A stretch of 64,000 nucleotides of DNA from positions 1,240,001-1,304,000 of the forward strand of contig CP146203.1 of assembly GCA_039995105.1 (NCBI GenBank), given 5' to 3'. The translations under genes and the position numbers were made by a program. Each line of letters starts with the position of its first letter. The first letter of the stretch is position 1. Source of the stretch: Jonesiaceae bacterium BS-20. GTDB taxonomy: Bacteria > Actinomycetota > Actinomycetes > Actinomycetales > Cellulomonadaceae. Below are positions 1 to 64,000 of the stretch, piece after piece. The notes beneath the pieces were generated by a model that saw only the letters and a program-made list of their open reading frames with translations, did not search any database and was not told the origin of the DNA.

Positions 1-330
1 AAATGTTGTTTGGGTGGCGTCTGCCAAGTGAGCAGTTTCTGCTTCTTGTTGGGCGCGGTGCTCGGCCTCTAATTGGAGGTATTCCATGGGATTGTCCATG
101 TTGGAGTTGCTCGCGCGGCCTAGGTTGGCCTTAACCACCGCGATATATGGCAAAACAACCGCCAAACTAAAAAGCACCCAGCGCGCGGGGCCGGAAACAA
201 ACAACGCGGCAACAAAACACACCACTCGAATGGTCATTTGAATGATGTACACCTTGGTCCGCCGTGATTGGTCTACGGAGAGTGACTCTTGGGCGGAGGT
301 GATGGACACGGGCTCGGGCTTGCGTTGCAC
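1..330 (-). CDS. DUF3099 family membrane protein (3' part missing)
   Basis: This leftward frame is open from the GTG at 328-330 to the window edge, so its C-terminus is missing. An in-frame stop lies four codons upstream of the GTG, which fixes the start. The translation has a short polar N-terminus with SITSAQESLSVDQSRR, then two hydrophobic segments separated by SGPARW, and a second helix ending LPYIAVVKANLGR. That arrangement is typical of the actinobacterial DUF3099 family, whose function is unknown. It is divergent from fabG, a neighbour I recall for this family in other actinobacteria. Identification is by pattern recognition only. Confidence 0.7.
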   Translation of the reverse strand, partial: MQRKPEPVSITSAQESLSVDQSRRTKVYIIQMTIRVVCFVAALFVSGPARWVLFSLAVVLPYIAVVKANLGRASNSNMDNPMEYLQLEAEHRAQQEAETAHLADATQTTF

Positions 331-446
331 TGAACCATTCTACGCGTCCAACCTGAAACCCGGGGGTGAGGCTTGCGCAGCGAGCATTTTGTGGGAAACC
401 TACTAAACTGGTGTTGCCACCCAGCGTGATTCGTGTGTCTTGCTAG

Positions 447-1292
<846 letters not shown>

Positions 1293-1391
1293 CCCGCGCC
1301 TGCGCAGTTCAAGGTTTGGGTAACCCAAACTCACCTTTATCTTCCTTAATCGCCGTAGCGTATTAAGTACCAACTTTGAAAGGGGCCCAAC

Positions 1392-2159
1392 ATGGGACTA
1401 CTTGAAGGCAAGAACATTCTGGTCACCGGACTTCTGACCGACCAATCCATCGCATTCCACGTAGCTAAGCTTGCTCAGCAAGAGGGTGCACAGGTTATCC
1501 TGACCTCCTTTGGTCGCCAGTTCCGCCTTACCCAGGCCATGGCCAAGCGTCTGCCAAAGCCAGCCCCCGTTGTCCAGCTCGATATCACGGACCAAGAGGA
1601 CCTCGATGCTCTAGCGTCACGGGTGCTTGAGCACGTTGATTCGATCGACGGCGTTGTGCACTCAATTGGTTTTGCGCCCCAAAGTGTCATGGGTGGCAAC
1701 TTCCTAGCTGGCGAATGGTCAGACGTGGCGGTTGCCCTTGAGGTCTCCGCATTCTCGCTCAAGTCGCTTGCGGTGGCCGCCAAGCCACTCATGACCAACG
1801 GTGGATCAATTGTTGGTCTGACCTTCGATGCCAAGTTCGCGTGGCCCGTTTATGACTGGATGGGTGTGGCGAAGGCCGCTTTCGAATCGACCTCACGTTA
1901 CCTTGCACGCGACCTTGGTAAGGATAAGATTCGGGTTAACCTTGTATCAGCCGGACCAATCCGCACAACTGCGGCGAAGTCCATTCCTGGGTTTGAACAA
2001 ATGGAAGGTAGCTGGCCTGAGCGAGCACCACTGGGGTGGGATCAAACCGATCCGGAGCCAGCCGCACGTGCGGTTGCTGCCCTGCTCTCAGACTGGTTCC
2101 CAGCTACTACCGGCGAGATCGTCCACGTGGACGGTGGCGTCCACGCGATGGGACAGTAA
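1392..2159 (+). CDS. fabI: Enoyl-ACP reductase FabI (InhA type)
   Basis: NADH-dependent enoyl-ACP reductase, the last step of each fatty-acid elongation cycle. The 255-residue protein starts MGLLEGKNILVTG, has SIGFAP near residue 91, and carries the active-site pair Tyr154 and Lys161 in YDWMGVAKA, the spacing seen in InhA. An AAAGGGG ribosome-binding site at 1379-1385 precedes the ATG. No mycolic-acid genes are visible here, so a housekeeping fatty-acid role is most likely. sixA follows after two bases. Confidence 0.95.
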   Translation: MGLLEGKNILVTGLLTDQSIAFHVAKLAQQEGAQVILTSFGRQFRLTQAMAKRLPKPAPVVQLDITDQEDLDALASRVLEHVDSIDGVVHSIGFAPQSVMGGNFLAGEWSDVAVALEVSAFSLKSLAVAAKPLMTNGGSIVGLTFDAKFAWPVYDWMGVAKAAFESTSRYLARDLGKDKIRVNLVSAGPIRTTAAKSIPGFEQMEGSWPERAPLGWDQTDPEPAARAVAALLSDWFPATTGEIVHVDGGVHAMGQ

Positions 2160-2161
2160 CT

Positions 2162-2686
2162 TTGAAGTTGCAGCAAAACACTCAACGGCTCATCTTGATG
2201 CGCCACGCAAAAGCGGAACCAGCAGGCTCAGCCGCTGATGAAATCCGCCCGCTCGCCCTCAAGGGGCGCAGACAGGCGACCGCTGCTGCAGGAATGCTCA
2301 ATGAGTTGGAGATTGTGCCGGACACCATCTGGTGTTCGACTGCGCTGCGCACCAAGCAGACCCTTGAACTAGTTAACGGAAAGCTGGACAATCCGGCTCC
2401 CGTGGAATTTCGGAGCGAGTTGTACATCGCCCGGGTGCGTGACTTGCTGACCATGATCCAGGAACTTGACGGAGTTTCTACTCTGTTGATTGTGGGTCAC
2501 GAGCCGGTCATGTCCGCCACGGCCGCGTATTTGGCGAGTGAACAATCTGATCAGGGAGCTTACTACCAGGCCCGTATTGGTGTTCCTACCGCGAGTTTCA
2601 TGGTGTTGGAGAGCCAACTGCCATGGGCACAGTGGGATGGAAAAGCGGTTGATCTGCAAATGCTGGCTCGGCCAGAAGTTCAGTAA
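2162..2686 (+). CDS. sixA: SixA-type phosphohistidine phosphatase / histidine phosphatase
   Basis: Small cytosolic histidine-phosphatase-superfamily protein of about 174 residues. The RHG-type motif is LMRHAKAE near residue 15, and the later catalytic histidine lies in VGHEP. The natural start is probably the TTG at 2162 (LKLQQNTQRLI), two bases after the fabI stop; an open frame further upstream overlaps fabI and lacks family sequence. There is no strong Shine-Dalgarno, so translation may be coupled to fabI. SixA proteins remove phosphate from phosphohistidine in phosphorelay or PTS proteins; the target here is unknown. Confidence 0.82.
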   Translation: MKLQQNTQRLILMRHAKAEPAGSAADEIRPLALKGRRQATAAAGMLNELEIVPDTIWCSTALRTKQTLELVNGKLDNPAPVEFRSELYIARVRDLLTMIQELDGVSTLLIVGHEPVMSATAAYLASEQSDQGAYYQARIGVPTASFMVLESQLPWAQWDGKAVDLQMLARPEVQ

Positions 2687-2748
2687 GACTGTGGCTGGCT
2701 GACCCGGAAGTTCCTTGCGGGTTTGCAAGGTAGGTATTGAAGCAAAAA

Positions 2749-2797
2749 ATGGCTGGTGGTTCTTGGCACTGTATGAGTGCTAAGAACCACCAGCCAT
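2749..2797. terminator. Bidirectional terminator between sixA and pimB
   Basis: A 21-bp inverted repeat with one wobble pair (ATGGCTGGTGGTTCTTGGCAC against its complement) around a 7-nt loop. A run of A lies on its left, giving U on the minus transcript, and GCTGTTTT follows on its right, so it can serve both convergent genes. Confidence 0.85.
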
Positions 2798-2855
2798 CGC
2801 TGTTTTGGTGCCCGGCTGCTCCGAAATCCGCAACCAACGGTTGGCGTATTAGAGG

Positions 2856-4004
2856 TTAGCCATCAATCTTTGAAAGTGGAACCCCGGGGTCAAGCATCCG
2901 TTGCAAGCGCTGTGCGGAGCCCTCCCAGGACCACTGTTCCTTGACCCACTGACGCCCGGCCAGGCCCATTTGTTTGGCATTGGGATCCTGCAGAGTATCA
3001 ATAATCTTGGTAGCAACCTCATCAATATTGGTGCCATCAACGACGTAACCGGTAACTCCCTCAAGGACAGCATCGGGAGCGCCACCGGAGTCACCAGCGA
3101 TAACGGGCAGGCGGCTAGCGGATGCTTCAAGGAACACGATGCCTAGGCCTTCTGCTTCAAGCCCCATCAAACGGTTACGGGTTGGCATAGCAAAAATATC
3201 TGCGGCCGCATAAAAATTAATGAGCTGATCGTAAGGTACTCCGCCGGTAATTACCACGGAGTCGCTTGTCTTAGCGGCCAGCTTGCGCAACTCCTGCTCG
3301 TACGGCCCTCGGCCCACAATTACCAAGATAGCATCTGGGATTTGCTCAAGAATCTGCGGCATGGCTTTGATGAGCACATCTTGGCCTTTGCGTTTGACCA
3401 ACCGGGAGACACAAACAATGACTTTCTTCCCAGCCAAACCGTACTGGTTCTTGAGATCCGTTATCACCTGCGGGTCAATGTCTTTGCCAAAGTCATTTGC
3501 GTGAGCGCCCGGAACTAACCGCGCCAGAAACGCCTGTTTGCCCAAACCGGGGGCTATCTTAGAGCGGGTGTACTCACCCAGAAAGGTCACCACATCGGTG
3601 TCGCGGCCAATGCGACGCAGGGCCGCGCGCGCACCGGGAATTCGAGCCCACCAAATCTCATGTCCGTGGGATGTTGCGACAATGCGCTTGATCCCGGCAG
3701 CCCGCAGATGCTTAGCCATGAAGGCGAGGGGAGCGGCTGCACCAAACCAAACTCGATCGCACCCGTATTCTTTGGCGACAGCAATAGCTCGCTCAGTGAC
3801 CCTTTTGGTTGGTAGCAGAACTTTCGTTTGATCACGGATGACTGGGAATGGCAAGGCCGCGTCATACTCTGGGGCACCCTCAGCGGCCGAGGTGTATACA
3901 ACTACGTCCTGGCTTGGAAAGCACTTCAGCACCTCAATCACAAATGTTTCAATACCTCCCTCTTGCGGGGGGAAGTCATTTGTGATCACAAGGGTCTTAC
4001 TCAT
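2856..4004 (-). CDS. pimB: GDP-mannose-dependent phosphatidylinositol mannosyltransferase (PimB-like GT4)
   Basis: A 382-residue GT-B glycosyltransferase of family GT4. The N-terminus MSKTLVITNDFPPQEGGIE is characteristic of PimB', with TSHGHEIWWARIPGAR in the acceptor-binding half. The donor-site segment GLGIVFLEASA, with its EX7E-like acidic pair, is in the C-terminal half. PimB' adds the second mannose to Ac1PIM1 at the cytoplasmic face of the membrane during phosphatidylinositol mannoside synthesis. It stands alone on the minus strand, convergent with sixA. A different GT4 specificity cannot be excluded from motifs alone. Confidence 0.85.
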   Translation of the reverse strand: MSKTLVITNDFPPQEGGIETFVIEVLKCFPSQDVVVYTSAAEGAPEYDAALPFPVIRDQTKVLLPTKRVTERAIAVAKEYGCDRVWFGAAAPLAFMAKHLRAAGIKRIVATSHGHEIWWARIPGARAALRRIGRDTDVVTFLGEYTRSKIAPGLGKQAFLARLVPGAHANDFGKDIDPQVITDLKNQYGLAGKKVIVCVSRLVKRKGQDVLIKAMPQILEQIPDAILVIVGRGPYEQELRKLAAKTSDSVVITGGVPYDQLINFYAAADIFAMPTRNRLMGLEAEGLGIVFLEASASRLPVIAGDSGGAPDAVLEGVTGYVVDGTNIDEVATKIIDTLQDPNAKQMGLAGRQWVKEQWSWEGSAQRLQRMLDPGVPLSKIDG

Positions 4005-4349
4005 CTACGCTCTCCATACGGTGGCCGTGACGTCATTTAGGTTCGCCATATCCTATCAACGGCCCATCACTTGTCCGTGTTCCCACCAGCGGGGCCACCA
4101 GAAGTGTGAATGTCACAGTCACAGGCATGAGCCAAACGGGCAAAATTTTGAGGTGGGATCCCGCGCAAAGATCCCACCTCATACCCCTTGTCAGATTGGT
4201 TAGAACCTCAATGCCTAGCGAATCTGACGAGGTATATCTCAATAGTATTGCCGGGTCTTTGAGCGTCCTTAAAATCAAGATGACGTCGGTGCACGGCTGC
4301 GACCCATGGACAGTACAATGAGACCCAGTTGTCACAAAGGAAATTTCAA

Positions 4350-4829
4350 ATGCAAAAGAAGTCTGCCCCATTCCAACTGCCACCGGCACTTGTAGCTGGC
4401 ATGGGCGTTGTTATGGCAAGTTGGGTTAGTTTTGGCCGCCACCTGTTTGATAAGGACGGCCCGTTTACCATTGTGTATGTGATTTTGGCGGGCATTCCAA
4501 TCGTGGTCATGCACCTCATTATTGCCAAACGCCTAGGCCGGGTGGCACGTTCGACGTTCCGCCAGAGCCGGGCGACCGTGACCAGCCTGGTTACGGCGTG
4601 GGTCTTGTTTACTGGGTTGGGGCTGACCATCCCGGACCGCCCAGTCTCCAGCTTGGAGACAATAGTTACCGGGGCAAACGAGCCGTGGTTGGGATTGGCC
4701 ATTGGAATTGCTAATCCGCTGGGCATCATTGGTCTGGCCCTGACGGTTGCGGCCCTTCTACTTTCAAAGCGTGATCTCATGGGCGCGCAGCCAACCGAAG
4801 ACGAGATTTTGGACGCCGCGGGGTACTAA
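4350..4829 (+). CDS. Conserved actinobacterial membrane protein, unknown function
   Basis: I do not recognise the family. The protein is 159 residues from the ATG at 4350, chosen because AAAGGAAA at 4336-4343 is well placed; the TTG at 4329 would sit upstream of that site. It has four probable membrane helices (about residues 10-30, 40-60, 78-98 and 118-138) and an acidic C-terminal tail, QPTEDEILDAAGY. It is a single-gene unit divergent from pimB and closed by the terminator at 4865-4914. Confidence 0.7.
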   Translation: MQKKSAPFQLPPALVAGMGVVMASWVSFGRHLFDKDGPFTIVYVILAGIPIVVMHLIIAKRLGRVARSTFRQSRATVTSLVTAWVLFTGLGLTIPDRPVSSLETIVTGANEPWLGLAIGIANPLGIIGLALTVAALLLSKRDLMGAQPTEDEILDAAGY

Positions 4830-4864
4830 AATCTCAAGGAATCGGTGCATGCCACCGGAACAAC

Positions 4865-4914
4865 AAAAAGCTGCGGTGTTGCCTAACAATTGTTGGGGAA
4901 CACCGCAGCTTTTT
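4865..4914. terminator. Strong bidirectional intrinsic terminator
   Basis: Perfect 16-bp stem AAAAAGCTGCGGTGTT / AACACCGCAGCTTTTT around an 18-nt loop. A-tracts and T-tracts on both outer edges make it suitable for both the membrane-protein gene on the left and the DUF2809 gene arriving from the right. Confidence 0.9.
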
Positions 4915-4932
4915 AGTTACTTCTTCGTTGTT

Positions 4933-5370
4933 TTAGGTTCTATTTTTTTGTGCCCCAATTGTCCCAAAGAGCAGCACGCCGAGCACCGCCCCCAATGCGT
5001 ACCCAACAAGGTCCAACGGGTTGAACGTTGAACCCAACAGCAACGCGAGTGGCGCAAATTTTTGGACGGCGAGACTAGGGAACGCGGTTAATTGCAGCAG
5101 TTCAATCGCGGCGCTGATCCCAAAGGCCCACAGCGCTACCGGCATTCGTTGCATGGTGGGGCGCACAAACCTGATCAAGATCACCCACAGCGCCGCATAC
5201 AAAACCGATCCACCAAGATCGCCCAGCAGCCCTGCCAGCGGGCTTGCGGAGAGCCTGGGTACTCCAAAACGTATGAGCAGCCCCGCTAAGATAACCGCGA
5301 GCGCACAGCCCAGCAACACCAGCCGTGTTCGGTTGCGTTCTGGCACACCAAGCTGGCCGGAGGTGGTCAT
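4933..5370 (-). CDS. DUF2809 family membrane protein
   Basis: A 145-residue polytopic membrane protein with about four helices. It carries the features I associate with DUF2809: a GDLGGSVLYAALWVILIRF segment, an IELLQL motif near the middle, and LLGSTFNPLDLVGYALGA in the last third. Biochemical function unknown. Its start overlaps the stop of the response regulator by four bases (ATGA), so it is the third gene of the sensor kinase-regulator operon and translation is probably coupled. Confidence 0.75.
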   Translation of the reverse strand: MTTSGQLGVPERNRTRLVLLGCALAVILAGLLIRFGVPRLSASPLAGLLGDLGGSVLYAALWVILIRFVRPTMQRMPVALWAFGISAAIELLQLTAFPSLAVQKFAPLALLLGSTFNPLDLVGYALGAVLGVLLFGTIGAQKNRT

Positions 5371-6017
5371 GCCGTGACTTCCAAGTACTTCAAGACCGCG
5401 AGTACCCGGCGGTGGTCTTTGGCTGAGGGTTCTAAGCCGAGTTTGGTAAAGATGGCAGAGATGTTCTTCTCTACGGCCCCGGCTGACAGGACCAGGGCGC
5501 TGCCGATTCCGGCGTTTGTGCGACCCTGGGCCATGAGCTCTAGCACCTCACGCTCACGTGGGGTGAGACTGGAGACTTCGTTTTGCTTTCCCGATGCCCC
5601 AATGAGTTGGCTGACTACCTGCGGGTCCAGCACGGTTTCGCCTTGCCCAATGCGATTGATGGCGTCGGTGAACTGGGTTACCTCGGCCACCCGGTCCTTT
5701 AGGAGATACCCCACTCCGGCCGGGTGATTGGAAAAGAGTTGCGTGGCGTAGGCGGTTTCTACGTAGGCAGAGAACACGAGCACGCCGACGGTAGGGAAAT
5801 CCTTGCGTAGGGTCAGGGCCGCCTTGATGCCTTCGTTGGTGAAGGTGGGTGGCATGCGCACGTCCATGATCACAACATCAACGGGGGTGGAATCAAGCTG
5901 TGCAAGGAGCTCGGCTCCGGTTTCGGTAGCGATTACTACGTCGTATCCGCGCCCGGTTAACAGTTCAATCAGTGCTAGGCGCAGGATTGCCGAGTCTTCG
6001 GCAAGGGCTAATCTCAT
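5367..6017 (-). CDS. NarL/LuxR-family response regulator
   Basis: A 216-residue two-component response regulator. The receiver domain fills residues 1-120 with phospho-acceptor Asp52 (VIMDVRMP) and the conserved Lys in LLKDRV. A LuxR-type helix-turn-helix follows at about 148-210 (LTPREREVLELMAQGRTNAG). It sits seven bases behind the histidine kinase stop and is its obvious partner. Targets are unknown; the overlapping DUF2809 gene is co-transcribed rather than necessarily regulated. Confidence 0.92.
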   Translation of the reverse strand: MRLALAEDSAILRLALIELLTGRGYDVVIATETGAELLAQLDSTPVDVVIMDVRMPPTFTNEGIKAALTLRKDFPTVGVLVFSAYVETAYATQLFSNHPAGVGYLLKDRVAEVTQFTDAINRIGQGETVLDPQVVSQLIGASGKQNEVSSLTPREREVLELMAQGRTNAGIGSALVLSAGAVEKNISAIFTKLGLEPSAKDHRRVLAVLKYLEVTA

Positions 6018-6024
6018 ACCGGTG

Positions 6025-7410
6025 TTATCCCAATTCTAAGGTGGCGGGTAGGACTACCGTAATCACGGTGGGACCACCTTGCGGGGAGTTAACGTCAAGG
6101 GTTCCTTCAACTGCACTAATTCTTTGCGCAAGTCCCACAAGGCCGGTTCCGGACGCGGACGTTGGGTTGGTATGCAGCACTGCGCCCCCTCCGCCATAAT
6201 CGGAGACCTGCAATACCAGTTTTTCTTCACTAGGGGTGTTCGCTGCGGTTGCTGGCACGGTGATCGTGTGGGCACGCAGCAGGGCGGTTGGTGACCCGGA
6301 GTGTTTGGCCACATTATTCAGGAGCTCGGCCACACAGTAGTACGCAACGGCCTCAACCGACGGTGAGATGGGCGCGGTCAAGTTGGTCTCCAGTTTGGTG
6401 GGAACCGCCGCATTGGAGGCTAACGTCTGCAGAGCTGTTTCTAGCCCGGAGTTCAGCACCGCCGGGTGAATGCCCTGAACCAGGGAACGCAGGTCCGTCA
6501 GGGCCGCCTTGGATGTCCCATGGGCCTGGTCTATGAGCCCAGCGACCTCGCTGGTGCCGGCGCCGGAAGCGAGACGATCTTTGGCATCGGAAAGCTTCAT
6601 AGCAATTGCAACCAACTGTGCCTGGGTAACATCATGCAGGTCGCGCTCGATTGTGCGGAGCTCGGCGGCGCTACGGTCCACCGTTGCTGCCTGCTGGACA
6701 CGTAGCTCCTGGACTTTCAAGCTCTGGGCGCTGGGACCAAGCAGACTGGCCGTGATGAGAGCTTGGAGGCTGCCCAACTTAACGGTGACCGCAGGCCAGA
6801 CAAACAGCAAGACCACGGCGCTGATCAACGCGGTAACGGCAATGCGTGCCGGGGTATCAATGAAGTAGTCAACCCAAAGGGTTGCGCCGCGGTGCCAGCT
6901 CCCGTCGCGTGCCTGTTGCAGTGGCAAGAACTCATACCAAAGCCGGTAGGTCAGGCCACCCAGACCGATCGCAAAGAAGGTAAGAGAGATTGTGAACGCA
7001 AAAATGGCGTTAACAAAGTGCAGCAGAGCAAACAGCATGAAACGCCAGCCCTGTGGGTCCAGTACGCCCGACTTGGTGAACTCGCCAATTCCCTTGGTCG
7101 CCTGCCGGGGTAGCGGGGCCGCAATATTGGACCCGAGCAGAAAGTTTGAAAGGTTGCGAAATACCTCACCAAATTGCCGGGCGCCTATGTTCAACCCCGC
7201 AAAGACCGTTAATCCAATAATCGTGACGGCTAGTCCAGCGCCAAGAGATATTGCAAACACCGCGTAGGTGAAGCTCACGACCGTCAGGAATAGCGCGATC
7301 ATGTGGTAGCTGAAGGACCGCCAAGTAATTGCGTTAAAGAACCCGGTCAGCCAGAAGTGACGCGGAAGTGGCGGCAAGGTGGTCGTTGAAGTCAGCGGTG
7401 TTGTGCTCAT
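6025..7410 (-). CDS. Sensor histidine kinase (HisKA_3 / NarL-type)
   Basis: A 461-residue membrane sensor. The N-terminal half has about four to six hydrophobic helices (roughly residues 35-75, 120-150 and 188-220), like the actinobacterial multi-TM putative-sensor domain, without an obvious extracytoplasmic domain. The dimerisation/phospho-acceptor box is ERDLHDVTQAQL with His259. The ATPase domain follows with N-box AELLNNVAKHS and G-box SGTGLVGLAQR. First gene of a leftward operon with the response regulator. The signal is unknown; sensors of this layout often respond to cell-envelope conditions. Confidence 0.9.
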   Translation of the reverse strand: MSTTPLTSTTTLPPLPRHFWLTGFFNAITWRSFSYHMIALFLTVVSFTYAVFAISLGAGLAVTIIGLTVFAGLNIGARQFGEVFRNLSNFLLGSNIAAPLPRQATKGIGEFTKSGVLDPQGWRFMLFALLHFVNAIFAFTISLTFFAIGLGGLTYRLWYEFLPLQQARDGSWHRGATLWVDYFIDTPARIAVTALISAVVLLFVWPAVTVKLGSLQALITASLLGPSAQSLKVQELRVQQAATVDRSAAELRTIERDLHDVTQAQLVAIAMKLSDAKDRLASGAGTSEVAGLIDQAHGTSKAALTDLRSLVQGIHPAVLNSGLETALQTLASNAAVPTKLETNLTAPISPSVEAVAYYCVAELLNNVAKHSGSPTALLRAHTITVPATAANTPSEEKLVLQVSDYGGGGAVLHTNPTSASGTGLVGLAQRISAVEGTLDVNSPQGGPTVITVVLPATLELG

Positions 7411-7633
7411 ACCCCAAGTTTTCTATAGTCGACCCGCCAATCCTACCGGGATAGCCGCCAACTTGGGCGGGGGATAACCCCACCATGTGCACGTATCTAC
7501 CGGATCTGGGCCGTGGCGGTCTGGAGTCAGTACTGGGTACACAAGCGGGTGAGCCAATCGGGTAAGGGGCTGTGGCGCAACGCGCATATGGGCCGGTGAA
7601 GCACCATGGGCGCAAAACGATTATCCTAGTCAG

Positions 7634-8302
7634 GTGACCGAGCAACGAATTGTCCCAGACCCTGTCCAGCCGCGCCGTCTCATTGTGATGGATGTGGATT
7701 CCACACTCATTGGCCAAGAAGTCATTGAGCTCATTGCCGTCCACGCGGGTACTCAGGAGCTGGTTGCAAACATTACTGAGCGCGCGATGGCCGGGGAACT
7801 CGACTTTTCCCAGTCTTTGGCGGAGCGCGTGGCGACCCTCAAGGGGATCACGGTTGCGTCCCTTGGCCAGGTGCGAGGCGAGATCACCTTTAGCCCGGGA
7901 GCTCCCGAGTTTGTTGCCGAATGCCAACGCCGCGGCTGGGAGGTCGCTCTTGTTTCCGGTGGCTTCACCGAGATCGTGTCCCAACTCGCTAGTGAGCTTG
8001 GCATTACCCTGTTCCAGGCCAACCACCTCGAGGTCGCAGACGGGCGCCTGACCGGCCGCACCACCGGGCAGGTCGTTGACCGGGCCTACAAGGAAACCGC
8101 GCTGCGCGCCTACGCCGCGGAACTTGGTATCCCCATGGAACACACCGTGGCAATTGGTGACGGTGCCAACGACCTTGACATGATTGCCGCGGCAGGGATT
8201 GGCATTGCGTTTAACGCCAAGCCAATCGTCCAGGAACAAGCTCCCCACGCCATCTTTGACCGGCTAGACAACGCGCTCGCGGTCATTGACGCCCAGAACT
8301 AG
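7634..8302 (+). CDS. serB: Phosphoserine phosphatase SerB
   Basis: HAD-superfamily hydrolase for the final step of L-serine synthesis. The catalytic motif DVDST has nucleophile Asp20 and acid/base Asp22. Motif II is in LVSGGF, and motif III/IV is GDGANDLDM near residue 175. The protein is 222 residues, the short form without an N-terminal ACT domain. The GTG at 7634 gives MTEQRIV; AGG lies immediately upstream and no good ribosome-binding site is seen, so a leaderless or weakly initiated transcript is possible. Confidence 0.93.
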   Translation: MTEQRIVPDPVQPRRLIVMDVDSTLIGQEVIELIAVHAGTQELVANITERAMAGELDFSQSLAERVATLKGITVASLGQVRGEITFSPGAPEFVAECQRRGWEVALVSGGFTEIVSQLASELGITLFQANHLEVADGRLTGRTTGQVVDRAYKETALRAYAAELGIPMEHTVAIGDGANDLDMIAAAGIGIAFNAKPIVQEQAPHAIFDRLDNALAVIDAQN

Positions 8303-8319
8303 CCCGGCGTCCCAGTAAC

Positions 8320-8973
8320 ATGACTCAGCACGAGGAAACGTCAGTGCGAGCGGCCCAGATCCGCTTCGCGCTGGCGTTTCCCGTGCTTCTTTGGCTCTCG
8401 CTGAGCGCCCACCTAGTAGCCGGCGGAACCGTTCCGGGGATTGCCGGGTTGCTCGCCGGAGCTACCTTTGCGGCACTGTGCACCGCGTTGGCAGTACGCA
8501 GCAGACTCACCGTCTTAGGACTCAGCTCAGCGGCCCTGGTGTCACAGTTAGCCGTCCACTGGTCATTCGAGCTAGTGACCACACTGGGCCCCGCGGGCCA
8601 CGCGCACCATCGTGGCGGCACCCTTAACACGGCGGCTGCAAGCGCGGCGGAGCTTTCCGTAGTCAGCGGTCATGCCTCGCATGGCATGTTCACCAGCCCC
8701 ATGTTCCTAACCCACGGGGCGGCAGCCGTCATCGTTGCGATTATCCTCGTGCGCATTGATGGCTTCCTGGCGTACGTGCGCAGCGCCGTGGAACAACTTG
8801 TCACCATTCTGCGCTCGCAGACCCTCATAGCCCACCGCCCGGCAAGTGTTGTCTTCTTGGTGGACAAACTTGCCGGGCTGCCCACGCTGTTGGGACCCCT
8901 GACTAAACGCGGCCCGCCTGCCCTGCCGAGGTACTTGAGTAATACCTCGGCAGTACACCCGTATCTGGTGTAG
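8320..8973 (+). CDS. Histidine-containing membrane protein next to copper genes
   Basis: Not recognised as a named family. A 217-residue protein with about five hydrophobic helices and two short His/Gly loops (HAHHRGG near residue 92 and GHASHGMF near 117) that could bind a metal. The C-terminal 40 residues are polar with little structure. It lies 17 bp behind serB and upstream of a PCu(A)C lipoprotein and a DyP peroxidase on the same strand. By position and composition it may take part in copper handling, but that is inference. Confidence 0.6.
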   Translation: MTQHEETSVRAAQIRFALAFPVLLWLSLSAHLVAGGTVPGIAGLLAGATFAALCTALAVRSRLTVLGLSSAALVSQLAVHWSFELVTTLGPAGHAHHRGGTLNTAAASAAELSVVSGHASHGMFTSPMFLTHGAAAVIVAIILVRIDGFLAYVRSAVEQLVTILRSQTLIAHRPASVVFLVDKLAGLPTLLGPLTKRGPPALPRYLSNTSAVHPYLV

Positions 8974-9093
8974 CTAGTTCGGTCAACGGACCGCCTACCT
9001 CCGGGACATCCCGGACGGCAGTACGCCACGGTACAAGGGGTTACGCGCCGAGAGTCATCCGTATTTGATTTCTCACGCAAAGGGCAAGACAAA

Positions 9094-9702
9094 ATGTTTT
9101 CAAACTCCCGCGCTTTTGGCGCGCCCATTTCTGCTGCACTAAAACTCGGTGCCGTTGGCCTAACGGCCTTGGCACTAACTGCTTGCGGTCCCGCAAACCC
9201 GAGCCCCAGCGCAACGCCCACTAATCCGGGCAGCGCCGCCTCCGAGAGTTCGGCGCAAACTTTGGAAATTTCCGATGCCTGGGCCAAGTCAGCATCGCAA
9301 TCTGACGAGCATGCCATGACCGGCATTTTTGGGCAGATACACAACCCGACCGGTCAGGCCATCTCAATTGTCTCGGCAACGACCGGCGTGGCTGAGATGG
9401 TTGAACTTCATGAGACCGTCATGGATGCCAAGGGCAACACCGTCATGCAGGCGGTTGAGGCCGGATTTGAAATTGCTCCGGGTGGGTCCCTGATTCTGCA
9501 GCCCGGCGAAGAACACGTGATGCTCATGGGCCTCACCCAGGATCTGATCGCCGGCGCCCAGGTGGACTTCACCTTGACGCTCTCCGACGGCAATGAACTC
9601 GCCGTCACCGCAGAAATTCGGGACTACAAGGGCGCCCAAGAAACCTATTCCCATGAGGAAACCTCACCAGAGAATAGTCAGGAGCCTGCCAGTGGCAATT
9701 GA
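9094..9702 (+). CDS. PCu(A)C-type copper chaperone lipoprotein
   Basis: A 202-residue lipoprotein. The signal peptide ends in a lipobox (LTAC) with Cys near residue 30, followed by a Ser/Thr/Pro spacer. The PCu(A)C domain occupies about 55-175: it has a His in ELHETVMDAKGN, methionines in the following loop, and the closing GEEHVMLMG, the H/M Cu(I) ligand pattern of the family. These chaperones deliver copper to extracytoplasmic enzymes, classically the CuA site of cytochrome oxidase. The downstream DyP gene overlaps it by 11 bp, so they form one operon. Confidence 0.9.
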   Translation: MFSNSRAFGAPISAALKLGAVGLTALALTACGPANPSPSATPTNPGSAASESSAQTLEISDAWAKSASQSDEHAMTGIFGQIHNPTGQAISIVSATTGVAEMVELHETVMDAKGNTVMQAVEAGFEIAPGGSLILQPGEEHVMLMGLTQDLIAGAQVDFTLTLSDGNELAVTAEIRDYKGAQETYSHEETSPENSQEPASGN

Positions 9703-10993
9703 TAACCGGCCCACTGAAGACATGACAACTGATCCGGCTAGTGACCAGCCTAAAGACTCGGCAAAGGGGGCGGTGAATCGCCGCGGGTTCTTGGCCAAGA
9801 CCGGGCTCCTGCTAGGTGGGACCATCTTGGCGGGAGCCGGGGTAGGGGCCGCGATTGAGAAACTTCAACCCCAACCCGGCCCTAACCCGCAAGAGGGACC
9901 GCAAACTGAGCCGGCACTGTTTGGAGCAGAGACCGTCCCGTTCTACGGCCCACGCCAGGCCGGTATTGCTACCGCGCCCCAGACCCATGCGGTTGTCTTG
10001 GCGTTCCACGTAGACCCCGCCATTGGCAAGGACGGTGCCAAGCGGCTGCTGCGCATCTTAAGCCAGGACGCCCAACGGTTATCTCAAGGTGAGCCAAGTT
10101 TGACCGATGCCGAGCCTGAACTGGCAACAAACCCGGCCAACCTGACCGTCACCGTTGGGTTGGGGCCAAACTTTTTCGACTACGCCCAGATTAGCCAACA
10201 CAAACCCGGGTGGCTGAAGCAGCTGCCCGGTTACCGGATCGATGCGCTAGAAGAGCAATGGAATGAGGGTGATCTGGTCATCCAACTATGTGGTGATGAT
10301 GAGATCGCAGTGGCTCATGTGCGGCGGATCCTGACCCGGCAGATTGCCAGCTTTGCCCAGGTGAAGTGGGCGCAGCGCGGATTCAAACAGTCCCGCGGTT
10401 CACAAGCTGGTGACACCACCATGCGAAACCTCATGGGACAGGTCGACGGCACGGCAAACCTGCCAGTCACCGACCATGACGAGCTTTTGTGGTGCGGACC
10501 AGACCAGGGGATTTGGGAGGGTGGGACCTCCATGGTGGTGCGCCGCATTGCCATGAACCTCGATACTTGGGACGAGGTTGACCGGATTGCCCGGGAGGAT
10601 TCGGTGGGGCGGACCCTATCCAACGGCGCACCCCTGACCGGAACCAACGAGCATGACGTGCCTGATTTTGATGCGGTCTCTCGGCTAGGGTTCCCCATCA
10701 TCCCGGACTACAGCCACGTGCGTAGGTCACGCCCCGATGATCCCAAACAACGGATCTGGCGGCGAGCCTATAACTACGACGATGCGCCGTTGGATGGGCA
10801 TAGCTCAAACTCCGGTCTGGTATTCATTTCGTTCCAAGCCGATGTTGACCGCCAGTACGCACCCATCCAAGAACGCCTGGCGGAGATGGACGCACTCAAT
10901 GAGTGGACCACACCAATAGGTTCTGCGGTGTTTGCCGTTCTGCCGGGCTGCCAACCCGGACAGTACCTAGGGCAGACGCTCTTGGAGGCCTAG
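9692..10993 (+). CDS. Tat-exported DyP-type haem peroxidase (EfeB-like)
   Basis: A 433-residue dye-decolourising peroxidase. From the GTG at 9692 (AGGAG at 9679-9683) there is a twin-arginine signal, NRRGFLAKTGLLLGG, at about 30-45. The DyP hallmark GQVDG lies in the middle, an SRLGFPII and YSHVRR segment carries the likely proximal haem His, and RRAYNYDD follows. Members oxidise varied substrates with H2O2 or, as EfeB, act in iron uptake. No EfeU/EfeO is adjacent; the partner here is a copper chaperone, so an extracytoplasmic metal/redox role is inferred. Confidence 0.9.
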   Translation: MAIDNRPTEDMTTDPASDQPKDSAKGAVNRRGFLAKTGLLLGGTILAGAGVGAAIEKLQPQPGPNPQEGPQTEPALFGAETVPFYGPRQAGIATAPQTHAVVLAFHVDPAIGKDGAKRLLRILSQDAQRLSQGEPSLTDAEPELATNPANLTVTVGLGPNFFDYAQISQHKPGWLKQLPGYRIDALEEQWNEGDLVIQLCGDDEIAVAHVRRILTRQIASFAQVKWAQRGFKQSRGSQAGDTTMRNLMGQVDGTANLPVTDHDELLWCGPDQGIWEGGTSMVVRRIAMNLDTWDEVDRIAREDSVGRTLSNGAPLTGTNEHDVPDFDAVSRLGFPIIPDYSHVRRSRPDDPKQRIWRRAYNYDDAPLDGHSSNSGLVFISFQADVDRQYAPIQERLAEMDALNEWTTPIGSAVFAVLPGCQPGQYLGQTLLEA

Positions 10994-11002
10994 CCCTTGA
11001 AA

Positions 11003-11039
11003 TGCGGTGCAAGAACGGGCTTCCCCTTCTTGCACCGCA
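11003..11039. terminator. Stem-loop after the DyP gene
   Basis: A 13-bp perfect inverted repeat TGCGGTGCAAGAA / TTCTTGCACCGCA with an 11-nt loop. It begins ten bases after the DyP stop. No clear T-tract follows, so termination strength is uncertain. Confidence 0.55.
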
Positions 11040-11100
11040 CCAGGATTGCTGCTGTGCTCCCCGCCTAGGCCTCCTGCCCAGAGGAATATGCGTACGCAAC

Positions 11101-11436
11101 GTGAGCAGCGACCCTCAAAGCCCTAGGCACGTGCTTACAGCACCATGCACTACAAGCCCGAGCATTCAAATAGTGATCGCGACGGTCATCGTCGTGGTGC
11201 TTGGGGTCAGCATTGCTCGGATCAATTATCAAGCTGGCCGCCAGATGGGTACCCCTTACGCCGTTCCAACCAGCAAGGTGTTTTTGGAGTTCGTTATCTT
11301 GGCTGCCATCAGCACGGTAACGGCCGTTGTACTGCGCGACTCCCTCTCAGAGCCGGCAATTATTGCCTGTGCCGTGGGAACGATCTTGAGCTACGGGATC
11401 GGTTCGATTGTGCACTATCGGAGCACCCACAAATGA
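11101..11436 (+). CDS. Small two-helix membrane protein, unknown function
   Basis: No family recognised. From the GTG at 11101 the product is 111 residues: a polar N-terminus, a hydrophobic helix IQIVIATVIVVVLGVSIA, a short loop, and two closely spaced hydrophobic stretches, FVILAAISTVTAVVL and IIACAVGTILSYGIG. The start is uncertain because the nearest AGAGGA is about 15 bases upstream; a GTG 30 bases further in is an alternative. Its stop overlaps the ATG of the following winged-helix gene (ATGA), so the two are translationally coupled and the membrane protein may be the sensor or target of that regulator. Confidence 0.55.
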   Translation: MSSDPQSPRHVLTAPCTTSPSIQIVIATVIVVVLGVSIARINYQAGRQMGTPYAVPTSKVFLEFVILAAISTVTAVVLRDSLSEPAIIACAVGTILSYGIGSIVHYRSTHK

Positions 11437-11730
11437 GTACGCAACTGGACCCAATCATCCACCCCGCGCACAGGTTAAAAATCTGTGCCATGCTAGCCGC
11501 CGCAACCACCGTGGAGATGTCACTGGTCAAAGACCTAGTCGGCCTGAGCCCCTCGGCCCTGAGTAAGCAGGTGGCCGCCCTGGTTGATGCCTGCTACGTT
11601 ACCCAGACTCGCGCGGAACACGACTCGCGCTACATCTGGCTGAGCCTAAACCAAGACGGGTAAACACGCCTACCGAGGGCACGTCAAAGCCCTCCAGAAA
11701 ATCGTTGCAAGTAGCCAGATCCTGCCATAA
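11433..11730 (+). pseudogene. Winged-helix (MarR/ArsR-like) regulator truncated by a frameshift
   Basis: The intact frame 11433-11663 encodes 76 residues: IIHPAHRLKICAMLAAA, then SLVKDLVGLSPSALSKQVAAL, a recognition helix, and the wing CYVTQTRAEHDSRYIWLSL. It stops at TAA 11661 just after NQDG. Dropping one base there keeps the frame open to the TAA at 11728, reading KHAYRGHVKALQKIVA, the usual last helix of the DNA-binding winged-helix family of about 95-100 residues. The last dimerisation helix is therefore lost by a one-base shift or a sequencing error. The DNA-binding part is complete, so the product may still bind DNA. Confidence 0.7.
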
Positions 11731-11748
11731 AAACCAGGAGCCAAAAAA

Positions 11749-11784
11749 GCTTCCCGCTGCTGTGCAAGAACAGCAGCGGGAAGC
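11749..11784. terminator. Intrinsic terminator for glgC
   Basis: Perfect 15-bp stem GCTTCCCGCTGCTGT / ACAGCAGCGGGAAGC with a 6-nt loop. AAAAAA immediately to the left gives a U-tract on the leftward glgC transcript; CCTGTTT on the other side could also stop rightward transcription. Confidence 0.88.
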
Positions 11785-11805
11785 CTGTTTCAGGAGCAGA
11801 TAGCA

Positions 11806-13044
11806 CTACTCAATGATGGTGCCCTTAGGGACCACTGTGATGCCTTCATCCGTAACGGTGAACCCGCGGCGTCGGTCTTCTTCCACGTCGACACCGACAC
11901 GGGCCCGTTCAGAAACAATGACGTTCTTATCCAAGATGGCCCGGTGAATCTGTGCGTGACGGTGCACAATGACGTCATCCATGAGAACGGAATCCGAAAC
12001 CGAGGACCACGAGTGCAGACGAACGCCGGGGGAGAGAACCGAGCCAACCACGGTTGCCCCGGAGATCACCACACCGGGTGAGACAATCGAGTCCGCGGCG
12101 TGACCTAGTCGCCCTGGTCCGGCATGCACAAACTTCGCCGGCGCTAAGCCAACGTAGCCGGTGTAAACCGGCCATTCGGAGTTATACAGGTTGAATACCG
12201 GGTTGACCGCAATGAGATCCTTATTGGCCTCAAAGTAAGACTCAATTGTTCCGACATCGCGCCAGTAATCCCGGTCGCGCTCGGTTGACCCGGGTACGTC
12301 ATTATCCTTGAAGTCATAGAAACCAGCCGTGCCACGCTCAACAAAGTACGGGACAATATCGCCGCCCATGTCGTGACGTGAGTCTTCGTTTTCAGAGTCT
12401 TCGGTAACCGCGCGCACCAAGGCATCGGCATTGAAAACGTAGTTACCCATGGACGCAAGAACCTCATCCGGTGCGTCCGGCAGCCCCACTGGTTCTTGTG
12501 GCTTTTCCAAGAAGGCCTTGATGCGTGAGGGGCGTTCGGGGTCAATATCAATAACACCAAACTCTGGTGCCAAGGCGATTGGTTGACGGATACCGGCCAA
12601 GCTCATCTCAGCGCCGGACGCAATGTGTGCATCCACCATCTGGGAGAAATCCATTCGGTACACGTGGTCGGCGCCAACCACAATGACAATATCCGGACGT
12701 TCATCTTCAATAATATTCAGGCACTGATAGATAGCATCCGCGCTACCGAGGTACCAGTGCTTCCCCACACGCTGCTGGGCCGGGACCGGAGCAACAAAGT
12801 TGCCTAGGAGGTGCGACATCCGCCAAGTCTTCGCAATGTGACGGTCAAGAGAGTGCGATTTGTATTGCGTTAAGACCACGATCTGCAGGTAATGGGAATT
12901 CACCAGGTTGGACAGAGCGAAGTCAACCAACCGGTAAATGCCACCGAACGGAACAGCTGGTTTGGCGCGCTGCTTGGTGAGAGGCATGAGCCTCTTGCCC
13001 TCGCCGCCAGCAAGAACAATTGCCAGAACTTTTGGATTTGCCAT
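11806..13044 (-). CDS. glgC: Glucose-1-phosphate adenylyltransferase GlgC
   Basis: Makes ADP-glucose from ATP and glucose-1-phosphate, the committed step of bacterial glycogen synthesis. The 412-residue protein has the nucleotidyltransferase signature [20 protein letters not shown] at residues 11-30 and the substrate region [11 protein letters not shown]. It also has [15 protein letters not shown] and a C-terminal left-handed beta-helix with hexapeptide repeats. Length and motifs match actinobacterial GlgC. It is divergent from glgM across 56 bp, so the promoters share that short gap. Confidence 0.96.
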
Positions 13045-13100
13045 GACATGACCTTAAGCCAATGTGACGCATTTCGCATAAAAACAGGTACCGTGTCTAT

Positions 13101-14318
13101 GTGCGAATAGATATGTTAACCCGTGAATACCCGCCCCACATCTACGGAGGGGCCGGAGTCCATGTTGCCGAGCTTTCGGCAGTGCTACGTGAACACGCCG
13201 ATGTTCGGGTGCACTGCTTCGATGGGCCCCGCAATGACCTAGGCATCCCCGGCGTGACCGGCTACGACGTACCCGCTGAGCTCGCGGATGCAAACCCCAC
13301 CCTGGCAACAATGGGCGTGGATTTGCAGATTGCGAACGCCGTTGGCGGAACCGATTTGGTGCACTCACACACCTGGTACGCCAACTTCGCCGGCTTTGTA
13401 GCGAGCATGCTGCACGGAGTGCCACACGTGCTATCCGCTCACTCCTTGGAACCAATGCGTCCATGGAAGAAGGAACAACTGGGCGGTGGATACGCCGTCT
13501 CCAGTTGGATTGAGAAGTCTGCGTACGAGCAGGCGGCGGGTGTCATTGCGGTTTCCGGTGGCATGCGCAATGACATTTTGCGTTCCTACCCAAACGTGGA
13601 CCCGGACAAGGTCCACGTCATCCACAACGGCATTGACTTGACCGGTTGGCAGCGGCCAACCGGTCAGGACGCGGTGATCGGGGATGCGGCGGTGCGCCGC
13701 CTAGGCATTGACCCGGACCGTCCGGCGGTCGTGTTTGTTGGCCGCATTACGCGGCAAAAGGGCTTGCCATACCTGCTGCGCGCTGCCGACCAGCTGCCAC
13801 CCGAGGTTCAACTCATCATGTGCGCGGGGGCCCCGGATACACCAGAGATTATGAAAGAAGTTTCCGATGCCTTTGCCGGCTTGGCCCAGCGGCGCTCGGG
13901 TGTTGTGTGGATCGAAGAGATGCTGCCGCGCCACGAGTTGGTTGCGGTTTTGGCGGCATCGACCGTGTTCGTATGCCCCTCCGTATACGAGCCGCTAGGC
14001 ATTGTGAACCTTGAAGCCATGGCTGTTGGACTGCCAGTGGTTGGCTCGGCAACCGGCGGCATCCCAGAGGTCATCGCCCATAATGAAACCGGGCTGCTGG
14101 TGCCGATTGAGCAGTTGCAAGACGGAACTGGAACCCCACTTGACCCGGACAAATTTGTAAACGACCTCGCGTCTGCGTTAAACGAGGTTCTGGGTGACCC
14201 ACAGCGGGCCGCCGAGATGGGCAAGGCTGCACGCAAGCGCGTGGAAGACTATTTCTCCTGGGAAGCTATTGGGGAAAAGACGATGGCGCTGTACAAGAAA
14301 ATCCTTGAGCAGGCCTAA
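13101..14318 (+). CDS. glgM: Alpha-maltose-1-phosphate synthase / glycogen synthase, GT4 type
   Basis: A 405-residue GT4 glycosyltransferase with the short actinobacterial glgA layout. MLTREYPPHIYGGAGVHVAEL is at the N-terminus, VGRITRQKGLPYLL at the donor-domain start, and the EX7E-type segment YEPLGIVNLEAMAVGLP near residue 300. In mycobacteria this enzyme (formerly glgA) uses ADP-glucose and glucose-1-phosphate to make maltose-1-phosphate. It is divergent from glgC, which supplies ADP-glucose. The start is GTG at 13101 with only a weak ribosome-binding site. Many databases name it glgA. Confidence 0.9.
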   Translation: MRIDMLTREYPPHIYGGAGVHVAELSAVLREHADVRVHCFDGPRNDLGIPGVTGYDVPAELADANPTLATMGVDLQIANAVGGTDLVHSHTWYANFAGFVASMLHGVPHVLSAHSLEPMRPWKKEQLGGGYAVSSWIEKSAYEQAAGVIAVSGGMRNDILRSYPNVDPDKVHVIHNGIDLTGWQRPTGQDAVIGDAAVRRLGIDPDRPAVVFVGRITRQKGLPYLLRAADQLPPEVQLIMCAGAPDTPEIMKEVSDAFAGLAQRRSGVVWIEEMLPRHELVAVLAASTVFVCPSVYEPLGIVNLEAMAVGLPVVGSATGGIPEVIAHNETGLLVPIEQLQDGTGTPLDPDKFVNDLASALNEVLGDPQRAAEMGKAARKRVEDYFSWEAIGEKTMALYKKILEQA

Positions 14319-14375
14319 CTAACTAGCCGTTCCATGAGTGCGGCGGCACCTTTGTTTTTGCTTTGCATTACCATT

Positions 14376-14407
14376 ACGGGGGACGATCATTTGATCGTCC
14401 CCCGTTT
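14376..14407 (+). terminator. Intrinsic terminator after glgM
   Basis: Perfect 14-bp stem ACGGGGGACGATCA / TGATCGTCCCCCGT with a 2-nt central loop and TTTT at the 3' edge, 58 bp after the glgM stop. Confidence 0.92.
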
Positions 14408-14428
14408 TACTTTGGAGTCAAGTTTTCT

Positions 14429-14866
14429 GTGCCCTATCTTGTTGACCGCAGTGGGTCCGCCCCCGAACTAATCGTTGACCTGTTAGAGAAACTGCCACAG
14501 GCTTTTACCTCACCTGAGCTGATCTCTGCCTTGGCACATACTGCCGGGGAACGCACCAATTACGTTGCGTTTGATAAAGGATTCTTTGAACCCATAGCGG
14601 TAGCACTCGTTGCCAACGACGTCTCGGACGTGAGCGAGTTGACACTCATCGCGGTACGCGGAGACCATCAAAGCAAATCGGTGGGGCGCCGCCTGATTGC
14701 CCGCATCGTAGAAGACCTAGTGACTGACCAAATCCAAACACTGCGGGTACGTACCGCAGCTGTTGCCGGGTTCGACCGGGCACACGAGTTCCTAACCGCC
14801 GTAGGTTTTGTGGCCGACACAAGCGGGCCATTCCTTGAACTAGATGTAGCCAAAGCAACAAATTAG
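14429..14866 (+). CDS. GNAT-family acetyltransferase
   Basis: A 145-residue protein from the GTG at 14429 (GGAG at 14414-14417); an apparent longer frame from 14363 would read through the glgM terminator and is rejected. The acetyl-CoA binding region is LTLIAVRGDHQSKSVGRRLI (motif A, with the R/Q-x-x-G-x-G/A-like turn degenerate as QSKSVG). Later come TLRVRTAAVAGFDRAHEFLTAVGF, typical of motif B. The substrate is unknown. It precedes, but is not obviously co-transcribed with, the SMR pair. Confidence 0.75.
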   Translation: MPYLVDRSGSAPELIVDLLEKLPQAFTSPELISALAHTAGERTNYVAFDKGFFEPIAVALVANDVSDVSELTLIAVRGDHQSKSVGRRLIARIVEDLVTDQIQTLRVRTAAVAGFDRAHEFLTAVGFVADTSGPFLELDVAKATN

Positions 14867-14963
14867 GCCTGCTCGCGGCGACGAAAGTCACCACCGTTTG
14901 CTGCGCCAAAGAAGCAGCCGTAACGTAAAGTTAACGTCTAGAGCCCCAAACTGAAGGTGGCTC

Positions 14964-15004
14964 CCGGACGACGGTTCAGTACCCGGTGCGCGACAAGACT
15001 GGCC
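14964..15004 (+). promoter_or_regulatory. Candidate guanidine-III (ykkC-III) riboswitch
   Basis: The segment contains, in order, CCGG-ACGA, then GTACCCGG, then ACAAGAC and a pairing 3' strand TGGCC. These are the invariant elements I recall for the guanidine-III aptamer, and the 41-nt span is the same as the compact actinobacterial examples. CCGG 14964-14967 pairs with CCGG 14983-14986, and GG-U-UCA 14973-14978 can form a pseudoknot with TGGCC 15000-15004 (five pairs, one bulged U). AAAGGA, the ribosome-binding site of the first SMR gene, follows directly at 15005-15010, so translational control is likely. The downstream genes are SugE/Gdx-like, the expected guanidinium exporters. Confidence 0.82.
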
Positions 15005-15017
15005 AAAGGAAATCATC

Positions 15018-15332
15018 ATGTATTGGGCTCTGCTCATTGCATCGGGATTGCTGGAGGCCGTCTGGGCTACAGCACTTGGTGCGAGTGAAAACTTCAAGAA
15101 ACCAAAACCGACCGCGTTATTTTTGGTAACGATGGTTATCTCCACGGCCGGTCTAGCAGTTGCGATGACCGCGATTCCAGTTGGGACAGCCTATGCGGTA
15201 TGGGTGGGAATCGGTGCTGTCCTGACCGTAGCCATCGCGATTGTGCGTGGAGACGAGCCGGCAACCTTGGTGCGGATATTGTTGCTCCTTGGCATTGTTG
15301 CCTGCGTCATTGGCCTGAAGGTGGTGGCGTAA
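15018..15332 (+). CDS. SMR-family exporter subunit (Gdx/SugE-like), first of pair
   Basis: A 104-residue small multidrug resistance protein with four membrane helices. The conserved membrane glutamate is in LLEAVWATAL near residue 13, and the Gdx/SugE-type segment AIPVGTAYAVWVGIGAV is in helix 3. AAAGGA lies seven bases upstream of the ATG. Its stop shares one base with the start of the second SMR gene, the arrangement of heterodimeric SMR pairs. With the guanidine-III-like aptamer in front, the inferred role is proton-coupled export of guanidinium; a quaternary-amine substrate is the alternative. Confidence 0.9.
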   Translation: MYWALLIASGLLEAVWATALGASENFKKPKPTALFLVTMVISTAGLAVAMTAIPVGTAYAVWVGIGAVLTVAIAIVRGDEPATLVRILLLLGIVACVIGLKVVA

Positions 15333-15703
15333 TGGAAAAGCTGAAGAAAACCAAACTTTCCAGCCGGAACGCCTGGATTATCCTGCTTGTCAGCGCCGTG
15401 CTCGAGGCTGTTTGGGCAACGGCACTAGGCCAATCCGAGGGATTCTCCAAGCTCGTTCCGGTCATCGTTTTTTTGGTAGCCGTGACCTGTTCGATGCTCG
15501 GGCTCGGCATCGCCATGTCCGTCATTCCAGTTGGCACAGCCTATGCGGTGTGGACTGGAATTGGTGCAGTGCTCACCGTGACGTACGCAATGCTGACTGG
15601 AACCGAGGTCGCAAGCGTCCTAAAAGTCATCTTCTTGGCCGGCATTATCGGCTGCGTTATTGGGTTGAAGTTCCTCACCCCAGGTGAACAAGCTAAAAAC
15701 TAG
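15332..15703 (+). CDS. SMR-family exporter subunit (Gdx/SugE-like), second of pair
   Basis: A 123-residue paralogue of the preceding protein, with the same VLEAVWATALGQSEGF and IPVGTAYAVWTGIGAV signatures and four helices. It also has about 15 extra polar residues at the N-terminus and a short charged C-terminal tail. It starts at the ATG sharing its A with the upstream TAA, so translation is coupled. SMR proteins insert as antiparallel dimers; two-gene pairs fix opposite orientations in separate chains. The lysine/arginine-rich N-terminal extension here may bias this subunit to one topology. Confidence 0.9.
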   Translation: MEKLKKTKLSSRNAWIILLVSAVLEAVWATALGQSEGFSKLVPVIVFLVAVTCSMLGLGIAMSVIPVGTAYAVWTGIGAVLTVTYAMLTGTEVASVLKVIFLAGIIGCVIGLKFLTPGEQAKN

Positions 15704-15722
15704 TCACCGGTATGCTGGTGCG

Positions 15723-17036
15723 ATGACTAGCGCATCTCAGCCTGACATGGCCACGGACTCAGCAACATCTGAGTCCGTGGCCGCGTCTGTTTCACCCCAG
15801 CAAGAAAATTCTCCAAATGCCCCGGTTCCGTCCGAGGCTCGCGGCGGAAATAGGGCTGCCCTGCAGAATGTGCAGTTCCGTAAGCTCCTCATTGCTTGGG
15901 TCTTTGGGAACTTTGGGGATGCCGCCTTATTTATTACGATCGCGATCTGGGTCAAGCAGATGACCGGCAGCGATTTCCACGTGGCCATGATCTTTGTTGC
16001 CCTAGGACTACCCGCACTCATCGCACCCCTCCTAGGGGTGTTGGCTGACCGGTTTAATCGCAAGTACCTCATGATCATCAACCTTGTTGTCACGGCGGCG
16101 GTGAGCTTGGTCTTGCTGGCTGTGCGGGGTTCCCAAGACATGTGGATCATTTATGCCGGAGTGTTTGTGTATGCGGCGTCCGGGTATGTCACCTCTGCGG
16201 CGCAATCGGGCATTGTGGCGGGAATGCTGCCATCGATTCAACTGCCCGCAGCAAACGGGTTACTTGGTAGCGTCGATCACGGACTGCGCATTATTGCCCC
16301 GTTGGCCGGTGCTGGGATCCTAGCGATCGCTGGAATAGCCACTGTCGTGTGGGTAGTCGTTGGGTGTTTCGTAGTCACCGCCATTATTTTTGCCACCTTG
16401 AAGATTTCACATGTGCCGCACGTGGGCGAGCGCGAGCCATTCGTGCGGGCACTCATGGCTGGATTCGCTTTTGTTCGCAATCACCCACACCTGCGGCGCG
16501 CAACCGTCACGTTGGTGGCCTGCATTGGGGCTGCGGGCACGTTGAACGTGCTGATCTTTACCGCACTTGAGCACGGCGCCAAGGTTGACCCAGAGTACCT
16601 GAGCGTAGTGATCTCGATTCAGGGGCTGGGTGCGGTCGCCGCCGGACTGAGTGCAAGCTCGGTCATTGCCAAGATCGGATTCCAACGATCCATGGCTACC
16701 GGTACCCTCGTGGCCGGGGGAGCGGTGTTTTTCTTGCTGACCGAGTCCCTAGGGCTTTACCTATTTGCGGCCGCGCTCTTGGGCGGTGGCATGACCCTGA
16801 TGATCGTTTCCTACGTGTCATACCGGCAGGTAGAAACTCCAGACCAGCTTCAGGGTCGGGTTGCCACTGCGGGCAACATTTTGTTCTCCGTGCCGCAAAC
16901 CATCATGAGCGGAGTGACAGGCCTAATCGTGGCCTCGGTTGACTACAAACTCATTGCCGTGGCTACAGCGATCGTGTGTCTCTTGGCGTTCATCCCCGTG
17001 TCGTTCAAGGGTAATGTCATGCCTGCCCAACCTTGA
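15723..17036 (+). CDS. Major facilitator superfamily transporter
   Basis: A 437-residue polytopic protein with about 12 helices after a 55-residue polar, Ser/Ala-rich N-terminal tail. The MFS A-motif is recognisable as GVLADRFNRKYLM after helix 2. The layout resembles MFS carriers of the macrolide-efflux/enterobactin-exporter type that start KLLIAWVFGNFGDAALFITIAIW. The start is placed at the ATG at 15723; the longer open frame overlaps the SMR gene. Twenty bases behind the SMR pair, it could be part of the same transcript. Substrate unknown. Confidence 0.85.
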   Translation: MTSASQPDMATDSATSESVAASVSPQQENSPNAPVPSEARGGNRAALQNVQFRKLLIAWVFGNFGDAALFITIAIWVKQMTGSDFHVAMIFVALGLPALIAPLLGVLADRFNRKYLMIINLVVTAAVSLVLLAVRGSQDMWIIYAGVFVYAASGYVTSAAQSGIVAGMLPSIQLPAANGLLGSVDHGLRIIAPLAGAGILAIAGIATVVWVVVGCFVVTAIIFATLKISHVPHVGEREPFVRALMAGFAFVRNHPHLRRATVTLVACIGAAGTLNVLIFTALEHGAKVDPEYLSVVISIQGLGAVAAGLSASSVIAKIGFQRSMATGTLVAGGAVFFLLTESLGLYLFAAALLGGGMTLMIVSYVSYRQVETPDQLQGRVATAGNILFSVPQTIMSGVTGLIVASVDYKLIAVATAIVCLLAFIPVSFKGNVMPAQP

Positions 17037-17061
17037 AAGATCAGGCGGTCCCGCCTAAGCG

Positions 17062-17904
17062 TTAGTGCACCAACCCGGAAAATAGCGTGGCCGCCGTCAT
17101 GGCCCGCCGGGCCACGCCGTCAATCTCACGCAGAGCCCCTAGGCGCTGGTCGGCCTGCCAGGTGTTGATCGCCCCACCCTCATCCAAGCGGGCTAGATCC
17201 ACAATCGCTCGCAGTCGTGCCGACTGTTGGAGCACGTGGGTCTGCCGGGGAGACAAGTTATTTGGCACAAACCCAGTAAGTTCAACCGGATCACGCAGCA
17301 GTTCAATAAGTTCGCTATGTTCCTCGCGCCACTTGGCCACGTCTAAGCTCGTCAAAGCCTCCGTAGCGTAAATGAGCCCCGAGCGCAGGTGCTGTGCGGC
17401 ATCGGCAAGCGATCCGGCCGTGCCCAAGATCTGGTGCTCCCACGGCTCAATCCCAAGTAACTGCCAACGAACGAGGTAACCGCGTTCAATGTGAGAACCA
17501 AACTCGGTAATCTCGGGAACCATTGCCCACATGGCGTTTGGGGCCTGATTAGGGTCAAGAATAGCCGGCCGCGCCAGACGGAACAGCACCGCCTCCTCGG
17601 CCTCAACTGCGGCATCGGTAGCTAAGAACGGAGCCGATGCCACGTCTCCGGGGACCGGAAATGCCGCGCAAGCCGCCACAATTTGGCCGGAGCACAGCGA
17701 GAATAACTCCTCAAGGCTGTGTGGGGATCCGGTCATGGTGTGCGGTTCGTCCTGTTGGTAGATGCTAGAAAGCGCCTGACTTGTCAGGAACGGCTGGCTA
17801 CTGACCTGCGGTAGCCATAGCGCAACGCTCGCCGAGCGCGGCAAAATAGCGCCGGGATCATCGGATCGAAACGGGCGGGGCAAGGGGCTTGTGGAAGAAC
17901 TCAC
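17062..17904 (-). CDS. Hypothetical protein, unknown function
   Basis: No family recognised. The 280-residue product has no membrane segment or signal peptide. The N-terminal 55 residues are low-complexity and Ser/Pro-rich. The rest is predicted mainly helical (for example LEELFSLCSGQIVAACAAF and ADAAQHLRSGLIYATEALTSL). An in-frame ATG near residue 57 (MTGSPHSLEEL) could be the true start. It is convergent with the MFS gene and divergent from the ABC ATPase across 68 bp. Unbroken high-G+C codon use supports its being real. Confidence 0.6.
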   Translation of the reverse strand: MSSSTSPLPRPFRSDDPGAILPRSASVALWLPQVSSQPFLTSQALSSIYQQDEPHTMTGSPHSLEELFSLCSGQIVAACAAFPVPGDVASAPFLATDAAVEAEEAVLFRLARPAILDPNQAPNAMWAMVPEITEFGSHIERGYLVRWQLLGIEPWEHQILGTAGSLADAAQHLRSGLIYATEALTSLDVAKWREEHSELIELLRDPVELTGFVPNNLSPRQTHVLQQSARLRAIVDLARLDEGGAINTWQADQRLGALREIDGVARRAMTAATLFSGLVH

Positions 17905-17972
17905 AGGTTAAAGGGTAGCCGCTGCGCGGTGCCCGGCGCCAAGCAGGGGGAAACACCGATAGAGTTAAGGTC

Positions 17973-18791
17973 ATGACTTCGGTTCTAAACCTCGAAAACG
18001 TAAGCGTGCGCCGCGGCACCAAAAACATCGTTGACAACATCAGTTGGCAGGTGAATGAGGGGGAACGCTGGATCGTTCTGGGCCGCAATGGCTCGGGCAA
18101 GACCACCCTTATGCAATTGTGTTCAACCCGCATGCACCCCACCACCGGAACGGTAGATATCCTGGGCGAACGCCTAGGCCGGGTCGACGTATTTGAGTTA
18201 CGTCCCCGAGTCGGATTTGCTAGCGCGGCCCTTGCTGAGCGGATCCCCGGCAGCGAGCGTGTCCTAGATGTTGTCCTGACCGCCGCCTACGGTATGACCG
18301 GACGCTGGCGCGAACAGTACGAGGCATTCGATGAGGAACGTGCGCGCGACCTCATGTCCGCGTTTGGCGTACTCGACTTGGAAAGCCGCCACTACGGCAC
18401 GCTATCCGAGGGCGAACGGAAGCGCGTCCAGATTGCCCGGGCGCTCATGACCGACCCGGAACTGCTTATTTTGGACGAACCAGCCGCCGGTCTGGACCTT
18501 GGGGGGCGCGAAGAACTCGTTGCGGCCCTAACCGAGTTGGCTACCTATGAAGGTGCACCAATCCTGGTGCTGGTCACCCACCACGTGGAGGAAATCCCAC
18601 CGGGATTTACTCACCTTTTGCTACTTAAGGATGGTGGCAACTACGCCGCTGGGCCAATCGAAGAGGTACTGACCGCCGAAAACCTCACCGGCGCATTCGG
18701 TGTTCCACTCGAAGTAACCAAGCAGGGGGAGCGCTGGTCAGCTCGTTCCGCCGGTCCGTTGTCAAACAACTCCGGGCGTCGCGCGTTCTAG
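17973..18791 (+). CDS. Stand-alone ABC transporter ATPase subunit
   Basis: A 272-residue nucleotide-binding domain. It has Walker A GRNGSGKTT near residue 45, signature LSEGERKR near 145, Walker B LLILDEPAAGLD near 168, and H-loop THHVEE near 205. The signature is SEGER rather than SGGQ, as in the YlmA/ModF-like ATPases common in actinobacteria. No permease or binding protein is adjacent and it ends at its own terminator, so partner and substrate are unknown. It may instead be a cytosolic ABC protein. Confidence 0.85.
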   Translation: MTSVLNLENVSVRRGTKNIVDNISWQVNEGERWIVLGRNGSGKTTLMQLCSTRMHPTTGTVDILGERLGRVDVFELRPRVGFASAALAERIPGSERVLDVVLTAAYGMTGRWREQYEAFDEERARDLMSAFGVLDLESRHYGTLSEGERKRVQIARALMTDPELLILDEPAAGLDLGGREELVAALTELATYEGAPILVLVTHHVEEIPPGFTHLLLLKDGGNYAAGPIEEVLTAENLTGAFGVPLEVTKQGERWSARSAGPLSNNSGRRAF

Positions 18792-18824
18792 ATGTAATCC
18801 GGTTATCTGCCGGATAGTTTTTGG

Positions 18825-18864
18825 GCGCTCGTGAAGAAAGGTACCTTTCTTCACGAGCGCTTTT
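18825..18864 (+). terminator. Intrinsic terminator after the ABC ATPase
   Basis: A long stem GCGCTCGTGAAGAAAG / CTTTCTTCACGAGCGC with a short loop, followed by TTTT. It starts 33 bp after the stop codon. Confidence 0.92.
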
Positions 18865-18959
18865 CTATAAAAATCTTTCCGCCACGACCAAAGTACGTGG
18901 TCACCCAACGTAAAACTCGCGTAGATTAAAGGTAACGCTTCGACAAAGAGGAGATTTTC

Positions 18960-19400
18960 ATGATCTGGTACGCATGGATCATTGTTGCAATTGTGCTCGT
19001 GGTTGTCGAAATGCTCACGCTTGATCTAGTCCTACTTATGCTCGCAGGAGGGTCACTGGCCACCGCGCTAGCCGCAGCGTTGGGCGTGGAAGACTTTATT
19101 TGGCAGGCGGTCATTTGGGGGGTTATCTCCTTGCTGCTCCTGCTCACTCTGCGCAGGTGGATGCTCAAGAAGTTGCGACTCCGTGAAAAATTACCGGAGA
19201 CAAACGTACATGCTTTGGCCGGCAAGCCTGGCGTGACCCTAACTGAGGTAACCGCCGATGGCGGACGCATCAAATTCTCGGGAGAGGTCTGGACCGCCCG
19301 CACGGATGGGCCCATCACCATCGCACCGAATACGCCGGTAGTCATTATCGCGATTGACGGTGCAACCGCGGTGATCGCCCTAGCCGTAGCAAGTAATTAA
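18960..19400 (+). CDS. NfeD-family membrane protein
   Basis: A 146-residue short NfeD. A hydrophobic N-terminal half has about three helices (residues 2-60), and the C-terminal OB-fold domain lies at about 85-142 (GKPGVTLTEVTADGGRIKFSGEVWTAR). AGAGGAG lies directly upstream. Short NfeD proteins work with SPFH/stomatin proteins in membrane microdomains, and the next gene is exactly such a partner, 51 bp downstream on the same strand. Confidence 0.88.
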   Translation: MIWYAWIIVAIVLVVVEMLTLDLVLLMLAGGSLATALAAALGVEDFIWQAVIWGVISLLLLLTLRRWMLKKLRLREKLPETNVHALAGKPGVTLTEVTADGGRIKFSGEVWTARTDGPITIAPNTPVVIIAIDGATAVIALAVASN

Positions 19401-19451
19401 TACCAAAAGTTTTTTAGACACCATCATGTCCACTGAGGAAGGTGAGTCATT

Positions 19452-20672
19452 ATGAATGACCCCAACGGCGGCACCATTGTCGCGGTGATCGTAGTTGCCA
19501 TTTTGGCAATCTTGGTTATCACCACACTATTTAAGGCAGTCCGCATTGTTCCCCAAACCGTTGCGCTAATTGTTGAGCGGCTGGGGCGGTATAGCCGCAC
19601 TATGGATGCGGGACTGCACTTTCTTATCCCATTCGTAGACCGTGTGCGGGCCGGAGTGGACCTGCGTGAGCAGGTTGTTTCATTCCCACCGCAGCCGGTT
19701 ATTACCTCCGACAACCTCGTGGTTTCGATTGACTCTGTCATCTATTTCCAGGTCACCAACCCAAAATCCGCCGTTTACGAGATTGCTAACTACATCACCG
19801 CGATCGAGCAGCTAACTGTTACCACCCTGCGTAACGTCATTGGTTCGATGGACCTTGAGCAGACGTTGACCAGCCGCGACCAGATCAATGGTCAGCTGCG
19901 TGGCGTCCTCGATGAAGCAACTGGACGCTGGGGAATCCGCGTCAACCGAGTCGAGCTCAAGGCAATTGACCCACCGGCTTCGGTTCAGGGCTCGATGGAG
20001 CAGCAGATGCGCGCAGAGCGTGACCGCCGCGCCACGATTCTGACCGCAGAAGGTGTCAAGCAGTCACAGATTCTGACGGCTGAGGGTGAAAAGCAAGCAA
20101 ACATCTTGCGTGCTGAAGGTCAGGCCCAGTCCGCAATCTTGCGTGCTGAGGGTGAAGCCCGCGCAATTTTGCAGGTCTTCGATGCAATCCATGAGGGTGA
20201 CGCTGATCCAAAGCTTTTGGCGTACCAGTACTTGCAGATGCTGCCACAGATTGCGCAGGGCAACTCCTCCAAGATGTGGATTGTACCGGCAGAATTTACC
20301 GCAGCTTTGGGCGGCATTGCCTCCGGATTCTCCGGTGGCGCGGACGGTCCTGACCTTTCCGGCTTTGCTCCTTCCGAGGAAGCCGCAAAGGAGCGTAAGG
20401 TACGCCGCGAACGGCTTGAGAAGAGTGCAGCTCTGACCGACCCTAACGAGGCGCTTGCCGAGGCACGCCGCCAGGCAGAAGCGGCAACCGCTGACGCAAC
20501 CAGCGCGGGAACCCGCTCAGGAGCACCGATTGACCCCGCAACGACGGTAGGTCAATCCCCGCAGGCAGCAGCTCCTCCAGCTCCGGTGCGCCGTGACTTT
20601 GCTCCTCCAGCTCCCCAAGCACCCGTGAACCCGCAGGTACCACCCGTGCCGCCTACCGCGCCACAAGAATAA
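19452..20672 (+). CDS. SPFH/Band 7 (stomatin-like) membrane protein
   Basis: A 406-residue protein. One N-terminal helix (residues 8-28) is followed by the SPFH domain at about 30-190, from RIVPQTVALIVERLGRYSR to RVELKAIDPP. A coiled-coil contains four 11-residue repeats based on ILxAEGExQAx (about 197-240). The C-terminal 90 residues are Pro/Ala-rich and disordered. It forms an operon with NfeD. These proteins oligomerise at the inner leaflet to scaffold membrane domains and proteases; no specific client is visible. Confidence 0.92.
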   Translation: MNDPNGGTIVAVIVVAILAILVITTLFKAVRIVPQTVALIVERLGRYSRTMDAGLHFLIPFVDRVRAGVDLREQVVSFPPQPVITSDNLVVSIDSVIYFQVTNPKSAVYEIANYITAIEQLTVTTLRNVIGSMDLEQTLTSRDQINGQLRGVLDEATGRWGIRVNRVELKAIDPPASVQGSMEQQMRAERDRRATILTAEGVKQSQILTAEGEKQANILRAEGQAQSAILRAEGEARAILQVFDAIHEGDADPKLLAYQYLQMLPQIAQGNSSKMWIVPAEFTAALGGIASGFSGGADGPDLSGFAPSEEAAKERKVRRERLEKSAALTDPNEALAEARRQAEAATADATSAGTRSGAPIDPATTVGQSPQAAAPPAPVRRDFAPPAPQAPVNPQVPPVPPTAPQE

Positions 20673-20740
20673 AACTGAGCGCGAGCAGGTTGTCTCACAA
20701 GGACATTGACCGGCTCTGGAAGCAAATAGGTTTCACCCTT

Positions 20741-20781
20741 GGGTGGTCCGTTCCAATGTGAGCGGGCCACCCAAACTTTTT
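20741..20781 (+). terminator. Intrinsic terminator after the SPFH gene
   Basis: Ten-bp stem GGGTGGTCCG / CGGGCCACCC (one G-U pair) with a 12-nt loop, followed by AAACTTTTT. Confidence 0.8.
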
Positions 20782-20866
20782 GCAACATTGGATATAGACT
20801 TCAAACTTGCAGTAATGCAAGTATTTTTGTTTCTACCGTAACCACACGCTGGAGCGTGGGAAAGGC

Positions 20867-22612
20867 GTGACAGTGTTACTAAAGTTAATGCGGCAATACG
20901 CCAAGCCCTATCAAGGGTCCATCTTGATAGTCATCGTGTTGCAGCTCTTTCAAACGATCGCCTCGTTGTACCTGCCCACCATGAATGCGGACATCATTGA
21001 TAACGGTGTTGCCATTGGTGACACCGGATATATCCTGCGCATTGGTTCGCTTATGCTCCTTGTATCCCTCGGGCAAATCGCGTGTTCGATCGTGGCTATC
21101 TACTTCAGTGCCCGTGCTGCCATGGGCTTTGGCAGGGACCTACGGGCTGGGATTTTTACGCACATTCAAACCTTCTCCGCTGAAGAAGTGGGCAAGTTTG
21201 GTGCGCCATCCCTGATCACCCGGTCAACCAACGACATCCAGCAGATTCAGATGGTGCTGCTCATGAGCCTGACCATCATGGTTACGGCCCCGATCATGTT
21301 GATCGGTGGCGTGATCATGGCGCTTCAGCAAGACGTTAAGCTCTCGCTGATCCTTGTCATTGTGGTGCCGGTCTTGGCAACCGTTGCGGGACTCATCGTA
21401 TCCAAGATGGTGCCGCACTTCCGCCGCATGCAAAAACGTATTGACGTCATCAACGACGTCATGCGTGAGCAGATCACCGGTATCCGTGTCATCCGTGCAT
21501 TTGTGCGCGAGGACTTCGAAGAAAAGCGCTTTGCCAAGGCCAACTTTAAACTGTTTGACACGTCCCTCAGCGCGGGTAAGCTCATGGCGCTGATGTTTCC
21601 CTCGGTCATGGTGGTCATGAACCTGTCCACGGTTGCCGTCATGTGGTTTGGTGGTGTGCGCATTGACTCCGGCGGCATGGAAATTGGTTCGCTGACCGCG
21701 TTCATCTCCTACATCATGTACATCTTGATGGCCGTGATGATGTCGACCATGATCTTCATGATGATTCCGCGGGCCGCAGTGGCCGCTGATCGTGTTGGTG
21801 AAGTACTCGAAACTGAAACCAGCGTTCCCCAGACCGTTAATCCGCAGCCCTTTGCGGGGGACCGGGCCACCGGACGCATCGAATTCAACAATGTGGAGTT
21901 CCGGTACCCGGGCGCCGAGGACCCGGTCCTACGCGACCTGACCTTTACGGCTGAGCCGGATCAGACCACCGCCTTTATTGGCTCAACCGGATCCGGCAAA
22001 ACTACTTTGCTGAACTTGATACCGCGCCTGTTTGATGTGACCGCCGGATCCGTCAGCATCGACGGCATCGACGTGCGCAACCTCGCCCTCCAGGACCTGT
22101 GGGCGGCCCAAGCACTCGTCTCCCAGAAGCCGTATCTGTTCACCGGAACCATCGCATCCAACCTGCGTTACGGAAACGACAATGCTACCGATGAAGACCT
22201 CATCGAGGCCCTGATGGTCGCCCAGAGCTGGGACTTTGTCTCCGCACTCAAACTTGGCTTGGACGCCCCCGTAGCTCAGGGTGGCACCAACTTCTCTGGC
22301 GGGCAGCGCCAACGCCTTGCCATCGCGCGGGCACTGGTGCGCAAGGCCCCAATCGTGATGTTCGATGACTCCTTTAGCGCACTCGACTATGCAACTGACG
22401 CTGCGCTGCGCCGGGAGTTGGGCAAGAGCACTGCCGGACAGGCAGTTCTGGTGGTGGCCCAACGGGTTTCAACCATTCGTGACGCAGACAAGATTATTGT
22501 CCTCGAGCACGGCCGCATCGTGGGACAGGGGACCCATGATTCCCTACTTCTTGACTGTGGAACCTACAAGGAAATTGTTCTTTCACAGCTGACTGCGCAG
22601 GAGGCAGCATGA
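20867..22612 (+). CDS. ABC exporter half-transporter, degenerate-ATPase-site subunit
   Basis: A 581-residue half-transporter. The six-helix exporter-type membrane domain is at about 15-310. The nucleotide-binding domain at about 335-575 has Walker A GSTGSGKTT and signature FSGGQRQR. Walker B is MFDDS, with Asp in place of the catalytic Glu, and the switch His is replaced by Gln (VAQRVSTI). This combination marks the degenerate half of heterodimeric exporters of the TM287/288 or BmrCD type. The start is GTG 20867 behind GGGAAAGG. The partner gene overlaps by four bases. Substrate unknown. Confidence 0.92.
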   Translation: MTVLLKLMRQYAKPYQGSILIVIVLQLFQTIASLYLPTMNADIIDNGVAIGDTGYILRIGSLMLLVSLGQIACSIVAIYFSARAAMGFGRDLRAGIFTHIQTFSAEEVGKFGAPSLITRSTNDIQQIQMVLLMSLTIMVTAPIMLIGGVIMALQQDVKLSLILVIVVPVLATVAGLIVSKMVPHFRRMQKRIDVINDVMREQITGIRVIRAFVREDFEEKRFAKANFKLFDTSLSAGKLMALMFPSVMVVMNLSTVAVMWFGGVRIDSGGMEIGSLTAFISYIMYILMAVMMSTMIFMMIPRAAVAADRVGEVLETETSVPQTVNPQPFAGDRATGRIEFNNVEFRYPGAEDPVLRDLTFTAEPDQTTAFIGSTGSGKTTLLNLIPRLFDVTAGSVSIDGIDVRNLALQDLWAAQALVSQKPYLFTGTIASNLRYGNDNATDEDLIEALMVAQSWDFVSALKLGLDAPVAQGGTNFSGGQRQRLAIARALVRKAPIVMFDDSFSALDYATDAALRRELGKSTAGQAVLVVAQRVSTIRDADKIIVLEHGRIVGQGTHDSLLLDCGTYKEIVLSQLTAQEAA

Positions 22613-24579
22613 GCGACGAGGCCCAAGACCAACCGGAAGTAAAGATCCCTCGCCGGCCCCCACGCGGACACGGACCGGGCGCTGGTATGGGCATGCCCGG
22701 TGAGAAGGCCATGGACTTCAAGGGCTCACTCAAACGGGGGCTCAGTTACCTGCGGGCCGAGCGGCTACGCATGATCATCGTTGCGGTCCTCGCCGTTTGC
22801 TCGGTGGCACTGAGCGTCGTTGCCCCGAAGATCCTAGGGCACGCAACCAACGTCATCTTCGAGGGCATGTTTTCAAGAAACATGGATCCGTCCCTAACCA
22901 AAGAGCAGGTCATTGCGGGACTGCGTGCCAAGGGGGAGAACAACGTTGCGGACATGCTGACCGGCATGAACCTAATCCCCGGTAAGGGCGTTGACTTTGA
23001 CGCGCTAGCCAAGATCTTGATCGTCGTTATCCTGATCTACATTGGCTCGTTCCTGTTTGGCTGGATTCAGGGTCGCACCACAGCAATCTTGGTGCAAAAC
23101 TCGATCTACAACATGCGCGGCGAGGTTGCAGCCAAACTCAACCGATTGCCCCTGTCGTACTTTGATAAGCAACCGCGCGGTGAAATTCTGTCCAGGGTCA
23201 CCAATGACATTGATAACGTGGCCCAGACGCTCACGCAGGTGCTCTCTCAGTTGATTACAGCCGTATTGACCATCATCGGTGTCCTAGCCATGATGTTCTG
23301 GATCTCACCGCTGTTAGCGGTGATCGCGTTGGTGACGATTCCGCTGTCAATCATCATTACGGTTTTGATTGCCAAACGGTCCCAACCACAGTTCATCGAA
23401 CAGTGGGCATCGACCGGACGGTTGAACTCGCACGTTGAGGAAAACTACACCGGTCACGCACTGGTTAAGGTGTACGGGCAGCAGCAGAACTCGATTGACG
23501 TATTCCATACCGAAAACGGCAAACTCTACGAGTCGAGCTTTAAGGCACAATTCATTTCAGGGATCATCCAACCGGCCATGTCCTTTGTTTCCAACCTGAA
23601 CTACGTCCTTGTGGCCGTGGTTGGTGGGCTTAAGGTTGCCAGCGGAACCATGAGCCTCGGTGACGTGCAGGCGTTCATTCAGTACTCACGCCAATTCAGT
23701 CAGCCAATCACGCAGGTTGCTTCCATGATGAACCTCATGCAGTCCGGGGGCGCTTCCATGGAACGCGTATTCGAACTGCTTGACGCAGATGAGCAAACCA
23801 AAGATGACACCCAAGAACGCCTCCTGACCGACGTTCAGGGTCGTATTGAGTTCAGAAACGTCGAGTTCTCATATAAACCGGATGTTCCGTTGATTCGGAA
23901 CCTCAACCTGGTGGCCGAGCCAGGGCAGACCATCGCTATTGTGGGACCAACCGGTGCGGGCAAGACCACCCTGGTCAACCTGATCATGCGGTTCTACGAA
24001 GTCAACGGTGGTGCAATCACACTCGATGGCATCAATATTGACAGGTTGTCTCGCAATGAATTGCGGTCCAACATTGGCATGGTTCTCCAAGACACGTGGC
24101 TGTTCCACGGCACGATCGAGGAAAACATCCGGTACGGCACACACGAGGAAATTACCCAGGTACAGCTCTTGGCAGCGACGGTTGCCACCCATGTTGATCC
24201 GTTTGTGCGTACCCTGCAAGATGGTTACCAAACGAAGCTCACGGGGGAGACCGCGGGAGTCAGCGAGGGGGAGAAGCAGTTGCTGACCATCGCTCGTGCG
24301 TTCCTGTCTGATCCGGCGATCCTGATCCTCGACGAGGCAACTTCTTCGGTTGATACTCGCACCGAGGTCTTGGTCCAGGAAGCCATGAATGCGTTGCGTA
24401 AGGGCCGCACCAGCTTTGTGATCGCCCACCGCCTATCCACCATTAGGGACGCGGACGTGATCTTGGTGATGGAACAGGGCGACATTGTTGAGCAGGGCAA
24501 TCACGATGAACTGCTCGCCGCCAAGGGAGCTTACACGCGGCTGTACGAGAGTCAGTTTGCGGGAGCTGGTCAAGAGTAG
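22609..24579 (+). CDS. ABC exporter half-transporter, catalytic partner subunit
   Basis: A 656-residue half-transporter translated from an ATGA overlap with the upstream subunit. It has a 35-residue polar, Pro/Gly-rich N-terminus, then six helices with an enlarged first extracytoplasmic loop (about residues 85-125). The ATPase domain has Walker A GPTGAGKTT, Walker B ILILDEATSS with the catalytic Glu, and H-loop IAHRLSTI. Its signature reads VSEGEKQ instead of LSGGQ, complementing the degenerate site of the partner. The heterodimer therefore has one consensus and one degenerate ATP site. Likely a multidrug or lipid exporter. Confidence 0.92.
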   Translation: MSDEAQDQPEVKIPRRPPRGHGPGAGMGMPGEKAMDFKGSLKRGLSYLRAERLRMIIVAVLAVCSVALSVVAPKILGHATNVIFEGMFSRNMDPSLTKEQVIAGLRAKGENNVADMLTGMNLIPGKGVDFDALAKILIVVILIYIGSFLFGWIQGRTTAILVQNSIYNMRGEVAAKLNRLPLSYFDKQPRGEILSRVTNDIDNVAQTLTQVLSQLITAVLTIIGVLAMMFWISPLLAVIALVTIPLSIIITVLIAKRSQPQFIEQWASTGRLNSHVEENYTGHALVKVYGQQQNSIDVFHTENGKLYESSFKAQFISGIIQPAMSFVSNLNYVLVAVVGGLKVASGTMSLGDVQAFIQYSRQFSQPITQVASMMNLMQSGGASMERVFELLDADEQTKDDTQERLLTDVQGRIEFRNVEFSYKPDVPLIRNLNLVAEPGQTIAIVGPTGAGKTTLVNLIMRFYEVNGGAITLDGINIDRLSRNELRSNIGMVLQDTWLFHGTIEENIRYGTHEEITQVQLLAATVATHVDPFVRTLQDGYQTKLTGETAGVSEGEKQLLTIARAFLSDPAILILDEATSSVDTRTEVLVQEAMNALRKGRTSFVIAHRLSTIRDADVILVMEQGDIVEQGNHDELLAAKGAYTRLYESQFAGAGQE

Positions 24580-24606
24580 GTCCAGTTATGTACGACAATA
24601 GAACAC

Positions 24607-25416
24607 GTGCTTATTGCGATAACTGATCTCAAGGATCCTCGGCTGCAGGACTACGTAGGGCTGACCGACGTAGTCCTGCGGTCAAAACACGAACCTGACA
24701 AGGGGCTCTACATAGCCGAGAGCTCAAATGTGGTGGCTACTTGCATTGCGGCCGGCCACCAACCGCGCTCGTTCCTCATGGCCGAGCGCTGGCTAGACTC
24801 AATGGCTGAAATTTTGGAACAGTTTCCCGATGTTCCTGTCTTTACCGCACCTCCGGGCCTGCTGGAGGAATTGACCGGGTTTAATATGCACCGCGGTGCC
24901 ATGGCCGCCATGCACCGCCCACCATTGCCGGCGTTGCGCGATCTGATTGCCGCCAAGCCGGGGGAGCAGCGCCGGATCGCCATTCTCGATGGCATGGTCA
25001 ATCACACCAATATTGGAGCAGCATTCCGCGGTGCCGCGGCACTGGGAGTGGATGCCATCCTGGTGACTTCGACCAGCTCTGACCCGCTCTACCGCCGGTC
25101 ACTGCGAGTTTCTATGGGCTCTGCTGTCCAGGTTCCCTGGACGCGCGTGGACAATCTTCTCGATGCCCTAGGAGCGTTGCGAGAGCAGGGGTACGTAACA
25201 GCGGCGCTAGCGCTGGAAGATGACTCGATTACACTCGACGACTTTGTTGCTGAGGCCCACCCCAAAACCGCCGTCCTATTTGGCAGCGAGGGGCACGGCC
25301 TGCCGGCCAACGCAATTGCTCAGGCCGACCGCGTTGTTAGAATTCCCATGATGGCCGGCGTTGACTCACTCAACGTGGCTGCCACCGCAGCGATCGTTTT
25401 CTACGCCACCCGATAA
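24607..25416 (+). CDS. TrmH/SpoU-family RNA 2'-O-methyltransferase
   Basis: A 269-residue SPOUT methyltransferase. Motif 1 is NHTNIGAAFRGA near residue 135, motif 2 is VLFGSEGHGLP near 220, and motif 3 is IPMMAGVDSLNVAATAAI at the C-terminus. Together they make the knotted S-adenosylmethionine site. The N-terminal part (DPRLQDYVGLTDVVLRSK...IAESSNVV) resembles the L30e-like RNA-binding domain of SpoU. The exact RNA target cannot be read from sequence. The start is GTG 24607, 27 bp behind the ABC operon. Confidence 0.9.
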   Translation: MLIAITDLKDPRLQDYVGLTDVVLRSKHEPDKGLYIAESSNVVATCIAAGHQPRSFLMAERWLDSMAEILEQFPDVPVFTAPPGLLEELTGFNMHRGAMAAMHRPPLPALRDLIAAKPGEQRRIAILDGMVNHTNIGAAFRGAAALGVDAILVTSTSSDPLYRRSLRVSMGSAVQVPWTRVDNLLDALGALREQGYVTAALALEDDSITLDDFVAEAHPKTAVLFGSEGHGLPANAIAQADRVVRIPMMAGVDSLNVAATAAIVFYATR

Positions 25417-25748
25417 CTCACCAGGACCAGACGCAGACAAACTAGCTCAGTAGGTTTCGATCAACCAACCGGGAAGTTGCCTCGGCCTATGTCACTCCAG
25501 TGGGGATGGGGGCCACCTGAGTTTGCTCAAGTATCCGAGACAGACAGACGTTTTGTCATAACGTAGATTATCGGTGAATTAAATGGCTGATAACTAGCGG
25601 CTCTTTGACTCCACCAACATCGGTACAGTCCACCAGTTGGTAGTGGATGACATTCTTTCTGGACAACCTGCTGGGCCGCCGTTAGGCTTGGAAATAAGGA
25701 AGGCCACCACGAAGCGGTGAACTTCGCAGTGGCCGAGAGTGAACGCAG
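25417..25748. other. Intergenic stretch without a convincing gene
   Basis: About 330 bp between the methyltransferase and a small leftward ORF. Codon use is not protein-like in any frame. The only structured element I see is the hairpin at 25702-25734. Local A+T content is higher than in the neighbouring genes. Confidence 0.5.
25702..25734 (-). terminator. Hairpin downstream of the small leftward ORF
   Basis: GGCCACCACGAAG and CTTCGCAGTGGCC pair over 13 bp, allowing wobbles on the minus transcript, around an 8-nt loop. It starts 15 bp beyond the stop of the ORF at 25749-25901 and is followed on that strand by a pyrimidine-rich TTCCTTATTTCC. A modest terminator. Confidence 0.5.
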
Positions 25749-25901
25749 TTACTTGAGAGCTGCAATCGCTTGCACTAGCAGTATTGCTAGTGTGAATAAT
25801 TCAACAAGAAGTTGAACGAGATAGAGCCGATTCTTTTGACGGGAACGGCTCTTTTTCGTTTTCTTCTTGCGTTGCTTATCCTTGTTCGCGATGATTTTCA
25901 C
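25749..25901 (-). CDS. Small basic/hydrophobic peptide (50 aa), candidate membrane-active peptide
   Basis: Not a recognised family. The GTG at 25899-25901 has a strong GGAGG seven bases upstream (plus-strand 25909-25913), better than most starts in this window. The product is 50 residues: a highly basic first half (KDKQRKKKTKKSRSRQKNR), then one uninterrupted hydrophobic helix (LYLVQLLVELFTLAILLVQ), ending AIAALK. That layout is shared by small membrane-bound peptides, including type I toxins. A terminator-like hairpin for the opposite strand lies inside the coding region, suggesting an antisense RNA. Homology was not testable here. Confidence 0.5.
   Translation of the reverse strand: MKIIANKDKQRKKKTKKSRSRQKNRLYLVQLLVELFTLAILLVQAIAALK
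25823..25856 (+). terminator. Plus-strand terminator inside the small leftward ORF
   Basis: AGAGCCG / CGGCTCT, 7 bp, with a 16-nt loop and TTTTT. It would end a rightward transcript antisense to the small ORF. A weak promoter-like pair, TTGCAC at 25770-25775 and AATAAT at 25795-25800 (19-nt spacing), lies upstream. The RNA itself is inferred. Confidence 0.45.
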
Positions 25902-26193
25902 CCCCTTTCCTCCCACGGAACAACAGCACTTCAGTCTGTTGTTCTGGTGGCCCAGTGCACGGTGGCACTAGTGGGGTGGGCAACACGAGTTTGCCCAGCA
26001 CAAATGTAAAGTCCAACGCTGACATGCCGGCTTTGGGCTAGCGATAGTACGGCACTGGTGTGCACACCGGATCTATTTGCTGTGTGAGCACAAACCGTAG
26101 TCCCCTCCCCTGCAATCCGGCCTTTGTGGGGCTGTCAAGACAGGGTCTCGTGTGGTGGGATTGTTGCTCTGGTTCGTGTGTTGTTACCTATTT

Positions 26194-26621
26194 TTGGGTG
26201 AGAACTGCCGATTATTTACCACCGTCACCGCCCTAGCGGTATCCGTAGCGTTCCTAGCCGGATGCACAACGACCCCTGACATGCAGGAACCTGCGCCAAC
26301 CACCACCGTTGTGGCGACGGAGGCAGCACCAGAAGCACCTGTTATTGACGAGCCGCCAGTTGAGCCAGCCAACCCTATCGCTGACGAGTTCTCCCAAAAC
26401 TGGCCGCGGAAAATAAGTACTACGTCATAGTGCAGATGGGAGGAGGCACACAGAAGGGCCTGCACATGTGGGCCTTTTACTGGCCTGATAGTTCAAAAGC
26501 AGCTCACTCCATCCTGGAGTTTGGTGATACTCATGGCTACTTCAGCACTGTCGAAGAAGCCACTGCTTCCGCAAAGCAGTTCAAAATTAACGGCGAACGA
26601 TTGCTTGACCGCTCAGAATAG
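26194..26621 (+). pseudogene. Frameshifted secreted lipoprotein gene
   Basis: The first frame (TTG at 26194 to TAG at 26428) encodes a lipoprotein signal, VTALAVSVAFLAGC, followed by a Thr/Pro/Glu linker ending ADEFSQNWP. One frame away, sequence from 26406 reads ENKYYVIVQMGGGTQKG and runs to the stop at 26621 with good protein character (HMWAFYWPDSSKAAHSILEFG). The two join as one about 140-residue lipoprotein if a single base is added or removed near 26400-26406. I do not recognise the domain. Either a decayed gene or a sequencing error. Confidence 0.6.
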
Positions 26622-26706
26622 CTGTTAGGAGTACAGACAAAGTTCGCATCTTATGACGGAGTTTACTACCCAGACCAAGAATAACCCCCGGTACAGCATC
26701 GACACC

Positions 26707-26742
26707 AAAACCCTCACAATCCGTATAGGTTGTGAGGGTTTT
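26707..26742 (+). terminator. Intrinsic terminator after the lipoprotein pseudogene
   Basis: Perfect 13-bp stem AAAACCCTCACAA / TTGTGAGGGTTTT with a 10-nt loop; the terminal T-tract is part of the stem. Confidence 0.85.
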
Positions 26743-27107
26743 GCTGTTAGTGGCGCTTACCAGATTGCTGGGTAATACGACTCGCCAGGCCGTCCGCAAC
26801 CCAGAGGATGCCTGAATACTGGATGGACCATTCTTGCCCCAACGCGGGCTCGCGCACCACATGTTGGACCGTATGCCCGTCCCGCAGTGACCGGTCTGTC
26901 CACATTTACGTATGCTGATCGGAACATTGCGAAAGCACTTGAAGCGTTCTCGAATCAGTTTGTTTGGGTAAATGTGGCTAGTGAAACGCTGAATTCGCCA
27001 TGGGACCGGTAAATACCGGCTAAACTAGTGCGTTGGAGTAAGAATCGCTGCCCGCTGCCAATGCTGGAACAATTTGGCCGCACCGGTTGTTATAAGAACT
27101 GTGTGCT

Positions 27108-27186
27108 GCTGAACCCGTCCGGTGATGACTCGGTTTAGCGGAGCAGACATTCAATGGTCGGGTAGCTTCCTGTGGAAGTTGCCGAC
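27108..27186 (+). promoter_or_regulatory. Structured 5' leader of rbpA (two stem-loops)
   Basis: Stem 1 pairs GCTGAACC 27108-27115 with GGTTTAGC 27132-27139. Stem 2 runs 27157-27186, pairing GTCGG with CCGAC and AGCTTCC with GGAAGTT around a TGT loop. Both lie between a possible -10 box at 27021-27026 and the rbpA ribosome-binding site at 27205. No known riboswitch class is recognised. Confidence 0.4.
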
Positions 27187-27214
27187 TGTTACTAACTAGT
27201 AAGTGGAGGCCCGT

Positions 27215-27559
27215 GTGGCAGATCGTTCTTTACGTGGTATGAGTATCGGTTCCAAGAGCATGGAAACCGATACAAACGTCGAGTTTGCGCCCCGGCTAGA
27301 GACCCGCTACCAGTGCGCCAACGGCCACACCATCATTCTGCCGTTCTCAACCGAGGCTGACGTCCCAGTTGTTTGGGAATGCCGTTGTGGGCTTGAGGCG
27401 CTTCTGGTCGATGCTGAACAGCCTGATGAAGTTGTCACCAAGCCTGTTCGTACGCACTGGGACATGCTGCTTGAGCGTCGCTCAATTGATGAGTTGAAGG
27501 AACTGCTTGACGAGCGCCTGGAGCTATTGCGCACCGGTCAGTTCTACAACCGCATCTGA
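27215..27559 (+). CDS. rbpA: RNA polymerase-binding protein RbpA
   Basis: A 114-residue actinobacteria-specific transcription factor that binds principal sigma factors and RNA polymerase to stabilise the open complex. From the GTG at 27215 the protein reads VADRSLRGMSIGSKSMETD, the canonical RbpA N-terminal tail. The core domain follows with CANGH...WECRCG, the basic linker contains KPVRTHWDM, and the sigma-interacting helix is LLERRSIDELKELLDERL. GGAGG lies five bases upstream. A GTG two bases earlier is out of frame. It is monocistronic, closed by the terminator at 27585. Confidence 0.96.
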   Translation: MADRSLRGMSIGSKSMETDTNVEFAPRLETRYQCANGHTIILPFSTEADVPVVWECRCGLEALLVDAEQPDEVVTKPVRTHWDMLLERRSIDELKELLDERLELLRTGQFYNRI

Positions 27560-27584
27560 CACTCGTCTAATAGCTTCATTACAT

Positions 27585-27626
27585 AAGTTGGCCTTGTCCA
27601 CTCGGTTGAGTGGACAAGGCCAACTT
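27585..27626. terminator. Bidirectional terminator between rbpA and ppm
   Basis: Perfect 19-bp stem AAGTTGGCCTTGTCCACTC / GAGTGGACAAGGCCAACTT with a 4-nt loop, then TATTTT on the right. Confidence 0.93.
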
Positions 27627-27649
27627 TATTTTCGGGTGCTTTAGGTGAC

Positions 27650-28408
27650 TTACCGTTTGCGAACTAGACGTTTGAGTTCTGCGATGCGCCGCTGCACACC
27701 CCACCAGGTCACTCGCAGGAGGGCCTCGCGGACGATGTTGCCGCTCATTTTTGAGGTGCCTAGGGTGCGTTCAACGAAGATGATGGGAACTTCAAGTACC
27801 TCTCCCCCGGCATCGATTGCTCGGCGGGACATATCCACCTGGAAACAGTAACCGTGGGACTGCACACCACCCAGATCCATCTGCTCAAGAGTCTGGCGCC
27901 GGTACGCCCTAAACCCGGCGGTAGCGTCCTTGAGGGGCAGGCCAAGGGCCATTTGGACGTAGGTGTTTCCACCGCGTGATAGGAACTCCCTGTGCTTTGG
28001 CCAGTTTTCGACGTCTCCGCCGGGCACCCAGCGCGAACCAATCGTCATGGCAACGTTTGGGTTCTCGATCAGCCCCGCCAAGACCCGAGGTAGGTCCTGT
28101 GGGCGGTGGGAACCATCCGCATCCATTTCGCAGATGACCGTGTAGTCCCGTTCCAAGGCCCAGTTAAACCCGGCAATATAGGCCGCCCCCAAGCCAGCCT
28201 TTTCGCTTCGGTGCATGACCTCGATTTGCGGATATTCCCAAGCCAATGCGTCGGCTATCTCCCCGGTTCCATCGGGGCTACCGTCGTCAACAACAAGAAT
28301 ATCCACCCGGGGCGCGTGGGCCAAAATGCCGTTAATAGTGACCGGAAGCGACTCTGCTTCATTGAACGTGGGGATAATAATCAGCACGCGCTCATGAGGG
28401 GTGGTCAA
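27650..28408 (-). CDS. ppm1: Polyprenol-monophosphomannose synthase (Ppm1 catalytic domain), GT2
   Basis: A 252-residue GT2 enzyme that transfers mannose from GDP-mannose to polyprenol phosphate at the cytoplasmic face. The product is the donor for lipomannan, PIM and protein mannosylation. Motifs are IIPTFNEAESL at the N-terminus, DDGSPDGT, MDADGSH (the metal-binding DXD-like Asp residues), and ATAGFRAYRR. No membrane anchor is present; in mycobacteria a membrane domain is fused from Lnt, and here lnt is a separate gene ten bases upstream, so the two proteins probably form a complex. Confidence 0.9.
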   Translation of the reverse strand: MTTPHERVLIIIPTFNEAESLPVTINGILAHAPRVDILVVDDGSPDGTGEIADALAWEYPQIEVMHRSEKAGLGAAYIAGFNWALERDYTVICEMDADGSHRPQDLPRVLAGLIENPNVAMTIGSRWVPGGDVENWPKHREFLSRGGNTYVQMALGLPLKDATAGFRAYRRQTLEQMDLGGVQSHGYCFQVDMSRRAIDAGGEVLEVPIIFVERTLGTSKMSGNIVREALLRVTWWGVQRRIAELKRLVRKR

Positions 28409-28417
28409 CTCAATGCC

Positions 28418-29968
28418 TCAATCTTTCTTTGGAGCCGAAGACCTTGTAGTTAGGCCACGGATCAACAAGAAGATGCTGATCGCACTGACTATCCTAACGG
28501 GCCAGCTACCCATAACCACGGCAGGCGTGAGCGAGGTTCGCAAATTGATGTTCTTGACCATCTGCTCGTCGGTAAAGTGTCCCGTGCGCGCCAACTCGGC
28601 TCCATTGGATGCGTAGATCGCGCTGACACCAACCGTCGAAATGTGTACGACGCTGCGACCGGTTTCGATTGCACGCAGCCTAGACATTGCCAATTGCTGA
28701 GTGGACTCATTGGTGTGCCCAAAGGAAGCGTTGTTCGTTTGGACAATCAACGCGGTCGCACCAAGGCGCACCGACTCCTGCATGATCTCGTCGTAGCCGA
28801 CCTCAAAGCAAATGATCGGGGCCACCCGGACGTCTCGGTCCAGGCGCGCTATGGGCACGTCCATGACGGCAGGTTCGGTGCCGGCAATCATGTCACTTGA
28901 GACAAGGTCAACCGCCGGAGAAAATACTCGTAGTAAGTCACGCATCGGCATGTATTCCCCAAACGGAGCCGGATGCTGTTTAGCGTAACGGCCGGTTACC
29001 CCCTGGTCTTCTTGCCAGAGTAAGGAAACGTTATAGCGCCTGCCGTCCTCAAGGAATTCCTGGGCTCCCAAGAGCATTGGGGCGTCTAAAGCGGCAGCCG
29101 CCTCATTGATGATCCGGGCTGCCTCAGGGTCTTCTTGCGGGTCAATGTCAGTCCCGTTCTCGGGCCACACGACAAGATCCAACTCCCCCGGCGCCTCCTG
29201 CTCGAGGAGCTGATGCGTGCCAGCAACGTGATTGTTAAGCACTTCTTGGCGGTTGGCAAAAGCGCCCAACCCAGGATTAGTCACATTGCCCTGAACCGCG
29301 CCTACGCGCAGCTGCCCATCTTGAGCCTGGGTGTCCAGCGGAACGAGCAGACCGGTCGCGATCAGTGCCGCGGCGCCAATTCCCGCTGTTCCTACGGTCA
29401 GCAGGTCCAGACGAGTCAGCGCGATTGCAACGATGGCCAGCAGGACACCAATGAAGGCGACCACAAAAGAGATGAGCGGAACGCCACCAAGCCACGCGAG
29501 CCTAGCAAGGGGTGACTCCGATTGGGAGAACCCCAGCCGTCCCCACGGAAACCCGCCAAAAGGAACGGACATCCGCAGGTATTCGACCGTGGTCCACAAA
29601 CTAGCAAAGGAAAGCGCCGCCAGAAGGTTGTTGTTTCGAACCCTGTCGATGCGCCGCACAAAGGTCCAAGCGGCCGCAAACACAGCGATGTAAAGCGCCT
29701 GCAGGACGCTGAGCGCTACCCATGGCAGCGCTCCCCCAACGGCATATTCAGCCCACGTAAGGTGCGGCAGGAAGAAGCTGATCCCAAACACAAACCCCAG
29801 TAGAAAGTTCCACCAAACGGCGTTGCGCAGCAGGGCGATCTGCAGCCCGGCAATGGCAAAGAACGCGAGGAACCATAAGGAATGGTCGGGAAAAGCAAAA
29901 TCTAGCAAGAACCCAGCACCTGCGGCTATGAGCAGGCTGGTCAGACGCGATATATTACGGAACTCCAC
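28418..29968 (-). CDS. lnt: Apolipoprotein N-acyltransferase Lnt
   Basis: A 516-residue membrane enzyme that N-acylates the lipoprotein diacylglyceryl-cysteine. The first 220 residues contain about six to seven helices. A nitrilase-like periplasmic domain follows with catalytic Glu in VVWPENGTD, Lys in GRYAKQHPAPFGEYMP and nucleophile Cys in IICFEVGYD. One C-terminal helix re-enters the membrane (SWPVRIVSAISIFLLI). All three catalytic residues are present. It precedes ppm1 with ten bases between, the classic actinobacterial lnt-ppm arrangement. Confidence 0.93.
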   Translation of the reverse strand: MEFRNISRLTSLLIAAGAGFLLDFAFPDHSLWFLAFFAIAGLQIALLRNAVWWNFLLGFVFGISFFLPHLTWAEYAVGGALPWVALSVLQALYIAVFAAAWTFVRRIDRVRNNNLLAALSFASLWTTVEYLRMSVPFGGFPWGRLGFSQSESPLARLAWLGGVPLISFVVAFIGVLLAIVAIALTRLDLLTVGTAGIGAAALIATGLLVPLDTQAQDGQLRVGAVQGNVTNPGLGAFANRQEVLNNHVAGTHQLLEQEAPGELDLVVWPENGTDIDPQEDPEAARIINEAAAALDAPMLLGAQEFLEDGRRYNVSLLWQEDQGVTGRYAKQHPAPFGEYMPMRDLLRVFSPAVDLVSSDMIAGTEPAVMDVPIARLDRDVRVAPIICFEVGYDEIMQESVRLGATALIVQTNNASFGHTNESTQQLAMSRLRAIETGRSVVHISTVGVSAIYASNGAELARTGHFTDEQMVKNINLRTSLTPAVVMGSWPVRIVSAISIFLLIRGLTTRSSAPKKD

Positions 29969-30064
29969 CCACGAAGGCTACGGCATGAAAATGAATAATT
30001 GCTGATAATCGCAGGCTTTTCGCTGTAAGCCTGACCGTGACCGTATCCGGGTTTGAACCGTCTA

Positions 30065-30140
30065 AAAAAGGTCAGCCCCCACACTCTTCGGACCGTAACT
30101 CCTAAGAGTCAACGTTTTCTACTGAGTGTAGGGGCTGGCC
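30065..30140 (-). terminator. Large terminator-like hairpin downstream of the amidohydrolase
   Basis: GGTCAGCCCCCACACTC 30070-30086 pairs with GAGTGTAGGGGCTGGCC 30124-30140 over 17 bp (two wobbles) around a 37-nt loop that itself contains a short ACTC/GAGT hairpin. AAAAAA at 30064-30069 gives a U-tract on the minus strand. The 330-bp gap between lnt and the amidohydrolase contains nothing else I can assign. Confidence 0.8.
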
Positions 30141-30298
30141 AGCACTTTTGTGATCCTCGACTGCTGCTTACGCAACTTCAAAATCCACACTCAGTGCCAG
30201 AGACAACTACTAACCTACTTGCCCCAGGTGTAGGTCTGTCAACACCTGGGCGGTGATTCCTGTAGGTAGTTCTTCTAACACCCCTGCAATTGGACATC

Positions 30299-31930
30299 TC
30301 ATCCAAGCTGTGAATAGATTTCTGTTCCGCCACGGTAGGTGGCTAGGCACTGCGTTGGTCCGGCGTCTGGACCTAAAATAGGCAGCAATGGGGAGCCGCT
30401 GCGACCATCTGTGGTCCAAGACGAGCGGCCGGAGTTCTCTGCCTGAACCCCCAGCTCGGTGCAGCGCCAAATAGCTAGATCCGCTGGGCTACCAATGCGG
30501 ATTTCGCCCTGTCCCCTCGTGTTCTGTCCGGCAATGCGCCAGGCTCCACGAGTGTGGGCTAGGAACGCCGCTCGCGCAGAAATGCGCTGGTCGGTGTTGT
30601 TGTGGAACAAGGCCGCTGTAATAGCGGCCCAGGGGTCAATGGGAGTGACCGGAGCGTCCGAACCAAAGCCCATGGCAATCCCTGCGGCCAGGAAGTCCCG
30701 CAACGGCGTTGTGGTGGCAGTGCGCTCGGTACCAAGCCGGCTTTCATACATGCCGCCGGTGCCGCCCCAGTGAGCGTCAAACGCTGGCTGGATGCTCAGC
30801 CCAATACCAAATTCGATGAATTGGTTAATCGCTTGGGCATCGGCAATTTCGACGTGCTCGAGCCTGTGACCGGCACGCCTGATAGCGCTGCGAACCTCGG
30901 GGCCTTGGGCCGCCGCCATGGCAAAGCCTGCCAAAACGGTGTCAAGCCCGCGGTCCCCAATGACGTGGAAACCACCTGCGAGCTTTGCCATCGAAACCGC
31001 GTGGACGTGCGTGGCGATTTGCTCGGCGTCGAAATGCAACGTGCCAAGTGAGTCGGGCTTGTCGGTGTATGGCTGGCGCATAGCCGCGGAGTGCGACCCG
31101 AACGAACCATCGACGGATAGGTCACCGGCAAATCCTGAAAGACCGGGAATAGTGGCGGCGATCTCGAGCGCTTGCTCGGGTGAACTCATGAGTTCACCCA
31201 GGTAGCCCACCACCTGAGGGAGCCCGGAATCTGCTGTTGCCGTCATCTGAAGCAGCTGAGTCAGTCCAGCGCGAGTATCAATACCCGGGGCACTGTTTTC
31301 ATGCACGCTCACAATGCCAAGTGCCGCTGCTTCCCGCAAGATCTTGGTATACAGCCGCTCGCGGCGGTCTGGAGCGATGTCCCGGATCGCAGTGCGGACC
31401 TGAAAATGCAACCCATCAGCAACAATTCCATTTGGGGCGGCTTCCCGGGCGATTCCTAGGTGCGTCAGCAGTGCACTACTCACGAGCCCTGAATGTAGGT
31501 CGGCACGCGGAACATAGAGGTGCACATCAGGAAAGGCATCATCGAGTTCTCGTTGGGTGAGTTGCTCCCCCGTCCACTGCGAATCGTCATAACCAGTTGC
31601 ACATAGCGCACCTTCGGTGGGCTGCCATGCGCGGGCTCGGGGAGCCAAGAGCTCCAGGACGCGTGCGGAGCTGTGACCTCCCGCGCCGGGGCTGACGTTG
31701 ACCGCCTCGGCCGCCAGGGCGGTTTCCAACAGGTGCACGTGGCTGTCGACAAACCCTGGGGTGACCAACGCACCATCAAGATCGATGATCCGGTCGGCGC
31801 GAGCCGCAAACCCGGCGGCCGCATCGTTGGCACCAATCCAAGCGATAACCCCGTCCTCCATGAGGAGGGCCTCAGCAAACGGGTCTGCCGGGGAGTGAAT
31901 AAAACCGTTTCGGAACAAAGTAGAAGTCAC
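30299..31930 (-). CDS. YtcJ-like metal-dependent amidohydrolase
   Basis: A 543-residue amidohydrolase_3-type enzyme. Metal-ligand motifs are DSHVHL near residue 63, the His in GFHVIGDRGLDTV, HRLEHVE, and GFGSDAPVTPIDPW with the final Asp. The beta-sandwich edge strands at both ends (LFRNGFIHSPADPF and IRIGSPADLAIW) are typical. Relatives hydrolyse amide bonds in small molecules; the substrate cannot be inferred. It is a single-gene unit between lnt and helY. Confidence 0.87.
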   Translation of the reverse strand: MTSTLFRNGFIHSPADPFAEALLMEDGVIAWIGANDAAAGFAARADRIIDLDGALVTPGFVDSHVHLLETALAAEAVNVSPGAGGHSSARVLELLAPRARAWQPTEGALCATGYDDSQWTGEQLTQRELDDAFPDVHLYVPRADLHSGLVSSALLTHLGIAREAAPNGIVADGLHFQVRTAIRDIAPDRRERLYTKILREAAALGIVSVHENSAPGIDTRAGLTQLLQMTATADSGLPQVVGYLGELMSSPEQALEIAATIPGLSGFAGDLSVDGSFGSHSAAMRQPYTDKPDSLGTLHFDAEQIATHVHAVSMAKLAGGFHVIGDRGLDTVLAGFAMAAAQGPEVRSAIRRAGHRLEHVEIADAQAINQFIEFGIGLSIQPAFDAHWGGTGGMYESRLGTERTATTTPLRDFLAAGIAMGFGSDAPVTPIDPWAAITAALFHNNTDQRISARAAFLAHTRGAWRIAGQNTRGQGEIRIGSPADLAIWRCTELGVQAENSGRSSWTTDGRSGSPLLPILGPDAGPTQCLATYRGGTEIYSQLG

Positions 31931-32057
31931 GGCCTCTACTCTAGTTCACCCGCCCCGCCCTCTTGGCCATTTGGGGTGAACGCAATCCGGACAACGCCGG
32001 CCAGCCTGCCTGCGCACGAGCAGGTGCCCACTGGCATCACGGTGGCGCAGTATCGCG

Positions 32058-32125
32058 GCGACACAACTTCATAGCGACACAACTTCGCGGTGGCACGGTG
32101 GCTTCACCACCGTGCCACCGCGAAG
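32058..32125. repeat. Direct repeat followed by a 19-bp perfect hairpin
   Basis: GCGACACAACTTC occurs at 32058-32070 and 32074-32086. It runs into a perfect inverted repeat, CTTCGCGGTGGCACGGTGG and its complement (32083-32101 / 32107-32125), with a 5-nt loop. It lies 24 bp beyond the helY stop and probably acts as its terminator although no T-tract is present. Confidence 0.6.
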
Positions 32126-32148
32126 TGGCGAAGCATCAAATCGGTTGG

Positions 32149-35076
32149 TTACACCGAGGAGTATGCCACCACGCCGCGTTTCACCGAGGTGATCGCTTGG
32201 GACGCGGAGCGGCGCAGGGCGGCATTGTCGGTCGCTTGGACAATCTGGTCCAAGACGTCAAGCACCTGCTTACACCAGCGTACGAAGTCGCCGGCGGTAA
32301 GTTCGGTGCCGTGCAGAACCGAGTCCAAGTTACGGCCGCGCACCCACTTGTGCATGGGAACGACCAACCCGAAGTCAAGGTCCTGGGTTTCTTGCAGACG
32401 GTTTGCCTCTTCAAGGTCGGTAAGTCTGGACCAAACCCGCACGGTTTCATCCAAGGCCTTGGCCAGTTTGCCGTCCGGTCCCCCGGGGATCATGACACTG
32501 GTGTCTTCTTCCCGTCTGGAACTGTATAGCAACGTAGAAACCGCGGCCGCCAACTGGGATGGATCCAGTTGTGCCCACACGTCCGTTTGCAGGCACTGAG
32601 CCAGCAGAAGATCATTTTCCGCGTACAGGCGTTTGAGGGACCGCCCAGACTGAGTCACCACAAAGTTGCCGTGGTCATCCGGGGCAAGGTAGTCCAACTC
32701 CCGTAGTACCACGCAGACGCGTTCGAAGACCTTGCCAATGGAACCGGTGCGGCCATCAATCTTGCGCAGTAGTGTGCGGTGATCCTGCTCGAGTTGGCGC
32801 AGACGATGACCCCAACGAGCGTGGTCTTCGCGTTCCGGGCACCCGTGGCACGGATGGGCCTTAAGCGAAGCGCGTAGGTCACGCAGGACCGGGTCATCCT
32901 GTGCGTTAGACCGGCGGCGCGGTGTTACCGAGCCGTCTTCCGAGGTGGGGCGCAGCCCCTCGCCCGTACGGAGCGCATGGGTCAACGCGTGTGAGAGCTG
33001 GCGCCTGTCGGCGGGCTTACGCTCGGAAAATTCCTTGGGCACCCGCACATAACCAATATTGCTCAGCCCGTGTGGCAACTCAGCGGTCGAGACCTGTTTG
33101 ACCCGTCCGTGCTCGGTCACAATGGTGGGCCGGGGTCCGTGGAAATCCTGGTCGTAGCCGCGGGCAATGACCACCCCGTAGCCGGCCGAGCGGCCCGTGG
33201 GCATCTCAATCAGGTCACCGGGACGCAGGTCAATGAGGTCTTGGGTGATCTGGGCGCGGCGCTGTCCAGATACCTGCTGGCTCAGTTCCTTTTCGCGGAC
33301 GGTGATGGCGGCACGAATCTTCATGTACTCGCCAAAGTCCCCGCGAGAGCACTCCATCGCTTCCCGGTAGCCTTCTAGCGCTTCCGTATTTTTAGATGCC
33401 ATCCGAGCGAGGTTGACCACACCTCGGTCAGCCTGGAACTGGGCAAAGGAAGTCTCAAGGATCTCCTTGGCCTTCGCCTTTCCTACCTGGTCAACAAGGT
33501 TAACGGCCATGTTGTAGCTCGGGGCAAAACTGGATTTGAGCGGGTACAACCTTTTCGATGCCAGCCCGGCTAGCGCTATCGGGTCCAGTCCCGGGTGGTC
33601 AACGACCACCGCGTGACCTTCGACGTCGATTCCGCGCCGACCGGCACGTCCGGTCAGCTGGGTGTACTGCCCCGGCGTGATATCAACGTGTCCGGAACCG
33701 TCCCATTTGACCAACTTTTCCAGCACGACGGTGCGGGCCGGCATGTTAATGCCAAGCGCTAGTGTCTCGGTTGCAAAGACCACCTTGATCAGGCCCCGAG
33801 AGAACAGCTCTTCAACGGTTTCCTTGAATAGCGGCAGCATCCCGGCGTGGTGAGCAGCGATTCCATGGGTCAGGCTGTCGAGCCAGCCCCAGTAGCCGAG
33901 GACCTGCAGGTCCTCGGGGGGAATTGAGGAGCATCGAGTTTCTGCGATGATCCGAATTTCTTCTGCCTGTTGCTCGGTTGTCAGGCTCATGCCCGAGGCC
34001 CGGCATTGTGCGACCGCGTCATCGCAGGCGGCTCTTGAGAAAATAAAGTAGATCGCCGGCAAGAGGTCGGCGCGTTCGAGCTCGCGCAGAACCGCGAACC
34101 GTGGTGGGCCGCGTTGTCCGCTGTGTTGGCCTCCCCCGCGGGGCCCGTGTCCGCCACGTCCGCGGTTTTGGTAACCGCGGCGGTCTCGAAACTGCGCGTC
34201 GGATCCGCGGCGCATGTGCGCGAGTAAGTCCGGGTTGATTGGCGGGTTAACGCCGGGGTCGGTGGGATCAACGTGGTGGGCATAGAGGTCTAGCAGGCCG
34301 CCGGGGCTCTCGCCCCGCGATGACGTGATGACGTGCTGCCATAGTGGGACCGGGCGCCGCTCACTGACCACAACGGTGGTTGAGCCGCGCACGACTGAAA
34401 GCCAATCCCCAAATTCCTCGGCGTTTGAAACCGTTGCCGAGAGGGATACCAGTTGCACGGACTGGTCGAGGTGGATAATGACCTCTTCCCAAACTGAGCC
34501 GCGGAACCGGTCAGCCAGGTAGTGAACCTCATCCATGACCACGTAACCGAGGTCAGCTACGGACGAGCTACCCGCGTACAGCATGTTGCGCAGGACCTCG
34601 GTGGTCATGACAACGACTTGTGCGTTCGAGTTAATTGAAGTGTCACCGGTCAGGAGCCCAACGGCATCCGGACCATATTTGCGCACCAGATCATGGTATT
34701 TCTGGTTACTGAGCGCCTTGATCGGGGTAGTGTAGAACGCCTTGCGGCCCTTTGCCAGGGCCATGTGAATGGCGAACTCACCAACGATCGTCTTTCCGGC
34801 CCCCGTTGGTGCAGCAACAAGGACACCATCGCCGGATTCTAGGGCGATGCAGGCTTCAATCTGGAAATCGTCGAGCTCGAAGTCGAACTCTGACCGGAAC
34901 GCCTCTAATTGCACAGATCCGGCGGTTGAGATCTTGCGGGACCGAGCATAACGTTCGGCGGGACTGGGCTCTGCGGGAGCCGCTTTTTGGGTGGAGCGGC
35001 TGGAAGATACTGAAGTTTGCTGGGAAATATTATTCGTGCGGCGCCGTTCACGATGCCGGGAACGCTTTGGTGACAT
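32149..35076 (-). CDS. helY: DEAD/DEAH-box RNA helicase HelY (Ski2/Mtr4-like)
   Basis: A 975-residue superfamily 2 helicase. After a basic, disordered 50-residue N-terminus come Walker A APTGAGKT (residues 89-97), the DEVH box, SAT motif VSLSATVSN, and motif VI QLTGRAGRRGID. The C-terminal part resembles the DSHCT/Ski2-type domain. Around residues 290-325, between the RecA domains, is an Arg/Gly-rich RGG-like insertion. Actinobacterial HelY is thought to act in RNA metabolism. It is the distal gene of the leftward run behind tatC and the lipid kinase. Confidence 0.92.
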   Translation of the reverse strand: MSPKRSRHRERRRTNNISQQTSVSSSRSTQKAAPAEPSPAERYARSRKISTAGSVQLEAFRSEFDFELDDFQIEACIALESGDGVLVAAPTGAGKTIVGEFAIHMALAKGRKAFYTTPIKALSNQKYHDLVRKYGPDAVGLLTGDTSINSNAQVVVMTTEVLRNMLYAGSSSVADLGYVVMDEVHYLADRFRGSVWEEVIIHLDQSVQLVSLSATVSNAEEFGDWLSVVRGSTTVVVSERRPVPLWQHVITSSRGESPGGLLDLYAHHVDPTDPGVNPPINPDLLAHMRRGSDAQFRDRRGYQNRGRGGHGPRGGGQHSGQRGPPRFAVLRELERADLLPAIYFIFSRAACDDAVAQCRASGMSLTTEQQAEEIRIIAETRCSSIPPEDLQVLGYWGWLDSLTHGIAAHHAGMLPLFKETVEELFSRGLIKVVFATETLALGINMPARTVVLEKLVKWDGSGHVDITPGQYTQLTGRAGRRGIDVEGHAVVVDHPGLDPIALAGLASKRLYPLKSSFAPSYNMAVNLVDQVGKAKAKEILETSFAQFQADRGVVNLARMASKNTEALEGYREAMECSRGDFGEYMKIRAAITVREKELSQQVSGQRRAQITQDLIDLRPGDLIEMPTGRSAGYGVVIARGYDQDFHGPRPTIVTEHGRVKQVSTAELPHGLSNIGYVRVPKEFSERKPADRRQLSHALTHALRTGEGLRPTSEDGSVTPRRRSNAQDDPVLRDLRASLKAHPCHGCPEREDHARWGHRLRQLEQDHRTLLRKIDGRTGSIGKVFERVCVVLRELDYLAPDDHGNFVVTQSGRSLKRLYAENDLLLAQCLQTDVWAQLDPSQLAAAVSTLLYSSRREEDTSVMIPGGPDGKLAKALDETVRVWSRLTDLEEANRLQETQDLDFGLVVPMHKWVRGRNLDSVLHGTELTAGDFVRWCKQVLDVLDQIVQATDNAALRRSASQAITSVKRGVVAYSSV

Positions 35077-35130
35077 GGTCTAAGGTTAGCGCCTAAGCCA
35101 GCATGGGGCGCTCAACCAGCGCGTAAACCG

Positions 35131-36123
35131 CTAGTGATCTTGCGGCACCAAGATCCGCAACACACCTGCGTGCGCGGTCACCTCGAGTGGAGCAGTGCCT
35201 ACTACCTCACCGTCCGCAAACGCCACCGGGGGCAGCGGCCCAATACTGGAGGGCTCAATGAGGATCTTCTTGCCCTTTTGAAAACTGACGGCCTCGTGGC
35301 CAACGTGGCCACCCTTATAGAGTTTTGGCAAGATGGCCATGATCTCGGGTTTAGTCAACGGAGTAGCAAACACTAGGTCGAGCATCCCGTCATGCATATC
35401 CGCCATGGGCGCGATTGGTAGACCCCCACCAAACAGTGGTGAATTGGAGATCGCGGCAAGTGTTCCCCTAGATTCAAATGTCTTGCCATCGACTGTGATC
35501 TTGTAACCAAATGGCTTGAAGGAGACCAAACAAGCCACCACTGCGCGCAAGTACTTCAGGTGCCCCTTGGGCCATTTATAGGTATTGGCCTGCGCGTTTA
35601 CGGCGGCGTCAAACCCAACCGACAACGAGCCGGCAAACCAGCGCCGGGAAGTATCGGAGTGCGCAGCGGTTGCCTGAGCGTCCACCCGCCCAAACCGGGC
35701 GTGCTGGGACACCAAGACGTGCGGCTCCACCTGTGCGGCATCGAAAGCCTTGACGTGACCGCTTTCAAGCGCCGCAATAATGACATCGACGCTCTGGGTT
35801 AGGTGCCGTACGGGCAGTTCGATAGCGGTTGCAAAGTCATTTCCGGAGCCGGCCGCGACAATTCCAAGGGGTGTTTCGGTGCCAATCGTGGCGTTGACAC
35901 CGAGGTTGACCATGCCGTCGCCGCCCACCACCACGAGCGCGTCGAGACCAGAAATGCAGGCCGCGCGGGCCCGCGCCAACGCATCCTTGGCGTTATGCGC
36001 TGAGAGGTCTGCGACGTCGATGTCATGTTTCGCAAAGAGGTCGCGGACCTTCACCCCAACGGATGCACCCTTGCCAAGGCCCGCTGTCGGGTTGATGACA
36101 AGTCCAATACGGAACCTGCTCAT
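35131..36123 (-). CDS. Diacylglycerol kinase family lipid kinase (DagK/YegS type)
   Basis: A 330-residue kinase. The N-terminus VINPTAGLGKG and nucleotide-binding motif VVVGGDGMVN near residue 65 are followed by AAGSGNDFA, then a beta-sandwich C-terminal domain (LFGGGLPIAPMADMHDGMLDLV). These enzymes phosphorylate diacylglycerol or similar lipids on the inner membrane leaflet. The Gly-Gly-Asp-Gly loop and SGND motif are intact. It lies between tatC and helY. Confidence 0.9.
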   Translation of the reverse strand: MSRFRIGLVINPTAGLGKGASVGVKVRDLFAKHDIDVADLSAHNAKDALARARAACISGLDALVVVGGDGMVNLGVNATIGTETPLGIVAAGSGNDFATAIELPVRHLTQSVDVIIAALESGHVKAFDAAQVEPHVLVSQHARFGRVDAQATAAHSDTSRRWFAGSLSVGFDAAVNAQANTYKWPKGHLKYLRAVVACLVSFKPFGYKITVDGKTFESRGTLAAISNSPLFGGGLPIAPMADMHDGMLDLVFATPLTKPEIMAILPKLYKGGHVGHEAVSFQKGKKILIEPSSIGPLPPVAFADGEVVGTAPLEVTAHAGVLRILVPQDH

Positions 36124-36196
36124 GGTCTATTACCTCGATATCTTGATCCGGTAACACGTTGGCGCGGTGCACGGTTACCTAGAGAAAATGTTAGGA

Positions 36197-37042
36197 CTAA
36201 CCTAGCTCGGCATCGAGGCGAGCCAAATTCTTGGCCACTTGGCGGTCACGCAGGAGCGCGATTCCAGTTGCGCCAAAGAACAAGACGATGATGGGCAAAG
36301 CTACCAGAAGCATGGTCAAAACATCGGGTGTGGGGGTCATCGCGGCCGAAAATACGAATCCGGTCAAAACTGCCCAACGCCACCCTGCCACCATGGATTT
36401 TCCGGAAAGGAAACCCAAAAAGTTCATCCCAACCAGAACCACCGGGAGGGTAAACGCTAGCCCAAAGGCCAATACCAAGCGCATGACAAAGGACAGGTAG
36501 ACCTGACCATCTTGGAGGCTCGTGGCACTATCGGGAACAAAGTCCGTCAAAATCTCTACGGCCCTAGGCAGGACCCACCATGCGAGGTAGGAACCGGCCA
36601 GAAACAACGGAATCGTTGCACCAACAAAACCATAGGAGTATCGACGTTCCTTGGCGTTCAGCCCCGGTGTAATGAACCCCCATAGTTGGAAGATCCACCA
36701 CGGGCTGGTCAAGATGACGCCAATGGCAAAGGACATCTTGAGGCGCATATCCAACGCGGAGGTAGCCGCACCAAAGTTGATGTTGATGGGTTGGCCGGTG
36801 CGTGCAGCTGCGTCAAGCAAGGGTTGCTGAACCGCCGCAAAAACCAAGTCAAAGAGGAACCAGCCACCGATAGCGCCAAGGACAATTCCTATGGCGGCGA
36901 GGAAAAATCGTCGCTTGAGTTCCTGGAGGTGTTCCATGAGACTCATCTGGGCGCGCGCGGCTTTACGTTGCTTGCGTTGCTGTCCCCTGGTGGCCTTGCG
37001 AAGCTGCTTTGGGGATCGTTCCTGTGGTGCGGGTGATGCCAC
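36197..37042 (-). CDS. tatC: Sec-independent protein translocase TatC
   Basis: A 281-residue six-helix core subunit of the twin-arginine translocase, which recognises the RR signal peptide. A basic N-terminal tail of about 30 residues precedes the family signature MSLMEHLQELKRRFF, with conserved Glu. Also visible are FALGFTLPVVL-like helix 4/5 and ALPIIVLFFGATGIAL at helix 6. It follows tatA by two bases. The DyP peroxidase at 9.7 kb is a probable Tat substrate. Confidence 0.95.
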   Translation of the reverse strand: MASPAPQERSPKQLRKATRGQQRKQRKAARAQMSLMEHLQELKRRFFLAAIGIVLGAIGGWFLFDLVFAAVQQPLLDAAARTGQPININFGAATSALDMRLKMSFAIGVILTSPWWIFQLWGFITPGLNAKERRYSYGFVGATIPLFLAGSYLAWWVLPRAVEILTDFVPDSATSLQDGQVYLSFVMRLVLAFGLAFTLPVVLVGMNFLGFLSGKSMVAGWRWAVLTGFVFSAAMTPTPDVLTMLLVALPIIVLFFGATGIALLRDRQVAKNLARLDAELG

Positions 37043-37044
37043 CG

Positions 37045-37287
37045 TTATGCGTTGTCCTGTGATTCCGGCGTATTGGTTTGAGCTGGTGGGGTGGCCTCTG
37101 GTACTTCCGGCGTTGCTGAAGTACCGGGGGCGCCGGGCTCGTCCTGAAGATCCTTGATCTCTTTCTTAAAGATCTTCAGTGACTGACCAACACCCTTTGC
37201 CAACTCTGGTAGACGCTTAGCGCCGAACAGGAGCAGGACCACTATCAGTAAGACGATCCAGTGTGAAGGTTTAGTTAACCCGGGCAT
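37045..37287 (-). CDS. tatA: Twin-arginine translocase subunit TatA
   Basis: An 80-residue pore-forming subunit. A short N-terminal membrane helix (HWIVLLIVVLLLFGAKRLPEL) has the FGxxxLP hinge, then an amphipathic helix (AKGVGQSLKIFKKEIKDL) and a disordered Pro/Thr/Glu tail. Only one TatA/B-like gene is seen, as in many actinobacterial tatAC operons. Immediately upstream of tatC. Confidence 0.95.
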   Translation of the reverse strand: MPGLTKPSHWIVLLIVVLLLFGAKRLPELAKGVGQSLKIFKKEIKDLQDEPGAPGTSATPEVPEATPPAQTNTPESQDNA

Positions 37288-37358
37288 GATTTTCTCCGAT
37301 ATGTTGCGGCACTTGCGTTGTGAGCGTGCCGAAGTAGAAAGATGTTCCAGTGTATAGC

Positions 37359-37685
37359 CTACCGATTAAATGCTTGCCACCGCGCATAGGCCTCTTCATG
37401 ACGCGTTTGGCGTCGATTTCTGCGCACATATTTGGTGGCCGCTCGCTGTTCGCGCAATGCGATCTTGCGTTCTGTGCCACCAAACACATCGGTGTCTCGT
37501 ACGGGTGTGAGCCCGGCAAGCACGAGGTTGGCGCGGCTTTGATCCGCAAACGACTCCCCCATTTTTTCGGATGAGTCACCTAGGGTTCGAAGTGTTTTCC
37601 TCGCCTTGCGCCACAGCATAATTGCGCAGGCAATTAGTGTCAGGACAAGCGCCAAGATGAGGGTTGCCCAAATACCAAACCACAT
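37359..37685 (-). CDS. Single-helix membrane protein between pafC and tatA, unknown function
   Basis: A 108-residue protein with an N-terminal membrane helix (WATLILALVLTLIACAIML). A long charged, basic, predicted helical/disordered cytoplasmic tail rich in Arg follows (RKIALREQRAATKYVRRNRRQTRHEEAYARW). No known domain recognised. It abuts the pafC stop exactly, so it is part of the paf-tat transcript; the position between the two suggests conservation in related genomes, which I cannot check. Confidence 0.6.
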   Translation of the reverse strand: MWFGIWATLILALVLTLIACAIMLWRKARKTLRTLGDSSEKMGESFADQSRANLVLAGLTPVRDTDVFGGTERKIALREQRAATKYVRRNRRQTRHEEAYARWQAFNR

Positions 37686-38717
37686 TTAGGGCTCCTTAAC
37701 CGGGATGGGTCCCGGGTTTTCTTGATTGCTTGCACTGTCGGTGAACACTTGTTGGCGTTCCCAATAATCATACTGTGCCAAAGTGGATCGAGCGTGGGCC
37801 CCTGCGGCCGCAACCGCCAGTGCGGGCTGGACCTCGAGGATGAGCGGCGCGTGTTGCAAGATGGTGCTGTCCAGCCACTGCGGGTTGGCAACCTCGAGTT
37901 CGAGGGTGATTGAACCGTCTGGGTTACGCACCGAGGAGGTGTGCGGGAGGTGGTCGGCAAGCCATTGTCCGCCCGGAGCGAGTTGGAGCGAGACTTGACT
38001 GGCGGAACGTGGCACCACGGTTGCTTGCCGGTCTGCTTGGACATGCGTAATGGGCACGTGCTCAAGCACCGTTGCGGCGGCAACTCGATCAAGACGAAAG
38101 AGGCGTTCTTGGTTTGCGGAGTGGCAAAAGGCGACCACGTACAACTGGTCCCGGTCGTTGAAGAGCTCAAACGGTTCAATGATCCGCTCGGAACGCTCAT
38201 CTTTAGCATTGACGTAATCAATGCTCAGGGCCACCTTGGTGTTAATCGCCCGGTGCACGCGTTTGAGGATCTCGGGGGCGCCTGAAAGTTCCAATTTCAC
38301 ATCGAGTGCATTGGTGCCGTTGTCCAAGTAGGCACTCAATTGCGTGATGATCTCGGAGACCACCGTCAGTTCCTGGGGCGACCCGGAAACCGAACCCACA
38401 ATCTCACGCAAGGCGTTGAGCGAGGCAATGAGCGACATGGCTTCGCGGGCACCTAGGCGTAGCGGTTTGGTTAGACCTCGGCTCTGGGTCAGCCGAATGG
38501 TTCCGTTTTCGTACGAATCGTAATCAAAATCGATCAGATCGTCGGCAAGGTATCCGGGCGTACCTGAGGTCCACAAGGTGTCGATATCAATGAGGAGCTG
38601 CTCTGGGCTGACATCAAAGTGTTGCGCAAGGTCCCACAGGCTCACCTCGCCTGCTTCAGAGAGGTAGGAGACGAGCGACAAGAGCCGGGTGAGCCGGCGT
38701 GAGGCAGATTCGGCCAT
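37686..38717 (-). CDS. pafC: WYL-domain transcriptional regulator PafC
   Basis: A 343-residue regulator with an N-terminal winged-helix region (RRLTRLLSLVSYLSEAGEVSLWDLAQHF). A WYL domain is at about 150-230 (INTKVALSIDYVNAKDERSERIIEPFELFNDRDQLYVVAFCH), followed by a C-terminal WCX extension. PafB and PafC form a heterodimer that activates the LexA/RecA-independent DNA-damage response in mycobacteria. The proteasome-ligase gene pafA usually near them is not in this window. Two bases separate it from pafB. Confidence 0.92.
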   Translation of the reverse strand: MAESASRRLTRLLSLVSYLSEAGEVSLWDLAQHFDVSPEQLLIDIDTLWTSGTPGYLADDLIDFDYDSYENGTIRLTQSRGLTKPLRLGAREAMSLIASLNALREIVGSVSGSPQELTVVSEIITQLSAYLDNGTNALDVKLELSGAPEILKRVHRAINTKVALSIDYVNAKDERSERIIEPFELFNDRDQLYVVAFCHSANQERLFRLDRVAAATVLEHVPITHVQADRQATVVPRSASQVSLQLAPGGQWLADHLPHTSSVRNPDGSITLELEVANPQWLDSTILQHAPLILEVQPALAVAAAGAHARSTLAQYDYWERQQVFTDSASNQENPGPIPVKEP

Positions 38718-38719
38718 GA

Positions 38720-39754
38720 TTAAGCCTCCTGGCTCGTCGATGTTGCGGACTGGTCCGGTGAAGTTACGGATTCTGGCGGGGCCAGAGCAACGACTGCACG
38801 TAATCTGGCGATTACCGCGCCGCGTAGTTCAGCCGGTTCCATGACTAGGACTGCGTCCCCATAACCAGCCAATTCCTCGCTAAGCCGCCCCACATGTTGG
38901 TACGGCAGGGTGAAGATCTCGTACTCCGCCAGTCGCGGGTCACTGGCCACCTGGGTTCCGCGCAGGCGCAGACTCTGGGCTCGGTCAGTTCGCAGCGCAA
39001 TGGTTGCGGTTTTCTGGGCGACCGGTTGGGCATGGATGCCAAGCAGCCGGTCCACATCAAGATCCTGCGGGATCTCATAAGGTGCGGCTTTCTTGACCGT
39101 GGTGATCTTGCTTTCAAAGCGGCTGAACCGGAACACCCGTGGGGCGTCACGGTCTAGATCGAAACCAATCAGATACCAGGCCCCACCGCGCACGGCTACG
39201 CGCCAGGGAGCGACGTTACGTCTCGCAAGCTCGCCCGAATGTGCCGCCCGGTAATCGAAAGCAATGGTGCGGCGCAAGCTAATGGCATCGATAAGCTGTT
39301 CGGAAATTCCCGTGGAATCCCGCAGCCGGGGCGCTAACCCGGCTAAGGCATCGGTATCGGTTTGCCCGAGGTGACCCGAGCGCAGCTTAGTGAGTGCCTG
39401 GGTGGAGTCCGCCGCAAGCGCCGTATTTTCTTTCCATAACGTCGCGGCAAGGGACAACACGGAGAACTGTGCGGGTGTGAAGTTGAACTCCCCTAGCCCA
39501 TAGGAGTCCTTATCAATGCGGTACCCAATTTCGCTTGCGTGGCCCGCACGATCGATCGTCACCAGGGGCAGGCCAAGGTTGCGCAGGGTGACTTTATCGC
39601 GCTCAAACATGCGTTCTTGCGCGGTAACCGCAGCGCTTTGGTCATAGCCGGCCACGGTCGCAACTATTTGCGCCCGGGTCATATATGACGTGGTGTTCAT
39701 CAATGCGATGACCAAATTGAGCAAACGCTCTTCAGAAGATATGGAAGTAGACAT
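38720..39754 (-). CDS. pafB: WYL-domain transcriptional regulator PafB
   Basis: A 344-residue partner of PafC. From the ATG at 39754 the sequence is MSTSISSEERLLNLVIALM, which fits the family; the open frame further upstream would overlap the divergent DUF3866 gene. The winged-helix is at about 5-65, and the WYL domain at about 150-220 (RRTIAFDYRAAHSGELARRNVAPWRVAVRGGAWYLIGFD), with WCX after it. The divergent start at 39788 leaves only 33 bp for both promoters. First gene of the leftward pafB-pafC-tat run. Confidence 0.9.
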   Translation of the reverse strand: MSTSISSEERLLNLVIALMNTTSYMTRAQIVATVAGYDQSAAVTAQERMFERDKVTLRNLGLPLVTIDRAGHASEIGYRIDKDSYGLGEFNFTPAQFSVLSLAATLWKENTALAADSTQALTKLRSGHLGQTDTDALAGLAPRLRDSTGISEQLIDAISLRRTIAFDYRAAHSGELARRNVAPWRVAVRGGAWYLIGFDLDRDAPRVFRFSRFESKITTVKKAAPYEIPQDLDVDRLLGIHAQPVAQKTATIALRTDRAQSLRLRGTQVASDPRLAEYEIFTLPYQHVGRLSEELAGYGDAVLVMEPAELRGAVIARLRAVVALAPPESVTSPDQSATSTSQEA

Positions 39755-39787
39755 CAAAGACCACGCTAGTCCAGTAGCGTTAGATAT

Positions 39788-40939
39788 GTGATTACTTGGC
39801 GGGTAGGAAAAGTTGTGTCGCTTGGACGGGCGTGGACCGGAGCGCAAGAACTCAGTGTGCAAGACGAGCAGGGTCGTACTGTGCGGGCCCTGGCTTATCC
39901 CCTGCTGGTGGGGGCGCCCGAGGTGGGAGATCAGGTCGTTCTGAACTCAACTGCGCTCGACAGAGGGCTGGGAACCGGCGGCTACGCACTCGTGGCCGCG
40001 GTTCTGTCACGTGAGCACGCCGAGGCCCCCGGACCGCGGCAGTCTCCCGGGCACCTCGTGAAAGCGCGGTACACCCCAACCCAGGCCATGGTGCTGGGTG
40101 TGGACGAACAAGAGTCCCCCGACCATGAGACGCTGCGTGAAGCAGACAGCATCGATGGCATGCCGGTGATCACCGCGGACCTGCACTCGGCGTTGCCAGC
40201 AATTGTTGCGGGAATCCGCAGCCATGCCCAGACTCACGGTATTGCGCAACCAAAGGTTGCCTACATCATGACCGACGGTGGGGCGCTACCCGCTTGGTTC
40301 TCCCGGACGGTGGCGACCCTGCGCGAGATTGGGTGGCTGGATTCCACCATTACTGTGGGGCAGGCCTTCGGGGGCGACTATGAGGCCGTGACCGTTCACA
40401 CGGGCCTCTTGGCCGCCCGGCACGTCGTGCAAGCCGATATTGCCGTTCTCATTCAGGGCCCCGGCAACCTTGGCACCGGCACCACTTGGGGCTTTTCCGG
40501 AGTAGCGGTTGGCGAAGCCATGAATGCGGTCAGCGTTCTTGGCGGCACCGGTGTTGGTTCCCTGCGAGTCTCCGGGTCGGACTTACGAGAACGCCACGTT
40601 GGTATCTCTCACCACTCGCTCACCGCTTTGGGCCGGGTCGCACTGGCACCCGGGCAGATTGTCGTACCCCAACTCGACCAGATCTTGCCCACCTTTGGGC
40701 AATCGGTTGTTAGTGCAGCAGAACTGACCGCAAAGATTGACCGGCAGATAGATGAGCTGCAGCGCCAAGCTCCCCACCACACCTATATCTCGGTAACTGC
40801 CACCCAAGATCTCCACGAGGCGCTGTTAGCCAGCCCGGTTCGACTGTCCACCATGGGGCGCACCTACGAACAGGACCCGGCCGCATTCCTGACCGCTGCG
40901 GTTGCCGGTGTTCTTGGAGGTGAACTGATAACCTCCTAA
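39788..40939 (+). CDS. DUF3866 family protein
   Basis: A 383-residue protein of the actinobacterial DUF3866 family. The N-terminus MITWRVGKVVSLGRAWTGAQEL is followed by a beta-rich domain. A Rossmann-like core includes KVAYIMTDGGALPAWFSR, GNLGTGTTWGFSGVAVGEAMNA and RHVGISHHSLTALGRVAL. No catalytic function is known. It starts at GTG 39788 divergent from pafB; this neighbourhood is recurrent in actinobacteria as I recall it, but the functional link is untested. Confidence 0.85.
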   Translation: MITWRVGKVVSLGRAWTGAQELSVQDEQGRTVRALAYPLLVGAPEVGDQVVLNSTALDRGLGTGGYALVAAVLSREHAEAPGPRQSPGHLVKARYTPTQAMVLGVDEQESPDHETLREADSIDGMPVITADLHSALPAIVAGIRSHAQTHGIAQPKVAYIMTDGGALPAWFSRTVATLREIGWLDSTITVGQAFGGDYEAVTVHTGLLAARHVVQADIAVLIQGPGNLGTGTTWGFSGVAVGEAMNAVSVLGGTGVGSLRVSGSDLRERHVGISHHSLTALGRVALAPGQIVVPQLDQILPTFGQSVVSAAELTAKIDRQIDELQRQAPHHTYISVTATQDLHEALLASPVRLSTMGRTYEQDPAAFLTAAVAGVLGGELITS

Positions 40940-40964
40940 GGGATTACGGACAAGGGAGCCCGAG

Positions 40965-41666
40965 GTGTCAGCCAAACCCAAGCAACTACTGCTAGCCGTA
41001 GTGTGCTGTGCGCTGTTAGCCGGTGCGGTGACACTGAGCGGCCCCCTGCAAATACAACTACCGCCGCCGCTTCTGGAATTGCTCGCCGTACCTCCCGTTG
41101 CAGAAGTTGAACCCATTGCCCCCATCGCCCCACCCCTTGGTGAGGAACGCGCTGATGAAGGCGGGAACTGGATCGGAAAATCCGTGCTGATGGTGGCCGG
41201 GTTGATATTTATTTATCTCTTCTTCAGGGTCTCGCGGCGCGGACTTGCCCTCTTGAACTCCGCGCTCCGTAACCGATCGGTTGAGGTCCGCTCGCAAGGC
41301 CAAGGCACTTCAGCTGACCCAGAGAGCCAAGTGCTCATGCCCCTGATGCATCACGCTGCCCAGGTGGGCCAGGGCTATCTACGGTCTGCAACCACCTCGA
41401 AGGACGCAATCATCTCGGCCTGGCTGAGCCTTGAAAATGCCGCCAAAGAAGCCGGCACGGTCAGGGACCCCGCCCAAACTCCCACCGAATTTACGCTCCA
41501 AGTGCTGTCCAATACGCCGGCCACACCCCAAGCAATCGAAGAGCTTTTGGCGCTTTACCAACAGGCCCGGTTCACTAGCGACCCACTGATTCCAGATGCC
41601 CGCACAAGAGCACTGGCGATCATGTCCAAGCTCGAACAAGACTTTGTGGGCGCCACCCATGGGTAA
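40965..41666 (+). CDS. DUF4129 domain membrane protein
   Basis: A 233-residue protein. A signal-anchor helix at the N-terminus (LLLAVVCCALLAGAV), a Pro-rich extracytoplasmic stretch and a second helix (VLMVAGLIFIYLFF) lead to a cytosolic DUF4129 domain at about 120-230. That domain has DAIISAWLSLENAAKEAGTVR and TPTEFTLQVLS. DUF4129 domains accompany MoxR/DUF58 systems. Its stop lies eight bases inside the next gene, so translation is coupled. Start GTG 40965. Confidence 0.85.
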   Translation: MSAKPKQLLLAVVCCALLAGAVTLSGPLQIQLPPPLLELLAVPPVAEVEPIAPIAPPLGEERADEGGNWIGKSVLMVAGLIFIYLFFRVSRRGLALLNSALRNRSVEVRSQGQGTSADPESQVLMPLMHHAAQVGQGYLRSATTSKDAIISAWLSLENAAKEAGTVRDPAQTPTEFTLQVLSNTPATPQAIEELLALYQQARFTSDPLIPDARTRALAIMSKLEQDFVGATHG

Positions 41667-43164
41667 CCTTCCTAAACCAACGCGGGGCTATCTTTCTAAG
41701 GCTTTGCGCAACCACACGGCCCTTGCCTGGGGACTGCTCGCGCTGGTATTTGCCGCGGCCACATTCGCGGTCGCGGGCATCGTGTCTCCCGCAGCAGCTC
41801 TGACGTTAGCGGTTGCGGGAGCAGCCGCCATTCTGCTGATCTTCCGGGTAGGAAACGGCGTGCACCTCACGTGGCGAGTGCCCCTTTCCAAACGCCGTGC
41901 GGGGGCACGCGATGAAACCTCGGAGCTGTCATGGATGCTCTTCAGCCGGGACAACGCAATCTCCTTTGGCGGCAACCGCTACGTCCGGCTGGTCGCACAG
42001 CGTGCGGTCATGGCAGCCGGGCTCAACTTAGAAGACCCAGCCGATCAAGAAGCCTGCCGCAAACTCCTCGGACCCCCTGTCCACACCGCGGTCACCTCGA
42101 ACAAGCCGGACCTGACCATTACTGACCTTGAGCAAATCTTGACCACGCTTGAAAATATCCTGCAGCAACTTGCACCCGCCGCACTCGAGCCAGGTGCCGC
42201 CACCGCCGCGCAGATTAGTGACCTTGGCTCCAAGATTATGGAGTCGGTTCAAACCGTTGTGGTGGGTATGGACCAACCCTTACGGGTGGCGCTCGCGGCA
42301 ATCTTGAGTGGTGGCCACATTTTGTTTGAGGACGTGCCAGGTTTAGGTAAAACTTTGGTGGCTAAGAGCTTGGCGCAGGCGCTTGGCCTCGATTTTGCCC
42401 GCCTCCAGTGCACCCCTGACCTGTTGCCATCGGACATCACAGGTGGCTCGATCTTTAACCCCGTCACGCGGGCATTCGAGGTGCGCCGGGGCCCCATCTT
42501 CACCGGTCTGTTCTTGGCGGATGAGATCAACCGTACGGCCCCCAAAACCCAGTCTGCTCTGCTCGAGGCCATGGCCGAGCAGCAGGTCACAATCGACGGT
42601 CTGTCCTTTGCGTTGCCGCAACCATTTCACGTGTTGGCCACCTCTAACCCCGTTGAGTTTGAGGGCACCTATCCGTTGCCGGAGGCTCAATTGGACCGGT
42701 TTATGGTCCGGATTTCGGTTGGTTACCCGGGCACCGAATCCGAAATCGAGATCTTGCAACGCCGGTTGGCGCGGCGCACCCAGGATGCCACGGTTACTAG
42801 AGTCACGGACCCGCACACCCTACTTCGCATGGCCCACGGCACGGAGCTGGTGCACGTGGACCAGGATATTGTGCGGTATTGCGTAGATATTGTTGAGTCC
42901 ACACGGGCACACTCGGCCGTTGAGGTGGGGGCCTCACCTCGTGGTTCGCAGGCGCTGTTGTTGCTTGCGCGGGCGTATGCGGTGTTGGCGGGCCGGGACT
43001 TCGTGGTCCCGGAGGACGTGAAGCCCGTGGCCGTTGCGGGCTTGGCTCACCGCCTGACGCTGACTCCAACAGCGTGGGCATCGGGTGCCAGTACGGTTGG
43101 CATTGTGCAGGGGATCCTCAACTCGGTCCCCGGTCCGGTCACGGTTCCAGCGGCCCAGGTGTAA
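41659..43164 (+). CDS. MoxR-type AAA+ ATPase with a fused N-terminal membrane region
   Basis: A 501-residue protein from the ATG at 41659. The first about 170 residues are not part of MoxR. They have two membrane helices (ALAWGLLALVFAAATFAV and ALTLAVAGAAAILLIF), then a soluble segment (RDETSELSWMLFSRDNAISF ... EACRKLLGPPVHTAV) resembling a small protein encoded separately beside MoxR in related bacteria. The AAA+ module follows with Walker A EDVPGLGKT, Walker B LFLADEINRTAPKTQSALLEAMAE, sensor 1 ATSNP and a lid domain. MoxR ATPases act as chaperones for complex assembly, here presumably with the DUF58 product. Confidence 0.9.
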   Translation: MGNLPKPTRGYLSKALRNHTALAWGLLALVFAAATFAVAGIVSPAAALTLAVAGAAAILLIFRVGNGVHLTWRVPLSKRRAGARDETSELSWMLFSRDNAISFGGNRYVRLVAQRAVMAAGLNLEDPADQEACRKLLGPPVHTAVTSNKPDLTITDLEQILTTLENILQQLAPAALEPGAATAAQISDLGSKIMESVQTVVVGMDQPLRVALAAILSGGHILFEDVPGLGKTLVAKSLAQALGLDFARLQCTPDLLPSDITGGSIFNPVTRAFEVRRGPIFTGLFLADEINRTAPKTQSALLEAMAEQQVTIDGLSFALPQPFHVLATSNPVEFEGTYPLPEAQLDRFMVRISVGYPGTESEIEILQRRLARRTQDATVTRVTDPHTLLRMAHGTELVHVDQDIVRYCVDIVESTRAHSAVEVGASPRGSQALLLLARAYAVLAGRDFVVPEDVKPVAVAGLAHRLTLTPTAWASGASTVGIVQGILNSVPGPVTVPAAQV

Positions 43165-43167
43165 CCC

Positions 43168-44514
43168 GTGGCGCAACATCTTACTGGCGTACCGGGTGCC
43201 AAACCCCAAGGGTGGCGGGTACACCACACCGTCAAATTTGGGTTGGCACTGAGTTTGGGATTAATTGTTCTCGGTGTGCTGATGGGGCGCGGCACCCTTA
43301 TTGCATTGGCCACTCCCCTTCTGATCGGCGCCCTATGGTCGTTGACAGAGCATTCCAAGGCCCAGCCAACTATGCGTACCGAGCCCGTCATTGCGGACGG
43401 AGCTGACGCGCGCACGGTTGGCATGCGAGTGTTATCTGAGACCAGTGATTGTCCCGGGGTGACTCTCGCACGGGTCAAGGTGAGTTTTGCGGGGACTAAG
43501 AGCCGGGATTTGCTGCTCCCTATCAATGATGACGTGCCGCTTGAGTTTTCCATTACGTCAGTGCGCACGGGCAAACGGGACCTATTTGGGGTGTCCGCGG
43601 TCGCCTTGGCCCGGACGGCCGGTCTTATTGGCCCCCAGGTGGAGCCAGCTTCCCAGCAAATCGTGGTCTTACCGCGGGTTGAGCCGCTTCCTGCACTGCC
43701 CGTGTCAGCGACTGTTCGCGGCCTGACGGGTCCGCGCCAGTCCCGGCGGATGGGCGACGGACAAGAATTTCGCGATGTCTCACTCATGCGCCCCGGTGAT
43801 CGCTTGCGCCAGATTGACTGGTTCATTACCGCCCGCAACGCACCGGATTTAGAGCACCTATATGTGCGCCGCAATTTGGCCCAGGCGGAGGCTACCGCCA
43901 TGATTTTGGTGGATTCGCGCGATGATGTTGGGAGCGAGGTGGCGTTCTGGGGATCCGCGCATGAGGGACGTCCCGACCAAATGACGTCGCTGGACATTGC
44001 CCGCACCGCTGCTGCTTCGCTTGCCAAGGCATCTCTCGATGCCGGTGACCGGGTTGGATTTGAAGACTTGGGCCGGCCGCGGCGTCCGGTTTTGCCGGGA
44101 ACCGGCAAACGGCATCTGGAACGGATCCGCTATTCCCTGGCTTTGGCTCAGCCGCTCGGTGCGCCCAAGGTGCGCACGCGGGCGCCCTTTGTGCCCTCCG
44201 GTGCGCTCGTGTATGTGTTATCAACATTCTTGGATGAGACGGCCTTAGCCACGGTTGCTTCACTCGTGCGGTCCGGGCACCGGGTGATTGCAATCGATAC
44301 CCTGCCCACCATCAGCACATGGTCCCTTACCCAGCGCCAGATGTTGGCCTGGCGGTTGACCAGCCTTGACCGGCAAACCCAACTCCAGTTGACGCGGAAT
44401 CTCGGCGTTACGCTTGTGCGATGGAGCGACCCACAGCACCAGCAACAGCTAGCGGTGCTCACGGCAACTCCCGGTGACCGAGTCGTTGCAGGCCCGGGAG
44501 GCACGCGACCATGA
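43168..44514 (+). CDS. DUF58 domain protein
   Basis: A 448-residue protein with two N-terminal helices (FGLALSLGLIVLGVLMG and LIALATPLLIGALWSL), a beta-rich central part, and the DUF58 signature. That signature is GDGQEFRDVSLMRPGDRLRQIDWFITAR at about 190-220, followed by a von Willebrand A-like fold (EATAMILVDSRDD). DUF58 proteins are encoded with MoxR ATPases and are thought to be their client or adaptor. The start is GTG 43168, three bases after the MoxR stop. Confidence 0.88.
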   Translation: MAQHLTGVPGAKPQGWRVHHTVKFGLALSLGLIVLGVLMGRGTLIALATPLLIGALWSLTEHSKAQPTMRTEPVIADGADARTVGMRVLSETSDCPGVTLARVKVSFAGTKSRDLLLPINDDVPLEFSITSVRTGKRDLFGVSAVALARTAGLIGPQVEPASQQIVVLPRVEPLPALPVSATVRGLTGPRQSRRMGDGQEFRDVSLMRPGDRLRQIDWFITARNAPDLEHLYVRRNLAQAEATAMILVDSRDDVGSEVAFWGSAHEGRPDQMTSLDIARTAAASLAKASLDAGDRVGFEDLGRPRRPVLPGTGKRHLERIRYSLALAQPLGAPKVRTRAPFVPSGALVYVLSTFLDETALATVASLVRSGHRVIAIDTLPTISTWSLTQRQMLAWRLTSLDRQTQLQLTRNLGVTLVRWSDPQHQQQLAVLTATPGDRVVAGPGGTRP

Positions 44515-45119
44515 ACAAGAAAATTACCATGAGCGAAGCTACCCGGGCAGTCATGGGAAGACGTTCCAAGGCCAATAACGGGGACGTGCCCCAAATCAAG
44601 GTTGGCTCGGTGCGGTTTGTTCCCGCCTGGTCCCTGCAGCTCTTATCCGCAACCCTGCTGCTCCTTGGCATGTGGCTCGCTACCGGGTGGATGCTGCCAG
44701 CACCAACGTCGATCATCCTTGGTTTGACCGTCATTCTCGCGGTCTCAAACCTTGTGCGGGTCACCGTCATGACCCCAATAGCCATGGTTGGTGCGACCGT
44801 GCTTTTCTTGATCTCCCCCGCCGGCAATGCGATTGGATGGCGCACCTATGCGCTCCTTGGACTGACGATCGCGGCGGTTCGGTTGTACACCCTGCTGAGT
44901 TTGGTTGCTCGAAAAACAGATGTTGCGCTCGGTGTCTTGCGCGAGCAGACAATAATTTGGGCGGTATTGGTCGCCCCCGCCGCGTTGATCTTGCTTCTGT
45001 TGCAGCTCTTATCCGGGGTTACCTCCGGTAACAACGCCTGGCTCTATTGGGCTGCGGCCGCTTTAGCAACGCTTGGAGTGGTCGTTGGGATCAGGGCCTA
45101 CCGGGTGGGGCGCCAATGA
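44511..45119 (+). CDS. Polytopic membrane protein, last gene of the MoxR operon
   Basis: A 202-residue protein with six to seven hydrophobic helices after a 35-residue basic N-terminus. The ATGA overlap with the DUF58 gene shows it belongs to the operon. No domain recognised; in related gene clusters a similarly placed integral membrane protein occurs, and a scaffold role with DUF4129 and DUF58 is only a guess. Confidence 0.7.
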   Translation: MNKKITMSEATRAVMGRRSKANNGDVPQIKVGSVRFVPAWSLQLLSATLLLLGMWLATGWMLPAPTSIILGLTVILAVSNLVRVTVMTPIAMVGATVLFLISPAGNAIGWRTYALLGLTIAAVRLYTLLSLVARKTDVALGVLREQTIIWAVLVAPAALILLLLQLLSGVTSGNNAWLYWAAAALATLGVVVGIRAYRVGRQ

Positions 45120-45189
45120 TTGACTCAACACTTGATCTGCAGGTATTTAGCCCCGTCCACCAGGGAACCACGGGTATCCTTGAGTTGCC

Positions 45190-45876
45190 ATGACAAGCCA
45201 ACAACATGACCCGCTGTGGTCCACTTCGCTGCCGTCGACGATTTCTGGAAGCACCACCTACGAAATGGTGATCAAGAAATCCCGGTTCATCACGCACCTC
45301 AAGCACGTTAAGGACGTGCAGGAGGCCGACGAGTTCATTGCTGCGATCCGCACGCAGTACTGGGATGCTCGGCATAACTGTGTCGCGTTGAGCCTGGGCG
45401 TCAACGCTCAGCAGCAGCGCTCGAGTGATGACGGCGAGCCATCGGGCACCGCGGGCATTCCCATGCTTGAGGTTTTGCGGCACCGCAATTTGACCGATGT
45501 GGTTGCGGTAGTCACCCGTTACTTTGGCGGGATCCTGCTCGGCGCCGGCGGGCTGGTGCGGGCGTACTCATCCGCTGTCAGCGAGGCGCTGGATGAGGCT
45601 CAGATTATTGAACGAGTCGCAATGGCCCGCTACCTCGTATCCACCAGCCATGCAGAAGGCGGGCGCGCCGAGTACTTCCTGCGGGACTGGTTAAGCACGC
45701 ACAACGGGTTGTTTGAAACCCCGGAATATGGCCAGGATGTCACGTTTAGCGTACTGGTGCGTCCAGGGGTACAAGAAGATTTCTTAGCTGACCTGGCATC
45801 GTTTAGCTCCGGTCAAGCTCACGCAGAGTTTATTGAGCTCAGCGTGCAGGACATGCCTGCGGAACAGTCAAAGTAG
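45190..45876 (+). CDS. YigZ/IMPACT family protein
   Basis: A 228-residue protein. The UPF0029/Impact N-terminal domain at about 25-135 has KKSRFITHLKHV, ARHNCVALSLG, SSDDGEPSGTAGIPMLEVL and VTRYFGGILLGAGGLVRAYS, all hallmarks. A C-terminal DUF1949-like ferredoxin fold follows. Function in bacteria is not settled; eukaryotic IMPACT inhibits the GCN2 kinase. Monocistronic, convergent with the next small gene. Confidence 0.92.
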   Translation: MTSQQHDPLWSTSLPSTISGSTTYEMVIKKSRFITHLKHVKDVQEADEFIAAIRTQYWDARHNCVALSLGVNAQQQRSSDDGEPSGTAGIPMLEVLRHRNLTDVVAVVTRYFGGILLGAGGLVRAYSSAVSEALDEAQIIERVAMARYLVSTSHAEGGRAEYFLRDWLSTHNGLFETPEYGQDVTFSVLVRPGVQEDFLADLASFSSGQAHAEFIELSVQDMPAEQSK

Positions 45877-45885
45877 CCCGCACTT

Positions 45886-46173
45886 CTAGATGGCGTACCA
45901 ACGGTTCTTATGCCGAGCGGTCACCTGAACTGCAACGACCTCGATGGTCTCATCAATATCCGCGAGTGACTCTTGGACGGCCGCTTTGGCGAACGCGGGA
46001 TCAGAACCGGTAAATCGAATCACCAGCTGCGGCCGGCCCGCGCTGATCTTGATATCGTTTGCCTCAACCGTCGTGCGCTTCGCAATTACGGCTGCTACCA
46101 GCGGCAATACGTCGGGTGCCGCAACCCCGGATCGGATCTGGCCTACGTCAATGGTCATGCGGTAAGAGGGCAT
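45886..46173 (-). CDS. Conserved small actinobacterial protein, unknown function
   Basis: A 95-residue soluble protein with an alternating strand/helix pattern (MPSYRMTIDVGQIRSGVAAPDVL ... LVIRFTGSD ... NRWYAI). The start MPSYRMTIDVG and the C-terminal RWYAI resemble small single-domain proteins I recall from other Micrococcales, all of unknown function. Convergent with the YigZ gene with ten bases between stops. Confidence 0.7.
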   Translation of the reverse strand: MPSYRMTIDVGQIRSGVAAPDVLPLVAAVIAKRTTVEANDIKISAGRPQLVIRFTGSDPAFAKAAVQESLADIDETIEVVAVQVTARHKNRWYAI

Positions 46174-46336
46174 AGCAAGATATTAACGTGCATAGCTGAC
46201 AGAAAACTCGACCACACCGGCCACACCTCAAAGTTCGAGGTGGGCCACATCACCCAAACCATTGGAATGAAACCGTAGGGTCCCCGGTTAGAGCAGATAT
46301 CAATGCAAATGCATGAACTTTTAGAAAGGTTGTCCA

Positions 46337-47476
46337 ATGCAGTTTGGAATCTTTACCGTAGGCGACGTCACCATGGATCCAACCACTGGGCGGACACCTA
46401 CCGAGCACGAGCGCATCAAGAACACCATCACGATCGCAAAGAAGGCTGAAGAAGTTGGCCTCGACGTATTTGCAACCGGTGAGCACCACAACCCGCCGTT
46501 TGTGCCATCCTCACCCACCACGACCCTGGCGTTCATAGCCGCACAGACCTCCAAGATCTTGCTCTCAACGTCAACCACGCTGATCACCACGAACGACCCG
46601 GTCAAGATCGCTGAGGACTACGCAACCTTGCAGCACCTCACCGACGGCCGCATGGACCTCATGATGGGCCGCGGTAACACCGGACCGGTTTACCCTTGGT
46701 TTGGCAAGGACATCCGCAAGGGTGTCGAGCTGGCCGTAGAGAACTACGCGCTCCTACGTCAGTTGTGGGAAAAGGACGTAGTGGACTGGAGCGGTAATTT
46801 CCGCACCCCACTGCAGGGCTTCACCGCGACCCCACGCCCACTCGATGGCGTTGCTCCGTTCGTGTGGCACGGGTCAATCCGCACACCTGAAATTGCGGAG
46901 CAGGCAGCGTACTACGGTGACGGCTTCTTCCACAACAACATCTTCTGGCCCATGAGCCACACCAAGCAAATGGTGCAGCTGTACCGCCGTCGCTTCGAAC
47001 ACTACGGCCATGGCAAGGCAGACCAGGCAATCGTTGGTCTGGGTGGTCAGGTCTTCATGCGTAAGAACTCTCAGGATGCCAAGCGTGAGTTCCGCCCATA
47101 CTTCGATAACGCGCCCGTTTATGGGCACGGACCATCGATGGAAGACTTCATGGAGCAGACTCCCCTAGCGGTCGGTAGCCCGCAGGAGATCATTGACCGG
47201 TACGCATCCATGCGCGACCACGTTGGCGACTACCAGCGCCAGCTATTCCTCCTGGACCACGCGGGCCTGCCGCTCAAGACAGTTCTTGAACAGTTGGACC
47301 TACTGGGTGAGGAAGTTGTTCCGGCCTTGCGCAAGGAATTCGATTCCAAGCGTCCGGCACATGTTCCGGTTGCCCCAACCCACGCGTCACGGGTTGCCGC
47401 TGCCGGCGGAGCCAAGGACTCAACCGTGTACGCCGAGGGTGATTCAGTCACGGGCGCCAGCCCATCCCAGTCATGA
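46337..47476 (+). CDS. LLM-class flavin-dependent monooxygenase (luciferase-like, CE1758 type)
   Basis: A 379-residue TIM-barrel flavin monooxygenase. Its N-terminus MQFGIFTVGDVTMDPTTGRTP and ATGEHHNPPFVPSSPTTTLA match the CE1758 subfamily, a luciferase-like group usually paired with an FMN reductase. GSPQEIIDRYASMRDH near the end is the conserved family helix. GAAAGG precedes the ATG. The downstream MarR gene overlaps it (ATGA) and an FMN reductase completes the operon. Substrate unknown. Confidence 0.9.
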   Translation: MQFGIFTVGDVTMDPTTGRTPTEHERIKNTITIAKKAEEVGLDVFATGEHHNPPFVPSSPTTTLAFIAAQTSKILLSTSTTLITTNDPVKIAEDYATLQHLTDGRMDLMMGRGNTGPVYPWFGKDIRKGVELAVENYALLRQLWEKDVVDWSGNFRTPLQGFTATPRPLDGVAPFVWHGSIRTPEIAEQAAYYGDGFFHNNIFWPMSHTKQMVQLYRRRFEHYGHGKADQAIVGLGGQVFMRKNSQDAKREFRPYFDNAPVYGHGPSMEDFMEQTPLAVGSPQEIIDRYASMRDHVGDYQRQLFLLDHAGLPLKTVLEQLDLLGEEVVPALRKEFDSKRPAHVPVAPTHASRVAAAGGAKDSTVYAEGDSVTGASPSQS

Positions 47477-47958
47477 CCGCGCAACGGGCAACACCCGGCG
47501 TGGCGGCCCAAGCTTGGGAGGCACTATTCCGGGCGCAAGTCGAACTGCTCCGCCGCTTTGAGAGCGATGCCATCTTCGGTGACATCACGTTCAAGGAGTA
47601 CGACGTACTGTTTACCCTGCGGTCCGGCCCGGAACACGGCATGCGGCTCAAGGACTTGAACCGTGCGGTGCTACTGCACCAGTCGGCGCTCAGCCGATTG
47701 GTTGAACGGCTTGAGCAGCGCGGCCTGTTGTTGCGGTGCGCAGATGAATCCGATGGTCGTGGCACCATGATTCAACTGACCGAGCAGGGCCTAGACAAAC
47801 AACGCGAGGTAGGGCGTAAACATGTGGGTCAGATTCAAGCCTACGTGGGCGGCGCTTTGACCACCCAAGAACTGGAACAGTTGACTTCCATCGCCAGTAA
47901 ATTACGTCAGCAACAAACTCTCATCCCAAGCGTAAAGGATGCTTCAAATGTCCAATAA
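47473..47958 (+). CDS. MarR-family transcriptional regulator
   Basis: A 161-residue winged-helix repressor. The DNA-binding core is KEYDVLFTLRSGPEHGMRLKDLNRAVLLHQSALSRLVERLEQRGLLLRCADESDGRGTMIQLTEQG, a textbook MarR pattern with the wing at DESDGRG. It overlaps the monooxygenase stop (ATGA) and the reductase start, so it is made from the same transcript. Most likely it autoregulates the operon in response to a small aromatic or electrophilic ligand. Confidence 0.93.
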   Translation: MTAQRATPGVAAQAWEALFRAQVELLRRFESDAIFGDITFKEYDVLFTLRSGPEHGMRLKDLNRAVLLHQSALSRLVERLEQRGLLLRCADESDGRGTMIQLTEQGLDKQREVGRKHVGQIQAYVGGALTTQELEQLTSIASKLRQQQTLIPSVKDASNVQ

Positions 47959-48577
47959 GCAGATTGTTGTTATTAGTGCAGGCCTGAGCCAGCCCTCGTC
48001 GACCAGGCTCCTTGCTGACCGTATGTCCACGGCCACGCAAGATGCGTTGCTTGACCGCGGCGATAGCGCAACCATCAAGACGGTTGAGATCCGGGAATAC
48101 GCCCGGGACATCATGGACAACATGTTGACCGGCTTTGCCTCTTCACGTCTTGAGGAGTTAAAGCAAGAACTTGTGGCCGCCCATGCCGTTATTGCGGTCT
48201 CCCCCATCTTCAGCCAGTCGTTGTCCGGTTTGTTCAAGTCGTTCCTTGACGTGCTGGACACCAAGTCTCTGGTGAACAAGCCGGTTTTCTTGGGGGCAAC
48301 CGCCGGCACTAAGCGTCACAGCCTTGCATTGGAGTATGCGATCCGCCCGGTATTCTCGTACCTGCGCGCAAATGTGGCACCTACGTTGGTGTTCGCTGCT
48401 TCAGATGACTGGGGCGAGGGCGAGAATGGCCAGGACCTCAACGGCAGAATCGCTGCCGGAGCCAAGGAATTTGCTGCCATGCTTGCGGGTGGCGGTCTCG
48501 AGGACAAGTCACACCAGGACGGCCTAGAGACCGAAGACTTTGCCAACCTCTTACGTGCCGGTGGAATCGAGTTCTGA
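47948..48577 (+). CDS. NAD(P)H-dependent FMN reductase (CE1759 type)
   Basis: A 209-residue flavodoxin-like reductase. The N-terminus is KQIVVISAGLSQPSSTRLLADRM, the SPIFSQSLSGLFKSFLDVLD loop lies near residue 85, and GATAGTKRHSLALEYAIRPVF is the conserved FMN-reductase segment. The start is the ATG at 47948, which has AAAGGA at 47934-47939; an ATG nine bases upstream would overlap that site. It supplies reduced FMN to the luciferase-like enzyme two genes upstream. Confidence 0.9.
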   Translation: MSNKQIVVISAGLSQPSSTRLLADRMSTATQDALLDRGDSATIKTVEIREYARDIMDNMLTGFASSRLEELKQELVAAHAVIAVSPIFSQSLSGLFKSFLDVLDTKSLVNKPVFLGATAGTKRHSLALEYAIRPVFSYLRANVAPTLVFAASDDWGEGENGQDLNGRIAAGAKEFAAMLAGGGLEDKSHQDGLETEDFANLLRAGGIEF

Positions 48578-48596
48578 GCCCGAAAATCTTGAGGCT

Positions 48597-48637
48597 CAGT
48601 GAGCCTCGCGGTTCAGTGAGATCTGAGATGCAGTGAG
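48597..48637. repeat. Three CAGTGAG heptamers at exact 17-bp period
   Basis: CAGTGAG occurs at 48597, 48614 and 48631 just after the FMN reductase stop. The first is part of a short palindrome, GAGGCTC-A-GTGAGCCTC, that could act as a weak terminator. Confidence 0.6.
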
Positions 48638-48695
48638 CCCTGAAATGTAGAGTTGGCTTCGAGCTCGGTCACTCTATGAACCATAGATTCTGGGG

Positions 48696-49322
48696 TTAGC
48701 GTTTGAAGAGGCTCGACTTCTTGATTCGGGCAATGTCCTGGTCCATACGGTGCGATGCTTTGGGACCGGGACGGACGGGCATTGGGATGACCTGGTGTTC
48801 GGATTGAGTAGGTTCGGCAGTTCCAGAAGCCCTCGCTGTTTGCTCATCTGAGCTTGCGGCGGGGGTTTCTTGGGTTTTTGGGGCCTGCACTGGAGCAACT
48901 GTTTGCGCGGGGGCGGCCGGCACCACGGGCTTTTGGGCTGAACTTCGCGCACTCGGAACCCAACCGGGCATGCGCAGCCCAGCTAGGGCATCGCGAGAGC
49001 GTAGCAGTGCAAACCTGTCGGTTTCGGTTTCTGGATTAGGAACCGGCGCCGCGGGCGCTACCGGAACCGCAACGGCTGACGCACTCGCGCTTGTTGTTGA
49101 AACCTCGGTGCCTTGCGGGTCTGCGATTTGGATCTCCAGATCCAACGCACCCAAGATTGCGAACACAATCGCAATGGAAACATCATTAGTGCCCTGCTCA
49201 AAGCGGGACAGCCACTGTCTTGTGGTGCCCACCTTGGTAGCCAATTGCGTTTGACTCATTCCTAATGCGGAACGCCTTTTGCGCACCACAGCGCCCAACG
49301 CTACTGGATCAGGAATCAACAT
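48696..49322 (-). CDS. HipB-like XRE regulator with long disordered tail
   Basis: A 208-residue protein. The N-terminal XRE helix-turn-helix at about 10-68 (VRKRRSALGMSQTQLATKVGTTRQWLSRFEQGTNDVSI) resembles HipB. About 110 residues of Ala/Pro/Thr-rich disordered sequence follow, ending in a short basic segment (RMDQDIARIKKSSLFKR). No hipA kinase gene is adjacent, so it is an orphan regulator or a repurposed DNA-binding protein. Confidence 0.8.
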   Translation of the reverse strand: MLIPDPVALGAVVRKRRSALGMSQTQLATKVGTTRQWLSRFEQGTNDVSIAIVFAILGALDLEIQIADPQGTEVSTTSASASAVAVPVAPAAPVPNPETETDRFALLRSRDALAGLRMPGWVPSARSSAQKPVVPAAPAQTVAPVQAPKTQETPAASSDEQTARASGTAEPTQSEHQVIPMPVRPGPKASHRMDQDIARIKKSSLFKR

Positions 49323-49512
49323 GGATGGCGCACCTCTACAAGACGGAATTTGTCGAGCACTGAAACAACCCTACTATTGCCCACTGACATTCAACGGAAC
49401 CCGAACGCAAAACATTGCCGCGCCGTCTAAACGAGTGCCTTGATGCTGAATCCTTCAGGGACCGTCGTAGCGATTCCAAGCCCCCACAGCGTTCGATGTG
49501 CCAGCAGTAGGT

Positions 49513-50142
49513 TCAGCTAAGCAGTTGGATAATCTCCCGGACGCTTTGGGGTGGGGTAAGGCCGCGGGTGTAGAGGACGGACGTAGCCAAGCTTTTTGAG
49601 CGAGCGTCCAGTACCCACTCAGCCAACATGTCGTGGCCGTCATACAGGTAATCCAACCCGCGCACCTGCTTGTTACGCTCGCGGAGCGTCTCAATAGAAT
49701 GCCGCGGATCTTCATGTGGTTCAACCCAAATGACGTGCTCGCTGGTTGCGACAACTTGCTGGACTTGATCGAACAGATCGTCACGGGTGTAGTTGGTGTG
49801 CGCCGCCCCAAGCGCAACAATCCCGCCCGGTGATTGCGGCAGGACATTGAGCACTGCGTGAGCGCGTGCTTCTTCCCAAGCCCGTTCCGTGACTACCCAA
49901 CCGAGCCGATCGGACTCTTCATAGATCCGCGCCACCGGCCAGCCCTTTTCAAGGTAGAACGGGCGTCCGGCAATGTCGATGTCTACAAAAACCTTGCCCA
50001 ACAAATCAGCAAGCAATTTTCCAAGGGTAGATTTTCCGGCCCCGGCCGGGCCAATGATCGTCAGCCATGGACCAGTCGTAGCTGGCCGTTGACCGGAGTA
50101 GTCCGCTGGCTGTTGCGTCATGGAGGTGTCCGAACTGGGCAT
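49513..50142 (-). CDS. Shikimate-kinase-like P-loop kinase
   Basis: A 209-residue P-loop protein with Walker A GPAGAGKST near residue 32 and the shikimate-kinase-like VFVDIDIAG. Where AroK has its GGG substrate loop, this protein has VALGAAHTNYTRDD, and the arginine pattern of the lid differs. It stands apart from other shikimate-pathway genes. It is therefore a shikimate-kinase-superfamily protein with a probably different substrate. The first 25 residues are low complexity and an internal ATG (MTQQP) could be the start. Confidence 0.75.
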   Translation of the reverse strand: MPSSDTSMTQQPADYSGQRPATTGPWLTIIGPAGAGKSTLGKLLADLLGKVFVDIDIAGRPFYLEKGWPVARIYEESDRLGWVVTERAWEEARAHAVLNVLPQSPGGIVALGAAHTNYTRDDLFDQVQQVVATSEHVIWVEPHEDPRHSIETLRERNKQVRGLDYLYDGHDMLAEWVLDARSKSLATSVLYTRGLTPPQSVREIIQLLS

Positions 50143-50208
50143 TCCCCTATCCTAGCGAGCCGCCAGGGCAATCAAATGCAAGGAGCCCCGAGCCACCGAG
50201 CGTCCTTC

Positions 50209-50616
50209 TCACATTAGATTTTCGGCCACATACAAGTAACCGGTCATGATTGGCACTAGACAGAGCAACCCGAGCGGCAGCCAATTTGTCAGTCTGCGCC
50301 GCTTGCCTCGCATGGCGATGATGAGCACAGGGAGAAAGAACGGGAGGAAGGCAATCAGGAACATCGCAATACTCAGTGCAAGTTGATTTTCATAGCAGCC
50401 ACTGCCCCAACCGGTTTCATCGGTGCAAATCATCCGGTTAGACCACTCCCACGCGCCGAACGCAACGAGCATCGAGGGAAGCACGGATACCGCTGCACCA
50501 AGCAGGCTCCAGACAACTGCAAAGACGCGTATTCCTACCGACTGGGCTTGCCTAGCTGATGCAACAGGCGCTTCTGCGATGTCGACTTTGCCATCACTTA
50601 GGTGATCCGGGGTCAT
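50209..50616 (-). CDS. Small membrane protein, unknown function
   Basis: A 135-residue protein with three predicted helices (about 30-55, 80-100 and 112-130) and a Cys-containing loop (CTDETGWGSGC) between helices 1 and 2 that could form an external disulphide. No family recognised. Confidence 0.6.
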   Translation of the reverse strand: MTPDHLSDGKVDIAEAPVASARQAQSVGIRVFAVVWSLLGAAVSVLPSMLVAFGAWEWSNRMICTDETGWGSGCYENQLALSIAMFLIAFLPFFLPVLIIAMRGKRRRLTNWLPLGLLCLVPIMTGYLYVAENLM

Positions 50617-50753
50617 CTGCCCAGCGTACTGGAAACTACAACGGCTAAGGTTCCCAAGCTAGACGATTTCCAGACCTGGTTCTCTAGTCCAGTGCTTCCA
50701 AACTAGCTGCAATTGCTTGTTGGTTGGTGTTGCCCGTCAGTTAATGTTGACTG

Positions 50754-51593
50754 TTAGTTGATGTTGACCGGGAGGAGTTCGATCACGGTAATGCTGTCAC
50801 TGGTTTCGTTTGTGGTGACCGTGCCCGGTATTGGTTGCCACGCTCCCCCGGCTACCTGAAACCGTCCCCGCCACGTCGTAGTCAACGACACCGTGACCGG
50901 CCCACGCTTGGTATAGGTGTGCTCATACGAATGATCCGGGTACCGCTTATTTGGATCAGTGGTCGCAAACACCGGGGTCCCATCACCGTAATCCCACGCA
51001 AACCGGGTTGGCGTGGCCTCAATCAACACCCTCGTTCCTAAAATCGTGGTGTTCAACAACTGCGGGGTCACACTGGACTGCACAATAAACGGCAGATTAA
51101 TCACCGGCTCACCACTCGTTGGCGCAAACGTAATCCCAGACCCCGCCAACGGTAACTCCTGAAACTCCCGCGCCACCACCTCGACCGTCACTACCCCAGG
51201 CCCGCCCGGTCGAGCAACACAATCGCGAGGCATCGCTTGCCCCCGACGACTCAACTCCTCACCCGTAACCGGATCCAACAGCCTGAACACATTGAGCCCC
51301 ACCGGACAATCCCGCGCCCGAGCACGACTGACACTCGCACAATACGACGTCAACGACGGGAAATAATCCCCCATACACGACGGCGCAAACCACCGCGTCA
51401 CCGCAACATTAGATACCGTTTGGAGGCGTTGCCGCGTGAGATGCCCTCGGTAGTCCTTCTTCGTTGACCTCCTTCTCTCAAGCTCGAAGGAGCCTTTCGA
51501 TGACTCAACATCAATTTCACTTTTCTGGGCTACCGATACAAGCGCCATCAATCCAAATGAAATCAAGAGTGCCGTCAGTCTGCGAAAAATCAT
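50754..51593 (-). CDS. Secreted PKD-domain protein
   Basis: A 279-residue protein from the ATG at 51593 with an N-terminal signal peptide (RRLTALLISFGLMALVSVA). The middle contains Cys pairs (SCMGDY, YCASVS, RDCPVG, RDCVA) that may form disulphides. The C-terminal PKD-like domain has FAWDYGDGTPVF and HTYTKRGPVTVSLTTTW. It follows a DUF6318 lipoprotein gene by four bases. Such lipoprotein/PKD pairs recur in Micrococcales as I recall; function unknown, probably cell-surface. Confidence 0.8.
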   Translation of the reverse strand: MIFRRLTALLISFGLMALVSVAQKSEIDVESSKGSFELERRRSTKKDYRGHLTRQRLQTVSNVAVTRWFAPSCMGDYFPSLTSYCASVSRARARDCPVGLNVFRLLDPVTGEELSRRGQAMPRDCVARPGGPGVVTVEVVAREFQELPLAGSGITFAPTSGEPVINLPFIVQSSVTPQLLNTTILGTRVLIEATPTRFAWDYGDGTPVFATTDPNKRYPDHSYEHTYTKRGPVTVSLTTTWRGRFQVAGGAWQPIPGTVTTNETSDSITVIELLPVNIN

Positions 51594-51597
51594 GTCA

Positions 51598-52266
51598 TCA
51601 ACCGATATCCAGTAAGTACCACCGCGAGTTTTTGAACTCAGCAAAAATACTGGTTTCCCAGTCTTGTGGAGTTGCCTCCTCCAAAGATGTGTTTGTCTCA
51701 TCAATCACTGCGTAAGGGGTCTGCTTGAGTGTCACCTTCAATTCCCATACACCCGCCACGAACTCTTCGGTTTCGTGAAAAGCCATGATCGATGCATCGC
51801 CTCCCCTGAGTAACTTCTTCTCTTCGAGCAGCTCCCTGACCTTGTCCGCTGTATTCAGGCAGAACTCGCATTCCTCACTGCCAATGGAATCCCAAAGGTC
51901 CAGATCCAAACTCACAAAGCTGTAATTGTGTACTTCCAAGAAATACTTCGCTGCGCTCTTTGCACCTTCTTCGGTGTTCTCATTAATGAGTTGGGCAGGG
52001 TCTGGAGGGGCGGATTCCGGTGTGGGTTCGGTAGTAGTCGGCTCGGCAGTGGGCTCGGGAGCATCAGTACTCTTGCCTGGCTCTGGTGTGGACGGCGCTG
52101 TCTCCGTTGACGTTGGTGTGGCTGTCGGAATCGGCTCAGACTCTGTGCCACAACCAGTCAGCACCAGCCCAGTTGCTACAGCAAGAGCACACCAGGCCGT
52201 CCCACTACCGCGCCGGTGCGATAACTGAACCCGCCAATCCAAGAAGAGTGTGAGCATGGTAACCAT
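51598..52266 (-). CDS. DUF6318-like lipoprotein
   Basis: A 222-residue lipoprotein. A signal peptide with lipobox LVLTGC near residue 38 is followed by a Thr/Glu/Pro-rich cell-wall-spanning linker (about 42-92). The globular domain has GAKSAAKYFLEVHNYSFVSLDLDLWDSI and a CEFC pair, and ends EFKNSRWYLLDIG. The domain pattern matches the DUF6318 family. Another ATG lies three codons into the ORF. It is co-transcribed with the PKD protein. Confidence 0.8.
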   Translation of the reverse strand: MVTMLTLFLDWRVQLSHRRGSGTAWCALAVATGLVLTGCGTESEPIPTATPTSTETAPSTPEPGKSTDAPEPTAEPTTTEPTPESAPPDPAQLINENTEEGAKSAAKYFLEVHNYSFVSLDLDLWDSIGSEECEFCLNTADKVRELLEEKKLLRGGDASIMAFHETEEFVAGVWELKVTLKQTPYAVIDETNTSLEEATPQDWETSIFAEFKNSRWYLLDIG

Positions 52267-52412
52267 TTGACCAAATTGTGGGCTTGGTTATCTAGGGGCC
52301 CTTCTCCCCTGTGGAAAACGGTACTGCAGACTTTGAGGGGTATCGAGTCCTAATTTGCGGCCAAAACAATCCAACTACATTGGGCGAACAATCTGACTAC
52401 GGAATTGGTAGT

Positions 52413-52709
52413 TCAGAATCCAGATGCCTTGCCCAACGCGATCAGCGTTGCGAAGATTAACCACGCTAGCCCGCCTACTACTAGAACCACGGAATAGAAT
52501 CTGCTCTGTTTTGAGCGGTCGCAATAGGCTCGTTGTAGAAAGTAGACGCCCAGAAGAGCGAAGAGCGTAATGTTGGCGCCTCGCACCAACTGGGATTCGA
52601 CCCAAAGATACTGAAATAGCAGTGCGCAGAGAAAAGCTCCACCTATTCCAACTAGAAAGATCAGGTCCTTGCGGCTGATCCGTCTTGTGGTTGCGATTAC
52701 CTGCGTCAT
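52413..52709 (-). CDS. Small three-helix membrane protein, unknown function
   Basis: A 98-residue product from the ATG at 52709 (GGAG just upstream); the longer open frame to 52796 has no ribosome-binding site. A basic N-terminus (TTRRISRKD) is followed by helices FLVGIGGAFLCALLFQYLW, ANITLFALLGVYFL and YSVVLVVGGLAWLIFATLI. No family recognised. Confidence 0.55.
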   Translation of the reverse strand: MTQVIATTRRISRKDLIFLVGIGGAFLCALLFQYLWVESQLVRGANITLFALLGVYFLQRAYCDRSKQSRFYSVVLVVGGLAWLIFATLIALGKASGF

Positions 52710-52845
52710 GAAAACTCCATGTGTGCTTAGTCTGAGGCAAGCCAGTACGTTACTGGTAAACCTACCAAAGTAGGTTGTAAACTCCACGTCCAACACCTGT
52801 CTTAACTACGGCAAAACTAGTCCAACTCTTGGCAAGGTTCAGGCC

Positions 52846-52912
52846 AAGTACAACGAACAAGTACAACGAACTTTGGCTATGGCCCAACCAACGGTTGAGT
52901 CATAGCCAAAGT
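52846..52912. repeat. 13-bp tandem duplication and hairpin downstream of the RCC1 gene
   Basis: AAGTACAACGAAC occurs twice in tandem (52846-52871). ACTTTGGCTATG 52870-52881 then pairs with CATAGCCAAAGT 52901-52912 around a 19-nt loop. The hairpin lies 24 bp beyond the RCC1 stop and may terminate that leftward transcript, although the T-tract is poor. Confidence 0.6.
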
Positions 52913-52935
52913 GATTCAATATAGGTTTGAACTTC

Positions 52936-54915
52936 TTAGCTCTTGCGCAACTTGCGTGCACCTAGGAAAGCAACCCCGGTTAGCGCTGCGCCGAGCGCGA
53001 GGATCCAAGGTGTCATACCCAGCCCGTACCCGGTGTCGGCCAGGTCAGGGTCATCAACTTCGGGTGTGTCCGTGGCATCTGAGTCAGTACCACCCGCGTC
53101 AGTTTCTCCACCATCTACTTCAGAACCGTCACTGCCGCCATCGGCACTTCCGTCGTCAGTGTCACCGTCATCCGTTTCCCCACCATCGGCATCCTCGGAG
53201 GTAACCGTTAACGTAGCGGCCCCGCTAGTGGCAGTTCCTTGGGAGTTCGCTGCGATCGCACGGTACTGATGTTGGTCATTGTCTTTGCTGCCCGTAATGG
53301 TCAGAGTTAGCCCGTCGTCACTTACTGCAGCTGCAGGGTCCTCGTCGATCAAACGCCACGTTGCTCCGGCATCGGAAGAAGTCTCCCAACGCACCTCTGG
53401 CGCTGGGACTCCGGTAGCGGTGACACTGAACAGCGCCTCTTGAGCGAGCTCAACGGTTTGATCAGCCGGATCCGTGACCGTTGGGACTTCATCAGCCGCC
53501 AAGTAAGTGAACCCATCGGCGTAGACTATCGCCGGTTGGGCGGTGTTTACTAGGGTCCATTCAACGGCAACGTCTACCGTACCCGGAGCGTGCTCCGGCG
53601 TCACAACTGTCAAGATCCCATCACCGTTGTCGGTCAGTTCGGTGCCAGGAACTCCACCAAAAGTGACTGCGGTTGGCGTGATTTCGAGGGTTGGCTCGGT
53701 AGGTACCGGCTGGTCATAGTCTGTTCCGTCGCCAATCTGCCCGTGGATACCTTGACCCCAACCAAAGGCACGGCCGTCAGATGAAAGTCCGATTGACGAA
53801 CGTCGCTCGGCCGCAAGCTGTGTTAGTTGAACTCCTGCGGGCAGCTGAACCTCGACAGGAACCTTTCGAGGTTCAAACGTGCCATCCCCAATTTCACCCT
53901 GCCAATTCTCGCCCCAGGCGTAGGTTTTCCCGTTATCACCAATGGCTAAGGTGTGCTCTTCACCGGCCGCAACCAGAGTGAACGACACCCCAGATGGGGT
54001 GATTACGGGGACTGGCGTGAGCTGATTTTCTTCTGTCCCATCCCCCAGACGACCGGCGTAGTTCTCGCCCCAGGCGTAGGTGCGACCGTCATCGCCAATC
54101 GCTACAGAATGCTCAAAGCCAGCCGCGACCTGAGTGAATTTGATCCCCTGAGGGGTTTGAACCTTCATAGGAAGTGCTTGAAATTCTGCCGCAGAGTCGA
54201 CACCCAACTGGCCTTTGGCGTTGCTACCCCAGGCGTAAGTATTCCCGTCATTGCCGAGCGCCAAGATGTGTGCACGCCCTGATGAAATCTGGGTGAAGGT
54301 TACGCCCTGAGGTGCTTTAACCTGGATTGGAGTCAAACGATCAACTAACGTTCCATCACCTAAGTTTCCAAACCAGTTGGCACCCCAGGCGTAGGAATTT
54401 CCATCGTCACCGAGTGCCAAAGTGAAACCACCACCCGGAGCGATAGCTGTTGCGGAGACACCGTCGGGCAACAATGCCTTAACCGGTGCGATGGAGTATT
54501 CGGTTGTACCGTTTCCAAGTTCACCGTTGCTGTTAATGCCCCAGCTATAGACGTTTCCATCTGCACCGATTGCTGTAGAGTGCTCGCCCGAGGCGACCAG
54601 ACTAGTGAATTTCAACCCTTTGGGAACCCTCGCTTGGACGGGAGTTGTGGTTGGGGCGTCTGGACCGAATGACCCCTCCATGTTGGTTCCCCAGGAGTAG
54701 GCCATCCCGTTTACGCCGAGCCCGTTGGCGTGGTTATCCCCCAGACCAACGGAGGCAAATCTTAGTTCAGGAGCCGGCACCGTGACCGTGGTTCCACCTG
54801 CCGCGGGACCCTGGTTTGGCGCAGGTAACGCGTACGCAGTCGCCCCTGACATGACTGTGAAGGAAGTTGTCAGCATGGCAATAAGTGCGCCTTGTTTCGC
54901 GCGGTACTTCAGCAA
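52936..54915 (-). CDS. RCC1-repeat surface protein with LADTG sorting signal
   Basis: About 659 residues from the TTG at 54915, preceded by AGGGGGAG; the open frame to 55062 has no signal-like N-terminus. A signal peptide ends near AYALP. Seven RCC1 blades follow, each with YAWGxNxxGxLGDG (one is FGWGQGIHGQIGDG), enough for a beta-propeller. Then come an IPT/TIG-like segment, an Ig-like domain (PTVTDPADQTVELAQEALF) and an Asp/Gly/Thr-rich stalk. The end is LADTG plus a hydrophobic helix and RKLRKS. LAxTG is the motif used by class E sortases of actinobacteria, so it is probably wall-anchored. No sortase gene is in the window. Confidence 0.88.
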   Translation of the reverse strand: MLKYRAKQGALIAMLTTSFTVMSGATAYALPAPNQGPAAGGTTVTVPAPELRFASVGLGDNHANGLGVNGMAYSWGTNMEGSFGPDAPTTTPVQARVPKGLKFTSLVASGEHSTAIGADGNVYSWGINSNGELGNGTTEYSIAPVKALLPDGVSATAIAPGGGFTLALGDDGNSYAWGANWFGNLGDGTLVDRLTPIQVKAPQGVTFTQISSGRAHILALGNDGNTYAWGSNAKGQLGVDSAAEFQALPMKVQTPQGIKFTQVAAGFEHSVAIGDDGRTYAWGENYAGRLGDGTEENQLTPVPVITPSGVSFTLVAAGEEHTLAIGDNGKTYAWGENWQGEIGDGTFEPRKVPVEVQLPAGVQLTQLAAERRSSIGLSSDGRAFGWGQGIHGQIGDGTDYDQPVPTEPTLEITPTAVTFGGVPGTELTDNGDGILTVVTPEHAPGTVDVAVEWTLVNTAQPAIVYADGFTYLAADEVPTVTDPADQTVELAQEALFSVTATGVPAPEVRWETSSDAGATWRLIDEDPAAAVSDDGLTLTITGSKDNDQHQYRAIAANSQGTATSGAATLTVTSEDADGGETDDGDTDDGSADGGSDGSEVDGGETDAGGTDSDATDTPEVDDPDLADTGYGLGMTPWILALGAALTGVAFLGARKLRKS

Positions 54916-55438
54916 AGCTCCCCCTGAGAATGTAATTCCAATACAATTCACGATGTTATCGATGCGCTCTGTCTCGTTAATGTTTCGAAAAAATAGCCGA
55001 GCCCGACTCTCAAGATCGCGGGAATCTATGAGGATCAAGACCTGGCTGGCAAAACGCGACAAAATTAGTCAACCACAAGTTTTAGCTTCTCGCATGTCGG
55101 AGAGCCCAAAGACTTAACGCAAGTGGATATAGGTTCCTGGCCGCCACTAAACCTCGCAATGAGACGTGGCACACAACGAGCCCGTTCGAGATGCCGGTTA
55201 CCTCCGCCTATGTTTGACTAACTTTCGGGCTTACGGCCTTAGACCCCCCTGTGCACCGCGGATGTGCTCTCTAAGGCCGTAAGTTCCCGCAAGGCTCTGC
55301 TTGCAAGGCTTTCCGACCGTTGAGATCACGACTTTTACCGGTGCCTCCCTCTAAGCTGCTGGACTTTGAGAGCTGAATTTTCCGCAGAAACAGAACGCGT
55401 CAAAGCGTAGATGGGGCAGTGAGAAATCTCCCGCGCTG
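54916..55438. other. Upstream region of the RCC1 gene, no gene seen
   Basis: Apart from the inverted repeat at 55230-55283 I see no coding sequence. The promoter of the RCC1 gene must lie in the first 150-200 bp, but no convincing -35/-10 pair stands out. Confidence 0.5.
55230..55283. repeat. 14-bp inverted repeat
   Basis: CTTACGGCCTTAGA and its exact complement TCTAAGGCCGTAAG flank a 26-nt loop. No T-tract; it could be a terminator for the small gene at 55439-55654. Confidence 0.6.
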
Positions 55439-55654
55439 TCATTCTGGTTGCGAAATATTGCCTCGCGCCAATGGCATTGGGCCGTTAGTGTTTCGCACGA
55501 CTCCGCAATCCGTGCAGAATACGTCGAACTCGTCAACACCGAAAGCACTGAAATCTTCCGTAAACACGGGATGATCACACCAAGGAGCGCCTTGCTCCCG
55601 CCACAAACGTTCAGTTTGTGCACTGGCGTAACCAAAGTCGAAGTATTGAATCAT
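55439..55654 (-). CDS. Possible small zinc-ribbon-like protein
   Basis: A 71-residue frame from the ATG at 55654: MIQYFDFGYASAQTERL, then WCDHP and, 21 residues later, CTDCG. That is a Cys-His/Cys-x2-Cys pattern that could bind zinc. The start has AGGG too close to the ATG, so expression is doubtful; a TTG 18 bases upstream is an alternative. No homologue recognised. Confidence 0.35.
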   Translation of the reverse strand: MIQYFDFGYASAQTERLWREQGAPWCDHPVFTEDFSAFGVDEFDVFCTDCGVVRNTNGPMPLARGNISQPE

Positions 55655-55882
55655 CCCTGATGATAAACACAATTCAATATGTGGACAAATTTGTCATAGC
55701 GCGAGATTCGTTAGGGTCCTAGTTAGACGGAGCACAATAGATATCAATTTTCTGCGCAGTTCACCCTTAGAATGCCACGAAATATTCGTATCAATGAAGA
55801 CTTCCTAATTCGCAGCAAGCCATAGAGGACTGGTCGCAACAATAGTTCCAAGGCATGTGGAAGGAGCCCTCCAGATCGTAGG

Positions 55883-56263
55883 CTAACCCGAGAGCGACTC
55901 GGTCCACACGAGTCCCACAATTTGAGAGTATTCGATATCGCATTGCCTAATTGCTGCCAATGCCTTTCGATCCGCTGCCTCAGGGTCTGCCAGGCCCTCG
56001 TATGAAATTTCCGCTTCAAAGCTCAGAAGCCCCTTGGAAATTTCCATTGCGCCTACTTCAAATCCGGCTTCGCCGTAGCAATCCCGAGTATGCAACATCG
56101 CAGATTCGTATTCAGAATGCATGACTATGCCGTCATCCAAGATTTCACGTTGGAAGTCAGACAACGTAGAGAAATCGATGTCGTCGACAGTGAACCTACT
56201 GTTGCATGCAGTTGTCAGAGCTAACAGAACAACAACTGGAATGGCTAGTAATTTTCGTGACAC
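55883..56263 (-). CDS. Small secreted lipoprotein, unknown function
   Basis: A 126-residue lipoprotein: signal peptide MSRKLLAIPVVVLLALTTAC with lipobox LTTAC. An acidic, predicted helical domain follows with two further Cys (HTRDCYGEAG and AIRQCDIEY) that could form a disulphide. The spacing of the two Cys and their flanking motifs resembles small actinobacterial lipoproteins, but I cannot name a family. Confidence 0.65.
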   Translation of the reverse strand: MSRKLLAIPVVVLLALTTACNSRFTVDDIDFSTLSDFQREILDDGIVMHSEYESAMLHTRDCYGEAGFEVGAMEISKGLLSFEAEISYEGLADPEAADRKALAAIRQCDIEYSQIVGLVWTESLSG

Positions 56264-56684
56264 AGTACACTCCTAGAATCGCCATTGAGTCGGGTTGTAA
56301 ATGCCGTGGTCAATCCCGCGAGGGCTTGCGCATTGCCGGGGTTGTCTAACACACGTTGACCGACAGCCTACAGACGGAAGAGCAAAATAGTGAGTAACCA
56401 GCGCCTAGTTGGCTTTGAAAGCTCTTCATGCGTTTCGCGGCCCACCTTCGACCAAGCTTTTCAGAACATGGGTGCAACGACTGAAAACAACATGGAAATC
56501 TGAGGGATGTGTTCTAGGCTAGCCTGCGATTCTCGCCAAGTACGGCTGGACTTCTCTAACTTGGTGGGATGTGCATCTACTTACTATTTCTCCGTTGCAA
56601 CTGAGAAGCGGCTGGTTTTGCCCAATTCGTTGCATCCGCATATTTTGGCGATCGGGTGAGTAGCCTGTGCTCTGCCCCGGTGAC
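56264..56684. other. Intergenic stretch, no gene seen
   Basis: About 420 bp with no convincing reading frame, repeat or RNA signature on either strand. Confidence 0.5.
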
Positions 56685-56864
56685 TCACTCTCGAAAGTGA
56701 CGCCTAACTACGTCTGCCTGCGCAGTAGTGAGCAGCCACCGTTTTTCGTCCCTTTTCTTCAAGAGACCGTAGGTCTCACGTAGGAAGTCCCGAATACGTT
56801 TAGCATCGATGGCAAGTTCTCGCGCTAAATCGCTTGGGGTTACATGTTCTAGATTCATGTTCAT
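56685..56864 (-). CDS. Small DNA-binding-like protein (59 aa)
   Basis: A leftward ATG frame reading MNMNLEHVTPSDLARELAID, then AKRIRDFLRETYGLL, a charged stretch, and WLLTTAQADVVRRHF. The pattern LARELxIDAKxIRDFLR followed by RWxLT..QA..V..HF is a helix-turn-helix motif I associate with small actinobacterial DNA-binding modules. The ribosome-binding site is weak; a second ATG is two codons in. It stands alone among lipoprotein genes and IS21. Confidence 0.5.
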   Translation of the reverse strand: MNMNLEHVTPSDLARELAIDAKRIRDFLRETYGLLKKRDEKRWLLTTAQADVVRRHFRE

Positions 56865-57329
56865 ACTTTATCCGATTGGTTCCGATGAAAGTTAGACAGA
56901 CGACCCGTCAGCCCTGAAGTTCGATCTAATACTCGACGGCCTCAGAATTTTGTTTGGGGCACTTATCCATATCTTTGGTGACATATCATTCTGGGCTTCG
57001 GCAATGAAGATCGAATCACTCCAGCACGGCGGCTGAATGGCTTGGGGTCCGCCGACACTGGGTTTACGTGCTCTTGCAGCACAGCTGAACCCGAGGAAAT
57101 TTGGGCCTTATTGTTGCCTAGCCATACAAACGCCCAGGTTCCGCTTGAAAACGGTTTGAGGGCACACAACCAAATGAAACTTGGTAGTCAGCTAGCACAC
57201 GTTGGGTGCTAGCTGATGGCACCGATACAGAGATCTTGGTTCTTTCATTGAACACGGCAGACACTCAGGCCACAGGGTACCTGCGGATTACGGGACCGTA
57301 TCCGCAAGCCACAAGAATGGCCCCGACAG
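56865..57329. other. Intergenic stretch left of IS21
   Basis: No reliable gene. A perfect 10-bp inverted repeat, CAGCTAGCAC / GTGCTAGCTG, lies at 57189-57215 with a 7-nt loop. The last five bases, GACAG at 57325-57329, are the left copy of the IS21 target duplication. A leftward 68-codon frame at 56963-57169 lacks protein character. Confidence 0.5.
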
Positions 57330-57460
57330 TGTCAAGGGCCATGGAGAACTGCCCACCAGCGGACAAGAGTTCTGCCCGCTGGTGGCCAAGTAAAGTGCCC
57401 GGGTACGGCCATGAGATCTGCCCGGGATGGGTTTTGGTTGATGGCCGTGGGGTTGGGCGT

Positions 57461-58240
57461 TTACTTGAGTTGGGCTATTCCTTTTCCTTCCAGGGCTTGG
57501 GTGAATCGTACTGAGTCACCGCTGGTTTGGCATACGTGGGCGTGGTGTAGGAGTCGGTCCACGGTCGCGGTGGCTAGGGTTTTGGGCATGAGTTCGTCGA
57601 ATCCGGCTGGGTGTAGGTTGGAGGATATTGCGATTGAGCGCTTCTCGTATGCTGCATCTACGACCCGGTAGAGGCCTTCGGCTGTGTCTTGTGCGACGGG
57701 TAATAGTCCGATGTCATCGAGGATGATGAGGTCTGCTCGTAGGAGGCGTTCGATGGCTTTGGTGACGCTGTCATCGGTGCGGTGGGCTCGGATGAGTTGG
57801 CCTAGGTCTTCGAGCCGGAACCAGGCGACTTTTAGACCTTCTTCAACAGCTTGCTGTCCAAGGGCTTCGAGGAAGAAGCTCTTACCTGTCCCAGATGGTC
57901 CGCAGACCACGAGATTTTCGTGGCGGTGGATCCATTCCAAGGTGCGCAGCCCATTTTGGGTAGGTAGCGGGATTGAAGACAGTGCCGGATCCCAGGCCTC
58001 GAAGGTTTTACCGCTAGGAAACTTCGCTGCTTTGCGGCGGATGGCAAGCATGGAGGCTGCTCGACCTTTGATTTCTTCTGCGAACAAGGCTTTGATGACC
58101 TCGACGGGTTCCCAGCGTTGTGCTTTGGCGGTAGCGATCAGGTCAGGGGCTAACTGGCGGGCATGGGGCATCTTCAGCGATCGCATCATTGCTTCTAGAT
58201 CACTGGGAAGTCCAGCAGCTGGGGTATTGAGTGGATTCAT
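57461..58240 (-). CDS. istB: IS21-family helper ATPase IstB
   Basis: A 259-residue AAA+ ATPase related to DnaC. Walker A is VVCGPSGTGKSFF near residue 113 and Walker B is LIILDDIGLLP near 173. The C-terminal VCQTSGDSVRF is typical of IstB. It assists IstA in target selection and strand transfer. It overlaps the istA stop by four bases (ATGA) and has no premature stops. Confidence 0.95.
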   Translation of the reverse strand: MNPLNTPAAGLPSDLEAMMRSLKMPHARQLAPDLIATAKAQRWEPVEVIKALFAEEIKGRAASMLAIRRKAAKFPSGKTFEAWDPALSSIPLPTQNGLRTLEWIHRHENLVVCGPSGTGKSFFLEALGQQAVEEGLKVAWFRLEDLGQLIRAHRTDDSVTKAIERLLRADLIILDDIGLLPVAQDTAEGLYRVVDAAYEKRSIAISSNLHPAGFDELMPKTLATATVDRLLHHAHVCQTSGDSVRFTQALEGKGIAQLK

Positions 58241-59760
58241 TGTTTCTCCTTTCCAACGGGGTATGTGCTGGTGATAGCAGCCCAGCTGCTGGTCCCTTGA
58301 GTTAAGGACACGTCCTCATTGGCACTGTGGGTAATCGGATTGGGTCTGGTGGAATACAAGATAGAGGCCAGATCATCATGCGCAAAACGCCCATGAACTG
58401 CTGCAGTGCCCAACGCGTGATCGACCGCATCGACACCCGCGATCTTTGATAGTGCAACAGCTTCTGCCATTTTCTGGGTAATGCGTTTGGTACCTACCGC
58501 ACATGCTTCACGCAACCACGTGCCCGCCCCTACACCTATGGCCAAGAACTCAAGCTCAGACGCGCTGCTTGGTCGTAGCGTGTAGTGCCCGGGAATTTTG
58601 TCGACATGTTCAGGAAAATGATCATTATTGATCGCTGGACTACCTGGTGAAGTACTGTGGTGGCGGGCCACTTCCCTGACCCCGTCGGGGCCCAGATGCA
58701 TGATGATGACCTGTTCACTAGGGCCAGTGCCGTGCTGACGGACCAATACCTTTTGCCCAAGCAAGTACGATGGCACTGAATATTGGCCATGGTTAAACGT
58801 GACCATAGGCGTATTAGCTGGCACGGCCCGGGGAACCCCAAACGACACCAAGTGCGGGTCGTCAGGGACCCGGTGTAGGCGTAACACTTCCTCGTTCAAC
58901 ATCGACGCTGGCAGACGTTTGGTCACCCGGTGCTCACGGGTATTAACACGATCCATGAACGACGCACATGCAGCTTCGAGCTCTTCAAAGGAGTCATACT
59001 CTTCACGTAAGTTCGTTGATTTTGGTACGAGATCGGCCTTAGCCAGCTTGACGGAAGCTTCCACCCCACCCTTGGTTGCAGGATCTGCCGGCGCACACGT
59101 CAACACGGTGACCCCGTAATATCGCGCAAAATCAACGGTCTGCAAGTTACGGACCGGAACTCCTGCAATATGAGAGACCGTCACCGTTTTCTCATTATCT
59201 GTCAATACATAAGTAGGGGCTCCACCTAGAATACGAAAGGAACGGTCCAGCGCCCCAAACACCGAAGGCGCTGTTTTGTCCCGCAGCGCGATCACGATCC
59301 GGAACCGTGACCATGCCAACCAAGCCACGAACAAGACCGTTTTAACGCCATCAATGACAGGGCCATCACCAAAGTCGTACTGCAGCCAAAGCCCGGGCTC
59401 CGTGATCCACGGACGGTGTACCCGCGTGTGTCCAAACTGCCAAGCCAAACGCACCTGCTTCACCACACGCCGAGTCGTGCGCTCAGACCCCGTGTACCCT
59501 AACCCAATCAGTTTGCCATGCACAACATCGCTGCGGATCGTCCCGCTGCTACTATCAATCCACCCCTCGATATGAGGCAAAAAATCATCCGTGATCTTTT
59601 CCCGAACCGCCAGCTGGGCAATAGGCCGACCGGCAGCCCGAGCCTCAACATGCTTAGCAACCGTGTGATGGGAACACCCCGCCAGTACGGCCGCACTCCG
59701 AAACGACTGTGTCAGATCGTACGCTTCTAGAATTTCCATGATTTCTCCGTCAGACTTCAT
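58237..59760 (-). CDS. istA: IS21-family transposase IstA
   Basis: A 507-residue transposase. An N-terminal helix-turn-helix (SFRSAAVLAGCSHHTVAKHV) precedes the rve/DDE core. The catalytic acids are probably in WLQYDFGDG, YVLTDNEKTV and KGGVEASVKLAK, and a C-terminal beta-barrel region follows. The ATG start is followed by MKSDGEIMEILEAYDLTQ. The reading frame is complete, so the element probably encodes a working transposase. Confidence 0.94.
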   Translation of the reverse strand: MKSDGEIMEILEAYDLTQSFRSAAVLAGCSHHTVAKHVEARAAGRPIAQLAVREKITDDFLPHIEGWIDSSSGTIRSDVVHGKLIGLGYTGSERTTRRVVKQVRLAWQFGHTRVHRPWITEPGLWLQYDFGDGPVIDGVKTVLFVAWLAWSRFRIVIALRDKTAPSVFGALDRSFRILGGAPTYVLTDNEKTVTVSHIAGVPVRNLQTVDFARYYGVTVLTCAPADPATKGGVEASVKLAKADLVPKSTNLREEYDSFEELEAACASFMDRVNTREHRVTKRLPASMLNEEVLRLHRVPDDPHLVSFGVPRAVPANTPMVTFNHGQYSVPSYLLGQKVLVRQHGTGPSEQVIIMHLGPDGVREVARHHSTSPGSPAINNDHFPEHVDKIPGHYTLRPSSASELEFLAIGVGAGTWLREACAVGTKRITQKMAEAVALSKIAGVDAVDHALGTAAVHGRFAHDDLASILYSTRPNPITHSANEDVSLTQGTSSWAAITSTYPVGKEKQ

Positions 59761-60064
59761 ACAAGGCCTCTTCCTGAGTGGAACTGATGTGACTAGACAT
59801 CAACATCAAACCCCAGGAAGAGGCTCCCGCCGCTTAACCGCAACAGGTGTCAGTACAAAAATGGGCAGATCTCATGGCCACCTATGGGCAATTTACTTGG
59901 CCATCAGCGGGCACTTTCCTGGCCATCTATGGGCAGTTTTTCATGTCCGCTGACAGACAGTGAGGGGACTACCTAATGGAATCGCCATTGACACCACCAA
60001 AATCTATCAACCTAAACGATGTTCCGGGACGCATAAGAACTATGTCCTGCTACATCACAATCAT

Positions 60065-60087
60065 CGGGCTAGCGGGATTCGAACCCG
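60065..60087 (-). other. 3' tRNA fragment, probable attachment-site scar
   Basis: On the minus strand the segment reads as a perfect T-arm (stem CGGG/CCCG, loop TTCGAAT) followed by CTAGCCC and a G, i.e. the 3' acceptor strand of a tRNA. No anticodon arm or 5' half precedes it. Such fragments are the duplicated core left when an element integrates into the 3' end of a tRNA gene. For a leftward tRNA the element would extend to the right, towards the XRE/ImmA/HIRAN genes, with the intact tRNA beyond 64 kb. The tRNA identity is unknown. Confidence 0.6.
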
Positions 60088-60351
60088 TTCGAAATAAGGT
60101 CAGAAACGGCTAAATATCAACATTTCTCGGCACTTCTCGGGCTTCGACAATTACATTAGAGGCACACAATCCCAACAGGCTTTCTAATCGTGTGACCATT
60201 GGACACACAAAGCCAAGTTTCGGCGCGTCTCCGGACACATACCTCTCGCCAAACAGAAAAATCATTTTTCATCACCCTGACGAAAAGAGTCAGCGGGAAT
60301 TTACCCCACAGACTTCCATCTCCAGAACTACCCTCCAAGTATGAACAGCAA

Positions 60352-60387
60352 TGGCCCCCACTCAACTTGAGTGAGGGCCACTTTTTT
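60352..60387 (+). terminator. Hairpin with T6 tract
   Basis: TGGCCC-C-CACTCAA pairs with TTGAGTG-A-GGGCCA (one internal mismatch), then CTTTTTT. It is oriented for rightward transcription, yet the nearby genes run left; it lies 30 bp beyond the HIRAN stop and may still act there. Confidence 0.65.
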
Positions 60388-60416
60388 GTTGCCCAGAAAC
60401 AGTACGTGGGAACAAG

Positions 60417-61340
60417 CTACCGCTGCATCTCGTCCCACATCTCAGGTGTGGTTACGAGCACTTGGGAACCATTCATCATTGTGTGCGCGACTAGATCAAG
60501 ACCGCCATCCATTGCCTTGGCTACTCTTTTCGCTTGCCCCTTGGCGATGTAGCCAATCTTTGAAGCCCCCGAAGACGTCATCACCGCGATCGCGTTCGCG
60601 TCATGGTCGTTCTCTGGCTCCCTCTTCAACTTGAGCATTTGTCCGTCACCCCGCTCAACTTGGCCTGCCTTGTAGTGAGACCTGCCGACGATTCTAGAAC
60701 CATAAATATCCCAGTGACGCAGATGTATGCTCTTTGGATCAACACCACGTCCATCAGGTAAAGCTACAGCAAGACCGCTTCCACCCCGAACAACTCGAAA
60801 TGCTGGCATCGTTTCGCCACTTGCCAGCAAGGCGTCGAGTGCCGCTTTGGTTTCTTCTATGTTTAGGATCCCCGCGCGAAGCTGCTTCACCGTCTTGCCC
60901 GCCCGAGCGGCACGCGCCCTTTCCTCATCGTAGTATCGAGCACGTATCTCCATCTCGATTCCTTGATCCCTAGGGAACTTGCGATACCGCTCGCGGACTT
61001 CAATGTCTGGCACGTCTGGCGGTCCAACTTTCGGCGCTTCACTTCGCGCCATTTGTTCGCTCCTCAATAATTGGCGCTCATGTGCGATCTTAGCGTCTAA
61101 AAAGTCCATTTTTGCCTGAACTACGTCGCGTTCGGACTGCTCCACCGCAGCTTTAAGCCTGAGTGTTTCGGCTCGCAACCGCAACTGTTCGACAGTTGGC
61201 CTTGTTGCGATTTGCAAGGTGATCGTTCCGAGTAAAGCAAGTATCCCGATAACGAAAATAGCAGTAACACCCGAGCCAGAACCAGCCAATAGCATTACGG
61301 CGCTAACGCCGTAGAGAATCATAAACAAGCAACCACGCAC
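60417..61340 (-). CDS. Membrane-anchored coiled-coil protein with HIRAN domain
   Basis: A 307-residue protein from the GTG at 61340 (GGAG five bases upstream). Two N-terminal membrane segments (FMILYGVSAVMLLAG and GVTAIFVIGILALLGTITLQI) precede a coiled coil at about 48-100 (RLRAETLRLKAAVEQSERDV). A linker of unknown fold follows, then a HIRAN-like domain at about 205-290. That domain has HLRHWDIYGSRIVGRSHY, LKREPENDHDANAIAV and KIGYIAKGQAKRVAKAM. HIRAN domains bind DNA 3' ends in Rad5/HLTF proteins. A membrane-tethered version beside an XRE/ImmA pair is unusual; function unknown. Confidence 0.75.
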   Translation of the reverse strand: MRGCLFMILYGVSAVMLLAGSGSGVTAIFVIGILALLGTITLQIATRPTVEQLRLRAETLRLKAAVEQSERDVVQAKMDFLDAKIAHERQLLRSEQMARSEAPKVGPPDVPDIEVRERYRKFPRDQGIEMEIRARYYDEERARAARAGKTVKQLRAGILNIEETKAALDALLASGETMPAFRVVRGGSGLAVALPDGRGVDPKSIHLRHWDIYGSRIVGRSHYKAGQVERGDGQMLKLKREPENDHDANAIAVMTSSGASKIGYIAKGQAKRVAKAMDGGLDLVAHTMMNGSQVLVTTPEMWDEMQR

Positions 61341-61393
61341 TTAGACTCCGTTGGCAAGAGAATTACATTTGAGAACTTTGCCTAAGTATAGAG

Positions 61394-61762
61394 CTAGACA
61401 GACTGTAACTGGGTTTGCCGCAATTCTACGAGGTATTGGGATACGCCGAGTTCTTTCGCTATTGCCCCGGGGTGAGGGTGGAGGGATTCGGCAATGGCGT
61501 ACTCAACCGGGTCTACCAGCAGCCTCGCGGCGAAACTGTTTGCCTGGCGCTCATAGATCTCGTCATCGTGCTCAGCGCCATGGGAGTGCCCATAGTAGGC
61601 ATACCCCAGTTCATGGGCAATGGTCTCGCGCTGCCTGCGCTCAGTTATTCCAGAGTCCACGAGAATATTCCCGCCAGACAATAGCAATCCGTCATATTCG
61701 GCAAGCGGCAAGAACTCCACGTGGAATCCTTGCCGCCTTGCCAAAGTGATGAGATCGATCAA
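61394..61762 (-). CDS. ImmA/IrrE-family metallopeptidase-like protein with altered active site
   Basis: A 122-residue protein starting at a TTG (61762) that overlaps the upstream stop as TTGA. The fold matches ImmA/IrrE: MIDLITLARRQGFHVEF, GGNILVDSGITERRQRETIAHELG, and DEIYERQANSFAARLLVD with the later Glu ligand. The zinc motif HEXXH reads His50-Glu-Leu-Gly-Tyr54, so the second His is Tyr (codon TAT, one base from CAT). Unless another residue substitutes, peptidase activity should be impaired. ImmA proteins normally cleave the XRE repressor encoded next to them, which is the neighbour here. Confidence 0.85.
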   Translation of the reverse strand: MIDLITLARRQGFHVEFLPLAEYDGLLLSGGNILVDSGITERRQRETIAHELGYAYYGHSHGAEHDDEIYERQANSFAARLLVDPVEYAIAESLHPHPGAIAKELGVSQYLVELRQTQLQSV

Positions 61763-61941
61763 AGGGCTTCGTCCTCCTCGTCTGCGTCCGGATGCTTCTT
61801 GAGTGCAGGGAATGCGTAACGCGCCGGCGCAGTCGCCATTAGCTCTAGGCCGTCAGCGAAGGCCTGAGCGCGTATCGCCTCTGGGATGTTCCTGAGGACA
61901 CCGATGGTCGCAGCTGCAACTTCTTCCTCCCATGGGGACAT
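61759..61941 (-). CDS. Downstream part of the XRE gene in a shifted frame
   Basis: A 60-codon ATG frame, MSPWEEEVAAATIGVLRNIP, then EAIRAQAFADGLELMATAPA and an acidic tail, ending in a TGA that overlaps the ImmA start. It overlaps the last 97 bp of the XRE ORF in another frame. Its helical content looks like the C-terminal domain of phage-type XRE repressors, so it is more likely the missing second half of that protein than a separate gene. Confidence 0.5.
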   Translation of the reverse strand: MSPWEEEVAAATIGVLRNIPEAIRAQAFADGLELMATAPARYAFPALKKHPDADEEDEAL

Positions 61942-62192
61942 CTTCGATTCGATTCCCCTTGGAGATCCACTACGTTGAGAATCTTCACAAGATTCGCCGT
62001 TTGGGTGCGCCGTTCGCCTGACTCAAGATTTCGGATCGTCCCGATTCCTACGTCGGCACGCTCGGCAAGTTGAGCCTGGGTAAGTCCGAGAGCATTGCGC
62101 GCCTCACGAAACTCATTCGCCAGAGACAACAAGTCTTGCTCTCGCAGCGACTCGGCGAAAATCTCTTGTTGACTAATTTTGTTCTCTTTCAT
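61845..62192 (-). CDS. XRE-family repressor-like regulator, probably frameshifted
   Basis: As read, 115 residues with a clear XRE helix-turn-helix at about 25-80 (FREARNALGLTQAQLAERADVGIGTIRNLESGERRTQTANLVKIL). After LNVVDLQGE the sequence turns into Arg/Ser-rich text (NRRCPHGRKKLQ) unlike a protein. The adjacent frame continues sensibly as MSPWEEEVAAATIGVL to 61759. A one-base change near the GGGG at about 61963-61966 would restore a repressor of about 144 residues. The helix-turn-helix is intact. It is divergent from a second XRE gene across a repeat-rich operator region. Confidence 0.7.
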   Translation of the reverse strand: MKENKISQQEIFAESLREQDLLSLANEFREARNALGLTQAQLAERADVGIGTIRNLESGERRTQTANLVKILNVVDLQGESNRRCPHGRKKLQLRPSVSSGTSQRRYALRPSLTA

Positions 62193-62289
62193 AATGAAAG
62201 CACAGCGTGTTGACGCTCGGAGTCAACATTTATACACATGTTGACTTTCACGGTCGGCTTTTGCAGTCAACACCACCCAGCTTGTTGAC
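62167..62289. promoter_or_regulatory. Six-copy TGTTGAC/GTCAACA operator array
   Basis: The heptamer TGTTGAC occurs on the plus strand at 62167, 62208, 62239 and 62283, and its complement GTCAACA at 62222 and 62266. 62208-62228 forms a palindrome TGTTGAC-N7-GTCAACA. 62239-62272 is a wider inverted pair (N20), and 62266-62289 an everted pair (N10). Several copies contain TTGAC, the -35 consensus core, so a bound regulator would block promoters. The array covers the gap between the two divergent XRE genes and extends into the first codons of the leftward one. Confidence 0.75.
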
Positions 62290-62290
62290 T

Positions 62291-62506
62291 ATGAACAACA
62301 ACAAAAACACAATTGGTCCTTCTCTCCTAAGGTTGCGAGAGACAGTGAGCATGAGTCAGGTGGAAGCCGCTCAAGCAATTGGAACTCACAGTTCCTACCT
62401 TTCTAAAGTTGAAGCCGGTAACGTCACTGTTACCTCGAAGTGGGTTGGGAACGCTTCTTCCGCCCTAGGTAAGGCTGTTTCAGCGAGGTCTAAAGTAACC
62501 CTCTGA
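62291..62506 (+). CDS. Small XRE-family regulator
   Basis: A 71-residue protein that is mostly a helix-turn-helix: GPSLLRLRETVSMSQVEAAQAIGTHSSYLSKVEAGNVTVT. The ATG at 62291 immediately follows the last TGTTGAC copy, so its ribosome-binding site is unclear. Divergent from the XRE/ImmA/HIRAN run, it could be a Cro-like counter-regulator reading the same operators. Confidence 0.7.
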   Translation: MNNNKNTIGPSLLRLRETVSMSQVEAAQAIGTHSSYLSKVEAGNVTVTSKWVGNASSALGKAVSARSKVTL

Positions 62507-62593
62507 CATTCCGGCTTGGGCGACGCTGCCCTCATCGCCCTCCCGCCCACTTCTGGGCATCCAATCTGTTCGTATCCTCTTGTCTTTCGAGAC

Positions 62594-62875
62594 ATGAGTT
62601 TTGTAGGGAGAACTGCGTCATTTTTCAAAGAAGTTGATCGTTCAACGAGAAACGAGATTCGCAATTGGCTCCTATATTTAGGAGTATAAAACAACGCCCC
62701 AATCTCTGAGTCGAAGGCCGACAAACTGGCTAACAAGTTCAAGAAAGGCTTATTCGATCCGCTGCTGCAAGAATTCTTGCAGTATTCAGACCCACGGGCG
62801 AAATGGCATGCCGCTTCATCCACAACCCACACAAGGAAAAGGTGGCGGCGTGAGCTCACTCCTGGGGACCGATGA
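62594..62875 (+). pseudogene. Possible remnant ORF with an in-frame stop
   Basis: From the ATG at 62594 the frame reads MSFVGRTASFFKEVDRSTRN to a TAA at 62687. It continues without further stops for 61 codons (SESKADKLANKFKKGLFDPL and later AKWHAASSTTHTRKRWRREL) to the TGA at 62873. The second part looks protein-like. It may be a gene interrupted by a nonsense change, or chance. No family recognised. Confidence 0.3.
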
Positions 62876-62937
62876 TGCTCTCGATAGCGTTTGCGCTCGT
62901 ACAATGATTTGAGACAGTGCTTAGGAGAATCGGGTTT

Positions 62938-63228
62938 ATGTCCAGTCGTCGTAAGTTTAGTGCGGAGTTTAAGGCAGATGCGGTTGAGTTGGTGATTTCT
63001 TCTGGCCGACCAATTGTTCAGGTTGCTGAGGAAATTGGTGTTAGTGATGGTTCGTTGGGGAATTGGGTCAGGGCTTGGAAAAAAGAGCATCCTGACGCTG
63101 GTGGTGATGACCGTGGGCCGGTTGAGTGGGCTCAGTACAAGGCCTTAGAAGCTGAGAATGCGGAACTGAAGAGGGAGATCGCATTTTTGGGAAAAGTCAG
63201 CGCCTTCTTTGCCGCGAAGCAACAGTAA
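62938..63228 (+). CDS. IS3-family transposase OrfA
   Basis: A 96-residue helix-turn-helix protein: MSSRRKFSAEFKADAVELV, VAEEIGVSDGSLGNWVRAWKKE, then a leucine-zipper-like segment ALEAENAELKREIAFLGK. AGGAG at 62922-62926 is somewhat far from the ATG at 62938. It is the DNA-binding part of the OrfAB transposase made by frameshifting. Confidence 0.93.
   Translation: MSSRRKFSAEFKADAVELVISSGRPIVQVAEEIGVSDGSLGNWVRAWKKEHPDAGGDDRGPVEWAQYKALEAENAELKREIAFLGKVSAFFAAKQQ
63189..63195 (+). promoter_or_regulatory. -1 ribosomal frameshift heptamer G GGA AAA
   Basis: In the orfA frame the bases read TTG GGA AAA GTC; G-GGA-AAA is an X-XXY-YYZ slippery site. Slipping back one base after it gives codons from 63195 that stay open into orfB (SQRLLCREATVKDYFDFVAA). 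Confidence 0.75.
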
Positions 63229-64000
63229 AAGATTACTTCGATTTCGTCGCTGCTCAGAAGGCTTATTTCCCGGTTGCCTGGATGTGTCGCAAACTTGGTA
63301 TCTCTCGGGCCTCATATTATCGGCGGCTTCACCCGAAGCCAAAGACTGCAACCCAGGTTCGTCATGAAGAGTTAGAGACCCTTGTGACTACGGAGTTCCA
63401 TGATGCCAAGGGTATGGCGGGCCGCGATCAACTCACGTTGATATTAGGCAATAAAGGGGTCAAGATCAGTGCCGGCACAGTCGGTTCAATTATGGCTGAT
63501 CACAAGCTTGAAGCAGTGCGGAAGCGGGCTTGGAAGAAGACCACGGCCCCTGATCCTGATGCCCGAACCGAGCATATTAAGAACCATATGCTTGACGCCG
63601 ATGGCAATCGCGACTTCTCTTCAACGGTGCCCGGGACAAGGCTTTGTGGCGATATAACCTATCTTCGCACTGGGTCAGGGTGGTTGTATTTGGCCACCGT
63701 TATTGACCTAGCAAACGGCAAGGTAATTGGTTGGTCAATGGACAGCCATATGCGACGAGATCTTGTTATTCAAGCCCTAGCGATGGCCAGAGATCACGGA
63801 CAGTTGGATCCCAATGGAGCCATATTTCACTCAGATCGTGGCTCACAATACACTTCGAGCGAATTTCAGAAATGGTGCAAAAACAACAAGGTCACTCAGT
63901 CCATGGGAGAGACGGGGGTGGCTTGGGACAATGCTGTGGCTGAATCATTCTTTTCGCATTTTAAGACTGAAATGTATCATCAACGGTCGTTCCCCAATCA
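63195..64000 (+). CDS. IS3-family transposase OrfB (partial, -1 frame)
   Basis: The frame is open from the slippery site to the window edge, about 268 codons. It reads AYFPVAWMCRKLGISRASYYRRL (HTH_21-like) and then the rve/DDE core. The first Asp is in GDITYLRTGSGWLYLATVIDL, the second in IFHSDRGSQYTS, and the Glu in DNAVAESFFSHFKTEM. All three catalytic acids are present; the last about 30 residues lie outside the window. There is no independent strong start, so production as an OrfAB fusion is likely. Confidence 0.92.

Follow-up and report, generated by a model that had tools for sequence, protein, structure and literature searches.

Six exact copies of the word TGTTGAC lie within 123 bp at the start of two divergent HTH genes, in an array that is real, non-random and operator-like. 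We consider that it probably serves as operator for an XRE immunity repressor of the ImmR/SinR-like kind, carried by an integrated element that would by now be a decayed prophage or ICE remnant. The array is dense and its pairing is unique in the genome, and its half-sites are identical while the spacers of the two N10 pairs differ by eye. The placement between divergent HTH genes and the resemblance of the XRE protein to the DNA-binding domain of ImmR point in the same direction. Further support comes from XRE-ImmA neighbours that recur in relatives and phages, often followed by an integrase, and from the SinR, RcoLS20 and ImmR precedents as described in the parts of the literature available to us. 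Coordinates refer to the window, which is the whole stretch of 64,000 nucleotides analysed.

Arrangement of the heptamer array

TGTTGAC or its complement GTCAACA matches exactly at six sites in 62167-62289, four on the plus strand (starting at 62167, 62208, 62239 and 62283) and two on the minus strand (62222 and 62266), as a sequence-only reading of this DNA had reported. Exact words also define the pairs. Copies 2 and 3 form an inverted pair with N7 spacing (62208-62228), copies 3 and 4 a first everted pair with N10 (62222-62245), copies 4 and 5 an inverted pair with N20 (62239-62272) and copies 5 and 6 a second everted pair with N10 (62266-62289). The sequence-only reading named all three geometries and counted the N10 arrangement, which occurs twice, only once. 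It also placed the array between the two genes, which are indeed divergent, but copy 1 (62167-62173, plus strand) lies within the predicted first codons of the XRE ORF (ATG at 62192, minus strand) and the array is not wholly intergenic. At the other end copy 6 (62283-62289) stops one base short of the Cro-like ATG at 62291. The two N10 pairs stand 44 bp apart and their spacers agree at one of ten positions by eye, with identical half-sites; five of the six copies extend to TGTTGACT. The sequence-only reading overlooked the second N10 pair, the overlap of TTGAC with the -35 box, the tRNA-Pro repeat and the signs of decay, all described below.

A possible degenerate half-site, AACAACA (62297-62303, minus strand; five of seven positions shared with GTCAACA in an alignment that is suggestive only), falls in the Cro-like ORF and mirrors copy 2 about 62255.5. 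The half-sites may then form one 96-bp dyad platform (62208-62303, N7-N10-N20-N10-N7 about 62255.5, its final half-site being degenerate); a higher-order oligomer of the repressor would bind this platform as a whole and wrap or loop both divergent promoters. We regard this elaboration as tentative and on balance unlikely. At 62255.5, 27 of 48 pairs match, a dyad that is suggestive only because at least 27 pairs also match at five other even and five odd centres among the 63,880 of each kind in the window. Such a 96-bp dyad operator geometry is not described in those parts of the literature on precedents that were at hand.

Density and genome-wide counts

The density of the array had been called far greater than chance, and Markov simulations, a scan of 130-bp stretches and the unique pair patterns all agree. 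When the 123 bp were simulated 30,000 times with a first-order Markov model, 17 runs reached four copies of a 7-mer and none went beyond four; among 20,000 simulations of the 240-bp stretch one reached five copies of a 7-mer and none six. A 7-mer occurs at least five times in 130 bp only at the array, among all such stretches of the window. Next in density in the window comes CGGTGGC, with four copies within 130 bp near 31991-32169.

The heptamer itself is common: the 3,529,542 bases of the genome contain it 716 times exactly and the reversed control 392 times. By arithmetic, about 0.025 copies are expected per 123 bp. Such abundance had been named beforehand as a reason to doubt the array, and it holds for the word and not for the paired array. 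The 64-kb window contains 16 heptamers against a shuffled mean of 10.1; since 6 of 100 shuffles reach 16, the excess in the window is one of clustering and not of count. GTCAACA-N10-TGTTGAC has two exact places in the genome, both in the array, and one more with a single mismatch; with up to two mismatches it has 33 places versus 20 for the control. TGTTGAC followed by GTCAACA after 0 to 30 bases occurs at four places (control 0), two of them in the array and the others an identical N28 pair found twice elsewhere. The three-word pattern is found nowhere else in this genome. In the locus around the array (L038) the word occurs as the array cluster plus three single copies. A genome match of 27 bp was also found (locus L002).

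Genes flanking the array

The expectation of XRE, ImmA and HIRAN genes opposite a small HTH gene was confirmed by Pfam domains. On the minus strand lie an XRE-family HTH ORF, the candidate repressor (61845-62192; PF01381, E=3.9e-12), an ImmA-like peptidase ORF (61394-61762; PF06114, E=2e-12) and a HIRAN-domain ORF (60417-61340; PF08797, E=1.8e-14). The Cro-like HTH ORF of 71 aa (62291-62506, plus strand) matches PF13560 at E=2.7e-6, a marginal match of 28 bits against a cut-off of 27. The cassette has the feature of ImmR/ImmA-type systems, an XRE repressor gene adjoining an ImmA-like peptidase gene (PF01381, PF06114), and its divergent regulatory region holds a repeated word that would be the repressor site. 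Among structures the XRE N-terminus matches 8tac best (DBP48, E=2.8e-5). The second match is 7t8i, the ICEBs1 ImmR DNA-binding domain (E=1.4e-4), and to that extent the proposed likeness to ImmR stands.

The XRE ORF stops 82 bp ahead of the ImmA start. A second frame is open from about 62022 and ends in a 60-aa ORF with an acidic tail (61759-61941, minus strand; without a Pfam or PHROG family) whose stop overlaps the ImmA start. In several loci of relatives the regulator gene likewise carries an acidic tail and either overlaps the start of ImmA or stops no more than about 12 bp from it. Judging from this arrangement, the 60-aa ORF probably encodes the C-terminal portion of the XRE repressor, which a frameshift seems to have split. 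The alternatives to a frameshift are a sequencing error or two true genes, and third-position G+C does not distinguish the frames after 61941. A search for relatives of the 60-aa ORF gave one other match among 396 genomes (E=0.0086), which was rejected as a chance match by its context. Because the repressor frame looks split, present-day activity is doubtful.

Probable operator function and candidate promoters

If the array is an operator, each TGTTGAC(T) would be one half-site for an HTH domain, and the N7 pair and both N10 pairs would be occupied by the repressor as dimers or tetramers. Bound repressor would mask the promoter of the repressor/ImmA/HIRAN operon as well as that of the divergent Cro-like gene; occupation of the first N10 pair would suffice to cover both predicted promoters. 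Cleavage of the repressor by ImmA, on the precedent of ICEBs1, would free both. Some of the evidence runs against this reading. The XRE protein has no orthologue and the sites have no matching relative in the searched sets, none of 28 related upstream regions has any exact 7-mer four times (a weak test), the same half-site is used at a TetR-type divergon of other genomes of the family, the promoter scan is unconvincing and the repressor frame is split. The multi-state switch of the lambda kind proposed by the sequence-only reading is an analogy only: two HTH genes are present beside the array as in the CI/Cro comparison, graded affinities and competition of two proteins find no support, and five of the six copies share the same 8-mer.

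Only two -10-like hexamers lie between the start codons away from the ATGs, and both fall in the first N10 spacer. TATAAA (62229-62234, minus strand; five of six positions by consensus match only) is the candidate -10 of the XRE operon, and TATACA (62231-62236, plus strand; four of six, with a spacer of 15 to the TTGACG of copy 2) a weak candidate for the Cro-like gene. CATAAT is a better plus-strand -10-like hexamer but overlaps the XRE start. A consensus promoter scan returned one match against 1.6 expected, none convincing.

TTGAC is also the core of the sigma-70 -35 box. The strongest rival to the operator reading holds that the words are mainly -35 boxes and the array a set of overlapping promoters. 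Three of the six copies have a -10-like hexamer of four or five matches 15-17 bp on (62167 with CATAAT at 15, 62208 with TATACA at 15 and 62283 with CACAAT at 17), but the other three have none of even four matches. The spacer is 15 bp in two of these three candidates, and transcription from the third would begin within the Cro-like ORF. In the text seen of PMC7344957, a consensus for putative promoters of Pectobacterium phage CB7 contains exact TGTTGAC followed by TATAAT. A promoter has no need, however, of inverted words paired at a repeated N10 spacing, and we hold this reading to be quite unlikely as the main explanation, although some copies may serve both as operator and as -35 box.

Reader of the sites

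The sites could instead be read by the Cro-like HTH protein alone or by a host regulator and not by the XRE protein, which we think unlikely. The Cro-like ORF does encode an HTH protein adjoining the array, and 16 of the 220 other genomes of the family have TGTTGAC/GTCAACA pairs at a TetR-type divergon. These pairs have N5 and N11 spacing, however, neither of which occurs in the array, and in the genome that carries the array the three-word pattern is confined to it. The two regulators of phage lambda share operator sites, and the XRE and Cro-like proteins may do likewise.

In the family as a whole the array pattern is present in 17 of 221 genomes including this one, and the 16 others share one conserved divergon (loci L092-L104 and L106-L108) whose N5 and N11 pairs apparently are its operator. 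A TetR domain was detected in both divergon loci checked (L098 and L106). The divergon was rejected as a relative of the array on its spacing and its TetR regulator. Because it uses the same half-site, the word does not identify its reader.

The integrated element and its decay

A 23-bp repeat at 60064-60086, identical to the 3' part of tRNA-Pro(GGG), forms one boundary of the element. The second copy lies outside the window at genome positions 1309759-1309781, within the tRNA-Pro(GGG) gene (1309756-1309832); in locus L038 the repeat copy of the window and the tRNA gene are at 2065-2087 and 11757-11833. The two copies are identical at 23 of 23 bp and 9,695 bp apart, with no third match at E<=0.001. 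A direct repeat of a tRNA 3' end bounding the element is the feature of tRNA-integrated elements, and the repeats mark an integrated element of about 9.7 kb that extends past the window. They enclose the cassette and the array together with the Cro-like gene, IS3-like ORFs, two further IS copies and an IstB-like gene. An IS21-type pair is located just outside the element (57461-59760).

The IS3-like transposase ORFs adjoin the array side of the element (62917-64000, plus strand; 62917-63228 and 63282 onward; PF01527 and rve). Beyond the window two near-identical IS copies in the same orientation (L038:6505-7815 and 10225-11536) flank the IstB-like gene segment; their compared 300-nt ends are identical and their lengths differ by at least one base. 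The rve matches in the element belong to insertion sequences. No phage integrase was detected between the repeats among the ORFs scanned, which cover part of the small ORFs, and on this ground, with that coverage, the element is called a remnant. The HIRAN ORF is 330 bp from the repeat, the position at which a second set of such genes in the genome carries its integrase.

The array might then be a relic, a former operator now unbound in a dying element. The split repressor frame, the lack of an integrase among the scanned ORFs and the insertion sequences in the element would all fit. That the six words have stayed identical between differing spacers points to a constraint that is recent or still acting, and we consider a relic improbable.

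Relatives and viral arrays

The second set lies at about 3464.3-3467.1 kb of the same genome (L037, G000:C1:3462000-3473000) and comprises an HTH gene (PF13443, E=1.5e-9), ImmA, a HIRAN-like gene whose match (E=6.9e-5) falls short of the Pfam cut-off and, after these, a tyrosine integrase (PF00589, E=1.3e-21). The heptamer is absent from this 11-kb stretch. Relatives of ImmA with 30-48% identity are present in 32 of the 395 other genomes that make up the order sample and in 19 phage records, of which 16 are from Corynebacterium, 2 from Microbacterium and 1 from Pasteurella phages. One plasmid also matched ImmA, and viral contigs gave no match. These relatives suggest an actinobacterial host. 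An HTH domain was detected in the relatives L009 (below cut-off), L014, L015, L016 and L037.

Six loci in genome contigs show HTH-only likeness to the XRE protein (27-55% identity over 32-74 residues) and viral contigs gave seven short HTH matches. At E<=1e-5 the XRE protein has matches in 17 of 394 class genomes including its own, the best other at 2.2e-7 and 35%, and none in phages or plasmids. The Cro-like protein has one match in phages (E=3e-3) and none in viral contigs. The genus sample consists of this genome only. No relative with the same XRE or the same sites was found in the searched genomes, viral contigs, phages and plasmids.

Upstream regions were compared for 23 of 29 ImmA loci (L008-L036), L037 and four phages, 28 in all; L033 (a 372-aa ORF matched both XRE and ImmA) and L023, L028, L029, L031 and L032 (no upstream ORF by the selection rule) were left out. 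None of the 28 has any exact 7-mer in four or more copies (maximum three), against six copies in the array. At the 6-mer level L088 (0.047) and L089 (0.030) fall under 0.05, which is unsurprising among 28. The comparison is weak because the rule for the upstream ORF chose non-XRE-like ORFs in several loci (e.g. L011, L020, L021, L027 and L036), starts were assigned mechanically and exact words miss degenerate operators.

A pattern search for the array returned 14 viral stretches. Three dense arrays among them sit by VRR-NUC, helicase and VapE-like genes and were rejected as operator relatives; ten more were rejected with no XRE context recognised. The domains beside viral arrays were checked for L060, and L057 lies outside the ten examined. 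Viral TGTTGAC(A) arrays, tandem and inverted, include L056:11124-11423, L060:2474-2651 and L063:957-1110 and also L139, L186, L203 and others among the matches listed; some lie beside VRR-NUC, SNF2-type helicase or VapE-like genes and they are possibly iterons.

That the words in the window are replication iterons is highly improbable: among the matches listed, 13 of 120 viral loci have at least five copies in 250 bp, homologues of helicase, VRR-NUC or VapE lie no more than 3.5 kb from three of these 13 and L056, L060 and L063 are further dense arrays beside such genes, but many viral arrays step in tandem by 8-12 bp, the window array has no such steps and a Pfam scan recognised no replication gene beside it.

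Comparison with known systems

The mycobacteriophage L5-type operators and stoperators are, in the sections of PMC9283540 that we drew on, 13-bp asymmetric sites spread over the genome and bound by a monomer with two domains. The array resembles them as a short word in many copies for a predicted immunity repressor. It falls outside the L5 type with a 7-bp word (8 bp when extended) that is paired and confined to one cluster.

Phages phi16, Footloose, IME1320_01 and SamW share the order of regulator, ImmA-like gene, one or two genes and integrase, with opposite-facing genes. Unlike the array, their upstream regions have no exact 7-mer at four or more copies. The two genes that open the IME1320_01 cassette are annotated as hypothetical, and the Footloose regulator is annotated as HTH yet has no Pfam match.

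ICEBs1 of Bacillus subtilis has six ImmR sites in the regulatory regions of two promoters, according to the portion of PMC8960796 that we could use. As far as that source and PMC6540685 were available, the two systems share an XRE repressor with an ImmA peptidase, a divergent regulatory region and a similar DNA-binding domain. They differ in that an integrase was not found in the element described here and a HIRAN gene is present. The likeness to ICEBs1 rests on genes, site number and DNA-binding domain and not on site sequence.

The feature of SinR and RcoLS20 sites, a short word in several copies of mixed orientation, is present here at predicted promoters, with six copies (four plus, two minus). 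SinR of B. subtilis binds the 7-bp word GTTCTYT in many copies and orientations with a preference for inverted pairs (PMC3163267, in the extracts seen). A 7-bp word, several copies and mixed orientation are common to both, but SinR is, in those extracts, a tetrameric host biofilm regulator and its word differs from that of the array. RcoLS20 of plasmid pLS20 recognises a motif of 8 bp, with seven and four copies around divergent promoters that overlap (PMC4207663, from the passages accessible). It shares with the array a short word in many copies at the divergent promoters of a mobile element. It differs, in the same passages, in its word CAGTGAAA, in having two operators 75 bp apart that are mostly of one orientation each and in looping, where the array is one 123-bp cluster.

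Most likely the operator type is a known one and the site sequence is new among relatives; TGTTGAC together with repressor and operator was not found in any text of the literature consulted. The weight of the case is limited by the decay of the element and the want of relatives. For repressors of the XRE/ImmA/HIRAN class the array supplies a precisely defined candidate recognition word, TGTTGAC(T), in a compact fragment. If the XRE protein binds the array, the SinR and RcoLS20 mode of short words in mixed orientation would extend to the XRE/ImmA/HIRAN class.
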